From: a candidate division WOR-3 bacterium
GTDB lineage: Bacteria; SDB-A
NCBI GenBank assembly: GCA_016934535.1
Contig: JAFGSQ010000042.1
Span: 1-46,480 of the forward strand
Length of the DNA: 46,480 bases
Direction: 5' to 3'
A program made the translations under genes and the position numbers. Shown one piece after another: positions 1 to 46,480 of the stretch (position 1 is the stretch's first letter; the number at the start of each line of letters is the position of its first letter). Under the pieces are notes generated by a model. It saw only the letters and a program-made list of their open reading frames with translations. It ran no database searches and was not told where the DNA came from.

Positions 1-870
1 ACTTTTCCCTTTCAGGGCGTATTCTATGTCGAGAACGCTTACGTGCTTCAGTTTTTTAAAAGCAGTCAGCATATCTCCTCTCAATGGAGGATGCGCAAGC
101 GAAGCAAAGACATTGAGAGGGATGGTGTAAACAAGTTTTTCGTAGGAAATTTCGCGTTTTTCAGTTTTAATTGTTTTATCTTTGTAAAATATCTTGACTA
201 TTTTTTCGCCTGAACAGGCAGAAAAGAGTTTTTCAGACAAAGTTGCGGGAAGTAATCCAATACCGCCTTCAGGGTAGAAAAATTCGCTGTTGTAGCCGAT
301 TCCGTTTTTTTCATTTTTGAAGATGAAAGGCCTCAGAACCTGGTCTTCTTCGACTTTTGGGACAAATCTTCCGGTCCAGTCCGGAGCCAGCATCGACAAA
401 TCAGTCGTCCATAGCTTGTGATTGTAAGGATTGAAAAAATACTCGCAGATCACGTCCCCGAAAAGACTTCTGAATAATTCATCTGTAGTCCTGTATTTCT
501 TTTTTTTCACTCTTTTGAGAAATGACGTCAATGCCTGATAGGCTTCCTTCGGTTCGAGATGAGCAAGATTGGCTTGAAAAGGATAAGGGATCATTCTTGA
601 AGAATGCAAAATAAATGCTTTTCTGTCATGTTTTAAAAGCTTTAAATTCAGACCTTCAACAAATTTTCGGACATCTTTTCTCGAAAAATGCAGTAGGTGA
701 CCCGTGTAGTCGAATATGTAATCTTTATATCTCTCGGATCTGCACAGCCCTCCGAAATTCATTTCTTTTTCGACGAGTATGTAAGGGATGTTTTTTTTCT
801 GTAAAAAAAACGCCGCCGTCAAACCCGAAAGTCCTCCTCCGGCTATTGCGACGTTTGTTTTTTCAGTCAA
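1..870 (-). CDS. FAD-dependent amine oxidase / UDP-galactopyranose mutase-like flavoprotein (3' end cut by window)
   Basis: Open reading frame running off the left edge; 290 codons are visible. I chose a TTG start at 870 because a GGAGGT Shine-Dalgarno lies 6 nt upstream and the preceding gene stops 1 nt before it. The N-terminus has a Rossmann FAD-binding motif (VAIAGGGLSGL, about residues 7-17) followed by a glutamate-ended strand (LVEKE) and the GGLCRS segment typical of this superfamily. Further on, IPYPFQANL and NPYNHKLWTTDLSML resemble the conserved segments of UDP-galactopyranose mutases and the 'protoporphyrinogen oxidase-like' flavoproteins found in polysaccharide loci. Its position after a sugar-phosphate transferase and a Wzy_C protein supports a role in making or modifying a surface sugar. 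Substrate unknown; a true porphyrinogen oxidase is less likely in this context. Confidence 0.75.
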   Translation of the reverse strand, partial: MTEKTNVAIAGGGLSGLTAAFFLQKKNIPYILVEKEMNFGGLCRSERYKDYIFDYTGHLLHFSRKDVRKFVEGLNLKLLKHDRKAFILHSSRMIPYPFQANLAHLEPKEAYQALTSFLKRVKKKKYRTTDELFRSLFGDVICEYFFNPYNHKLWTTDLSMLAPDWTGRFVPKVEEDQVLRPFIFKNEKNGIGYNSEFFYPEGGIGLLPATLSEKLFSACSGEKIVKIFYKDKTIKTEKREISYEKLVYTIPLNVFASLAHPPLRGDMLTAFKKLKHVSVLDIEYALKGKS

Positions 871-871
871 T

Positions 872-1876
872 TCAGACCTCCGTTTTCAGAAGATAAATAC
901 CGAACACGACGCTCAATAAAATGAAAATCAGCGCCGCTGTGATCGAAACAGGAGGACTGACAAAAACAAGGCACAGGGAAACTGCCGCCGTGAGAATTGC
1001 TGCAAAAGAAACAAATACGAGGATTTTAGTGTCAGAAAAACCTTTCTTTCTCATTCTGAGCGCGAAATGATCGGGAGATCCAAGATAGAACGGTTTTTTT
1101 TTCGCAATCCTTATAAGGACTACGTAAGCGAGGTCGAAAAGCGGAACGAACAGAATGAACAATGGTGTAAAAATACCGGCGCTGTAATTATAACTGTAGC
1201 TTACTCTCATCGAAAGAGCTCCAATAATCAAACCAATGAGCATACTTCCCGCGTCACCGAGGAAAATGACAGCTTTTGGTTTGTTGTATCTTAAAAATCC
1301 CAAAAGAGCTCCGCATAATATGAGAGCCAAAGATGCCACCTGATAATCCGATTCTGCAAACGCAAAAAAGGCTATGAGCAAAGCTGCAAAAAAAGCGGTG
1401 AGAGAGCACATTCCGTCGAGTATATCTATTATATTATAGGCGTTCATGCAAGTGAGAAGCCAGAATACTGTCAAAGGAAAGTTTATCCACCAGGGCAAAC
1501 TGACAACTTCAATCATTATTCCGGATTTGACGACGGTCAAAGCGGCGAATATCTGTCCGGCAAGTTTTACCGAAGGCTTTAGCGCCTGCAGATCGTCGAG
1601 GATGCCGACGATTACAATTATGCTTGCGGCGAGCAATAATCCGAGAACCATGTTGTCAAAAAAGAGAAACGCCGAGGCAGATATCAGAATTGAAGCAAAA
1701 ATCGATATTCCACCGAGATACGGTGTCGGTATTCCGTGTTTTTTCAATTTTTCGTCTGGTTTGTCGACAATTCCGAAATACAAAGCTGCACGCCGGGCTA
1801 CAGGCGTCGTATACAGGCATAGAAAAACTGAAACCAAAAAGCTTGCGGCTAAAGTAATTTTCTCATTGAACAACAA
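872..1876 (-). CDS. WecA/MraY-family undecaprenyl-phosphate sugar-1-phosphate transferase
   Basis: Polytopic membrane enzyme of 334 aa, normal for the family, predicted to move a sugar-1-phosphate (usually GlcNAc-1-P) from a UDP-sugar to undecaprenyl phosphate and so begin glycan synthesis on the inner face of the membrane. Family signatures are visible: TPYLGG near residue 51, the Mg-binding DD pair at 94-95 (ILDDLQALKPS), NIIDILDG at 148-155, FLGDAGS at 205-211 and the cytoplasmic SPDH segment at 267-270. Around ten hydrophobic segments cover the protein. The start is TTG at 1876 with GAGGAG 8 nt upstream, which makes it overlap the end of the Wzy_C gene by 14 nt. WecA/TagO-like is favoured over MraY because the neighbours are surface-glycan genes and not murein genes; the exact sugar cannot be read from sequence. 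Confidence 0.9.
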   Translation of the reverse strand: MLFNEKITLAASFLVSVFLCLYTTPVARRAALYFGIVDKPDEKLKKHGIPTPYLGGISIFASILISASAFLFFDNMVLGLLLAASIIVIVGILDDLQALKPSVKLAGQIFAALTVVKSGIMIEVVSLPWWINFPLTVFWLLTCMNAYNIIDILDGMCSLTAFFAALLIAFFAFAESDYQVASLALILCGALLGFLRYNKPKAVIFLGDAGSMLIGLIIGALSMRVSYSYNYSAGIFTPLFILFVPLFDLAYVVLIRIAKKKPFYLGSPDHFALRMRKKGFSDTKILVFVSFAAILTAAVSLCLVFVSPPVSITAALIFILLSVVFGIYLLKTEV

Positions 1877-3929
1877 GCCTGAGTCTCCTCAATGAATCTT
1901 CCGCGCCGGGAGATAATTCTATTGCTTCAATCTGCCGGAAATATTCCGTCAGGCTTTCTCCCAATTTGTTACCTGCTAAAAAAGAAGCGTACGCCAGGAT
2001 GAAGTCCTCGCTTTCAAAATACAAAGGAATAATCCTTTTTACAAACGATTCAGCACTCTCCTTGTATCCCCTGTCGAAAAGCCTTTGAGCCACCGGTACG
2101 GCGTATCTGAAATCACTGACAAAATATGTGTCCTGAATGTTGGAACTATGTGAAAGTAAACTGTCTAAATTCCATAAAACAGCAGCATCATCTCCAACTA
2201 TATTCAGTCTGTATGCCATCTCGAAAACAGCAATGGATCGCGGTTCCAACTCAAATGCTTTTTTTATCAATTCGACCTTTTTGAATCCGTCTTTTTCATA
2301 TCGCGCGAGATTCAGCAAATTAAATGCATTGTTCGGTTCGAGTTTCGCGAGTTCTCCGGAAACAAAATATGATTGATCAAAATCTCCCGCCTTTTCAGAA
2401 ATGACAAGAGTTCTTTTCCACCTCCTGTAATCCCTTTCGAGCATCGAGGACCTGAGAGAATGTTTGAACGCTTTTTGAAGCCAAAGAGTGTTTTTTGATC
2501 TGATCCAGTAATATTCGTAAATATAGCTTTTCAGATAATCAATGTCGGGATTCAAAGGATCTATGTAAGACACGGCTGACAGGGCAACTTGGGCTGAAAT
2601 TACCCTGTCCGTGTTCCCTGATTCTATGTCACGGACTATTTTTGTGTATACTAGTTCCGATACAAAGGCTCCGAGAACCCACAATACATATAAAGTCAAA
2701 ATTGCCACTGTCCATCTTTTTATTTTCAATCCGGATTTTCCTGCCAGTTTGATTTCTTTTCTCGGCAGGGAAATACCTATCATAATTGCCCCAAGATATT
2801 CTCCCAAAGGCGGATAGAACACTGTGTCGAAGGCACATACGAGAAGAAACCAAAAAACTATGTAAGTTGAATATTCGGTTTTATTTTCTTTCAAAGGCGT
2901 TCTGAAAGAGCTTTTTGCGGCTCTGATGATAATGAGCGTCAGAAATATTGCCGCTGGTATTCCTGCTTCGACAGCTGTTTCGAGGAAGTTGTTGTGAGCG
3001 TATTCTGCGCATTTGCCGTATCTGAAAATCTGGAAGTTTTGCGGAAAATTTTTCAGAAGTGCTGCAAATTGAAAAGATCCCGGTCCAAACCCAAAAAAAG
3101 GTTTCATCGCTATAAGCTGAATGCTCTGTTTCCATATCAGAAGTCGTGTCATATGATAAGGATCTCCCCCGAGAATATCTCTTCCTCCGAATTTTTTTAA
3201 AACAATAAGAACGGCAATCACAAGGCCAATCCCGGCCATTATAATTCCCGTCCTTTTTAACCAGCTTCTACTCATAAAAGCCAGAGGAAACAATAAAAAA
3301 ACCACGACCCTTGATCCGGAAAGTACAAGTGCCGTCGATATCATAAAAACAGGCAAAAAGAGAACAAACAATTCATTTTTCGTTCGAAGATTTCTGTTTT
3401 TGAAGAAAAGATGTACAGAAGCTATAAGGCACGCTCCAAGAAAGTGAGAATAGAAATTTGAATAAGTACCGAAAGTTCCCGCCGCCCTCGAAGTCATACC
3501 CGTTGCGAACTGAATAATTCCCAAGGCTGCCTGCGCTGATCCGAAGACGGTCAAAAATATCTGAAACGCGCCGGTTTTCAGTTTATCTTTAAGGAATTGG
3601 TTGGCCAAAAATATCAACCCGAAAAAAGCCAACCATTCTCTCCATCTCTCGGCGCTTCCGTAAGGCGTGTCTGAAAGCCACGCCGATATCAGAGACCACA
3701 AAGCGAGAACGCCTAAAATCAGCATATACTTTGATCTGTACAGAACGAAATTTTTGTTTACGTAGTAGTAAACGTAGAATCCGAAAAGCGCCACGGAAGT
3801 TATTTCAAGAGTCAACGGACCGAACGCATGAACGCTTCCGTTGAAAACCGAGAGAATTATTAAAAAAAAGAAAACGACAGAGTTCAGAAGTATTTCAAAT
3901 TTCTTTTCTTTTTTTTCAATCAAAGCCAT
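1863..3929 (-). CDS. O-antigen ligase / Wzy_C family membrane protein with C-terminal helical repeats
   Basis: 688 aa. About the first 430 residues are a polytopic membrane region with the Wzy_C family hallmark HNNFLETAVEAGIPAA near residue 312, in the long periplasmic loop where WaaL, Wzy and PilO/PglL-type oligosaccharyltransferases have catalytic residues. The remaining 260 residues are soluble and contain TPR-like helical pairs (for example around LAKLEPNNAFNLLNLARYE). Known family members transfer or polymerise undecaprenyl-linked glycans on the periplasmic side. The gene starts with ATG inside the end of the response regulator gene (14-nt overlap) without a strong Shine-Dalgarno, so translational coupling is likely. 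Because it lies downstream of pilus genes, a pilin O-oligosaccharyltransferase is a real alternative to an O-antigen ligase; sequence alone cannot decide. Confidence 0.82.
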   Translation of the reverse strand: MALIEKKEKKFEILLNSVVFFFLIILSVFNGSVHAFGPLTLEITSVALFGFYVYYYVNKNFVLYRSKYMLILGVLALWSLISAWLSDTPYGSAERWREWLAFFGLIFLANQFLKDKLKTGAFQIFLTVFGSAQAALGIIQFATGMTSRAAGTFGTYSNFYSHFLGACLIASVHLFFKNRNLRTKNELFVLFLPVFMISTALVLSGSRVVVFLLFPLAFMSRSWLKRTGIIMAGIGLVIAVLIVLKKFGGRDILGGDPYHMTRLLIWKQSIQLIAMKPFFGFGPGSFQFAALLKNFPQNFQIFRYGKCAEYAHNNFLETAVEAGIPAAIFLTLIIIRAAKSSFRTPLKENKTEYSTYIVFWFLLVCAFDTVFYPPLGEYLGAIMIGISLPRKEIKLAGKSGLKIKRWTVAILTLYVLWVLGAFVSELVYTKIVRDIESGNTDRVISAQVALSAVSYIDPLNPDIDYLKSYIYEYYWIRSKNTLWLQKAFKHSLRSSMLERDYRRWKRTLVISEKAGDFDQSYFVSGELAKLEPNNAFNLLNLARYEKDGFKKVELIKKAFELEPRSIAVFEMAYRLNIVGDDAAVLWNLDSLLSHSSNIQDTYFVSDFRYAVPVAQRLFDRGYKESAESFVKRIIPLYFESEDFILAYASFLAGNKLGESLTEYFRQIEAIELSPGAEDSLRRLRLVVQ

Positions 3930-5232
3930 ATTTTTTCATCTTTCTGTAAAGCGTGGAAACGTCAATTCCGAGAACGCTTGCAGCTCTGTTCTTATTATCT
4001 TTGCACAATTTCAGCGTTTTTTGAATGGCTTCTCTCTCAATATCATCGAGAGAACCGAAACCGTAATTTTCCTTTCCAGCTTCCTCGCTGAAATCACCAA
4101 GGTTTATCGTCTCTCCGTCCGATAGAATGACTGCTTTTTCAATGAAGTTCTCAAGTTCCCTGATATTGCCTTTCCATGGTCTGGAAAGAAGGAATCTCTC
4201 GGATTCCGAAGAAAGTTTTCTTTTCAATCCGTGCTTTCTCGAGAAGTAACCGACAAAATATTCGGCAATCGGAATTATATCTTCTCTTCTCGACCTGAGC
4301 GGCGGGATTTCAACACTGACGACGTTGATCCTGTAGTAGAGATCTTCTCTGAATTTCTTGGCGTCCAGAAGCTTTTTCAAGTCTCTGTTTGTCGCCGCAA
4401 TAATTCTGACATCTATTTTCAGAGATGATGTGGATCCTATCGGATTTATTTCTTTCTCCTGAATGGCTCTGAGTACCTTGACTTGCGTTGAAACAGGAAT
4501 TTCTCCTATTTCATCCAGAAACAGCGTTCCTCCGTCGGCTATTTTGAATAAACCGTCCTTATCGGCGTGAGCACTTGTAAAAGATCCTTTTTTGTGCCCA
4601 AAAAGCTCGCTTTCAAGAAGAGTTTCCGGTATGGCGGCGCAATTGACGGTAACCATGGGTTTATTTCTTCGGACGCTCCATTGATGTATTAGTTTCGCTA
4701 TCATTTCCTTGCCCGTTCCTGTTTCACCGCTGAGTGTTATTGTTACGTCGGTGGGGGCGACCTTTTTTAGTTTTTCGATTATTGAAAATAGTCCGGAATC
4801 AAGCCCGATTATTTTTTTATTGCCGTCGAAAAAGAGATTTCTGAAATACTGCGCTTCTCTCTGAATGGAGTATTTTTCAATGGTTTTTCTCACTCTGGCT
4901 ATGAGTTCACTGACGTCAAAAGGTTTCATAAGATAATCGTCCGCTCCGAATCTTAGCGCCTGGACTGCCGATTCGATAGAGGCGTAAGCCGTAAGCAGAA
5001 TAAATCCGGTGTTCGGAGAATTCTTTTTAACCGTCTCAAGAACGTCTATTCCGCTTTTTTGAGGCATTTTTATATCGCTTATCACTATATCAAAATTCTC
5101 GTTTTCGATCATTGAAATTGCCGACGAGCCGGAATCGCACTCGACAGTCTGAAAACCTTCCTGTGACAAGGCCATTGAAATTACTTTAAGAAGACCTTTT
5201 TCGTCGTCTACAATGAGAATTTTCTTGTTCAA
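3916..5232 (-). CDS. pilR: PilR/NtrC-type sigma54-dependent response regulator with variant GAFTGA motif
   Basis: 438 aa with the three standard NtrC modules. The receiver domain has the acidic pair D9/D10, phospho-acceptor D53, T81 and K103. The AAA+ domain has Walker A GETGTGKE (169-176) and Walker B TLFLDE (236-241). The sigma54-contacting loop reads GSFTSA at 216-221 instead of GAFTGA. The C-terminal 40 residues form a Fis-type helix-turn-helix ([20 protein letters not shown]). It should activate sigma54 promoters when phosphorylated by the kinase encoded just upstream; the two genes overlap by 4 nt (ATGA). Location after pilB-pilB-pilT-pilC makes PilR the best name, although no pilin promoter is in view. 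The altered loop raises the question whether it still works with sigma54. Confidence 0.88.
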
Positions 5233-6809
5233 TGTCCCTGCCTCTCCTCATAACTGTCGAACATCAGAAAAAATTCAGAACCTTTTCCTTCTTCCGATTC
5301 TACTCTGACTTCCCATCCGTGCATAGCAGCTATCTTTTTTACTATCGAGAGTCCGAGCCCGTTTCCTTCGTCCGATTCAGTGAAGAAAGGATTAAAAATT
5401 TTTGACAACACCTGCGGTCTTATCCCGGTACCCCTGTCCTTAACTGAAAGAACGAGTTTTTCTCCTGCTTTTTTTACCCTAACTTCAATGCTTTTTTTCC
5501 CACTGTCCTTGACAGCTTTATACGCATTGCTCATCAAATTGAAAAGAACCTGTTTAAGCTGGTTTTTATCCGCGAAGACTCTGACGTCAGGGGGGCATAG
5601 CATCGTCTCTATTTCCAAATCTTCTTTCGCCATCGAAAAAGCCTTGACAGCGTCATTGACCACATCCCTGAGGCATACAGTTTTCTTTTTGGGATCAGGA
5701 AGCCTTGAAAATGAAAGAAAGTCTTCTATCAAATTGTTGATTCTGTCAATTTCGTTTTTCGCTATTCGTGCGACATCTTTTCCGCTGTTTTCGATGTTCT
5801 TGGAGAGTAAATCTATAGAAACCCTTATTGAAGCGAGAGGATTTCTCAATTCGTGGGCTATGTTCGCACTCATTTCCCCTATTAGCGCCATTTGATTTAT
5901 CTCGTTAAGCTTTTTGTCTTTTTCCAGGATGTCAGTAATGTCATGCAAGACCATTATTCTTCCAATTACTTTCTCTTTTTGATCTTTTACTTCGTTCAGA
6001 TCGCATTTCAAATTTCTTTTTTTCCCGTCGAGACCTATTAAATCAATTGAAACCGTTTTATCTTCGAACCATCGTTTCGCCTTTTCGGGAATTGTGTCGC
6101 CGGGAGCGAGCATTCCTATACCCGAGAACATAATAAATGAAGGATTCACGAAAACGGTTTCAAAAGAACTGTTGACAGTAAGCAATCCTTCCCTCATTGA
6201 CCTCAGTATGTCGTCCGTAGTGTGCCTGACGTATTCGAGTTGCCTGGTCTTGGCCGCCGATTTTTCTTCCATCCACACGGACATTGCTGTTATTATTGCC
6301 GAAGAAAGCAATGCGTATAATAGTTGCATGACATACACATTCGATTCAGTGTCTTTGGTCGATGTTTTCTGCAGAAAGCTTAGTTTTCCATCAATAAAGT
6401 AATAAACACCCCGACTCTGAAGCACCAAAATAACGACATAAAAAGCCATCGTTACAGCCAGGGACGTCCAAGCTGCCTTCGCGCCCTTTTTCATTGTGAA
6501 CACGAGTATAATAAGAAAATAAAGCATGTAGAGACTGCTGTCCGTGCCTCCGGACATGACAATGACGGCAGAAGCAGTGATGGCGTCAAGGACAATATTG
6601 AATAACCATACCTGACGGAGCTTTTTTGAAGCGTACAGCTCCGCGAGACTGTTGAAAGATGATATAAATGTTATGAAAGAAATATTTAACGGAGCGGAGC
6701 CGTCAAAAGGCAGAGACACAATCAGAGATATCAGGAAAAAAAAGAAAGGGCGATAGAAAGCTACCGCCTCTTCCCGCAAGCGAAATCTGGGAATTCCTGA
6801 GTTTTTCAA
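5229..6809 (-). CDS. pilS: PilS-like membrane sensor histidine kinase
   Basis: 526 aa. Residues 20-180 carry about six hydrophobic segments including SGGTDSSL at 86-93, like the membrane domain of PilS. A PAS-like region follows (about 195-295). The HisKA domain has the phospho-acceptor H319 in NIAHELRNPLASIRV. The HATPase domain has an N box (NQLKQVLFNLMSNAYKAV), a G1 box (DRGTGI) and a G2 box (GNGLGLSIVKKI). The kinase should sense a membrane signal and phosphorylate the regulator downstream. The start is a TTG at 6809, 8 nt after the PilC stop and without a clear Shine-Dalgarno, so the exact start is less certain than the gene itself. Membership in the pilus block is the main reason for calling it PilS and not a generic NtrB-type kinase. 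Confidence 0.87.
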   Translation of the reverse strand: MKNSGIPRFRLREEAVAFYRPFFFFLISLIVSLPFDGSAPLNISFITFISSFNSLAELYASKKLRQVWLFNIVLDAITASAVIVMSGGTDSSLYMLYFLIILVFTMKKGAKAAWTSLAVTMAFYVVILVLQSRGVYYFIDGKLSFLQKTSTKDTESNVYVMQLLYALLSSAIITAMSVWMEEKSAAKTRQLEYVRHTTDDILRSMREGLLTVNSSFETVFVNPSFIMFSGIGMLAPGDTIPEKAKRWFEDKTVSIDLIGLDGKKRNLKCDLNEVKDQKEKVIGRIMVLHDITDILEKDKKLNEINQMALIGEMSANIAHELRNPLASIRVSIDLLSKNIENSGKDVARIAKNEIDRINNLIEDFLSFSRLPDPKKKTVCLRDVVNDAVKAFSMAKEDLEIETMLCPPDVRVFADKNQLKQVLFNLMSNAYKAVKDSGKKSIEVRVKKAGEKLVLSVKDRGTGIRPQVLSKIFNPFFTESDEGNGLGLSIVKKIAAMHGWEVRVESEEGKGSEFFLMFDSYEERQGH

Positions 6810-6817
6810 GAAATTTA

Positions 6818-8041
6818 TTAGCCCGCGTGCTCCATGAAAGTCGACGCCATCGTGAAAATGGGCAGATACATAGCGACGACGAGACCTCCTATTACGACAC
6901 CGAGAACAATCATGATTATTGGCTCAAGAGCGGCCGTGAGGTTTTCCACTGCCTGATCAACTTCCTGGTCGTAGAAATCGGCGACTTTTGACAGCATAAC
7001 ATCCAACTGTCCGCTCTGTTCTCCTATTCTCACCATCTGAATAACCATCGGAGGGAATATTTTCTCTCTCGCGAGTGGTCCTGAAATGTCTTCTCCTTCG
7101 CTGATGGATGTTCTTGCGGCGTAAATAGCATTTTCTACAAGAGAATTCCCCGCTGTCTTGGCAGTTATTTCGAGCGAATCGAGAATAGCGACACCGCTTG
7201 ACAGAAGAGTCGAAAGAGTTCTCGAAAATCTCGCTATGGAAGATTTTCTGATAAGCGGTCCGAACACAGGGACAAGCAGCATTACTTTGTCTTTAATCAA
7301 CAATCCTTTCTTGGTTCTAACACCAAGTTTGTATCCGACTATAATACCGGCTATTACGATCAAAAACAGTACAAAATTTCCTCTCAGTACGTTTGAAATC
7401 ATCATTACTATCTGCGTCGGTAAAGGAAGATCCGCTCCAAGACCCTCGAACATAGACTTGAATGTCGGAAGAACGAACACGAGAATCGTCGCAACAGCTA
7501 AAATGGTCACTATTGTTATCATTGTCGGATAGATCATGGCGCCTCTGATTTTTGCCATCAATGCCGCGGATTTTTCCAGGTAAGTGGCAAGCCTTAAGAG
7601 GATGGTGTCGAGAGCACCGCCCTTTTCGCCGGCTTCGACCATGTTCACGTAAAGATCGGAAAAAAATCTTTTGTGCTTTCTCATAGCCTCGGCGAGAGTC
7701 GTTCCTCCTTCGACGTCCCCGGAAAGTTCTTTTAGCACCTTTTTGAAACCCGCGTTCTCTTCCTGTTCGTTTAATATCTCAAGACATCTCATCAAAGGAA
7801 GACCCGCATTTATCATGGTCGCAAATTGTCTCGTGAAAGCCGCCATTTCTTTGGTTCCGATACCAGTCGTAAGCTGGACTTCTTTCATCCTGTTGTAGAG
7901 AGTGTCTTTTCTCTTTATGGTGATCGGAGTTATTTTTTTCGATCTGAGCTGAATTTTGGCGTCCTGTATCGAGGAGGCAGTGAGTTCTCCAGACTCCTCA
8001 CTACCGTCGCTTCTAACACCTTTAAACACGAAGACAGCCAT
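6818..8041 (-). CDS. pilC: Type IV pilus inner-membrane platform protein PilC
   Basis: 407 aa, the usual length. Two T2SSF repeats are visible, each a cytoplasmic helical bundle followed by membrane helices: the first around residues 70-195 (FTRQFATMINAGLPLMRCLEIL) and the second around 270-400 (FSRTLSTLLSSGVAILDSLEI). The C-terminus carries the conserved hydrophobic run ALEPIIMIVLGVVIGG. PilC sits in the inner membrane and couples the PilB and PilT motors to pilin insertion or removal. ATG at 8041 is preceded by AGGAGG at good spacing. The gene lies 18 nt after pilT, so it is in the same transcript. Confidence 0.95.
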   Translation of the reverse strand: MAVFVFKGVRSDGSEESGELTASSIQDAKIQLRSKKITPITIKRKDTLYNRMKEVQLTTGIGTKEMAAFTRQFATMINAGLPLMRCLEILNEQEENAGFKKVLKELSGDVEGGTTLAEAMRKHKRFFSDLYVNMVEAGEKGGALDTILLRLATYLEKSAALMAKIRGAMIYPTMITIVTILAVATILVFVLPTFKSMFEGLGADLPLPTQIVMMISNVLRGNFVLFLIVIAGIIVGYKLGVRTKKGLLIKDKVMLLVPVFGPLIRKSSIARFSRTLSTLLSSGVAILDSLEITAKTAGNSLVENAIYAARTSISEGEDISGPLAREKIFPPMVIQMVRIGEQSGQLDVMLSKVADFYDQEVDQAVENLTAALEPIIMIVLGVVIGGLVVAMYLPIFTMASTFMEHAG

Positions 8042-8059
8042 GGAAACCTCCTGACTATT

Positions 8060-9139
8060 TTATTTCTTTGTTTTTCTGAAATCTTCCATCATTCTCTCGA
8101 GTTCCTCCGGATTCCTCGAGTTGGCAAAAGCCTGATCAAGATTAATATCCTTTTTCGACCAGCGGTCGAGAAGGCATTCGTTCATTGTCATCATTCCGAA
8201 TTTCTTTCCGGCCTGCATGAAATTGTAAATCTGATGGATTTTATCCTCTCTTATCAAAGCCGAGACCGCCGGCGTGATTACTAGTATTTCCATGGTCAGC
8301 GCTCTGCCTCCTTTGATTTTCGGGATCAAAGCTTGTGTAAGCACCGCTCTGAGAACAAAAGCGAGCTGGGACCTGACCTGAGACTGTCTGTTTGTCGGAA
8401 AAATATCTATAATTCTGTTAATGCTTTCTACCGCCGAATTCGTGTGAAGCGTACCGAAGGTCAAGTGTCCTGTTTCTGCTATAGTGAGTGCCGCTTCAGT
8501 TGTTTCGAGGTCTCTCATCTCGCCGACCATGACTACATCGGGGTCCTGTCTGAGGACGTATTTCAAAGCCGAAGTAAAGGATTTGGTGTCCGACCCGACC
8601 TGCCTTTGATTGACTATGCACGTTCTGTGCTGAAAAGTGTATTCGATAGGATCTTCGACGGTCACTATGTGTTTTTTCTTTTCCATGTTTATTTTATTTA
8701 TGAGAGCCGCTAGAGTTGTAGACTTGCCGCTACCCGTCGGACCGGTAACAAGGACGAGACCTTTTGCATAATTTGCCCATTCCGCAACTATCCTCGGCAG
8801 GCCGAGTTTGTCGAAAGACAGTATTTCGAAAGGGATTGTCCTTATGGCCATTGATACGTTGCCTCTCTGAAGGAATGCGTTGGCTCTGAATCTGCTTACT
8901 CCGGGTATTCCGAAACTCAGATCCAGTTCGTGTTCGTTTTCGAATTTCTTCTTCTGTTCGTCGTTGAGAATGGAATAAACAAGGGCTTGAGCGCTGTCAG
9001 GAGACAGTTTAGGATATTGTGAAGGCAGTATGTCGCCGTCTATCCTGAATACAGGAGGAGAGCCCACGGTCAAATGAAGGTCCGATGCTTTTCTTTCCAC
9101 CATTTCCCTGAGCAGATTTTCTATGCTTATAGTCGCCAT
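8060..9139 (-). CDS. pilT: Type IV pilus retraction ATPase PilT
   Basis: 359 aa, typical for PilT. Features seen in order: N-terminal PAS-like domain beginning with a short amphipathic helix; the AIRTIPFEI...LGLP segment characteristic of PilT; Walker A GPTGSGKST near residue 135; an Asp box (EDPIEYTF); Walker B VVMVGEMRD; His box TLHTNSA. It lacks the zinc-binding cysteine pairs and the MshEN N-terminal domain of PilB, which separates it from its two neighbours. It hydrolyses ATP to disassemble the pilus. The ATG at 9139 has an AGGAGG site upstream; it follows the second pilB with an 11-nt gap. Confidence 0.95.
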   Translation of the reverse strand: MATISIENLLREMVERKASDLHLTVGSPPVFRIDGDILPSQYPKLSPDSAQALVYSILNDEQKKKFENEHELDLSFGIPGVSRFRANAFLQRGNVSMAIRTIPFEILSFDKLGLPRIVAEWANYAKGLVLVTGPTGSGKSTTLAALINKINMEKKKHIVTVEDPIEYTFQHRTCIVNQRQVGSDTKSFTSALKYVLRQDPDVVMVGEMRDLETTEAALTIAETGHLTFGTLHTNSAVESINRIIDIFPTNRQSQVRSQLAFVLRAVLTQALIPKIKGGRALTMEILVITPAVSALIREDKIHQIYNFMQAGKKFGMMTMNECLLDRWSKKDINLDQAFANSRNPEELERMMEDFRKTKK

Positions 9140-9150
9140 GTTTCCTCCTG

Positions 9151-10842
9151 TTACAGCGAAGATGTTTCGCGAATCATTTCTTCAAGGGTCGTCAGCCCTT
9201 TTTTTACCTTGTCGAGCGCGTCGTTTCTCATGGACACCATGCCTTCTTCTTCCGCAGCTCTCTTCAACGCCGTCGAAGATTCGTTGTCGACGACCATTTG
9301 CCTGAGTTTCTTTGAAATCGGCATAACCTCTGTTATGGCGACCCTCCCTTTATATCCTGTGTTGTTGCAAGTCCCGCACCCTCTTCCTTTGTAGAACACG
9401 GAATTTTTTATCTCTTCCTCGGACAGGCCTACTTCCACCAAAAATTTTTCCGGATAAACAAAAGGCGCCTTGCAGTTCGAACATATCTTTCTCACGAGCC
9501 TCTGGGCTTGAATCAGATTCAAAGACGCCGCGACCAGAAAAGGTTTCACCCCCATGTCGACAAGCCTGTTCACCGTAGACGGAGCGTCGTTAGTGTGAAT
9601 GGTCGAAAGGACCAGCTGTCCTGCAAGAGCGGCCCTGATGGCGATTTCCCCTGTTTCGGTGTCCCTTATTTCTCCTACCATTACGATGTCAGGAGCGTGC
9701 CTGAGGATCGATCTTAAAGCGCTCGGGAAATCAAAACCTATATCGGCGTTAATTGGGACCTGGTTTATTCCTCTGAGGTTATACTCAACGGGATCTTCTA
9801 CCGTTAGTATCTGAATGTTTGGTCTGTTAAGCCTGCTCAGAGCTGAATAAAGAGTCGTTGATTTTCCGCTTCCCGTAGGCCCCGTAATCAGAATAATTCC
9901 GTAGGGTCTTTCGAGGGAGTCTTCGAAATATTTTCTGGATTTTTCAGAAAAACCGAGGTCTTTCAAATCCACCATAAGGCTGCTTTTGTCAAGTATTCTC
10001 ATCACTATCTTTTCGCCTATAACCGTTGGAATGACACTTACCCTGAGGTCTATGTCTCTTCCTCTGAAACGCCATTGTATCCTGCCGTCCTGGGGTTTGA
10101 AATGTTCGGAAATGTCCATTTTTGAAAGTATCTTCACTCTTTGAATTATGGCGAGACTGAATTTTCCGGGGGCGTCGACGACTTCCTGCAAAACGCCGTC
10201 AATTCTCATCCTCACTCTCTGTCTTTTACCAATGAATTCAATGTGTATATCACTGGCCTTTCTCGCAACCGCGTCGTCAATTATGTATTTGACGAAATCG
10301 GCGGCCTGAGAAGACGTACCGAAAGACACTTCTTCTTCGTATTCTTCCTCTACCTGCAGATCTCCTCTGTCTTTTTCGGTTGTCGCCTGGCTTTCCATCG
10401 CAACCAATCCTCCTCCGTGCAGAGGATAATACTTTTCCAGATATTTTTGCATCTGGCTGTCGCGTACGTAACATCTTTCCGGATTCAGTCCCGTAAGGAA
10501 ACTGACTTCGGCGAAAGCTTCTTCGTCGAGAGGATTGACCATTCCTAGAACAAGCGATTTTCCCTTTCTTTGAACAGGGAATATCCTGTACTTATTCGCT
10601 ATTTCAGGTTTGATAAGCTCGAGTACAACGGGATCAGGATTCTGTTCGGTGAGATCTATAGCTTTAAAATTGTAGTCTTTTGCGAAAAAAGACATCAATC
10701 TCTGTTCGGAGATGTGGCCGCTTTTAATTAAAACCGCTATATCCGAATCACCGGTTTCGTTCCTTTTTTCTTCGACCGCGTTAATCTGGCTTTTCGTTAT
10801 CAGTCTCGCGTTCAACAGTGCGTTCAAAAGTTCCTTGGCCAT
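9151..10842 (-). CDS. pilB: PilB/GspE-like assembly ATPase, second copy
   Basis: 563 aa. An MshEN-type N-terminal domain (about residues 1-150) is followed by the ATPase core: Walker A GPTGSGKST, Asp box EDPVEY, Walker B IVMVGEIRD, His box STIHTND, and a C-terminal zinc site of two cysteine pairs (CSNC...CGTC). This is a hexameric cytoplasmic motor for pilin polymerisation. Its ATG overlaps the stop codon of the preceding pilB-like gene by one base (TGATG), so the two are translationally coupled. Two adjacent but clearly divergent PilB paralogues are present; which one drives the main pilus cannot be told. A type II secretion GspE is possible, but no secretin or pseudopilin genes are here. 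Confidence 0.9.
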   Translation of the reverse strand: MAKELLNALLNARLITKSQINAVEEKRNETGDSDIAVLIKSGHISEQRLMSFFAKDYNFKAIDLTEQNPDPVVLELIKPEIANKYRIFPVQRKGKSLVLGMVNPLDEEAFAEVSFLTGLNPERCYVRDSQMQKYLEKYYPLHGGGLVAMESQATTEKDRGDLQVEEEYEEEVSFGTSSQAADFVKYIIDDAVARKASDIHIEFIGKRQRVRMRIDGVLQEVVDAPGKFSLAIIQRVKILSKMDISEHFKPQDGRIQWRFRGRDIDLRVSVIPTVIGEKIVMRILDKSSLMVDLKDLGFSEKSRKYFEDSLERPYGIILITGPTGSGKSTTLYSALSRLNRPNIQILTVEDPVEYNLRGINQVPINADIGFDFPSALRSILRHAPDIVMVGEIRDTETGEIAIRAALAGQLVLSTIHTNDAPSTVNRLVDMGVKPFLVAASLNLIQAQRLVRKICSNCKAPFVYPEKFLVEVGLSEEEIKNSVFYKGRGCGTCNNTGYKGRVAITEVMPISKKLRQMVVDNESSTALKRAAEEEGMVSMRNDALDKVKKGLTTLEEMIRETSSL

Positions 10843-12551
10843 CAGAGCTCCGCCGTTTCTTTTATGACTTCTTCGATGTCTGTTTCCTGCCCCATGACCG
10901 ACATGAAACCGTGTTCTCTCAAAGTCAGCATCCCTTCTTCAACTGCCGTTTTGTTCAGTTCGTCAGTCGTAGCCCTGCTGAGAACCAGTTCTTTCAGCCT
11001 GGGAGACATATACATCACCTCAAAAATGGCTTTTCTTCCCGCGTAGCCTGTTTTTTGGCACATTTCACAGCCTACTCCCTTGAAAAGCGCGACTTGGCTG
11101 AATCTTGTCGGATCGACTCCAACCTCCTTGAGCACCTGCTCGGAAATTCTTATTTGCCTGCGGCAGTGAGGACAGGTCTTTTTTATAAGTCTTTGAGCGA
11201 CCACGAGAGTGAGCGTTGAAGCGATTAGAAACGGTTCGACTCCCATATCTATAAGTCTCGTCACTGTCGCCGCCGCAGTATTGCTGTGGACTGAAGACAT
11301 GACAAGATGACCTGTCAGAGACGCTCTGACAGCTATTTCGGCGGTTTCTCTGTCCCTTATTTCTCCCACCATTATCACGTTCGGGTCCTGTCTCAAATAA
11401 GCCCTGAGAGCCAAAGCGAAAGTCAGTCCCGCCGACTGGCTCATCTGAACCTGATTTATTCCCTGAAGTATATACTCGACGGGGTCTTCTGCTGTTGTTA
11501 TGTTTATTTCGACGCTGTTTATTTCTGTCATCCCGGCATACAATGTCGTGGTCTTCCCGCATCCGCTTGGTCCGCTTACGATGATTATTCCATAAGGATT
11601 ATGTATGGCTTTTTTGAAATACTCAAATCCCCTCATGTCCATTCCGAGTTCGTCTATCTTGAAGCTGACGTTTGATTTATCCAGCACTCTGACTGCGATT
11701 TTCTCTCCGAAAATTGTCGGGATCACCGCCATCCTGAAATCGACCAGCCTGCTCCCTGATTTCATTGTCAATCTTCCGTCCTGTGGTCTTCTTCTCTCGT
11801 CCGGTTTCATGCCTCCTAAAAGTTTTATGTACGTTGTTATGCTCTGCCCCAGGGCAAAGTTGGGGGATGCAATCTCGTGAAGAAGTCCGTCAATTCTGAA
11901 ACGGACACGCAGTTCTTTTTCATACGGTTCTATGTGAAAGTCTGAACATTTTTTGTCAACAGCCATTTTCAGCATTTTTGAAACAAACTGCTGGGCGGGC
12001 GCTTTTGATTCGCTTTCGAGCCTGTCGAGATCCATTATGCCTTTGCCGATTTCCACCGAATCTGCACCTTGAAGTATGTCCGCGTCGTCGACAACTTCTA
12101 CTGTCGAAGTAACCACGTCGAGGGCTCCCTGAACCTTATAATATTTGCTCAACGCATTCAAAACGGCTATTTCAGCCGCGACGACAGGTTCTATCTCATA
12201 TCCGAGTCCAAACCTGACGGCTTCAATAGCACCTTGATCGAACGGATTGACCATTGCTATCCTCAGTGTTTTCCCCACCCTGGAAATTGGTATCATCTGA
12301 TGTTTCAAAGCCATGTTCGCGGGGACCAGTTTAATAATGTTCCTGTCCAGATTGAGAATGCCTATCTCGATACCCGGTACGTGAAGTTTTTTTCCGAGAG
12401 TCTGCACAAGTTGTGCTTCTTTAATATAACCGAGGTGTATAAGAATACTACCCAATCTGCCAGTGCCCCTTCGCTGCTGTTCCACGAGGGCCTTATCAAG
12501 CTGATCTTTTGTAATCAGCTTTTCAGTTACAAGAATTTCGCCAATTTTCAT
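10842..12551 (-). CDS. pilB: PilB/GspE-like assembly ATPase, first gene of the pilus block
   Basis: 569 aa. An MshEN domain begins at once (IGEILVTEKLITKDQLDKAL) and the core has Walker A GPSGCGKTT, Asp box EDPVEYI, Walker B VIMVGEIRD, His box SSVHSNT and the zinc cysteines CPHC...CEMC. The Walker A (GPSGCGKT versus GPTGSGKS) and the His box differ from the neighbouring paralogue, so this is an old duplication and not a recent copy. It is the head gene of the run that extends to the left edge. A TTGACA-17-AATAAT promoter lies directly upstream, giving a leader of about 16 nt with only a weak purine stretch (AAAAGAT) before the ATG. Confidence 0.9.
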   Translation of the reverse strand: MKIGEILVTEKLITKDQLDKALVEQQRRGTGRLGSILIHLGYIKEAQLVQTLGKKLHVPGIEIGILNLDRNIIKLVPANMALKHQMIPISRVGKTLRIAMVNPFDQGAIEAVRFGLGYEIEPVVAAEIAVLNALSKYYKVQGALDVVTSTVEVVDDADILQGADSVEIGKGIMDLDRLESESKAPAQQFVSKMLKMAVDKKCSDFHIEPYEKELRVRFRIDGLLHEIASPNFALGQSITTYIKLLGGMKPDERRRPQDGRLTMKSGSRLVDFRMAVIPTIFGEKIAVRVLDKSNVSFKIDELGMDMRGFEYFKKAIHNPYGIIIVSGPSGCGKTTTLYAGMTEINSVEINITTAEDPVEYILQGINQVQMSQSAGLTFALALRAYLRQDPNVIMVGEIRDRETAEIAVRASLTGHLVMSSVHSNTAAATVTRLIDMGVEPFLIASTLTLVVAQRLIKKTCPHCRRQIRISEQVLKEVGVDPTRFSQVALFKGVGCEMCQKTGYAGRKAIFEVMYMSPRLKELVLSRATTDELNKTAVEEGMLTLREHGFMSVMGQETDIEEVIKETAEL

Positions 12552-12573
12552 AAATATCTTTTACCGATAAAAA

Positions 12574-12602
12574 ATTATTAAATGCTGTTCTTGTTTTGTC
12601 AA
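12574..12602 (-). promoter_or_regulatory. Sigma70-type promoter of the pilus/glycan gene run
   Basis: On the minus strand, a perfect -35 TTGACA (12602-12597), a 17-nt spacer and -10 AATAAT (12579-12574, 5 of 6 matches). It sits 22 nt before the ATG of the first pilB. A short inverted repeat CAATT-T-AATTG (12600-12610) overlaps the -35 box, and TGATC-AC-GATCA lies just beyond it (about 12609-12620), which could be operator-like. The transcription start itself is inferred. Confidence 0.72.
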
Positions 12603-12657
12603 TTAAATTGATCGTGATCAGACATTTTTTGTCTTTTACACATTGGCTTTAAAAAGT

Positions 12658-13155
12658 TCAAAGAGTTATTAAACTTTCAATTTTTGAATACTTCGCGGGT
12701 CCAATACCCCTGACGTTCTGTATGTCCTGTTTTCTCGAGAACGGACCGTGCTCGTTTCTGTAATCAATTATTCTTTGTGCAATAACCGGACCTATTCCGG
12801 GAAGTGTTTCGAGCATTCTGGCGTCAGAGGAGTTTATGTTCACTGTTGCAAGAGGAGCGCTCTGATTTTCACGAGCTTCCGGAATGCTCTCTTGTTCTCC
12901 GGACATGACAGACGTTAAAACAGTGTCTACAGGCAAACAAGATGAATCGACAATCGTGTCTCTAAAACAGATCTCCTGTAAAAAAGCTGTTTTCTCCTGC
13001 AGAAAAATAAAAGCAGAACTCCCATTTTCGTGTTCGCTTATGAATTCTAGCCGGCTTTTTCTTTTTTCCCTTATCATCAAGCCGAATATCCCTATTGAAA
13101 AAACGATCAAAAGGCAGCAAAGTAGAGCCAGTTCATCCTTAGACAGTGATTCCAT
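12658..13155 (-). CDS. ComEA-like membrane-anchored helix-hairpin-helix protein
   Basis: About 165 aa from the ATG at 13155 (MESLSKDEL). An in-frame TTG at 13185 is possible but lies deeper inside maf and has no ribosome site. A single hydrophobic segment near residues 8-28 is followed by a basic stretch, a low-complexity linker and a C-terminal pair of HhH motifs: VNINSSDARMLETLPGIG and DIQNVRGIGPAKYSKIE. This is the ComEA/competence-type DNA-binding fold used in DNA uptake, where the protein binds double-stranded DNA outside the inner membrane. Nearby type IV pilus genes fit a DNA-uptake role, but HhH proteins of this size also occur with other roles. It overlaps the end of maf by 17 nt. 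Confidence 0.75.
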   Translation of the reverse strand: MESLSKDELALLCCLLIVFSIGIFGLMIREKRKSRLEFISEHENGSSAFIFLQEKTAFLQEICFRDTIVDSSCLPVDTVLTSVMSGEQESIPEARENQSAPLATVNINSSDARMLETLPGIGPVIAQRIIDYRNEHGPFSRKQDIQNVRGIGPAKYSKIESLITL

Positions 13156-13711
13156 ACTTTTCAGCCATAGAAATAAACAAAGCAAGCGGAAATCCTACTA
13201 CGTTATCGACAAATCCTTTTACACAGTCAATCATGAAACTGCCAAGCCCCTGTATCGCGTAACCTCCTGCTTTTCCGTACCATTCTCCGCTATCAAGATA
13301 CAATCTAATGTCTTTTTCAGTCAACTGTTTGAAATGAACCCAGGTAACCGACACTTCAGTTGTGTAATCGTTTTCGTATCCGCAAGTTACAGCTGTTGTT
13401 ACGGTGTGAAAGATTCCGGAAAGTCTTTCGAGATGGCTTTTCGCCAGGGTCCGGTTTTCAGGTTTTACCAGGATTTCATCATTCAGAGAAACGACAGTAT
13501 CTGCGCTGACAATAAACACATCTTTCCCGCATTTATTAACGGCATCATTAAACTTTGTTTCAGATATCCGGCGCGCGTATCTTTCCGGATTTTCGTTTTT
13601 AAACGGAGTCTCGTCTACATTGGGGATTAATTCAGAAAAATCAGCATTTATAGCTTTAAGAAAAAAACTCCGCCTGCTTGAGGCGGAGGCTAAACATATT
13701 TTCTCCCGCAC
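13139..13711 (-). CDS. maf: Maf-family nucleoside triphosphate pyrophosphatase
   Basis: 190 aa, normal family size. N-terminal motif LASASSRRSFFL matches the SxSxRR substrate loop, then NVDETP, the catalytic/metal-binding SADTVV and the KPENRTLAKSHLERLSG segment are all present. Maf enzymes hydrolyse dTTP/UTP or modified nucleotides to the monophosphate and are linked to septum control or nucleotide sanitation. The start is GTG at 13711 with AAGGA a few bases upstream; no better ATG is available. It follows HU with an 8-nt gap, so the two are probably cotranscribed. Exact substrate group (YhdE-like or YceF-like) was not resolved. Confidence 0.92.
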   Translation of the reverse strand: MREKICLASASSRRSFFLKAINADFSELIPNVDETPFKNENPERYARRISETKFNDAVNKCGKDVFIVSADTVVSLNDEILVKPENRTLAKSHLERLSGIFHTVTTAVTCGYENDYTTEVSVTWVHFKQLTEKDIRLYLDSGEWYGKAGGYAIQGLGSFMIDCVKGFVDNVVGFPLALFISMAEKYGITV

Positions 13712-13719
13712 CGATCCTT

Positions 13720-14004
13720 TTATTTTTTCGTCTTGTCAACCATTGTCTTCAGTGATGAAGAAGGAGAGAAATGAGGAACTTTTTTCGCTTTGATTTTAAT
13801 TACTTGCTGAGTCTGGGGATTTCTTCCTTTACGCGCTTTTCTGTTTTTCACTCCAAAAGTGCCGAATCCCACCAATGTCACTTTCTTGCCTTTTTTCAGA
13901 GAGTCTTGAACGGCGCCGATAAAACTTTCAAGAGCTTTCTGAGACTGCGTTTTTGTCAATTTTGTTTCGGCAGCAATTCTATCTATCAATTCGCCTTTGT
14001 TCAT
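13720..14004 (-). CDS. HU-family DNA-binding protein
   Basis: 94 aa, the standard length. Sequence begins MNKGELIDRIAAETKLTKTQ and contains the beta-arm signature GFGTFGVKNRKARKGRNPQT with the conserved proline that intercalates in DNA (RNPQT). It is a dimeric nucleoid protein that bends DNA; IHF-type specialisation is not evident. ATG at 14004 has a strong GGGAGG site. A TTGACA word lies upstream (14073-14078) but I found no convincing -10 at the right distance, so its promoter is unresolved. Confidence 0.95.
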   Translation of the reverse strand: MNKGELIDRIAAETKLTKTQSQKALESFIGAVQDSLKKGKKVTLVGFGTFGVKNRKARKGRNPQTQQVIKIKAKKVPHFSPSSSLKTMVDKTKK

Positions 14005-14118
14005 TCTACCAACCTCCCTTTAAGGTTTGTTGACTGTTTATCAATAATCACAGAACCACAAAACATTGTATTTGTCAATGTTTTTTATACACTATTTAAT
14101 AAATTTTTGGAATTAATA

Positions 14119-16179
14119 CTATATACGGGGTACAAAAAAGCTGACCATGCTTCTCATAATTTTGACGTCCTGAATCGATTTTATTCTGACAGTGAACGAA
14201 TAATTCCATGCATCACCAAACTTCTGCCAGGTAAAAAAGGCTTCCCAGCAATGGAGATCCCTGTAAACACTAAGTGATTGATTGACCATGCTGTTTTTTT
14301 CTATATCCCATCTCGCGCTGTAAGTAACCTTCCAGTTGTCAGTAGGATCGAAACCGGCTGTGAACCAGACCTGCTGGTTTTTCGAAAATCTGTCCTTCGA
14401 GTATGAATACGAAGCGATAAAGTTCCACGGATGGCTTTTGTCGTCAAAATAATAACTGCTCGCGATATCTCCCGAAAAATACGCCGTCAGATAGTAAGAC
14501 GAAAACAACCTTTCGAATGTGTAAGGATCATATAACCACCTACAAGATATAGTAAATTTTTCTGAAAATCTGCTGTTGAGAGAAAGCGAAAGATCGGAAA
14601 ATTGCTTTTCGTCTTTTTCAAAATCGTAGTTTATGGAAGTTCCCAGCGAAAATAATTCGTATTTTCTGGGCACTTCTCCGCTCTGCCATTTCATCTGAAA
14701 AGACTGCTGAAGAGAAAAATTCATTCTCGACACTGTATTCCCTACGGAAAACTGATACGTTGTATCTCCGAAGGTTCCCGAAACGGCTGGCGGAGAATAT
14801 GTGTATGAGACGGCTGGATTCAATACATGTCTTATCCTTTTGAGCGATCCAGCGCTCCAGTCAGTCAAACCGTAAATAAAAGTCGAAACGGACACGGTAG
14901 AAGACCAGGCTCTTGTGTACAAATATGAACTGCTGGTGTCTGATTTTCGGACCCAGGCGTTTCCGTTTACACTCGGATTTAAGTTGAAAAAGCCGAAAAT
15001 TTTCACGGGATTCTGCAAACCGGCGCTCATGCTTACTTCATCAGTCCTGAATGAACCCGCGGTGTCGCTTTCCACGGTTCTCAAGTATCTTCCGGAATTC
15101 GAAAAATACAGATTCACAGGGTCTATACCTGAAAATATTCTTTTTGAAAAAACGGTGTATGTCATTTCAGGCATTCTGTAAAACACCTTGTCCGCAAGCA
15201 AATCCTCTGTTCTGAGCAACAACATCTGACCTGTCAGCAATTTCCAGTTTTTTGAAACGGACAGATAAGACGAAGTTTGTTTGTTGAGATCTACCAGAAC
15301 ATCCGTGCCGTAATCGATTCTATACCTCTTGTCGCTTTGCCAGTCAGCTCTGGCAAGTATCTGGGTGGTTGAATTCCATTTATGAAAATGATTTCCTTCA
15401 ATTCTCCACCTTTCGATTCCTGTGTCCGTTTCCCTGATGTATGCAAAACCAAAATTTCCGGAGAGATAAGGATTGACAAGATATATTCCGGAGACATTGA
15501 ATCTCGCACCTTTTTTTTCCATTATGTCTACTGAAAAAGTAGCGTCAGAATAGTCGTTGATTGCCCAGAAGTACGCAATGTTTTTTACGTACCGTCCTTC
15601 CGTGGAACTGTTCCCGACGTTTGGAAAAAGGAATCCGCTGTACCTTCCTCTTTTTATGGGGAAAAACCACCAGGGCAGTGCAAAAACGGGAACGTCGCCT
15701 ATGAAAAGAACGACGGGTTCAGCGATGAGCATTCCGTTTTGCTCCACGACCATCGCTCTTCCCCAAAAGTGATAATGCGGTTCTTCTTCGTCGCATGTGG
15801 TGAATGTCCCCCTTGAAACGAACCACAGGTCCCCTTTTACCTGCCAAACAGTGTCCCCCGTGAAAAAACCTTCCGTTATGGCTGTTCTTCCAGCGTCTAC
15901 TATACCGTATTTGGTATCTATGTTGAAAATCATGTGTTCTCCGGATAGTTCCTGATCTTTTTGTATAATCCTCATGCTGCCAATGACTTCAACGATTTTC
16001 TCTTCCGGGTAAAAAATAATTGTGTCTCCGTAAAGCTTTATGTCTCCGTATTCCACGTAAGCTGAATCACAAAGAATGACTTTTTTCGAAAGCCAGTCGT
16101 ACAGCATTTTTCCGCAGGAATAGTTGACGATTGTTGCTTGGCCTGAAAGCCCGAAAAACAGCAGAATAACCGCGATCAC
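14119..16179 (-). CDS. lptD: LptD-like outer-membrane LPS assembly protein
   Basis: 686 aa with a short signal peptide (about residues 1-15). An OstA/LptA-like jelly-roll repeat region follows (about 20-120: YGDTIIFYPEEKIVEVIGS, ELSGEHMIFNIDTKYGIVDAG), then a long beta-barrel domain rich in alternating aromatic strands. The RGTFTTCDEEEPHYHF and FFPIKRGRYSGFLFPNVG segments are typical of LptD. The protein should insert lipopolysaccharide into the outer leaflet with LptE. The gene starts within the stop of the upstream response regulator (ATGA, 4 nt), so its translation is coupled to a two-component system. I did not verify the disulphide cysteine pattern of the E. coli protein; only a few cysteines are present. 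Confidence 0.85.
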   Translation of the reverse strand: MIAVILLFFGLSGQATIVNYSCGKMLYDWLSKKVILCDSAYVEYGDIKLYGDTIIFYPEEKIVEVIGSMRIIQKDQELSGEHMIFNIDTKYGIVDAGRTAITEGFFTGDTVWQVKGDLWFVSRGTFTTCDEEEPHYHFWGRAMVVEQNGMLIAEPVVLFIGDVPVFALPWWFFPIKRGRYSGFLFPNVGNSSTEGRYVKNIAYFWAINDYSDATFSVDIMEKKGARFNVSGIYLVNPYLSGNFGFAYIRETDTGIERWRIEGNHFHKWNSTTQILARADWQSDKRYRIDYGTDVLVDLNKQTSSYLSVSKNWKLLTGQMLLLRTEDLLADKVFYRMPEMTYTVFSKRIFSGIDPVNLYFSNSGRYLRTVESDTAGSFRTDEVSMSAGLQNPVKIFGFFNLNPSVNGNAWVRKSDTSSSYLYTRAWSSTVSVSTFIYGLTDWSAGSLKRIRHVLNPAVSYTYSPPAVSGTFGDTTYQFSVGNTVSRMNFSLQQSFQMKWQSGEVPRKYELFSLGTSINYDFEKDEKQFSDLSLSLNSRFSEKFTISCRWLYDPYTFERLFSSYYLTAYFSGDIASSYYFDDKSHPWNFIASYSYSKDRFSKNQQVWFTAGFDPTDNWKVTYSARWDIEKNSMVNQSLSVYRDLHCWEAFFTWQKFGDAWNYSFTVRIKSIQDVKIMRSMVSFFVPRI

Positions 16180-17519
16180 TTCAATCCGTGTCCCTTCATT
16201 TTCTCTCTGAGTGTGTTCCTGTGAATTTTTAAGATGTCTGCTGCTTTCTGAAAGTTTCCGGATGTGACAGCGAGAATTCTCTCTATGTGTTTTTTTTCAA
16301 CAGCCTCGAGCGATAAATCTTCCGTTTCTTTTGCAAACGAAAAATCCGAAACATTTATGACGTTTTCTCTCGCTAAAACAAAAGCTCTTTGAATGGTGTT
16401 TTCCAGCTCTCTGATGTTTCCCTGCCATTGACAGGTTATCAGTTTTTTTTCAGCTTCCCACGAAAGTTGCAATCCTTTTTTTTCGGGAATTTTTTCCGAG
16501 AGATTTTTCATAATTCTCTTTGCAAGAGGAATAATGTCTTCTCTCCTGTCTCTGAGCGGAGGTATTTCTATGTTGACTACGTTGAGCCTGTAAAACAAAT
16601 CTTCTCTGAACCTGCCGTTTTTCATTTCTGAAATCAGATCTTTATTCGTCGCGGCTATTATTCTTACATCAGCTTCAATGGTCTTCTCCCCTCCCAGTTT
16701 TTCGTATGTCTTTTCCGACAAGAACCTCAGCAGCTTGACCTGTATCGTGGGCGTGATGTCCCCGATTTCATCCAAAAAAAGAGATCCTCCTTCGGCAAGT
16801 TCCAATCTGCCTTTTCTCGAAGTTACGGCACCGGTGTATGCTCCTTTCTCTGCTCCGAACAATTCCGCCTCGAGAAGCGTTTCCGGAATTGCCGAACAAT
16901 TAACCGCAATGAAAGGATTCTCCTTTCTCGAAGAAGTTTTGTGTATGGCTCTCGCTACGACCTCTTTTCCCACGCCGCTTTCGCCGGTCAGGAGGACTGA
17001 TATGTTATAGTTAGCCACACGCGATACCAGGGAAAGTACTTCCTTCATCTCTCTGCTTTGCGCAACTATAGGGTGTTCGGAAAATTCTTCCACATACATG
17101 TCCTGTAGAATTCTGCTTTCCCTTATAATCTCAAGCTCTTTCAGTGCTTTCTTAACCAGTTCGGTTAATTCTCCAAGTTTTATAGGTTTTGTCATATAAT
17201 AATACGCGCCGTATTTCATCGCCGTGACAGCACTGTCTATGTTCCCGTAAGCAGTTATAAGAACTACAGGTATTTCAGGGTTTGTCCTACGGCAGTGTTC
17301 GAGAATGGAAAGACCATCTTTGCCGCCCCCGAGTTTTTGATCCGTAATTACCATGTCTACGAGAGAGCCATCGAAAAGCGCTTTCGCTTCGTCGAATCCA
17401 GCAGCGGCCAGAGCTTCGTATCCTTCCTTGGTGAGAGCACCTGCGAGAAGATCTCTTTGATCTTTTTCATCGTCAACGACGAGCAGTTTAAATGTTTTTT
17501 TCACCGGTGCTCTTCTCAT
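16176..17519 (-). CDS. NtrC-family sigma54-dependent response regulator
   Basis: 447 aa from ATG 17519 (MRRAPVKKTF). An upstream in-frame ATG at 17561 would overlap the kinase by 74 nt and adds non-conserved residues; a GTG at 17504 is also possible. Receiver domain: D16/D17, phospho-acceptor D60, T89, K111. AAA+ domain: Walker A GESGVGKE (179-186), sigma54 loop GAYTGA (226-231), Walker B SLFLDE (246-251). A Fis-type helix-turn-helix ends the protein (AADILKIHRNTLREKMK). It should be phosphorylated by the adjacent kinase and activate sigma54 promoters. It overlaps both its kinase (32 nt) and lptD (4 nt), which suggests an envelope-related regulon. Confidence 0.9.
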   Translation of the reverse strand: MRRAPVKKTFKLLVVDDEKDQRDLLAGALTKEGYEALAAAGFDEAKALFDGSLVDMVITDQKLGGGKDGLSILEHCRRTNPEIPVVLITAYGNIDSAVTAMKYGAYYYMTKPIKLGELTELVKKALKELEIIRESRILQDMYVEEFSEHPIVAQSREMKEVLSLVSRVANYNISVLLTGESGVGKEVVARAIHKTSSRKENPFIAVNCSAIPETLLEAELFGAEKGAYTGAVTSRKGRLELAEGGSLFLDEIGDITPTIQVKLLRFLSEKTYEKLGGEKTIEADVRIIAATNKDLISEMKNGRFREDLFYRLNVVNIEIPPLRDRREDIIPLAKRIMKNLSEKIPEKKGLQLSWEAEKKLITCQWQGNIRELENTIQRAFVLARENVINVSDFSFAKETEDLSLEAVEKKHIERILAVTSGNFQKAADILKIHRNTLREKMKGHGLK

Positions 17520-19506
17520 TTTTAGACAGAGTGAACTTGAACACGGCTCCATTATCCGCAAAAGATTCCAAACAGATATTTCCTTCGTATTCTTCGACTA
17601 TCTTTTTAACTATGTAAAGACCGAGGCCGGTACCGGATGGAGAAGTTGTAAAATAGGGTTCGAATACACTTCCCGAATGTATCTCCTTTATCCCCTGTCC
17701 GTCGTCTTTAAATTCTACATCGAGGAATTTTCCTCTGTCTTGTAAAGACACAAAAATATTTCTCGCTCCGGCTTTTACCGAATTATCTATCATGTTGTCG
17801 AACAGTCTGTAAAAGTCGGTTTTATCACCGTAAATAATTATTTCATCCGAATCGCTCGATACTTCTATCGATACAAGACCGTGTATTTTTTTCAAATCTG
17901 ACAATACTTGCAGGACATCGACAGGCATACCAGAAGATTTCGCGGTTTTTGCGAACATCAGGAGATTTCCCAGTTTTCTTTCGAGTGTGCCGACTGCAGA
18001 TGAAAGCATGGACAGAACTGATTTTCTTTCGTCATCCTCGCCGAGTTCGAGTTCCATTTCAAGCCTTTGGGCAGCAATTGATACAGCGTTGAGAGGATTC
18101 CTGAGCTCGTGTGCTATCGTCGAGGTCATTTGAGAAATGTCTTTTAATTTTTCCTTTTCTGTTTCCAGTTCTTTTTCAATTTTAAAATATCTGAAATCTT
18201 TGAGCAGGGACACGGTTCCTATTATTTCGTCCCGATTTCTCAATATAACTGTGTCAAGTAAAAATTCATCTCTTTTTCCGGAAGGCAGAGTTATGTTGAC
18301 GAGAAGGTCTTTTATTTCTCTCTCTGTTTCTGAAGTTCTGCCAATAAAAAGCTCGTCTTCCTTGAAGTAATCCCCGTATTTGATTTTTCTTACGTCTTTA
18401 TTGCCGAACCCGAATAAATTCCGTCCGTATTCATTGACCCTGATGAATTTTCGGTCTCTATTAACGATGAATATACCGTAGTTGGCCGAATCCACAAGTT
18501 TGCTTGTGACACTTTCGGCTGAATGAAGCTCCTTTCTAACGGAAAAATATCTTAAGCCGAAAACAGAAGCAATTATCGAAAAAAACACCGTGAGCCATAA
18601 AAACACAAACATGAGCAAAATCCGCTGTCGGTATTCCGATATTATTTTTTTGTAGTCGTCAAGATAAATCCCTATTCTGATAACGCCTTTAGGAACTCCC
18701 TCGTAACTCAGCGGGGAAACGACTTCATAAATGTTTTTTCCTCTGAAATCCATCTCGCGGACTTTTGCTCTTTGTATTCGAACGACGGAAAGCAAAGTAG
18801 AGTCATCTTCGATTTTCGACAATTGCGATATTCTCCCCGACGCTGAAATTATTCCTTCGAAACCCTGCACTGCGACGTATGCAAATCCGGGAGAAGTCCC
18901 GACGTCCTTTACCAGCTTTGACACCGAAGCGTATGTCATAACCGAAGCCACGAAAGATTCATCAAGATAAACAACTACGGCTCCGTTGTTTTCTGTTCTC
19001 ACTGCCGCCAGCTTATAGCTTCTGAAAGGAATTCCGATGATTGAATCGGATCTTTCGGTCGACCAGATTATTATTTCATTTCTTCTGGCACTCGTCAGGA
19101 ATTTCAATCCGGGATAATAAGGTATTTCCAAATTCTCTGAAGATGATGCTATTACCCTGCCGGAGCTGTCTAGAACATCTATCCTTGCAAAGTGGTTTTC
19201 GAGAGCCAGGCTTTTCAACTGACCTCCTGTAATTTCCGGATATCGAGCGATCATGTGAGCCGAAGATAGAGCGGACAGTTTCAAAAGCTTCTCCTGAAGC
19301 TGGCCCGAAGAATACAACTGTTGAATGCTTTGATTGTATGCTTCTGAAAGAGCAAGCAGTTCCTTCTCTGTCATCGAAAGAATGGCTTTTTCGCCGTTTT
19401 CCATAAGCATCATGGAAAACCAGAACATCAAAAATGACACGGGCACAAGAATAATGAGAAGCAGGACATACAAAGGAAAAGCTGAGATATTTTTCTTAAT
19501 TGTCAA
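17488..19506 (-). CDS. Membrane sensor histidine kinase with large extracytoplasmic sensing domain
   Basis: 672 aa. TM1 (about 12-35), a periplasmic domain of about 250 residues (40-292) with Cache-like features (IDVLDSSGRVIASS; a second half ending in YEGVPKGVIRIGIYLDD), TM2 (about 295-318), a PAS domain (about 330-440), HisKA with H466 in STIAHELRNPLNAVSI, and HATPase with DDGQGI and GTGLGLYIVKKI. It is the partner of the downstream NtrC-like regulator. The start is TTG at 19506, supported by AAGGA 5 nt upstream. The ligand is unknown; Cache domains usually bind small organic molecules. Context with lptD suggests an envelope or nutrient signal. Confidence 0.88.
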   Translation of the reverse strand: MTIKKNISAFPLYVLLLIILVPVSFLMFWFSMMLMENGEKAILSMTEKELLALSEAYNQSIQQLYSSGQLQEKLLKLSALSSAHMIARYPEITGGQLKSLALENHFARIDVLDSSGRVIASSSENLEIPYYPGLKFLTSARRNEIIIWSTERSDSIIGIPFRSYKLAAVRTENNGAVVVYLDESFVASVMTYASVSKLVKDVGTSPGFAYVAVQGFEGIISASGRISQLSKIEDDSTLLSVVRIQRAKVREMDFRGKNIYEVVSPLSYEGVPKGVIRIGIYLDDYKKIISEYRQRILLMFVFLWLTVFFSIIASVFGLRYFSVRKELHSAESVTSKLVDSANYGIFIVNRDRKFIRVNEYGRNLFGFGNKDVRKIKYGDYFKEDELFIGRTSETEREIKDLLVNITLPSGKRDEFLLDTVILRNRDEIIGTVSLLKDFRYFKIEKELETEKEKLKDISQMTSTIAHELRNPLNAVSIAAQRLEMELELGEDDERKSVLSMLSSAVGTLERKLGNLLMFAKTAKSSGMPVDVLQVLSDLKKIHGLVSIEVSSDSDEIIIYGDKTDFYRLFDNMIDNSVKAGARNIFVSLQDRGKFLDVEFKDDGQGIKEIHSGSVFEPYFTTSPSGTGLGLYIVKKIVEEYEGNICLESFADNGAVFKFTLSKNEKSTGEKNI

Positions 19507-19559
19507 GTGCTTCCTTCTTCCGCAAATTTTGAATCGTCAAATGTTTATTGAACAGCGCG

Positions 19560-19588
19560 TTTACATTTTCCGGCATTCAATATACCAT
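19560..19588 (+). promoter_or_regulatory. Possible promoter for the small plus-strand membrane ORF
   Basis: TTTACA (19560-19565), 17-nt spacer, TACCAT (19583-19588, 4 of 6). Transcription from here would begin at or next to the ATG at 19595, so the message would be leaderless. The match is modest in an AT-rich gap. Confidence 0.3.
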
Positions 19589-19594
19589 ATATTT

Positions 19595-19876
19595 ATGATC
19601 TATCGAAGCCCGAAACAACCATGCGTGTCAATTACAATTCTTTTTATAATCTGCGCGGCGGCTTTAATTTTCGGTTTTTTTTCAGGAAAAATATTTTATT
19701 CGAAAAATAAAACACCCGAGCAATACGGTGACACCTTGCACTCTCTGCTCGTAAGAATAACCGTTCTTGAAGACAGCCTGGACAACACACTTTGGCATTT
19801 TAACAATTTGAAGAAATTCAGGGATTCTGTTATACCTGAAACAAACTTTCAGGATTCCTCAGATCAGGTATTCTGA
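19595..19876 (+). CDS. Small single-pass membrane protein, unknown function
   Basis: 93 aa, starting MIYRSPKQ. One strong hydrophobic segment (about residues 11-30, ITILFIICAAALIFGFFSG) is followed by a charged, heptad-like stretch (TLHSLLVRITVLEDSLDNTLWHF) that could form a short coiled coil. It fills the only long gap between minus-strand genes and has normal-looking composition; its last 18 nt overlap the end of purD on the other strand. The same reading frame is open further upstream into the kinase gene, but that part reads as antisense noise. No Shine-Dalgarno is seen. I do not recognise a family. Confidence 0.5.
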   Translation: MIYRSPKQPCVSITILFIICAAALIFGFFSGKIFYSKNKTPEQYGDTLHSLLVRITVLEDSLDNTLWHFNNLKKFRDSVIPETNFQDSSDQVF

Positions 19877-21130
19877 TACGTCCTCTCCAATATCATTTCT
19901 CATCCACTTCCCATCGAATTCGATCTTCCCGGCTTGGTCATACGCTATGTTTTTAGCTTCGTCAACTGTTTCGCCTTTCCCTCGAACCGTGAATACACGC
20001 CCGCCTGACGTGAAAAGACCGTTTTCTCTTTTTTGAACTCCGGCGAAAAATACTGAAGAATCACGGTGTAATACATCCTCGAGTCCTCCGATTTTCTTTC
20101 CTGTTTCCGGATTTTCAGGATAACCCCGCGAAGCCAAAACAACTGAGACCGCTTTTTTTCCGGATACACTCAAAGAATTTTCGGCGCTTCCTCTTGCGCA
20201 CGAGTATAGCATTTCAAAAAGTCCTTCCTCGACTGTTCCCAGAGACGACTGAGTTTCGGGGTCTCCGAATCTGCAGTTAAACTCGAGCACATAAATCTTT
20301 TCCTGCGATATGATAGCACCGGCAAAAATCAAACCTCTGTATTCTATTCCCGAGTTTCTCAAATAATCAAGAAGCGGCTCGGCAATGGTCTGTTTGGCTT
20401 TTTCTTCATAAAATGAACCAACAGGTGAAACCGAACCCATTCCGCCGGTATTTGGTCCGAAGTTGCCGTCAAATGCTTTTTTATAATCATGCGCAGGAGG
20501 CAGGCATACTGATTTTTCCCCGTCCGTTGCAAAAAAATACGAAACTTCAAATCCCTGAATAAACTCTTCGATCACAAGTTTCTTTCCGGCGTCGCCGAGT
20601 AATTTTCCGGAGATCATTTCTTTGCCTGCCGAAAGAGCTTCGGAATATTCCCTGCAAATAAACACCCCTTTACCCTGAGCAAGTCCACTCGCTTTTACAA
20701 CGTAAGGAGGTTTCATCTCGTTTAGCCGCTTTTCCAGCTCGTATTCAGAAGTGACTTCATACCATTTTGCCGTTGGTATTCCGGTTTCTTTCATGATTCT
20801 TTTCGCGAAAGATTTGTCCGATTCAATACCGGCGCCATTTTTACCGGGGCCGAAAACGCAATAACCTGAATTCCTAAGAAAATCTGAAACTCCTTCTGCA
20901 AGCGGGTCTTCCGGGCCTACGACTATCAGATCCGGATTAACCAGAGCAGCGGCGGAAAGAATACTTTTGAAGTCTTTTATGTCGGACGCGACATTGACGC
21001 AACTCTTCTCCGTACCGGGATTGCCCGGCAGGCAAAAAACCGCCGATACGTCTCGATCAGCTTTGAGAGCTTCGGCGATGGCGTGTTCTCTTGCGCCTTT
21101 GCCTATTATGGCGACTTTTCTCCCTGTCAT
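19859..21130 (-). CDS. purD: Phosphoribosylamine-glycine ligase (GARS)
   Basis: 423 aa, the standard length. N-terminal VAIIGKGAREHAIAEAL, then ATP-grasp motifs: VVKASGLAQGKGVFIC, EEFIQGFEVSYFFATDG, FGPNTGGMGSVSP and LEFNCRFGDPETQ. The enzyme makes glycinamide ribonucleotide from phosphoribosylamine, glycine and ATP in the second step of purine synthesis. ATG at 21130 follows the lepA stop by one base; a GAGGAC site lies within the last codons of lepA. No other purine genes are in the window. Confidence 0.96.
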   Translation of the reverse strand: MTGRKVAIIGKGAREHAIAEALKADRDVSAVFCLPGNPGTEKSCVNVASDIKDFKSILSAAALVNPDLIVVGPEDPLAEGVSDFLRNSGYCVFGPGKNGAGIESDKSFAKRIMKETGIPTAKWYEVTSEYELEKRLNEMKPPYVVKASGLAQGKGVFICREYSEALSAGKEMISGKLLGDAGKKLVIEEFIQGFEVSYFFATDGEKSVCLPPAHDYKKAFDGNFGPNTGGMGSVSPVGSFYEEKAKQTIAEPLLDYLRNSGIEYRGLIFAGAIISQEKIYVLEFNCRFGDPETQSSLGTVEEGLFEMLYSCARGSAENSLSVSGKKAVSVVLASRGYPENPETGKKIGGLEDVLHRDSSVFFAGVQKRENGLFTSGGRVFTVRGKGETVDEAKNIAYDQAGKIEFDGKWMRNDIGEDVSEYLI

Positions 21131-21131
21131 A

Positions 21132-22934
21132 TCAGTCCTCGCTTTCCAGAGAAAGAACGCTCATGAAGGCTTCCTGAGGTATTTCGATTTTTCCGAATTT
21201 TTTCATTCTTCGTTTTCCCTCTTTTTGCTTTTCGAGCAGTTTTCGTTTTCTGGTTATATCACCTCCGTAGCATTTAGCAGTTACATCTTTTCTCATTGGT
21301 TTTAAAGTCTCACGAGCAATCACTTTTCCGTTCACTGCTCCCTGTATGGCTATTTCGTAAAGTTGTCTCGGAATGGCCTTCTTAAGCCTGATGCAAATCC
21401 TTCTCGCTGTCTGATATGCTTCGTCGCTTTGAACGATGACCGAAAGCGCGTCTATCGGATCATTGTTTATCAAAAAATCCAACTTCGTCATTTTCGCCGT
21501 TGAAAATCCGGTCCATTCGTAATCGAGAGAGGCGTATCCCTTCGTTGAAGATTTCAAAAGATCATGAAAATCGACTATCACGCTTGACAATGGCATTTCA
21601 TAATCTATTCTGACGTGGTTCTGCGTGAGATATTCAATTTTGCGCTGAGTCCCTCTTTTCTCGTGACAGATCTTAATGATGTTGCCGAGGTACTGTGATG
21701 GCGCATGAACAGACACTTTGGCAATGGGCTCTTCAATCAATTCAATTTCTGAAGGAGGCGGAAGATCTGAAGGAGAATTCACTTCCGAAACTTCACCGTT
21801 TTTCAGAGTCACTCTGTAGGGAACTGTAGGAGCCGTCACGACCAATTCCATATCGAATTCCCTTTCCAGTCTTTCCTGCACTATATCCATGTGCAGGAGA
21901 CCGAGAAAACCAGCTCTGAAGCCCATGCCAAGCGCGAACGATTTTTCCGGAGAAAAGACTATTGCCGAATCGTTTATCGAAAGCCTTTCCAGGCTTTCTT
22001 TGAGCTCTCTGTATTTGTCGTTGGTCGAAGGGTAAAGTCCCGCATAGACCATTGGTTTCGATTTCCTGAAACCCGGAAGAAGTCCAACCTCGCATCCCGA
22101 TAATGTCATTGTGTCGCCTATGTTGACGTCCTGAAGAGAGCGTATTCCAGCGGAAACGAAACCTACTTCACCGCACGCGAGTTTTTTTGTTTCGTGGATT
22201 CCGGGGGAAAAATACCCCAAATGCTGAACGTCGTATTCCTTACCTGCGCCGACGAGTTTTATCCTGTCACCCGCCTTCAATTCTCCGGAAACGATTTTGA
22301 CGAAAAGCACCGCTCCCCAGAATTCGTCGTAATAACTGTCGTAAACGAGAGAAGTCAATAGTGATTTAATATTTTTCTTTGGAGGCGGGACGAGTTTTAT
22401 TATGGATTCAATGAGTTCAGGTATTCCAAGACCCGTCTTAGCGCTTACTGCGACAGCATTTTCTGTGTCAAGCCCGAGATATTCTTCTATTTCAAACCTG
22501 GCTTTTTCTGTATCAGCCGACGGCAGGTCAATCTTGTTTATAACCGGAATTATTTCCAGACCCTGATCAAGTGCAAGATACGCGTTGCTCACGGTCTGAG
22601 CCTGAACTCCCTGGGTCGCGTCGACGACGAGAAGGGCTCCCTCGCAGGCGGATATGGATCTTGAGACTTCGTAAGAAAAATCTACGTGCCCGGGAGTGTC
22701 TATGAGATTCAGCTGATACTCGTGCCCGTCCAAAGCTTTATATTTCATTCTGACGTTGTGAGATTTTATTGTTATCCCTCTTTCTTTTTCGAGGTCCATT
22801 TTATCCAGATACTGTTCCAATTTTATTCTCTTCGGGATGGTTTCCGTTTGCTCCAGAAGCCTGTCTGCCAGTGTTGATTTACCGTGATCTATGTGCGCAA
22901 TGATGCAAAAATTTCTGATTTTATCCTTGACCAT
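21132..22934 (-). CDS. lepA: Elongation factor 4 (LepA GTPase)
   Basis: 600 aa, exactly the usual size. G1 IAHIDHGKSTLADRLL, the RGITIKSHNVRM switch I region, G3 DTPGHVDFSYEVSRS, G4 NKIDLPSAD; the C-terminal LepA-specific domain ends with KKAIPRQLYEIAIQGAVNGKVIARE and DVTAKCYGGDITRKRKLLEKQKEGK. It binds ribosomes and back-translocates or helps initiation under stress. The ATG at 22934 gives the expected N-terminus (MVKDKIRNFCIIAHIDHGKST minus nothing obvious), yet no Shine-Dalgarno precedes it and a promoter lies so close that the mRNA may be leaderless. purD follows 1 nt after the stop. Confidence 0.97.
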   Translation of the reverse strand: MVKDKIRNFCIIAHIDHGKSTLADRLLEQTETIPKRIKLEQYLDKMDLEKERGITIKSHNVRMKYKALDGHEYQLNLIDTPGHVDFSYEVSRSISACEGALLVVDATQGVQAQTVSNAYLALDQGLEIIPVINKIDLPSADTEKARFEIEEYLGLDTENAVAVSAKTGLGIPELIESIIKLVPPPKKNIKSLLTSLVYDSYYDEFWGAVLFVKIVSGELKAGDRIKLVGAGKEYDVQHLGYFSPGIHETKKLACGEVGFVSAGIRSLQDVNIGDTMTLSGCEVGLLPGFRKSKPMVYAGLYPSTNDKYRELKESLERLSINDSAIVFSPEKSFALGMGFRAGFLGLLHMDIVQERLEREFDMELVVTAPTVPYRVTLKNGEVSEVNSPSDLPPPSEIELIEEPIAKVSVHAPSQYLGNIIKICHEKRGTQRKIEYLTQNHVRIDYEMPLSSVIVDFHDLLKSSTKGYASLDYEWTGFSTAKMTKLDFLINNDPIDALSVIVQSDEAYQTARRICIRLKKAIPRQLYEIAIQGAVNGKVIARETLKPMRKDVTAKCYGGDITRKRKLLEKQKEGKRRMKKFGKIEIPQEAFMSVLSLESED

Positions 22935-22941
22935 GCATGTA

Positions 22942-22969
22942 TCTATAACGACAGTCAGATGTTTGTCAA
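22942..22969 (-). promoter_or_regulatory. lepA: Promoter of lepA-purD, close to the start codon
   Basis: Minus strand: -35 TTGACA (22969-22964), 16-nt spacer, -10 TATAGA (22947-22942, 4 of 6). The -10 ends 7 nt before the lepA ATG, so transcription should begin at or next to the initiation codon. Confidence 0.55.
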
Positions 22970-23054
22970 TCTAAGATTTAACTTCCATATTTTCCGGATT
23001 GCCGAAAACCGCGATTTAGAAATATTATAAAACTGAACAAATACTTTGAAAACG

Positions 23055-23083
23055 TTTACAAATTTCTTTCTTCGTGATTAAAT
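23055..23083 (+). promoter_or_regulatory. Promoter candidate for the lytic transglycosylase gene
   Basis: TTTACA (23055-23060), 17-nt spacer, TTAAAT (23078-23083, 4 of 6). Predicted leader of roughly 38 nt with an AAGGGG ribosome site before the ATG at 23128. It lies in the divergent gap with lepA. Confidence 0.45.
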
Positions 23084-23127
23084 AAACATTGTTGATAAAG
23101 CTTTTAAATAACGCAAAAGGGGCTTCA

Positions 23128-24522
23128 ATGCGCAAAATATTTTCGAGAGCATTGTTGTGCGCTGTTTTAACGGCGACATGCTGTACTACTTACCGACAGA
23201 CATCTGATACCAGCCAATACACTGCTACCGAGGATAACGTCCTATACGTAGAATCGGTTTCAGCTGACACTCTCGCTTCAATAATGCTGACTATAGCCGA
23301 AGAGCAGTTCACGCAGGCTAACGAGGCTCTCAAAAGCTCGAACTACATACTCGCACACCAGATAGCAAACGACGGTATGAGATACCTTCTCGACATACCA
23401 ATAGAAGACGTTCAGGACCCGTTTCTTGTGAGCAGATATAACATCAACCTCCGAAGGCTTTCTTCCGCTCAGATCAGGGCGGCAAACTCACTTTGGGGTT
23501 ACCCGGTAATTGAGACAACAGACCACTTGTTGATTCCCATTGACATAGACGCGTCCGACAGACTCAAACAGGCTCTAAACTACTGGACTAACACAAGCGC
23601 AGGCAGAAACACTTTGATAGCATGTCTGAGAAAAAGCGGGAAATATCTTCCTCTGATAGAAGAGGTTCTTGAAGACTACAATCTCCCGCACGACATCGCT
23701 TTTCTCCCGATTATCGAAAGCGGATACAGCCCGGGAGCTGTTTCTCCGGCTTCTGCTGTCGGTATTTGGCAGTTCATCCCGGGAACAGCCCGCAATTTCG
23801 GCCTTTCTATAAACAATTACGTGGACGAAAGAAGGGACCCTTACAAATCATCGATAGCCGCAGCGAGATACCTTTCATCTCTGTACGAGAGATTCGGAGA
23901 CTGGAAACTCGCTTTCGCCGCTTACAACTGCGGAGAAGGAACAGTCGAAAGAGCCATCAACAACGCGGGAACAAACGATTTCTGGAAACTGTCCCTCCCC
24001 AACGAGACAATGACATACGTTCCCTGGGCTCTCGCCGTCATGCTCGTTGCACGAGAACCCGAGTTATACGGCATGTCCATCAATTACGAAGACCCGATGG
24101 AATATGACACCGTTCATCTCAACGGCCCTGTCGATCTTTCGGTCATAGCCAACTCGACTGCTTCAACAAAGGAAAAAATAAAGGAACTCAACCCTCACAT
24201 TCTTCAATCCTTCACGCCGCCCGGAGAATATCCGTTCGTCCTCAAAATTCCTTCAGGCACGAGAGAAGTTTTCAGGACTAGTTTCGATGTGCTTCCTGAT
24301 TCTCTCAAATATCTTTCAAACACTCAGATAACGGTTCAAACCGCACCTGTCACCCCGACGGTTGTCTGGAGATCATACACGGTCAGATCGGGTGACACTC
24401 TTTCGAGAATAGCCAGAAGATTAGGAGTCGCCGTTGAAGACCTCAAGCGCTGGAATCCCAACGATGCGGGAGGAAGATACCTTCAGATAGGCGCTTCTTT
24501 GCGATATCAGATAAGAAGATAA
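23128..24522 (+). CDS. mltD: MltD-like membrane-bound lytic murein transglycosylase with LysM domain
   Basis: 464 aa. I chose ATG 23128 (MRKIFSRALL) because AAGGGG stands 7 nt upstream; an in-frame TTG at 23089 adds 13 residues before the signal peptide. A signal sequence (residues 1-18) ends in a cysteine pair that may be a lipid attachment site, although the lipobox is imperfect. The SLT domain (about 165-320) has the catalytic glutamate E197 in LPIIESGY, then SPASAVGIWQFIPGTAR and FAAYNCGEGTVERAI. One C-terminal LysM repeat (about 418-462, YTVRSGDTLSRIARRLGV) binds peptidoglycan. The enzyme cleaves murein glycan strands, forming 1,6-anhydro-MurNAc ends. It is followed after 18 nt by a lipoprotein gene in the same transcript. 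Confidence 0.9.
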   Translation: MRKIFSRALLCAVLTATCCTTYRQTSDTSQYTATEDNVLYVESVSADTLASIMLTIAEEQFTQANEALKSSNYILAHQIANDGMRYLLDIPIEDVQDPFLVSRYNINLRRLSSAQIRAANSLWGYPVIETTDHLLIPIDIDASDRLKQALNYWTNTSAGRNTLIACLRKSGKYLPLIEEVLEDYNLPHDIAFLPIIESGYSPGAVSPASAVGIWQFIPGTARNFGLSINNYVDERRDPYKSSIAAARYLSSLYERFGDWKLAFAAYNCGEGTVERAINNAGTNDFWKLSLPNETMTYVPWALAVMLVAREPELYGMSINYEDPMEYDTVHLNGPVDLSVIANSTASTKEKIKELNPHILQSFTPPGEYPFVLKIPSGTREVFRTSFDVLPDSLKYLSNTQITVQTAPVTPTVVWRSYTVRSGDTLSRIARRLGVAVEDLKRWNPNDAGGRYLQIGASLRYQIRR

Positions 24523-24540
24523 TTTCACTCAGGAGGAAAG

Positions 24541-26031
24541 ATGAGAAAGGTTTTGCTAATCGCAGTATTGCTGGCGGGTGTTTTAATCCTTCACACGGGA
24601 TGCACAAAAAAACCTCAGATGGGACAGATTGAACTTGCGACTCTTGTCCCTTCAGACATTCCGATGTTTATTTACGCCGATCTGCAAAAAATAAACGCGG
24701 ACGCAATTTTTACAAAAGTATTCAAAGACAAAACGGAAGATTTCGATTACGAGGAATTCAAGCAAAACGGCTTCGATCCGAACGGAAAAATCGGTATGAT
24801 AATGCTCGATGTTTCCATCACTCCTCAGGAAAACGGTTCGGTTCCCACGTTTGCCGTATTTGTCCCTTCCTCAAATCCGGAAGGTCTTCTCAAATATATA
24901 ATTGACATGGCGAAAAAGGACGGCGAACCGACAATTACGGAAGACGGCGATTTCACTATTGTTAAAGACGAAGACGACGAAGTTTATTTTTCCGTTTACC
25001 AGAGCTTCGTAGTCATAGGCATGGGTGAAAAAATAAAAGACCTCATGAAACAGGTCAAAGAGACTAAACCCGAAAATTCTCTCGCCACGAGCCCAAATTT
25101 CCTGGAATCATACACTTCAATCGGAATGTCCTCCCCCGCTTTGTACGCTTACATAGGCGGAAGCTTTTACGAAGTACTTGAGAAGAGCATCAAAGAAAGC
25201 ATGGACACTCTTGATGAAAACACAAGAGCTCTGTTCGACATGCCCGAAATTGAATACGCGGTAGTAGGCGGCGACATTGAGCAGAAAAGAATAGTTCTTA
25301 AATCTTACGCAAAATACGGAGAAGACATTACGAACCATCCCATGGTCTCGTTGTATCTTTCAGATCTGCCTCAGGGAGTCAGCTCCCTGAACGATATCAA
25401 CGGAGAAATAACTCTTTACATGAGGCTCGTCATGAACTTTATGTCTCTCAAGCAGTTTATTTCTCCCTACATGGGAGACGAGATTGATTTCTCCCAGATC
25501 GGAATGACTGAAGACGAATTCTGGGGAATGCTGAGAGGCGACATTCAGTTAATGATCGGCAATCTTAACATGACCGCACCCGAAGCGGGAGCGATCGTAG
25601 GCCTCAACAATAAAGAAGCACTTATAAAAGTCATGACAATAGCTGTTGCCGGAGCCGGCGGTGCTTTAAAAGGCCAGAACGATTCCTACACTTACACTCA
25701 GGGCGAGAACAAAATAGACATTAACATCAGCGAGTCTGAAGTCGTCGCTCTCATGAACATGCAGTCTTTCTCCGGAACGGGCGTCTCGCTCAGGGAAAAA
25801 CTTGAAGAGTCGGGAATAGAGAATCCCGATCAGTATCCGGTCATTATATACGTTGACGCGCAAAAAATTCTCCCCATGCTCAGAATGTTTTCGCCTGAGA
25901 TAGGACAGAAATTTTCATTCGTGGGAACAATTGCTTCGGCGAGTAAAGTCGAGGAGACTACTTCGACCGGAATTTTTATAGTCAACGGATCCGGCGAAAA
26001 CATACTGGAAGATATTTTATCTTCTTTCTGA
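24541..26031 (+). CDS. Predicted lipoprotein of unknown function (DUF3352-like appearance)
   Basis: 496 aa. Start has AGGAGG 5-6 nt upstream. A lipoprotein signal peptide ends in LHTGC (C21). The mature protein begins with the theme LVPSDIPMFIYADLQKI and has repeating units of an alternating alpha/beta type, for example SSPALYAYIGGSFYEVL, a pattern like DUF3352 lipoproteins, which resemble each other only loosely. No enzymatic motif was found. It should be anchored to a membrane facing the periplasm, or exported to the outer membrane. Cotranscription with the lytic transglycosylase suggests an envelope role. It ends just before a strong hairpin terminator. Confidence 0.65.
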   Translation: MRKVLLIAVLLAGVLILHTGCTKKPQMGQIELATLVPSDIPMFIYADLQKINADAIFTKVFKDKTEDFDYEEFKQNGFDPNGKIGMIMLDVSITPQENGSVPTFAVFVPSSNPEGLLKYIIDMAKKDGEPTITEDGDFTIVKDEDDEVYFSVYQSFVVIGMGEKIKDLMKQVKETKPENSLATSPNFLESYTSIGMSSPALYAYIGGSFYEVLEKSIKESMDTLDENTRALFDMPEIEYAVVGGDIEQKRIVLKSYAKYGEDITNHPMVSLYLSDLPQGVSSLNDINGEITLYMRLVMNFMSLKQFISPYMGDEIDFSQIGMTEDEFWGMLRGDIQLMIGNLNMTAPEAGAIVGLNNKEALIKVMTIAVAGAGGALKGQNDSYTYTQGENKIDINISESEVVALMNMQSFSGTGVSLREKLEESGIENPDQYPVIIYVDAQKILPMLRMFSPEIGQKFSFVGTIASASKVEETTSTGIFIVNGSGENILEDILSSF

Positions 26032-26044
26032 AAACGGCTGATTG

Positions 26045-26071
26045 AAAAGGCGGGATTCCATCCCGCCTTTT
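26045..26071 (+). terminator. Rho-independent terminator, probably bidirectional
   Basis: Perfect 12-bp stem AAAAGGCGGGAT / ATCCCGCCTTTT with a 3-nt loop (TCC). It follows the lipoprotein stop by 13 nt. The A-run on the 5' arm becomes a U-run on the other strand, so it can also end the minus-strand nrd-containing transcript whose last gene stops at 26082. Confidence 0.92.
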
Positions 26072-26081
26072 CTTGACCTGA

Positions 26082-27085
26082 TTAAACAGATTTTATCCAT
26101 TCTCCCGTTCTGATTTTTTCGGAATCAATGAACAACGATTCGGGAAAATTACTGTCTATGAATTTTTTCAGTATACCGTATTCTCTGAAGGGTCCTCTGT
26201 CGCAATATATAATTTTTTTAGAAAATCCCATTTTCTTCAGATAATACAACTCCGAGACTATTCCGTAGCCCGGCTTTGTAATAACGCAGTCAGCTGAAAG
26301 AAGAATATCGGGAAAAGGAATTCTCGCCGTGGATACAATATAAACATTTTCAGAAATTCTCCTGTCTTCAAAGCCTGGTACAAAAACCGAAACGTCTTTC
26401 TAAAAAAATCCAAGCTTTTGATGGCGTCAAATCCGCCAAAAGTGAAAACGACTGCTTTTTGCCCCTCATTTAAACCGAGAACAGCTCTCGCTTCCCTCTC
26501 GCTGGAGAAAGACGGTTTTCTGCAGACAAGGCCGGTTTTATAAATTTTTCCAAACATTTCAAAACCGCCCGAGAATGGCAAAAGATAAGCTCCGTCAGCC
26601 AGAATGTACTGATTTTTAAAAAAATAATTCAATTTTTCAAAACGAGTGTCGTAATTCTCAAAACCTTCCATTATCCAATCCCAAGTGAAATTTCCCACTA
26701 CCCAGACGGGTATATTCAATCTCCTCGCCGTCGTCACGGGAAGGGGAGAAACATCAGAAAAAACTGCAGAAACTTTTTTTTCAGAAAGGAATTCAGCCTC
26801 TCTTTCAACAAGATCGGAGTATTTTTCTATAAAATCAGCGTTTTCATCTAAAGTCTTTCCAATATCAATCTCGAGTGCATTTTTCTGCGCCACTCCGGAG
26901 TCAATTATACAGGTTCTGTAAGATGCGGCTTTTATTCCGCCAAACCCCAGAAATTCCGCTGTTTCCGGTGAATGACCACTGACTATATGAGTTTCAAATC
27001 CGCTAAAATTTCTGATTATTTCAAAACTTCGGGTCATGTGTCCGAAACCGTGAGCCGAAATATAATAAGCGACAATTCTCTTCAT
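26082..27085 (-). pseudogene. MurG/MJ1255-like glycosyltransferase broken by a 1-nt frameshift
   Basis: Reads MKRIVAYYISAHGFGHMTRS at the N-terminus, the glycine-rich GHxxR loop of GT-B enzymes of the MurG/MJ1255 type. The frame is good for about 229 codons up to FGGFDAIKSLDFFRK. It then continues with poor sequence and stops at 26258. A second frame takes over at the same point and gives a sensible C-terminal half, KDVSVFVPGFEDRR...LLSADCVITKPGYGIVSELYYLKK, ending at 26082. Inserting one A in the AAA run (plus-strand T run 26397-26399) fuses them into about 334 aa. The CVITKPGYG segment is the usual donor-nucleotide site. So this is either a true pseudogene or a base missed in a homopolymer. 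It overlaps the upstream gene by 4 nt. Confidence 0.85.
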
Positions 27086-29130
27086 CGTGTCAAATCTACA
27101 AACAGCATTTCTATGTCCGAAAGACCTGCCGAATCCTTAGACCAAGAATTCAGAGCCGAGAAAACATCTTCGCTGAAAACTTCGAGCGAAAAAGACGAAG
27201 CCCCGCCAAGTATTTCAACCAATCTGGCTTCGCCGAGTTTTTCGTACCTTATGTTTCTCAATTCCATGATTTCAGAAGTGCATGCAAAAAGCAATTTGCC
27301 CTCTGTCCGCTTTTCTTCCGAATATTTTTCCACTCCCTTTTTGTCAATTAAATAAACTGCTCTGCAATTACCTGCGTATATTTCGGTTTTTTCGGAATCA
27401 AACATCACGACAAATGACTCGGTTACGTTCAAACCTGTCATCCCAGAAACAGCGACATTCAGGTCCGATCCGTTTTGTTTTTCATAAACGAAGTGAAAAG
27501 TCAGAAGATTGACAAGTTTCAGCCAGTCTCTTGCGTCGTTTTTCCAATCGGCGAAACCGGCAAATATCCGCCCATTTCTGTTGAGGCAAAAAACCGTGTT
27601 GTTTCCTGTGTTGTCTCCAGTAATACTTTTAATCCTGATGTTCTTGTCACTGCATTTTTTCAAACTGGCGATAACTTCTCTTTTTGAATTTTTGTACTCT
27701 TCAGACCTGACTGATTTTTCAATTCCTTCAATTCTGACAAAAGAAGCAATGAGTCCTGAAATCCTTTTTGAAAATCCGACAAGTTCTTCTGTAAAACTTT
27801 TTTCCAGAGGCCCTGCCGGTTTATTGCCTATCGCCATTGCAGCGAGGTCCCAGCCCGAGAAAAACGGCAGCATCCAAAAACCTTTTTTTCTTGATATATT
27901 GAGCATGTCTTCAACGCACACGTTCTTGAATCCGAAGCTTGTTTCCTCATCAAAGACTATCAATTTTCCTGAGCTTTCGATGAAATTCACTAATCCGTCT
28001 TTTCTGTTTCCATCAAAGCCGTCCGGATAAACTCGTTCACCACTATCGGATGCATTCACGAAGAATGATTTGTCTTTTCGAACGTATACGCTGCATTCTG
28101 AACAGTTCAATGCTTTCTTCAGGTTTTCTGACAATTTTTCAGCAAATTCATTTGTACTTTCACTGCCGTTTATGCTTCTTTCAAAATCCAGTAAATGTTT
28201 CAGTCTCTTTTTAGGATTTTTGTATAGCGCAGAGAAAAAAAGTGCGTAAAAATACCTGAAACTCCATGAAAAGATCAGAGCGCCAAGCATACCGAATATG
28301 AAAAACCTTGCCTTGCCCGTAAAAGTAAAACAAACGGGTAGAACGGCAAAAAAACAAAAAACTGCAGAAGACGACAATAAAGACAGAAGTATAACAGCTA
28401 TCTTTCTTGAAGGGGTTTCTTTCAAAACAGGAAAAAAATCCTCATACAAAAAAAGAGCCATTGGTGCAGTCGCGGCTAAAAAGGTCGCTTCGGGAAAAAG
28501 CAGCACTGAAAGAAACAGCCCGATTAAGGATAAAAACGCTCCGACAAGAAAATGCTCGCCCTTTCTTCTGATCCCGACACTTTCGCTTTTTCGAACGGAA
28601 TCTGCCGCCGAAAAAACAAGAAAAATCACTGAAACCGAAGAAAGGAATATTAATGCCGTCTTGAGAGATGAAACGGTTGTATTTTCAGCAATCCAGACTG
28701 TCAGCAAAAAAGACAAAAAAGAGAGGGGAGGAAATAAATACAGCAGTCTCAGCAATATATAACCCGATTTTCTGTAAAAAGGCTTTTCTTCCGGAAAGAC
28801 GAAAGCGAGATGGATTACCAGGGTCGGGATCAAAGACAGAGCAGCCCCTTCCAAAACAACAGTTCCGGATATCATGCCTGCGAACAGGAAAGAGAAGACA
28901 ATGCCCAAAAAACAAACGAGAAAAGAGTGTTTAGGCAAATTGATTTTCTTAAAATTTGAAAATAGAATCAGAAAAGACAGAAAAACAGAAGCCGCGTAAA
29001 CATATAACGATCCAAGCCGGAAATATCCGAAAAACAGGGAAGCGGATAATAGCAGAGTCGCGGCTAAAAGTGACGAAGCGGCCAGAACGCTGATGACACT
29101 CCTGTATTCTTTTTGTCTTGAACCTTTCAT
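27082..29130 (-). CDS. Polytopic membrane protein with GAF-like region and degenerate SpoIIE/PP2C domain
   Basis: 682 aa. Residues 15-300 contain about nine or ten hydrophobic segments. A soluble region from about 325 follows, with a GAF-like block near 330-470 (KALNCSECSVYVRKDKSFF). The last 200 residues look like a PP2C/SpoIIE phosphatase: the terminal ARLVEILGGASSFSLEVF...SDIEMLFVDL matches the usual end of that domain. However, where active members have the metal-binding GGD and D-x-SGHG motifs, this protein has GDNTGNN (about 505) and ADWKNDARDW (about 527-536). It is probably a pseudophosphatase or scaffold. GGAGG overlaps the last codons of nrdJ; the stop of nrdJ abuts its ATG. It is the penultimate gene of the nrd run. 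Confidence 0.7.
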   Translation of the reverse strand: MKGSRQKEYRSVISVLAASSLLAATLLLSASLFFGYFRLGSLYVYAASVFLSFLILFSNFKKINLPKHSFLVCFLGIVFSFLFAGMISGTVVLEGAALSLIPTLVIHLAFVFPEEKPFYRKSGYILLRLLYLFPPLSFLSFLLTVWIAENTTVSSLKTALIFLSSVSVIFLVFSAADSVRKSESVGIRRKGEHFLVGAFLSLIGLFLSVLLFPEATFLAATAPMALFLYEDFFPVLKETPSRKIAVILLSLLSSSAVFCFFAVLPVCFTFTGKARFFIFGMLGALIFSWSFRYFYALFFSALYKNPKKRLKHLLDFERSINGSESTNEFAEKLSENLKKALNCSECSVYVRKDKSFFVNASDSGERVYPDGFDGNRKDGLVNFIESSGKLIVFDEETSFGFKNVCVEDMLNISRKKGFWMLPFFSGWDLAAMAIGNKPAGPLEKSFTEELVGFSKRISGLIASFVRIEGIEKSVRSEEYKNSKREVIASLKKCSDKNIRIKSITGDNTGNNTVFCLNRNGRIFAGFADWKNDARDWLKLVNLLTFHFVYEKQNGSDLNVAVSGMTGLNVTESFVVMFDSEKTEIYAGNCRAVYLIDKKGVEKYSEEKRTEGKLLFACTSEIMELRNIRYEKLGEARLVEILGGASSFSLEVFSEDVFSALNSWSKDSAGLSDIEMLFVDLTR

Positions 29131-31206
29131 TTATCCTCCGCACTCCTCGCATCCGCCGGCGTATTCCGAATCGACTGTTTTGAGTCTGCATGATTTGTCT
29201 TTAGGCTTCATGAGAACCTGATTGTTTTTACTGCCGTCTCTGTATATTGTTATTCCTTTGCAACCAAATTCGTAAGCGTTCAGGTAAACTTCCTCCACTT
29301 GTTTATGTGTCGCGGTGCTCGGAAAATTAACCGTTTTACTGACGGCATTGTCCGTATATTTCTGAAATGCTGCCTGTATTCTGACGTGCCAAATGGGTTC
29401 AATATCATGCGCCGTTTTAAAAACATTTTTTAATTTTTCGGGGATATTTTTCATTTCTTTAAGCTTTATCCCTTCTCCAATAGCTGATATGACAGCCCTT
29501 TTGTCAATTCCTTCTCTGTCAAGCGCGTCGTTGAGCAATCCATTTACTTCCAAAAAATGCGTTCCGTCCAAAACGTTTCTTATAAAAACGAGATCAAAAC
29601 ACGGTTCGATGCCGCTCGCAGTTGCGGCAATTATGCTTATTGATCCTGTGGGGGCTATCGTCGTCAATGTGGCGTTTCGTCTCGGTTTTTCATTTCTTTC
29701 AGCCATTACACTTAGGCTGTAATTGGGAAAAGTTCCTTTTTCTGCTGCAATATCCTTAGAAGCCAGGTCCGCTTCAGTTTGGATGAATTTCATGACTTCT
29801 TCCGCTTTTTTCTCTGCGGCCAAAGAGTCGTACGGTACTCCGAGCAAAATCAGAAAATCGGCAAAACCCATCACACCAAGACCGATTTTTCTGTTTTTTT
29901 TGACAGTTTCTTCTATCAGAGGCAGAGGATATCGGGACACGTCTATAACGTTGTCAAGAAACCTCACGGACGTTGCGACAGTTTCTTTTAATGAATCCCA
30001 GTCCACCTGATTGTTTTTTACGAATTTAGAAAGGTTAATGGAACCGAGATTGCATGCCTCGTTGGGAAGAAGCGGTTGTTCTCCGCATGGATTTGTCGCT
30101 TCGATCAAACCAAGATTTTTCATTGTATGAAGTGAATTAATCCTGTCTATGAAAATGACTCCGGGATCTCCGCTTTCCCAGGCTTTTGAAACGATAAGCT
30201 GAAAAATCTCATTGGCATCCGCTTTAGCCGTCTCTCTGCCATTTTTGGGATTTATCTGAGAATAACTTTTTTTCTGGCGCACTGCTTTGAGGAAATTGTC
30301 TGTCAACGCAACTGAAATGTTGAAGTTTGTAAATTGACCTTCGCTTACTTTTGATGTGATGAACGAAGCTATATCTGGATGGTCAACTTTGAGAACACCC
30401 ATGTTCGCTCCCCTTCTTTTTCCTCCCTGTTTTATAACTTCAGTAGCGATGTCGAAAACCCTCATGAAGGAAACGGGACCGGAAGCTATACCGCCAGTAG
30501 ACCTGACTTCATCGTTTGCGGGTCTGAGCCTCGAAAACGAAAAACCGGTTCCGCCGCCTGTCTTGTGTATCAAGGCGGCATATTTTACTGCATCAAAAAT
30601 ACCTTCTATGGAATCTTCTACCGGTATGACGAAACAAGCCGCAAGCTGAGGGAAATCTGTTCCGGCATTCATCAATGTCGGCGAATTCGGAAGAAAAAAG
30701 CCTTCGTTCATATTTCTAAAAAATTCTTCTTTCCAGTAATCAGCCTTTTTATCAGAAAAAAATTTTTCGGCAGAAGAGACACATTCCGAAACTCTTTCGA
30801 ACATCTCTTTTGGAGATTCAATGACGTTCCCCTCTATATCCTTCAGCAAATAACGCGATCTGAGAACTTCCAACGCATTTAGAGGAAGTTTGGCCTCGTC
30901 TTTTTCTACACCGAAAATCACCTTTTTAGCCGTTCTCAGTGCAGCGTGCTCCTGTCTGTAGAGAATGTACGCTTTAGCGACTTCGAAATAATCCTGTTTC
31001 ATCAGTTCGTTTTCGACAATGTCCTGAACTTTTTCTATGTCAATTTCTGTTTCTTCTCTTTTTTCGATTTCCTTAATGACATTATCCGTGACAATTTTGA
31101 CCGGAACAGGATCCAATCCCTTGGCTGAAAAGGCTTTGGAAACCGCTTTTTCAATTTTAGATTTATCGAAATCGACTATTTGTCCGGATCTTTTTTTTAC
31201 TTTCAT
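29131..31206 (-). CDS. nrdJ: Adenosylcobalamin-dependent (class II) ribonucleotide reductase
   Basis: 691 aa. It begins with an ATP-cone domain (VKKRSGQIVDFDKSKIEKAV) and then the reductase barrel: NSPTLMNAG, CFVIPVEDSIEGIFDAVKYAALIHKTGGGTG, the catalytic loop NPCGEQPLLPNEACNLGS with active-site Cys and Glu, RKIGLGVMGFADFL and APTGSISIIAATASGIEP. The protein ends in a cysteine pair (CEECGG) that can carry reducing equivalents. No class I NrdB is nearby and the TGGGTGFSFSRLRP pattern is that of B12-type enzymes. It converts ribonucleotides to deoxyribonucleotides with or without oxygen. It overlaps nrdG by 4 nt (ATGA) and has GAGG upstream. Confidence 0.92.
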   Translation of the reverse strand: MKVKKRSGQIVDFDKSKIEKAVSKAFSAKGLDPVPVKIVTDNVIKEIEKREETEIDIEKVQDIVENELMKQDYFEVAKAYILYRQEHAALRTAKKVIFGVEKDEAKLPLNALEVLRSRYLLKDIEGNVIESPKEMFERVSECVSSAEKFFSDKKADYWKEEFFRNMNEGFFLPNSPTLMNAGTDFPQLAACFVIPVEDSIEGIFDAVKYAALIHKTGGGTGFSFSRLRPANDEVRSTGGIASGPVSFMRVFDIATEVIKQGGKRRGANMGVLKVDHPDIASFITSKVSEGQFTNFNISVALTDNFLKAVRQKKSYSQINPKNGRETAKADANEIFQLIVSKAWESGDPGVIFIDRINSLHTMKNLGLIEATNPCGEQPLLPNEACNLGSINLSKFVKNNQVDWDSLKETVATSVRFLDNVIDVSRYPLPLIEETVKKNRKIGLGVMGFADFLILLGVPYDSLAAEKKAEEVMKFIQTEADLASKDIAAEKGTFPNYSLSVMAERNEKPRRNATLTTIAPTGSISIIAATASGIEPCFDLVFIRNVLDGTHFLEVNGLLNDALDREGIDKRAVISAIGEGIKLKEMKNIPEKLKNVFKTAHDIEPIWHVRIQAAFQKYTDNAVSKTVNFPSTATHKQVEEVYLNAYEFGCKGITIYRDGSKNNQVLMKPKDKSCRLKTVDSEYAGGCEECGG

Positions 31207-31898
31207 ATAAATCCTCTCGAATTGACTCGCGCAAACCGCGACCTTGCAATTTTTATCATTTTTTCGACGATTTCATAATCGTGGGGTTTCAAGTTTTTAA
31301 ATTCGGGATCGAGTGTCTTGTCAGGGACAAATTGCTGCAAAACCAAATCCCTGTCGCCGCCGAGGATTGAACTGATTTTGTTCATGTCTTCTTCCTCGAC
31401 CAGACCCGGCACTACAGTTGTTCTCAATTCATAACAGATACCGGCGGCGTCGAGAGTCTTAACTATTTCTAATATGCCGTCGAAATTGAAGCCGGCATTA
31501 ACTGCCTTAAAATATTTTTCGGGCGAGCTTTTTACGTCAATAGACACAAAATCAACGCACTTCATCTCAGCTATTCCGGCAATCATACCTGGATTTGAAC
31601 CATTGGTGTCCAGTTTGACAGCGAAATGATTTCGTTTGAGAAGCACCATGAAATCAATTAAATCATCATGAATTGTCGGTTCACCGCCGGAGACGACAAC
31701 CGAATCTATTAGTTTTTTTCTTTTTTTGAGTGTCTCTATGATTTCATCGACCGTCTCGACGCCTTCTTTTTTTATAGCGACAAGCTCAGAATTGTGACAA
31801 AAAGGGCACCTGCAGTTGCAGCCCTGCGTGAATAAGACCGAACTTATCCTGCCGGGATAATCAATGGAAGAAAACGGAAGAAAACCTCCTATTATCAT
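31203..31898 (-). CDS. nrdG: Anaerobic ribonucleotide reductase activating protein (radical SAM)
   Basis: 231 aa. The radical-SAM cluster motif is at C27-x3-C31-x2-C34 (QGCNCRCPFCHN), with an extra C29; the GGEP SAM-binding segment follows (VVSGGEPTIHD). The N-terminus GGFLPFSSIDYPGRISSVLF is typical of the NrdG/PflA-like activases that sit beside NrdD. It should install the glycyl radical on the upstream-encoded NrdD. Its ATG at 31898 is 18 nt after nrdD and has only a weak ribosome site, so coupling is likely. Confidence 0.92.
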   Translation of the reverse strand: MIIGGFLPFSSIDYPGRISSVLFTQGCNCRCPFCHNSELVAIKKEGVETVDEIIETLKKRKKLIDSVVVSGGEPTIHDDLIDFMVLLKRNHFAVKLDTNGSNPGMIAGIAEMKCVDFVSIDVKSSPEKYFKAVNAGFNFDGILEIVKTLDAAGICYELRTTVVPGLVEEEDMNKISSILGGDRDLVLQQFVPDKTLDPEFKNLKPHDYEIVEKMIKIARSRFARVNSRGFI

Positions 31899-31916
31899 CT
31901 GCGAGCTTCAATTTAA

Positions 31917-34052
31917 TCAGACGACTGCGGCCGCAAACTTCACTGCTTCTCTCTGGAAAATCTGATCGTTTTGGCGATGAGTATCTTTTTGAATAATGTA
32001 GGTTTTTCTCTGAGCAAATTCTTCTTTCTTGCCTTTGTTCCAGTTTTTGACAGGCCTGTAATATCCCACCACTCTGCTGTATATTTCAGTCTCTCTGCCG
32101 CATTTAGGACAGGTTGCAACGCTTCCTTTGATATATCCATCGTCGGGACACACCGAAAAAGTCGGGGAAATCGTGAAATACGGAAGGGTGTATCCGTACG
32201 CGACTCTTTTGACAACATTTTTTATGCAAGTGCTCTCTGCGCTTTCGCCTAGGAATATGTGAAGTACGGTTCCTCCCGTGTACTTTGCCTGTAACTCTTC
32301 CTGATGCTCGAGGACTTTGAATACGTCGTCCGAGTAACCGACGGGAAGAAGGCTGGAGTTTGTGTAATACGGATTGTTTTCTCCGCAGGCTATTATGTTT
32401 CTGAACAGCTTTTTGTCCATTTTTGAGAGCCTGTACGAAGCGCCTTCCGCTGGAGTGGCTTCCAGGTTGTAAAGGTGTCCGGTTTCCTGCTGATATTTTA
32501 TTAGTTTTTCTCTCATGAAATCAAGCGTCTTCTTGGCAAACGCTTTTCCTTTAGGTGTCGAAATATCTTCGTCAGGACCGAAAAAGTTTATTACGGATTC
32601 GTTTACTCCGACCAGGCCGATTGTTGAGAAATGATTTGCCAGAGATCCAAGATATATCTTACTGTAAGGAAACAATCCCATATCCATGTTTTTCTGAACA
32701 ATTTTCCTCTTAATTTCCAAGCTGTCTCTTGCAATGTCCATTACTGCCGAAAGCCTTCTGAAAAATTCGTTTTCGTCTGAAGAGAGATATCCGATTCTCG
32801 GCATGTTTATGGTGACGACTCCTATGGATCCAGTCTGCTCACCGCTTCCGAAAAGACCTCCTGTTTTATTTTTCAGTTCTCTGATGTCGAGCTGAAGACG
32901 GCAGCACATCGATCTGACGTCGGAGGGTTTCAGAGAACTGTTAACAAAATTCTGAAAATAAGGAATGCCGTACTTCGCGGTCAGTTCAAAAAGAAGCTCC
33001 ACGTTTTCGCCTTCCCAGTTGAAATCTTTTGTTATGTTGTAAGTAGGTATTGGAAATGTAAAAATTCTTCCCGTCGAGTCTCCTTCCATCATGACTTCAA
33101 TGAAGGCTTTGTTTATCATGTCCATTTCTTTCTGAAAATCGCCGTAGACGAAATCTGTAAATTCAGTCCCTATTTGAACCGGTTGATTTTTCAGATCGGG
33201 AGGAACCACCCAGTCAAAAGTCAGATTAGTGAAAGGAGTCTGTCCTCCCCATCTTGAAGCGACATTGAGGTTGAAGACAAAAGACTGAATTGCCTGTTTG
33301 ACCTGTCTGTAATCGAGATTGTCTATACGCACATAGGGGGCGAGATAGGTGTCGAAAGAATTAAAAGCCTGCGCTCCCGCCCATTCATTTTGAGCCGTAC
33401 CCAAAAAATTGACTATCTGGCCAAGCGCAGAGAGCAGATGCTTAGGAGGTTCTGCAGAAACTTTGGCGGGAACTCCTCCGAATCCGTTTGTCAAAAGGCT
33501 CCTTATAGACCATCCGGCACAGTAGCCGGCTATACCCATAGAAAGATCATGAATGTGTAAGTCGCCGTGTCGGTGGGCGTAAGCTATCTCAGGGGGATAG
33601 ATTTTGTTCAATGAATAATTGGCAACGACACTTCCGGCTGCGTGCAAAAGAAGGCCGGAGAAAGAATAATCAGAGTTTGAATTTTCCTTGACTCTCCAGT
33701 CGCTTTGCAAAACATAACTGTCCAAAGTTTCAACCACGTCCAGAAGGGATTTTCTCACGTCTCTTATACTTTTATGCTGTTCTCTGTACAGAATGTATGC
33801 TTTTGCCGCATCGTATTCATTGTGCTCGAAAAGCTTTCTTTCTACTATGTCTTGAGTTTCTTCGACTTCAGGATAGTACAGGTTTTCAGATGTTCGCAGG
33901 ATTTCAAATGTCTCGAAGGCGATTTTCCGGACTTTTTCTTCGTTTTGGGTTCCAACCGCATCGAGAGCTTTTCTAACCGCATCTTCGATTCTCTGGATGT
34001 CGAACGGTACTATTCTGCCGTCTCTTTTTTTCATACAGCTCATTTCTCTCAT
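31917..34052 (-). CDS. nrdD: Anaerobic (class III) ribonucleoside-triphosphate reductase
   Basis: 711 aa. An N-terminal ATP-cone (MKKRDGRIVPFDIQRIEDAV) is followed by the glycyl-radical barrel with SMCCRLQLDIREL. The C-terminal zinc ribbon (CPDDG...CPKCG) and the radical loop RVVGYYRPVKNWN place the radical on G663. A tail of 48 residues follows that glycine. The enzyme reduces NTPs to dNTPs anaerobically. The ATG at 34052 directly abuts the nrdR stop and has GGAGGT within the end of nrdR; internal Met codons 4 and 7 are weaker alternatives. Confidence 0.95.
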   Translation of the reverse strand: MREMSCMKKRDGRIVPFDIQRIEDAVRKALDAVGTQNEEKVRKIAFETFEILRTSENLYYPEVEETQDIVERKLFEHNEYDAAKAYILYREQHKSIRDVRKSLLDVVETLDSYVLQSDWRVKENSNSDYSFSGLLLHAAGSVVANYSLNKIYPPEIAYAHRHGDLHIHDLSMGIAGYCAGWSIRSLLTNGFGGVPAKVSAEPPKHLLSALGQIVNFLGTAQNEWAGAQAFNSFDTYLAPYVRIDNLDYRQVKQAIQSFVFNLNVASRWGGQTPFTNLTFDWVVPPDLKNQPVQIGTEFTDFVYGDFQKEMDMINKAFIEVMMEGDSTGRIFTFPIPTYNITKDFNWEGENVELLFELTAKYGIPYFQNFVNSSLKPSDVRSMCCRLQLDIRELKNKTGGLFGSGEQTGSIGVVTINMPRIGYLSSDENEFFRRLSAVMDIARDSLEIKRKIVQKNMDMGLFPYSKIYLGSLANHFSTIGLVGVNESVINFFGPDEDISTPKGKAFAKKTLDFMREKLIKYQQETGHLYNLEATPAEGASYRLSKMDKKLFRNIIACGENNPYYTNSSLLPVGYSDDVFKVLEHQEELQAKYTGGTVLHIFLGESAESTCIKNVVKRVAYGYTLPYFTISPTFSVCPDDGYIKGSVATCPKCGRETEIYSRVVGYYRPVKNWNKGKKEEFAQRKTYIIQKDTHRQNDQIFQREAVKFAAAVV

Positions 34053-34517
34053 CTACTTCTTACCTCCGTCGTCGAACATCTTTTTGAGCTCTTTCAGGAA
34101 CTCTTCTTTATCTTTGAATTGTCTGTACACTGATGCAAATCTGACGTAGGAAACTTCATCGAGGTTTTTCAGAGCTCTGATGACTTTTTCTCCGATTTCT
34201 TTCGAGGGTACCTCGACTTTGGAAAGTGTGTACACGTCAGTCTCAATGTCGTCGACAATTTTTTCTATCTGCTCTCTCGATATCGGTCTCTTTTTACAAG
34301 CCAGTTCAATCCCTTCAAGGAGCTTTTCTCTGCTGAACGGTTCCCTTCTGTCGTCTTTTTTTACTATCATGAGTGGAACTTTCTCAACGTATTCATAGGT
34401 GGTAAATCTTTTAGAACAAATCGTGCATTCCCGTCTTCTCCGCACGGAGTGTCCTTCTTTGCTGGGCCTCGAATCGACAACTTTATTGTCTTCACTACCA
34501 CAAAACGGACACCTCAT
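34053..34517 (-). CDS. nrdR: Transcriptional repressor NrdR
   Basis: 154 aa, exactly the family size. Zinc-ribbon cysteines C3, C6, C31 and C34 (MRCPFCGSED...CTICSKRF) and the ATP-cone (VKKDDRREPFSREKLLEGI) are both complete. NrdR binds ATP/dATP and represses ribonucleotide reductase genes. AGGAGG precedes the ATG at 34517. It heads the run nrdR-nrdD-nrdG-nrdJ, so it probably regulates its own transcript; a candidate NrdR box overlaps the promoter. Confidence 0.96.
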   Translation of the reverse strand: MRCPFCGSEDNKVVDSRPSKEGHSVRRRRECTICSKRFTTYEYVEKVPLMIVKKDDRREPFSREKLLEGIELACKKRPISREQIEKIVDDIETDVYTLSKVEVPSKEIGEKVIRALKNLDEVSYVRFASVYRQFKDKEEFLKELKKMFDDGGKK

Positions 34518-34541
34518 ATTGCCTCCTGTGAATTGATCCAG

Positions 34542-34557
34542 AAGCTATATTTTGTGG
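34542..34557 (-). promoter_or_regulatory. Candidate single NrdR box
   Basis: The 16-mer CCACAAAATATAGCTT matches the NrdR-box consensus (ACACWATATATWGTGT) at 12 of 16 positions and covers the -10 region. Most known operators are paired about three helical turns centre to centre, and I do not see a convincing second box, so this is only a candidate. Confidence 0.35.
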
Positions 34558-34577
34558 TATCAAATAGATTTTGTCAA
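34549..34577 (-). promoter_or_regulatory. nrdR: Promoter of the nrdR-nrdD-nrdG-nrdJ run
   Basis: Minus strand: -35 TTGACA (34577-34572), 17-nt spacer, -10 CAAAAT (34554-34549, 4 of 6). Leader about 25 nt with an AGGAGG ribosome site before nrdR. Confidence 0.5.
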
Positions 34578-34668
34578 GGGATTGTATAAAATATTTCTAT
34601 TTTTTTTCTTAGGCTATAAAGCCCGCTGTTGCGATTTTTAGAAAAATACATTAAAGCTTTACTTTAAT

Positions 34669-35802
34669 TTAGTAGGTTTGCGCAGGAGAAATTCCATTCA
34701 ACGCAAGATTTGCAGCGTCCTTCAAGGCTTTCATCTCGTCTCCCCCAGGAATGCAATAGAACGGAGCCATCCATTCTATCCTTTCTCTTATAAAATCGAC
34801 TATGAACCCGCAGTAGGCAATTCCTCCGGTAAAAATAATCGCGTCCGGCTTTTTACAGAGAACCCCGCAAAGAGAGCCGACCTCTTTGCATATCTGATAA
34901 GCCATGGCTTCTATGACTTCCCTTGCTTTTTCTTCTGTTATGTCATAGTTTATCTGAGCTCTTTCCGAAGCAGTCAATGTTTTTCCATCAACAAATTTTT
35001 CGAGAATAATAAGATCCGAAGTTCCGAGATAGGCTACAAGTCCGCCTCTTCCCTTGATTTTCAGTTTGATTTCCTGATGGCTGTATTTTCCAGAAAAGCA
35101 CATTTTAGCAAGTCCCCCGGAAGGAACTCCTCCGCTCCTCTGAGGAGTGAATGGTCCGTCTCCGTCCAGTGCGTTGTTTACGTCCACGACTTTTCCTTTT
35201 CTGTGAAGTCCTATGGACAGACCGCCACCGCCATGAACTATTATCAAATCGAGTTCTTCGTAGGGTTTTCCGATTTTATCGGCAACAATCCTCCCCACTC
35301 TCCTCTGATTCAGTGCGTGAAAAATAGAAAGGCGTGGATTCTCGGGCATTCCGGAATACCTCGCCCATTTCCACATCTCGTCGACAACGACCGGATCGGC
35401 TATGAAAGCGTCAATTTTTTTTTTAGAAGTTTCAAAAACCTTATCTGCCAAAGCTTTGGAGAGGATACCACCTAGATTTGACGGGTGCTCTCCGTTGAGG
35501 CCGTTTTTAAGGTCTTCTATCATCTTATCGTTGACAAGATATGTCCCTCCCTGTATCGGTCTCAAAAGACCTCCCCTTCCGATGACAGCGTCAATTGTGC
35601 TTAAGTCGATTTTCTTTTCATCGAGAGTTTTGAGTATCAGATCCATCCTCATCTCGAATTGTGATATTACGGTTTTGGATTCGTAAGGTTTCATATGTTC
35701 CGCTGAATACCTTGTCACCGCGTGAAATGTTTCTTTATCACCCTCAAAATAACTGAGTTCGTCGCTGGTGGATCCCGGATTTATTACCAACACTCTGTAC
35801 AT
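34669..35802 (-). CDS. buk: Butyrate kinase
   Basis: 377 aa. Acetokinase-family motifs: VINPGSTS at the N-terminus, IGRGGLLRPIQGGTYLVND, HPSNLGGILSKALAD, IVHGGGGLSIGLHRKGKVVDVNNA and DGDGPFTPQRSGGVPSG. The pattern is that of butyrate/branched-chain acid kinases rather than acetate kinase. It makes ATP from an acyl phosphate and ADP at the end of fermentation. GGAGAG precedes the ATG at 35802. The usual partner phosphotransbutyrylase is not in the window. It is the last gene of the run starting at 44940. Confidence 0.93.
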   Translation of the reverse strand: MYRVLVINPGSTSDELSYFEGDKETFHAVTRYSAEHMKPYESKTVISQFEMRMDLILKTLDEKKIDLSTIDAVIGRGGLLRPIQGGTYLVNDKMIEDLKNGLNGEHPSNLGGILSKALADKVFETSKKKIDAFIADPVVVDEMWKWARYSGMPENPRLSIFHALNQRRVGRIVADKIGKPYEELDLIIVHGGGGLSIGLHRKGKVVDVNNALDGDGPFTPQRSGGVPSGGLAKMCFSGKYSHQEIKLKIKGRGGLVAYLGTSDLIILEKFVDGKTLTASERAQINYDITEEKAREVIEAMAYQICKEVGSLCGVLCKKPDAIIFTGGIAYCGFIVDFIRERIEWMAPFYCIPGGDEMKALKDAANLALNGISPAQTY

Positions 35803-35838
35803 CTTTTCTCTCCTCGAATGTATGTTGCCGTCAAATAA

Positions 35839-36591
35839 TCAAAAAAGTCCTTCGTAGGTTATTTCCATGCATCGGGATATTTCCGACCATCTGGTTCCGG
35901 ACGCACCATTTTCGGTAATGTTTATAAAGTAAAAAGCCACGCTTAAATCCATTGACGCCCAGACTTTGGCACCGGCATTCAGGTATCCCCTTCCTTCCCC
36001 GAATATTCCGTCTTTTTCCATGTCGTTCAGCGCGAATCTGTAATCTGCCAGCACTTCAACAATGTTTTCAAAACATACCTGTCCGCCAAGGAAGACATCG
36101 ACAGGGTTCTCTGTGCTGTCGGCATCTGGTTCAAAAGAGAATCCGGCGTGAAGTCCGGCGTAGTCAAAAACGTCAAAAGCCTTGCTTCCTACCAGATAAA
36201 ATTCGAGCGGCTTTCTGTAAAATCTGCTGTAAGACCTGTCATAGGAACCGTATCCGTAAGAGCTGTAACCTATTGCTATCGCAGGAAAAAATATGTTCTC
36301 CTCTATCATTCTGAAACGTGCTTCTATGAAGGGGTAAGGGTTCCAATCGGGATCTCCTTCTCCTATTATATTACCTCCGCCGTAGCCGAGAAGCACATAA
36401 AATCTGTTGATAAAAGATACACCGGTGTATCCTGTCAGCCTTCCTCCCGGATCTTGCCTGAGATCGAATACATATCCTCCGTGCGGCGGCACGCCGGCCG
36501 TCGGGATTTCTATTACTTTCAAAGGCTGGAAATCGGCATAAAATATCTTTGAAACAGTCAACAATATAACCGCGGTCAGTGTTTTCTTCAT
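35839..36591 (-). CDS. Secreted beta-barrel-like outer membrane protein, unknown
   Basis: 250 aa. A signal peptide (MKKTLTAVILLTVSKIFYA) is followed by a region of alternating hydrophobic and polar residues, many glycines and aromatics (VLLGYGGGN, IAIGYSSYGYGSYD, LADYRFALND), which is typical of a small outer-membrane beta-barrel of about eight strands. No specific family was recognised. GGGGG lies before the ATG and the dnaE stop is 9 nt upstream, so it is cotranscribed with dnaE. Confidence 0.6.
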   Translation of the reverse strand: MKKTLTAVILLTVSKIFYADFQPLKVIEIPTAGVPPHGGYVFDLRQDPGGRLTGYTGVSFINRFYVLLGYGGGNIIGEGDPDWNPYPFIEARFRMIEENIFFPAIAIGYSSYGYGSYDRSYSRFYRKPLEFYLVGSKAFDVFDYAGLHAGFSFEPDADSTENPVDVFLGGQVCFENIVEVLADYRFALNDMEKDGIFGEGRGYLNAGAKVWASMDLSVAFYFINITENGASGTRWSEISRCMEITYEGLF

Positions 36592-36600
36592 AGCAACCCC

Positions 36601-39600
36601 CTAATAGCTGATTTCAGCCACATATTTGACTTTGCCTCCGTATTCGATAATACTCTCTATCTCGCTAACAAGAGATTTGTCGAAACAGACGCCCAAGTCG
36701 CTTTTTAGTTTGATTCTCCTGTTCCTTTCTTTAATCAGAAAAAACACTTTGTATTCTCCCGAATGAAGATCTATCGCATCTTTTATGTCTTTCAGCACCT
36801 GGTCTCTTACTTCGCCTTCCTTCAGTTCTATTTCCAGGCTTTTTATACATTCCGACAAAGCCTCGTCGACAACCCTTATTTCGTCGGCGTAAAGAATTCT
36901 GTTTCCATCGACGTTCTTCAATTCGCCTTTGACGGCCAAAAGTTTACCTACATGTTTGTTAATCCAGTTTTTAGGTTCTTTGCTCATTTTATCGCTTAAG
37001 AATACATCGAGTTTAGTGTTTTTTTCTTCGAGAGTCAGATTGACACCTTCCTTTACATTTTCGGCTTTCATCAACAATCCGGCAACGAAACACCCGTTGT
37101 TGCCGTTTCTGATGAAATCCCCCAATCCGTATAATCCCCGGAAACTTATGAATTTTTTGTATTCGTCCAAGGGATGAACATCGAAACTGAAACCGAATGC
37201 TTCGTTCTCCGCCTCAAGTTTTTCTTTATAAGTCCAGGCGCTTCCTGTCATTTTGTCTTTGTCAATGTCAATGAGCTCATTTTCGCTGAAAAGCGCCATC
37301 TGACCCATGAGGATCTGTTTTTTTTTCGAAGAAGCTCTTTCAAAACCCTCCTCTATTGAGTCGAGCAGTTTCTTTCTGTCAAGATTTATCTCGTCGAAAG
37401 CTCCTGCTTTCACGAGAAACTCGACGGTTCTTTTTGTCGCCGAGTTGAAACTTATTCTGCCGAGGAAATCATCGAAGCTTTTAAACGATCCGCTTTTTTC
37501 CCTTTCAGAGACAATTTCGTGAGCAGCTTTTTCACCGACGTTTTTTATCGCTCCGAGAGCGTATCGCACTCCTTTTTTCTCGACCAGAAAATTTACCCCC
37601 GAATGATTTACGGAAGGAGGAAATATTTTTATCTTTAATCGCCTCGCTTCATCAATGAATTCGGCTATTTTATCGGTGTTTGAAATTTCAGTGGTCAGTG
37701 TAGCCGCAAGAAATTCAACTGGAAAATGCGTTTTCATATAAGCAGTATAATACGCGAGAAAAGCGTAACCGGCTCCGTGCGATTTGTTGAAACCATAACC
37801 GGCGAATGGTTCTATCATTTCCCATATACCCTGAGCTGTCTTAGCGTTGATAGATCTTTCCTGCGCTCCTTTCAAAAAGTTCTCTTTTTCGCTTTCCATC
37901 ACTTCTCTCTTTTTTTTACCCATGGCTCTTCGGAGGATGTCTGCTTTTCCAAGATTGTAACCGGCCACAGCACTTGTGATCTGCATGACCTGTTCCTGGT
38001 AGATAGGTATTCCGTAAGTTTCTTCCAGAATGTCTTTGAGGGATTCGTGTAAATAGTCCGATTTTTCCTTTTTGTTTTTCCTTGCAATGAATTTGTCTAT
38101 GTGATCCATCGGACCCGGCCTGTATAGAGATATAATTGCTATTATTTCCTGAAGTGATTTCGGCTTCAGCTGAACGCACAGATTTTTCATTCCCCTTGAT
38201 TCAAGCTGGAAAATGCCTTTTGTCTCACCCGAAGAAAGAAGTTGAAACGTTCTTTTATCGTCGAGAGGGAGTGTTTCGACGTCGACGGTTTCTCCCCTCG
38301 TTTCGCTGACGAGCTCAACCGTTCTCTCAATGGCAGTGAGAGCGGTCAAGCCGAGTATGTCGACTTTAATAAGGCCGACATCGGTTATCGAATCCATGTC
38401 GAACTGGCAGACGATCTGTCCGAACTTGTCTTTCCTGAGAGGAACAAAATCTGTAAGGTTGCCTGGAGCTATTATAAAACCGGCCGCGTGAATTCCAGGT
38501 TGTCTTTTCAACCCTTCAAGTTTAGAGGCAATCTGAATGAGTCTTTCAAGCCTTTTGTCTGAATCCACTTTGTCCTTGAAGCCGCTCTGATTGCCTGAAT
38601 AAATCCACTCGACATCGGAACGAGGATCATCCGAAGGTTTGTCTATGAAATACGTCTCCGGCATTTTCGATGAAAGCTCATCAATCTCCTTGGGAGTCAA
38701 ACCCAGGACTTTCGCAACGTCTCTTACCACCTGTCTCGCGCCAAGGCTCGCGGCAGTGCCAATGTAACAGACAGCGTCCTCCCCGAATCTCCTGACCATA
38801 TATTCTATAACCATGTTACGTTTGTCGTCGGCAAAATCCAGATCTATGTCGGGGGCCGTTATCCTTTCCGGGTTTAAAAACCTTTCGAACAGAAGACCGT
38901 AATTCATCGGATTTATCGTCACTATATCGAGGCAGTAAAGGACCATGCTTCCGACGGCTGATCCCCTTCCGGGGCCGACGCTGATTTTCATTTTTTTAGC
39001 TTCTCTTACAATATCGGCAATTATGAGGAAATATCCTGCATACCCTGTTTGTGAAATCACATCGAGCTCAGCTGTTATTCTTTTTCCTGCTTCATCGGGA
39101 ACTCCGGATAGAAATCTTTTTTTAGCGCCTTCCCAAGTCAGGTGTTTCAGAAATTCCATCGGGGTGTCAAACCCTTCGGGAATTTTAAAGTCAGGCAGTC
39201 TCGGTGAGTCAGGATACAGTTTCATCTCAAAGTGACATTTTTCCGCTATTTTTACCGTGTTTTCAAGCGCTTCAGGATACTCTTTGAACAATTCGTACAT
39301 TTCTTCCTGTGTCCTGAAATATATGCCCTTGGGACTCGTCAGTCTGTCTTTGTCCTCAAATGTCTTTTTTGTGTTAACGCAAAGAAGAGCTTCGTGAGCA
39401 AGATGATCTTCCTTATCCAGGAAGTGTATATCGTTCGTCGCCACTATACCGACACCGGTTTTTTTAGCCAGTTCGACTTGCGATCTGTTCAGGAATTCGT
39501 TTTCAGAAATCCCTATGTCCATTAATTCAAGAAAAAAATCACCTTTGAAAATCTCAGAATAGATTCCAGCGAATTTCATCGCCCCGGTCTCGTCGCCGGC

Positions 39601-40044
39601 CAGAATTCTTCTCGGAATTTCTCCGCTCATGCATCCTCCGAGAGCTATCAGACCTTCCGAATACTTTTCGAGAATTTCAGTATCAATTCTCGCTCTGCCC
39701 CAGTAATATCCGTCGAGGAAGCCTATGGAAGAAAGTTTGACGAGGTTTCTGTATCCCTGTTCGTTTCTGCACAAAAGAGTCAGGTGTCTGAATTCGGAAA
39801 TTCTGCTCTTAGCGGACACGCCTCCGGGGTCAACGTAGGATTCCATTCCAATTATGGGCTTTATTCCTTCCTTCTTGCACGTCTTGTAGAATTCCACGGC
39901 TCCGGACATGTTGCCGTGATCCGTTATGGCTATCGCTTTCATTTTCAAAGCAGACGCCTTCTTCACCAGTTTTTTTATTGAAATAGCTCCGTCGAGAAAA
40001 CTGTAATCTGAATGAACATGAAGATGAACAAAGTCTTTTGCCAT
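36601..40044 (-). CDS. dnaE: DNA polymerase III alpha subunit
   Basis: 1147 aa, close to the E. coli length. A PHP domain comes first (VHLHVHSDYSFLDGA, AITDHGNM, VATNDIHFLDKEDH), and its metal-binding histidines and aspartates look intact, unlike E. coli. The polymerase core has GRGSAVGSMVLYCL, the catalytic aspartates in PDIDLDFADDKR and GIHAAGFIIAPG. An HhH region (ALGAIKNVG) and an OB-fold region (KLLAVKGELKNVDGNRIL) follow. This is the replicative polymerase subunit; the preserved PHP motifs could give intrinsic exonuclease proofreading. The ATG at 40044 abuts the stop of the CBS-domain gene. Confidence 0.97.
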   Translation of the reverse strand: MAKDFVHLHVHSDYSFLDGAISIKKLVKKASALKMKAIAITDHGNMSGAVEFYKTCKKEGIKPIIGMESYVDPGGVSAKSRISEFRHLTLLCRNEQGYRNLVKLSSIGFLDGYYWGRARIDTEILEKYSEGLIALGGCMSGEIPRRILAGDETGAMKFAGIYSEIFKGDFFLELMDIGISENEFLNRSQVELAKKTGVGIVATNDIHFLDKEDHLAHEALLCVNTKKTFEDKDRLTSPKGIYFRTQEEMYELFKEYPEALENTVKIAEKCHFEMKLYPDSPRLPDFKIPEGFDTPMEFLKHLTWEGAKKRFLSGVPDEAGKRITAELDVISQTGYAGYFLIIADIVREAKKMKISVGPGRGSAVGSMVLYCLDIVTINPMNYGLLFERFLNPERITAPDIDLDFADDKRNMVIEYMVRRFGEDAVCYIGTAASLGARQVVRDVAKVLGLTPKEIDELSSKMPETYFIDKPSDDPRSDVEWIYSGNQSGFKDKVDSDKRLERLIQIASKLEGLKRQPGIHAAGFIIAPGNLTDFVPLRKDKFGQIVCQFDMDSITDVGLIKVDILGLTALTAIERTVELVSETRGETVDVETLPLDDKRTFQLLSSGETKGIFQLESRGMKNLCVQLKPKSLQEIIAIISLYRPGPMDHIDKFIARKNKKEKSDYLHESLKDILEETYGIPIYQEQVMQITSAVAGYNLGKADILRRAMGKKKREVMESEKENFLKGAQERSINAKTAQGIWEMIEPFAGYGFNKSHGAGYAFLAYYTAYMKTHFPVEFLAATLTTEISNTDKIAEFIDEARRLKIKIFPPSVNHSGVNFLVEKKGVRYALGAIKNVGEKAAHEIVSEREKSGSFKSFDDFLGRISFNSATKRTVEFLVKAGAFDEINLDRKKLLDSIEEGFERASSKKKQILMGQMALFSENELIDIDKDKMTGSAWTYKEKLEAENEAFGFSFDVHPLDEYKKFISFRGLYGLGDFIRNGNNGCFVAGLLMKAENVKEGVNLTLEEKNTKLDVFLSDKMSKEPKNWINKHVGKLLAVKGELKNVDGNRILYADEIRVVDEALSECIKSLEIELKEGEVRDQVLKDIKDAIDLHSGEYKVFFLIKERNRRIKLKSDLGVCFDKSLVSEIESIIEYGGKVKYVAEISY

Positions 40045-40878
40045 TTATTGTTCTTTCTTTTTCACTCTCAATTTGATTATCTTTTGTCTTGTAGCATCAA
40101 TAACTTCGAATTCGAGATTGCCGTCGGAAAATTTTTCACCTTTTTTGGGTATTTTTTCCTGTTTGTCGAGAACGAATCCCCCTACTGTGTTGTAATCTTC
40201 TGATTCGAGATTTAAGTTCAGCAGATCATTGAAATCGGAGAATTCCATCCGCGCGTTCACAAGATAAGAACCGTCCTCCTCCACAGAGAAATCTTCCTCT
40301 TCCTGTTCCCTCGTGTCTTCTATCTCCCCAATTATCTCTTCAACAAGGTCTTCAAGGGTCACAATTCCGCAGACCCCGCCGTATTCATCGACCACCATGG
40401 CAATTGAAAGATGCCTTTCCTGAAGGTCTTTTATTGTTTCCAGAACCGTTTTACTTTCCGGAATAAAATGAGGCAGACATGCAAAATCTATCGCTTTGTA
40501 AGGAGTTTCAAGAATTTCGTGCAGAAAAGGTATGACATCTTTTATTTTCAATATGCCCACTACGTCGTCAATGGTGTCCCCGTAAAGGGGTATTTTGCCG
40601 AAACGGTGAAGTGTGTACGCTTCTATTATTTCGTCTATTCCTGCCGTCGCAGGCAGAAAAACAGTTTCAACTCTCGGCACCATGATTTCCTCGACTCTTG
40701 TGCTCGTCAGATACATTACGCCCTTCAGAATGTCGGCCTCGGCTTCCGATATGATACCTGATTCTTTCCCTTTGTTTATTACGGTTTCGGCTTCTTTTTC
40801 CTTGTTTTCTTTTCTGTTCTTTATCAGTTCTCTAATAAATTCAATTATTTTTTTTCGTTTATTTGATTCTCCGTTCAT
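40045..40878 (-). CDS. CorC/HlyC-like CBS-domain protein
   Basis: 277 aa and soluble: a charged N-terminal helix, EADILKGVMYLTSTRVEEIMVPRVETVFL leading into a CBS pair (about 65-190), and a CorC_HlyC C-terminal domain (about 205-275). The MVPR and VVDEYGGVCGIVTLEDLVEEIIGEI segments are family signatures. CorC-type proteins are linked to Mg/Co efflux or adenine-nucleotide sensing. There is no DUF21 membrane part, so it is the CorC form. The gene overlaps DUF502 by 4 nt. Confidence 0.9.
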   Translation of the reverse strand: MNGESNKRKKIIEFIRELIKNRKENKEKEAETVINKGKESGIISEAEADILKGVMYLTSTRVEEIMVPRVETVFLPATAGIDEIIEAYTLHRFGKIPLYGDTIDDVVGILKIKDVIPFLHEILETPYKAIDFACLPHFIPESKTVLETIKDLQERHLSIAMVVDEYGGVCGIVTLEDLVEEIIGEIEDTREQEEEDFSVEEDGSYLVNARMEFSDFNDLLNLNLESEDYNTVGGFVLDKQEKIPKKGEKFSDGNLEFEVIDATRQKIIKLRVKKKEQ

Positions 40879-41552
40879 GTCTCGGTCCCTTTTTCATCCT
40901 CTCTTATTTTTATGTTTTTTCTGGGCGTGATTATGCCCCCTGAAACAACCACTCTGATCCCCTCCTCAATAGTCAGTTCTGTCATCTTTATTTCCTCCTC
41001 GGGAAGCAGGAGATAAAAACCTGAAGTCGGATTCGGCGTCGTGGGCACAAACACCGACCCGAGATTTGTTTTTTTTCCGTCTTCGGAACATTTTTCAACC
41101 CACGATTTAGTGTTGGTCAAAAATCCTAACGACCAGCATCCCGTTCTGGGATATTCTATCATGACAACTTTCTGAAAAGCTCTTTTGTCGAGAAAAAATG
41201 TTTCGGTAAGCTCTTTCACTCCGTTGTAAATAATCTTTATGAGCGGCAGTTTTGTCATGAGGGCATTAGTCCATCTGATTAAAATCTTGCCTATGAATGT
41301 TCTCGCGACGACTCCGGTTATAAATATAAATGCGACCAGTAATATAAAACCCATCAGGTCCTCGACCAATCTGGGAAAAGGAAGATACCTTGCGAAAGGT
41401 TCCAATACAGTCCCGCCAATCTCGATGATGAACTTGAACACGAAAACAGTCAGACCTATCGGAAGAAGAGTCACCACTCCCGTAATAAAAATATTCCTGA
41501 TTTTGGCTTTAAATCCATGCCTGGAACGAGGCAATCCGTCTCGATCGTCCAT
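40875..41552 (-). CDS. DUF502 family membrane protein
   Basis: 225 aa. Two membrane segments (IFITGVVTLLPIGLTVFVF and FILLVAFIFITGVVART) and a soluble C-terminal domain with TGCWSLGFLTN and VFVPTTPNPTSGFYLLLPEEEI, the DUF502 signatures. The function is unknown in all organisms that I know of. It lies 4 nt after the four-gene membrane module and overlaps the CorC-like gene, so it is cotranscribed with both. Confidence 0.88.
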   Translation of the reverse strand: MDDRDGLPRSRHGFKAKIRNIFITGVVTLLPIGLTVFVFKFIIEIGGTVLEPFARYLPFPRLVEDLMGFILLVAFIFITGVVARTFIGKILIRWTNALMTKLPLIKIIYNGVKELTETFFLDKRAFQKVVMIEYPRTGCWSLGFLTNTKSWVEKCSEDGKKTNLGSVFVPTTPNPTSGFYLLLPEEEIKMTELTIEEGIRVVVSGGIITPRKNIKIREDEKGTET

Positions 41553-41556
41553 GACT

Positions 41557-42174
41557 TTATTTCAAAATGCGGAGCCAGTCGTGCATCAAAAAATAAAACC
41601 TTCCTATCAACAGGGATATTCTTGCCATCACAGTGTATCCGAATGACGCACCGAATGTGATCATAAGAAAAATCATACCTGTTCTCGCTCCCGCTCTGAA
41701 AAGCCATTTATGCTCTATGGAGAAAAAGAAATAGAAAAGACCTGTGGCCGTACCGACGAGAAGAAGTATCTCGCCTGCGGAAGAAAATAAGTTTCCGTTC
41801 CACAGCGGGACAATGGCTGAATAAACCTGTTCGTAAAGATTCGATTTCAGAAACGTAACGAAGCCGTAGCCGGCTCCTATTCCGACAACAAAAGCAATTG
41901 AGATGTGAGAAAACCACCTTGTTTTATCAAAAAGCTGAAGGATAATGAACAGAGAAAGGGCTGCGGGAAATACGTAAAGAAGATTTCCTCCCCTGAGAGG
42001 CATTATCAGATTTGGAACCACGACGTCGTGCCAGCCCTGAACCAGCAAGTAGCCCGCTGATACTCCGACGTAGATCGATTCGGCAATTTTGTAAAAAACG
42101 TTGTCTTTGTACAAAAAACTGAATATCGCGAGAGTCAGAAAACCCGCGATCCAGATCCCAACCGTCTCAGTCAA
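41557..42174 (-). CDS. Polytopic membrane protein of the DUF6754-linked module
   Basis: 205 aa with about six hydrophobic segments. Conspicuous stretches are YVGVSAGYLLVQGWHDVVVPN near residues 36-56 and GGNLLYVFPAALSLFIIL. The start is a TTG at 42174 supported by AGGG 7 nt upstream; it overlaps the preceding gene by 8 nt. No enzymatic motif or named family is recognised. Tight overlap with three other membrane-protein genes suggests a shared complex. Confidence 0.75.
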   Translation of the reverse strand: MTETVGIWIAGFLTLAIFSFLYKDNVFYKIAESIYVGVSAGYLLVQGWHDVVVPNLIMPLRGGNLLYVFPAALSLFIILQLFDKTRWFSHISIAFVVGIGAGYGFVTFLKSNLYEQVYSAIVPLWNGNLFSSAGEILLLVGTATGLFYFFFSIEHKWLFRAGARTGMIFLMITFGASFGYTVMARISLLIGRFYFLMHDWLRILK

Positions 42175-43003
42175 TTTTTTTCCCTCTCTTCTGTATGAAA
42201 TAAATTACGTTGCCGAATAAAATAAAAGCTATTATGCATATATGCGCTATCGACTGCGCGTCCATTCCGCTCGACGCCATGCCGGGACTATCGAGAAGCT
42301 GTTCGTAATCCGCCGCTCCTGCCATCCCTCCGATTAGACCGATAAGTTGACCCGAATTGAAATACGGAGAATACGCCGGCGCGCTGACCGCTGTGCAACC
42401 GGCTATAATATTTTTTCCGTATTTATCCTTGCCTATCTGAACCCAACCAATCACACCGGGATCTCCGGCCGACAATGTAACTATCACGGCGATTTTGTCG
42501 AGATTGAAATTGACTTCTTTAAGGACCTCAATGTCTTTTGTGCTTCTGCCCGTCAAATCTCTGGGACACGTTTTTTTTATGTCTCCAGCAATATTGTCAA
42601 TCGCGACAACTCCCCCCGACTTATATCCCAGGTTGACGAAATTTATCCACCGTTCCTTGTCGTATTTTAGCGCCGCTTCATTGAGCGCGTTTTCCGCGAA
42701 TCTCACTCCCTGGGGCCACAGGGCGACCGTTATGACGTTAACGTTTTTTGAAAATGCATGCTCAATAATCGATTTACCCATAGGATATAATTCAGGCGCT
42801 GCGGCAGGATCAAAATCGAAGGAAACAAGTATGATAGAATTTTCGGGCAGGCTGTCTATGAAAGCGAAGGAAGAATAAACCGCCTTGGAATCCTCCTTGT
42901 CGACAATTATCGGTATCCGGAGAGGAAAGAGAAGCGGAACAACTACAGCGAGCGCTATGAAAAGAAATATTATCCTTCTGTCAAGTTCGAATATTTTCTT
43001 CAA
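42167..43003 (-). CDS. Membrane protein with extramembrane alpha/beta domain, DUF6754-linked module
   Basis: 278 aa: TM1 about residues 9-30, then a globular alpha/beta domain (ILVSFDFDPAAAPELYPMGKSIIEHAF, VNVITVALWPQGVRFAENAL, IAVIVTLSAGDPGVIGWVQIG) and a C-terminal TM (about 250-270). The start is TTG at 43003 overlapping the upstream stop by 4 nt (TTGA). No family name was recognised. The segment LIGLIGGMAGAADYEQLL near residue 215 may be a membrane-associated helix and is the best search seed. Confidence 0.75.
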   Translation of the reverse strand: MKKIFELDRRIIFLFIALAVVVPLLFPLRIPIIVDKEDSKAVYSSFAFIDSLPENSIILVSFDFDPAAAPELYPMGKSIIEHAFSKNVNVITVALWPQGVRFAENALNEAALKYDKERWINFVNLGYKSGGVVAIDNIAGDIKKTCPRDLTGRSTKDIEVLKEVNFNLDKIAVIVTLSAGDPGVIGWVQIGKDKYGKNIIAGCTAVSAPAYSPYFNSGQLIGLIGGMAGAADYEQLLDSPGMASSGMDAQSIAHICIIAFILFGNVIYFIQKRGKKID

Positions 43004-43614
43004 TTCAGGTATGACCTTTCAATGCCGAATATTATCCTCAGTGACGTAGCTATAACGCCCAGAGCGGCGCCGATCATTATTGCTCTCTGCCCAGCAGTGT
43101 TTGGAATTTCCATTATCCAGGCCTGCGCCGCCGGAAGATACGAAAAAATTATTTTTCCTATGGGTACCCTTCCGAGCATAACTATTATCGCTGCTGTCAG
43201 CAGGAGGCCTGCTTCGAGATTCCTCGCTCTGAATGCGCGAAAAGACGCCGATGCGACAAAAAAAGCAAGAAGAGAGAACATCGTCGCATTCAACGGAGTG
43301 TAAAAATGCCTGAAAATAAAATCAAACGCCGAGCCTTCCTCCATACCTCCTCCCCATCCTGCAAATACGGTGACTAGAAGCGTGAAAATAATGACGGCGG
43401 AATAAAACCAACCCCTCCTCTTTTTCATCATCTTCAGGAAATTCACTTTCAGAAGGTTCAAAATCCCCAATATCATTGCAAAGACCGCGACGACCATGTA
43501 CCAATTCTTGAGAGTGTTGGCCGCCTCTCCAACCGGGTAACGAGGAACGAAAAACGACGCGATTATAATCATCCCGCTGACGAATGTTATTGCGAGCGGT
43601 ACGTATCTTTTCAT
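43000..43614 (-). CDS. Polytopic membrane protein, DUF6754-linked module
   Basis: 204 aa, about six hydrophobic segments, including YVPLAITFVSGMIIIASFF at the N-terminus and GQRAIMIGAALGVIATSLRI at the C-terminus. Start is ATG at 43614, 18 nt after the DUF6754-like gene. No named family was recognised. It overlaps the next gene by 4 nt. Confidence 0.75.
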   Translation of the reverse strand: MKRYVPLAITFVSGMIIIASFFVPRYPVGEAANTLKNWYMVVAVFAMILGILNLLKVNFLKMMKKRRGWFYSAVIIFTLLVTVFAGWGGGMEEGSAFDFIFRHFYTPLNATMFSLLAFFVASASFRAFRARNLEAGLLLTAAIIVMLGRVPIGKIIFSYLPAAQAWIMEIPNTAGQRAIMIGAALGVIATSLRIIFGIERSYLN

Positions 43615-43632
43615 GTTAAAAAACCGCCTTTG

Positions 43633-44940
43633 TTATCCCGTAAAAAAAATATTTTTAATAATATTTACCCCGAACGAAGCGAGAATACTGCCTGCGACGA
43701 TAGCCGCTATTGCGGCGGCTTTTCCGAAATCCTGCGCCTTCAGACTTCCGATCAAGTGAGGATCGTTCGACATGTAGGCGCTGGCGGCGAAAAATTCTTC
43801 GCCGATTAAAGTGTAGTCGCAAGCCGCAACAAAAAAGGGCAGTTGTGAAGGGTCGGCGGTCCCCGATATCTGTATGGCTCCAATTGAATGTCCGGTTTCA
43901 GCCAATATCAGGGATTCGGCATAAAAATGACCCATAAGAAAAACAGTGGCCGGTTTCTCTCTGACCATTATTCCGTCAACCGCGGCCGCGTATCCGAATT
44001 GATCACCGGTAAGATAGAAAACCGAATTTTCATCGTAGGAGTCCGGTCTACCTTCCTGAATGTATGCCTGTCTGACTATTTCTTTTGCCGTGTTGTAAGC
44101 TACAGGGGCGATGGAAGGAACAGACAATTTGCTCTCATAATTAGCCACTCTTCTTGCGACTCTGCCGAGAATTATCATTCCCGCAATGGTTTGAACATCA
44201 TCCATGTCCATTATACCTGGGATGAACAACACATCCTTACCCATCTCGGTGGCTCTGCCGATGGCTTCGTCGACGGCATCAATTCCGCTCAGTTTTCTTA
44301 TGAAATACTTCTTTCCTCTGCCGGCGCTTCTTATGAAAAAAATGAGAAAAAAAGTAAATATAAGGCTTCCAGCAAACATCGAAATGCTCGACTTGGAAAA
44401 CCACGGTTTGTAATAGCTCATTTTTTCAGATTCGGCAGAAGTCAGGTTATGGTGTCCGTCAAAACAAGCAATAGCAAAATAACTGTATTTTTTTCCTTCG
44501 AGAATGTCTTCGTCTGCGTAAAGAGACGAATCCATCTTTAAAGAAACCGTGTCATTTCCGCACACTTTAAAAAGCATGACACTGTCGGGATAGATCCATT
44601 CTCTTCTGCCGTCTTTCACTGGGGGAAGTTCTGTGTAAATTCCCGTGCTGTCCAAACCGAATATCCCGTATGATATCTCAAACCTGAAAGTGCCGCTTTG
44701 TTCCGAAGAAAACTTCGCGGTTTCTATCTTGATTACTGAAGGAAAATTCCTCAAACAAAGTGTGTCGTCATAAAAAGGGATTTCAGTGATCCCGTCAGTT
44801 TCCTCTTCTTCCCGCGCCTCCTGAGAAGCTGAAACAGCAGTTTCCCGTTGAGCTGGAACGATTATTTTTGAAACAAAAAATGAAACTGCCGACGACAACA
44901 AAAAAAGGAACAGCAATAAAACGCCTATTGTTTTCGACAT
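43633..44940 (-). CDS. DUF6754-like membrane protein with extracytoplasmic FN3-like domain
   Basis: 435 aa: TM1 (6-25), an extracytoplasmic domain (about 50-175) that reads like a fibronectin type III fold (YSYFAIACFDGHHNLTSAESE), TM2 (about 183-204), a conserved soluble domain (about 210-405) with GKDVLFIPGIMDMDDVQTIAGM, FYLTGDQFGYAAAVDGIM and VFLMGHFYAESLILAE, and a glycine-rich C-terminal TM (about 408-430). I recall this architecture as DUF6754 from candidate phyla, but could not confirm it here. Function unknown. It heads the run through dnaE to buk. The ATG at 44940 has no Shine-Dalgarno, and a promoter ends 8 nt upstream. Confidence 0.75.
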   Translation of the reverse strand: MSKTIGVLLLFLFLLSSAVSFFVSKIIVPAQRETAVSASQEAREEEETDGITEIPFYDDTLCLRNFPSVIKIETAKFSSEQSGTFRFEISYGIFGLDSTGIYTELPPVKDGRREWIYPDSVMLFKVCGNDTVSLKMDSSLYADEDILEGKKYSYFAIACFDGHHNLTSAESEKMSYYKPWFSKSSISMFAGSLIFTFFLIFFIRSAGRGKKYFIRKLSGIDAVDEAIGRATEMGKDVLFIPGIMDMDDVQTIAGMIILGRVARRVANYESKLSVPSIAPVAYNTAKEIVRQAYIQEGRPDSYDENSVFYLTGDQFGYAAAVDGIMVREKPATVFLMGHFYAESLILAETGHSIGAIQISGTADPSQLPFFVAACDYTLIGEEFFAASAYMSNDPHLIGSLKAQDFGKAAAIAAIVAGSILASFGVNIIKNIFFTG

Positions 44941-44948
44941 ATAAAATT

Positions 44949-44977
44949 AGAATATTTTAAAACAAATCCACAGTCAA
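44949..44977 (-). promoter_or_regulatory. Promoter of the DUF6754-like/dnaE/buk run
   Basis: Minus strand: -35 TTGACT (44977-44972), 17-nt spacer, -10 TATTCT (44954-44949, 4 of 6), ending 8 nt before the ATG. The 10-bp palindrome CAATTAATTG (44979-44988) lies just upstream of the -35. The transcript would be nearly leaderless. Confidence 0.5.
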
Positions 44978-45063
44978 GCAATTAATTGACCGGCTTCACA
45001 AGACCACGATTCTCAGATAATTAAATGTCGGCAGATTTTTATACTCTTATTCTTCAGTCTCGC

Positions 45064-46401
45064 CTATTGTGTGTCCTTTGAATGCTTTCTGTAGAAAACC
45101 TCGAGAAAATGATGGCATTGCTGAGGCCTGTAAAGCCCGTTCATAATTGCCTTTGCCATGTGTTCGCACGACATGTAACCGCACGCGGCGCAGTTTTTTA
45201 TGTCTTCTTCGGTGAATTTTTCCATTTCCTCGTACAGAGCCTTTATCCCGTCTTCGTCCGGGTCTTCTAGTGTTTTGTAATTCTCGGATTTGTCCGTGTA
45301 TTTTCTCGAAAAATCTACGTCATTCATGTCTTCGAGTATTTTCTGGAGTTTTGAAAGAGCGTCCGGGTCAGGATAATTCTCTTTTTGCTGTTTTTCGAGC
45401 CTTTCACTCTGCAGTTTCAGTATCTCGTCTGTCGTCCTTTCGTCGTAATTCGTCCCCGTGCCTCTGTTGCAGCCGTGAAGACAGTTCAGTATGTCGACGA
45501 GAATTACGTCGCATTTTTTATCTTTTATTTCTTTTTCGAGCTCCTCGAAAAATTCCTCGTAAATTTCCTTGCCTTCCGTCCTTCTCACCTGATGCATTTT
45601 AAGCGGCACGTTATATCTTTTGAATGTCTCAAAAAGGCCTCCGGGCTGTGAATACAGAATACCTCTCTCCGCTTCCATCGGTCCGTCAAAATCCGTCGCG
45701 GGAAATTTTGAAAGATCGATTCCGTTTTTCTCCAGATATTTTTTAAGATTGGTTATTGTGACATTGTATGTTATCTGGCCCTTCGTGTTCGGGTCCTGAA
45801 ATTCGCGGCTTTTTGCTATGCAGGGGCTTATGAAGGCATGTTTCATTCCAGGGTGTTTTTTGTGGACCCATGCTGAAATGTCCATAACAGGACTGCCTGT
45901 CGGGGCTAAATAGGGTAAAAGTTCCGGTTTGTATATCTCTATAAAACTCACCACGGCAGGGCAGGGTTGAGCTATGACAGGTGTTTTAGCTCCCGCCTGT
46001 ATGGCTTTCAAATACTGATACGTTGTTATTTCGGCGCCGAAAGAGACGTCGAAGTTCATCTTGACACCAATCGATTTGAGCCAGCCCAAAAGATTCTTGA
46101 GCTGTCCCGGGAAATTTACGTCTACAGCTGGCGCTACGAGAGCGGCAATGTTCTCGCCTTTTTTCAGGTCTTCTATGAATCTTTCCGTGTCATCAACTAT
46201 GATTCTCGCATCGTGAGTACATGCTCTGACACAGTTCCCACAGCCAATGCAGAGATCGTGATTTACGGTGATGCCTTTCTCCAGGTCGGAAGCGTCGTTG
46301 CAATACTTGACCGGGCACACCTGAATGCAAACGTGACATTGAACGCACTTCTCACTGTCTACATCTACGACAGTCGGCAGGTGAAATTTCATCTCCGGCA
46401 T
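45064..46401 (-). CDS. [FeFe]-hydrogenase-like iron-sulfur protein, putative sensory type
   Basis: 445 aa from ATG 46401 (MPEMKFHLP); GGAGG 5 nt upstream decides this start over the in-frame ATG at 46413. Two N-terminal 4Fe-4S sites are complete (C19/22/25/29 and C51/54/57/61). The H-cluster region has QPCPAVV (C147), SPCIAKSRE (C194, K197) and NCLHGCNRGTG (C307, C311), so all four ligands of the cubane are present. The first cysteine of the usual TSCCP motif, which shuttles protons in catalytic enzymes, is replaced by proline. A C-terminal FeS motif (CAACGYMSC...C) resembles that of group C/D sensory hydrogenases; no PAS domain follows. It probably senses H2 or redox state. Activity would depend on HydEFG maturases, which are not in the window. 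Confidence 0.85.
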   Translation of the reverse strand: MPEMKFHLPTVVDVDSEKCVQCHVCIQVCPVKYCNDASDLEKGITVNHDLCIGCGNCVRACTHDARIIVDDTERFIEDLKKGENIAALVAPAVDVNFPGQLKNLLGWLKSIGVKMNFDVSFGAEITTYQYLKAIQAGAKTPVIAQPCPAVVSFIEIYKPELLPYLAPTGSPVMDISAWVHKKHPGMKHAFISPCIAKSREFQDPNTKGQITYNVTITNLKKYLEKNGIDLSKFPATDFDGPMEAERGILYSQPGGLFETFKRYNVPLKMHQVRRTEGKEIYEEFFEELEKEIKDKKCDVILVDILNCLHGCNRGTGTNYDERTTDEILKLQSERLEKQQKENYPDPDALSKLQKILEDMNDVDFSRKYTDKSENYKTLEDPDEDGIKALYEEMEKFTEEDIKNCAACGYMSCEHMAKAIMNGLYRPQQCHHFLEVFYRKHSKDTQ

Positions 46402-46431
46402 TGCATCCTCCATTTTTATTCTTATAAAATA

Positions 46432-46480
46432 TCAAAAACCTTCCCTCAGATCATCGTCTATGCTTTTACCGAGTATTTCC
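46432..46480 (-). CDS. 3' end of an unidentified gene
   Basis: The last 15 codons of a gene entering from the right edge, ending EILGKSIDDDLREGF and a TGA at 46432. The frame looks coding, and the gap to the hydrogenase-like start is only 30 nt, so the two are probably cotranscribed. Too short to identify. Confidence 0.5.
   Translation of the reverse strand, partial: EILGKSIDDDLREGF

Follow-up and report, generated by a model that had tools for sequence, protein, structure and literature searches.

We wanted to know what is encoded by four membrane-protein genes that follow one another on the minus strand of contig C42 of a 2.23-Mb candidate division WOR-3 genome. The window, by which we mean the whole stretch of DNA analysed here (46,480 nucleotides), is this contig. 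The four open reading frames occupy positions 44940-41557 in the order D, g2, g3, g4, and the features referred to below are the following.

43633..44940, minus strand: D, 435 aa; signal anchor or TM, extracytoplasmic FN3-like domain, TM, cytoplasmic DUF6754 domain, TM.
44461..44748, minus strand: FN3-like ectodomain of D, approximately residues 65-160; from a profile comparison with FN3 domains in the PDB, all-beta in the model.
43645..44406, minus strand: DUF6754 region of D, residues 179-432; TM, Rossmann-like alpha/beta cytoplasmic domain, TM.
43000..43614, minus strand: g2, 204 aa; six TM segments, N and C termini inside.
42167..43003, minus strand: g3, 278 aa, TTG start; TM, extracytoplasmic Rossmann-like alpha/beta domain, TM, both tails cytoplasmic.
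42281..42901, minus strand: extracytoplasmic alpha/beta domain of g3, approximately residues 35-241; from the predicted structure and averaged topology.
41557..42174, minus strand: g4, 205 aa, TTG start; six or seven TM segments.
40875..41552, minus strand: DUF502 gene, probably co-transcribed in this lineage; outside the conserved system.

The gaps between the genes were +18 (D/g2), -4 (g2/g3) and -8 nt (g3/g4), exactly as given in a first-pass annotation of this DNA, which had described four overlapping or nearly touching membrane genes. DUF502, CorC and dnaE come next after the quartet with separations of +4, -4 and 0 nt. These distances make the transcript that was claimed to be common to all of them plausible here, but the linkage was found in close WOR-3 relatives only. 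In a relative (JAFGIG010000128.1) g3 was 85% identical.

Two other regions of the window are recorded here as separate observations. Directly upstream of the module (45064-46413) lies a gene for a protein with two ferredoxin clusters, an iron-only hydrogenase large-subunit C-terminal domain and a C-terminal Fe-S domain. At 29131-34052 a class III anaerobic ribonucleotide reductase, a radical-SAM protein and a second barrel-domain ribonucleotide reductase are encoded in a single run.

Protein D is a full-length member of PF20539 (DUF6754), matched over profile positions 4-257 of 257 and residues 179-432 (E = 7e-116, 386 bits against a gathering score of 27). When the family profile was compared with solved FN3 domains, titin was matched with E = 1.8e-30; the earlier description of a DUF6754-like protein with an FN3-like outer domain was thus borne out in both parts. 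The outside region was all-beta in an AlphaFold2 model built from a deep alignment (mean pLDDT 88.7, mostly above 95 in the DUF6754 domain). For each family, topology was predicted from the mean hydropathy and charge of 83-95 homologues. In D, we found three TM segments, and the charge placed the DUF6754 domain inside. By topology this domain is thus cytoplasmic, and it is the FN3 region and the g3 domain that face out. The exposed sensing domain proposed in the first-pass annotation is possible and unproven, as the FN3 ectodomain of D homologues varied from absent to approximately 700 residues.

The cytoplasmic DUF6754 domain was approximately 40% identical across families and contained many near-invariant polar residues, with R229, E232, Q314, E342, S343, E348, Q357, C374, D375, E381 and E382 invariant. 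Conservation at the strand ends of the alpha/beta domains was not significantly pocket-like (p = 0.64 for D, p = 0.09 for g3). A search of plasmids with one D homologue gave no match.

The averaged hydropathy confirmed six TM segments in g2 and an alpha/beta domain between two TM segments in g3. For g4, which had also been described as a six-TM protein, it gave six or seven. The g3 protein was predicted to run from a cytoplasmic tail through a TM segment, the outside domain and a second TM segment to another cytoplasmic tail, and its model was of high confidence (deep alignment, mean pLDDT 96.2, pTM 0.91), with D63, E71, W187, E232 and H254 invariant. The distant g3 homologue of G333 carries a zinc-ribbon region and a long repeat before the first TM segment, and this N-terminal extension fits a cytoplasmic N terminus of g3. 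A g3 homologue of 1508 aa (L149:2232-6758) has an N-terminal zinc ribbon and a long repeat rich in D-V-P-A-W-L-R units.

In the predicted structures the alpha/beta domains of D and g3 were both Rossmann-like, with six strands each. Their strand and helix order in DSSP was similar, a likeness known from the order alone and not from superposition. We detected no sequence relation between D and g3 or between g2 and g4. Foldseek searches with both models returned generic Rossmann and FN3 matches and no close PDB relative of either alpha/beta domain. We considered g3 as a short-chain dehydrogenase or NAD-binding Rossmann enzyme and rejected this, as the best TM-score was 0.28-0.33 (E approximately 1e-3) and more than 0.5 was required. 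None of g2, g3 and g4 had a match above threshold in Pfam, NCBIfam, PHROGs or the PDB, in agreement with the earlier statement that no known transporter, protease or secretion motif is present. An ABC or ECF transporter was likewise rejected, since the three proteins matched no ABC ATPase or permease family in Pfam or NCBIfam.

Next to the properties of single proteins we considered how the genes are distributed. We searched 386 bacterial genomes and 14 control genomes for PF20539. It was present in 102 of the 386 (about a quarter), that is in 89 of 327 genera, 67 GTDB families and at least three phyla, and in none of the controls. Eighty neighbourhoods were fetched and profiles were built for the four families; six-frame searches then yielded 117 D, 105 g2, 109 g3 and 104 g4. 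Complete D-2-3-4 units amounted to 102 copies in 84 loci, always in one order and on one strand, and since these loci belong to unrelated bacteria the arrangement is not due to chance. The median gaps across the units were 12, -1 and -1 nt, and translational coupling thus appears to be general. At the level of genomes, g3 was found in 103, D in 102 and both in 100 (p = 2e-86). The joint occurrence on which the first-pass annotation had made its proposal depend was therefore observed.

Distances between modules were correlated from one subunit to another (r = 0.85-0.90; Mantel test, 0 of 500), with shared species history also contributing to these values. Between tandem paralogues within a locus the correlations were 0.93-0.97, which indicates that the cassette duplicates and diverges as a whole. 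Nine loci had an extra D beside one 2-3-4 set. The quartet belonged to the core of the four WOR-3 genomes, as it did in the phylum of G137 (8/8, up to six copies), but it was patchy in the large phylum of G138 (22/79). It was retained even in a 0.9-Mb genome, and up to six copies per genome were seen. Omp85 was present in 70 of 72 D-positive and 174 of 189 D-negative genomes (p = 0.17), a difference that tells nothing either way about a dependence on an outer membrane. The flanking genes were mixed housekeeping genes and had no consistent functional theme. In a single case, the divergent G333 locus, the neighbours were Wzz/BcsQ-like and DUF4012 genes, as in polysaccharide export.

The quartet had been regarded as the entire system, and this did not hold, because two further proteins accompany it genome-wide (each in 97 of the 102 D-positive genomes). 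The first, M, is an ASKHA ATPase of the MutL superfamily with a length of approximately 600 aa (PF13941, E = 7e-130), and all three ASKHA nucleotide-binding motifs were found in each of the 30 full-length M proteins checked. The second, B, has 375 aa and includes a part that is KOW-like and may be a barrel-sandwich; it matched no family above threshold in Pfam, NCBIfam, PHROGs or the PDB. M scored above the cut-off in 109 of 386 genomes, 97 of them with D (p = 1e-70). B occurred in 97 of 386, all D-positive, and never without D. Fisher tests for the co-occurrence of M, B, D and g3 over the 386 genomes gave p values from 1e-70 to 1e-86. Five D-positive genomes had no B and five had no M, and some of these may be incomplete assemblies.

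M-B lay directly before the D unit in 30 loci, often as one operon M-B-D-2-3-4. Two divergent lineages had other arrangements: in G011 a single operon D-2-3-4-M-B, and in G333 the order D-2-3-4-M. The linkage also held where the genes lay on separate contigs, for example in G012 (C2 for B, C41 for M, C74 for D), and it is therefore not merely an effect of the operon. Genomes with at least three copies of D numbered 26, and 25 of these had exactly one stand-alone B. The simplest reading is that a shared M-B pair serves several modules. B thus looks shared, and M probably is too.

In the genome under study M and B are encoded away from the quartet of the window, on contigs C3 and C36, each of which bears an M-B-D-2-3-4-D locus. 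The C3 locus extends into another quartet that is divergent, and the four proteins of this quartet converged on the same families. The two loci (L017:1-11015 on C3 and L018 on C36) were only 79% identical in DNA, and they differed from each other about as much as each did from the sister genome G002 (78-81%). One of them may stem from a contaminant contig, contamination being estimated at 3.9%, or may have arisen by an old duplication.

Upstream of M we found a soluble protein of approximately 125 aa in 21 loci (for example L022:6603-7058), with a conserved LESxKPLxFIGSQ-like motif, and in 14 loci a protein of approximately 147 aa with TM segments (for example L068:4425-4868). Neither had a family match above the cut-off. 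The glycine cleavage genes gcvPA/gcvPB, often just before these small genes, and a lipoate ligase gene recurred in a few M-B-linked loci, and we inferred no function from them. M-B fusion proteins of approximately 950-1040 aa were also detected. In L137-L142 and L144 (for example L138:7322-10171) fused MutL-like and B-like domains had no D module beside them. A divergent M-B without D-2-3-4 occurred in WOR-3 genomes (L134:8164-11573 on contig C22 of the present genome, L135 and L136), next to argS, a RecO-C-like gene, purC and an inositol monophosphatase gene.

These data strongly support the view that the quartet is a previously undescribed membrane complex, and its formation is strongly implied by genetic evidence, namely gene order, co-occurrence and co-evolution. 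In the reading that we prefer, D, g2, g3 and g4 would be obligate subunits of an inner-membrane complex, the membrane part of a six-component transport or assembly system serviced by an ATPase; we give it a probability of roughly 0.4. We infer a physical complex, an action of M on D and the sharing of M-B from these patterns. It is speculative, and drawn from analogy, to see the work of the complex in transport or assembly and not in sensing or catalysis; we recognised no transporter, pore or catalytic motif in the module. In such a system g2 and g4 would form the membrane-embedded core. D would reach into the cytoplasm with its conserved Rossmann-like domain and to the outside with an FN3 stalk that varies, while g3 would expose another Rossmann-like domain at the outer face. 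At the cytoplasmic face M and B would act together, using ATP to power or reset the transport or assembly that the complex performs. A single M-B pair would serve several specialised D-2-3-4 modules per cell; the variable outer part would handle different targets and the conserved inner part would couple to the M-B ATPase.

We weighed this reading against four others. The complex could be a membrane enzyme in which the alpha/beta domains of D, on the inside, and of g3, on the outside, are both catalytic, and which is reactivated or loaded by M as an Hsp70-like ASKHA ATPase, in the manner of GlmL or reactivases. Such an enzyme would account for the dense invariant polar residues of D and g3, for the Rossmann-like fold of both domains, for the place of M in the MutL superfamily and for one M-B serving many modules. 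It is a minority possibility that we take seriously, but no cofactor or catalytic motif was recognised, the best fold matches were generic (TM approximately 0.3) and conservation at the strand ends was not above chance.

Slightly less probable, though also to be taken seriously, is that the module is a trans-envelope sensor or signalling complex, in which the FN3 and g3 domains bind a ligand outside and the state is passed via D to M and B. An outward stalk of 0 to approximately 700 residues together with an outward alpha/beta domain would suit a sensor, and tandem modules with one stand-alone B fit many inputs converging on a shared output. However, the module has no kinase, cyclase, HAMP, PAS or DNA-binding domain, and an ASKHA ATPase would be an unusual output. 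Moreover, the most conserved part is the cytoplasmic DUF6754 domain and not the ectodomain, and two polytopic six-TM proteins exceed what a sensor needs.

It is highly improbable that M is a glutamate-mutase accessory (GlmL) whose link to the membrane module is incidental. M does match Pfam MutL, and it resembles the MutL/GlmL family (PF13941; NF040745, TIGR01319) in this match and in the three nucleotide-binding motifs. Nevertheless, its scores were under the NCBIfam GlmL cut-offs (237.8 against 475 bits for NF040745, 174 against 204 for TIGR01319), it has approximately 600 aa instead of approximately 460, and it is tied to the membrane complex, 97 of the 109 M genomes being D-positive. Among the 80 genomes carrying D as well as M, a single one had a glutamate mutase E subunit above the cut-off, and there the mutase is adjoined by a classical MutL distinct from M. 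The result corrects a misleading label, as the 600-aa "MutL/GlmL" proteins described here partner a membrane complex and not glutamate mutase. Finally, an only locally conserved operon of unrelated housekeeping membrane proteins, which the DUF502, CorC and dnaE genes following at once in this genome might suggest, is refuted by synteny, since members of 67 GTDB families, from three phyla or more, keep the order and the genes duplicate as a unit.

Returning to the preferred reading of an ATPase-serviced inner-membrane complex, a unit so conserved can be expected to have a basic role in the envelope, although it carries no annotation. Its predicted composition (D, 2, 3 and 4 with M and B) makes a co-purification or knock-out test possible. 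If the reading is true, the module is a new envelope machine with an ATPase-barrel pair common to several modules. Put in its broadest form, we see an even chance that it is an ancient machine of the envelope which depends on ATP, has not been described before and is common among uncultured diderms, with four dedicated membrane subunits and a shared ASKHA ATPase-barrel pair, and that it works through one Rossmann-like domain in the cytoplasm and one outside. In the literature searched we found no published description of the module and no mention of PF20539. A catalogue that covers unknown gene families of uncultivated taxa in general (PMC10849945) stood outside this comparison.

How does the module compare with what is known? 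D is a full-length member of PF20539, the definition of which lacks a function and lacks the partners g2, g3, g4, B and M. Two systems had been considered and were rejected. The Rnf complex was thought of for B and the two six-TM proteins; one B homologue had a sub-threshold RnfC_N barrel (19.1 of 25.6 bits), and g2 and g4 gave no RnfA or RnfE match in Pfam. An anti-phage defence system was set aside because the six proteins matched no PADLOC model.

Group II ECF transporters combine several membrane modules with one shared cytoplasmic energiser. By analogy, the module would resemble them in having several membrane modules per genome and one shared set of cytoplasmic components, but its ATPase is of the ASKHA and not the ABC type, and we found no similarity of any of its subunits to theirs in sequence or fold. 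PilM of type IV pili and FtsA are actin-like ATPase partners of inner-membrane assembly platforms. The module differs from these platforms in having no pilin, secretin, extension ATPase or divisome component; it may be likened to them, again by analogy, in that polytopic and single-pass membrane proteins would be joined by an ASKHA protein at the cytoplasmic face.
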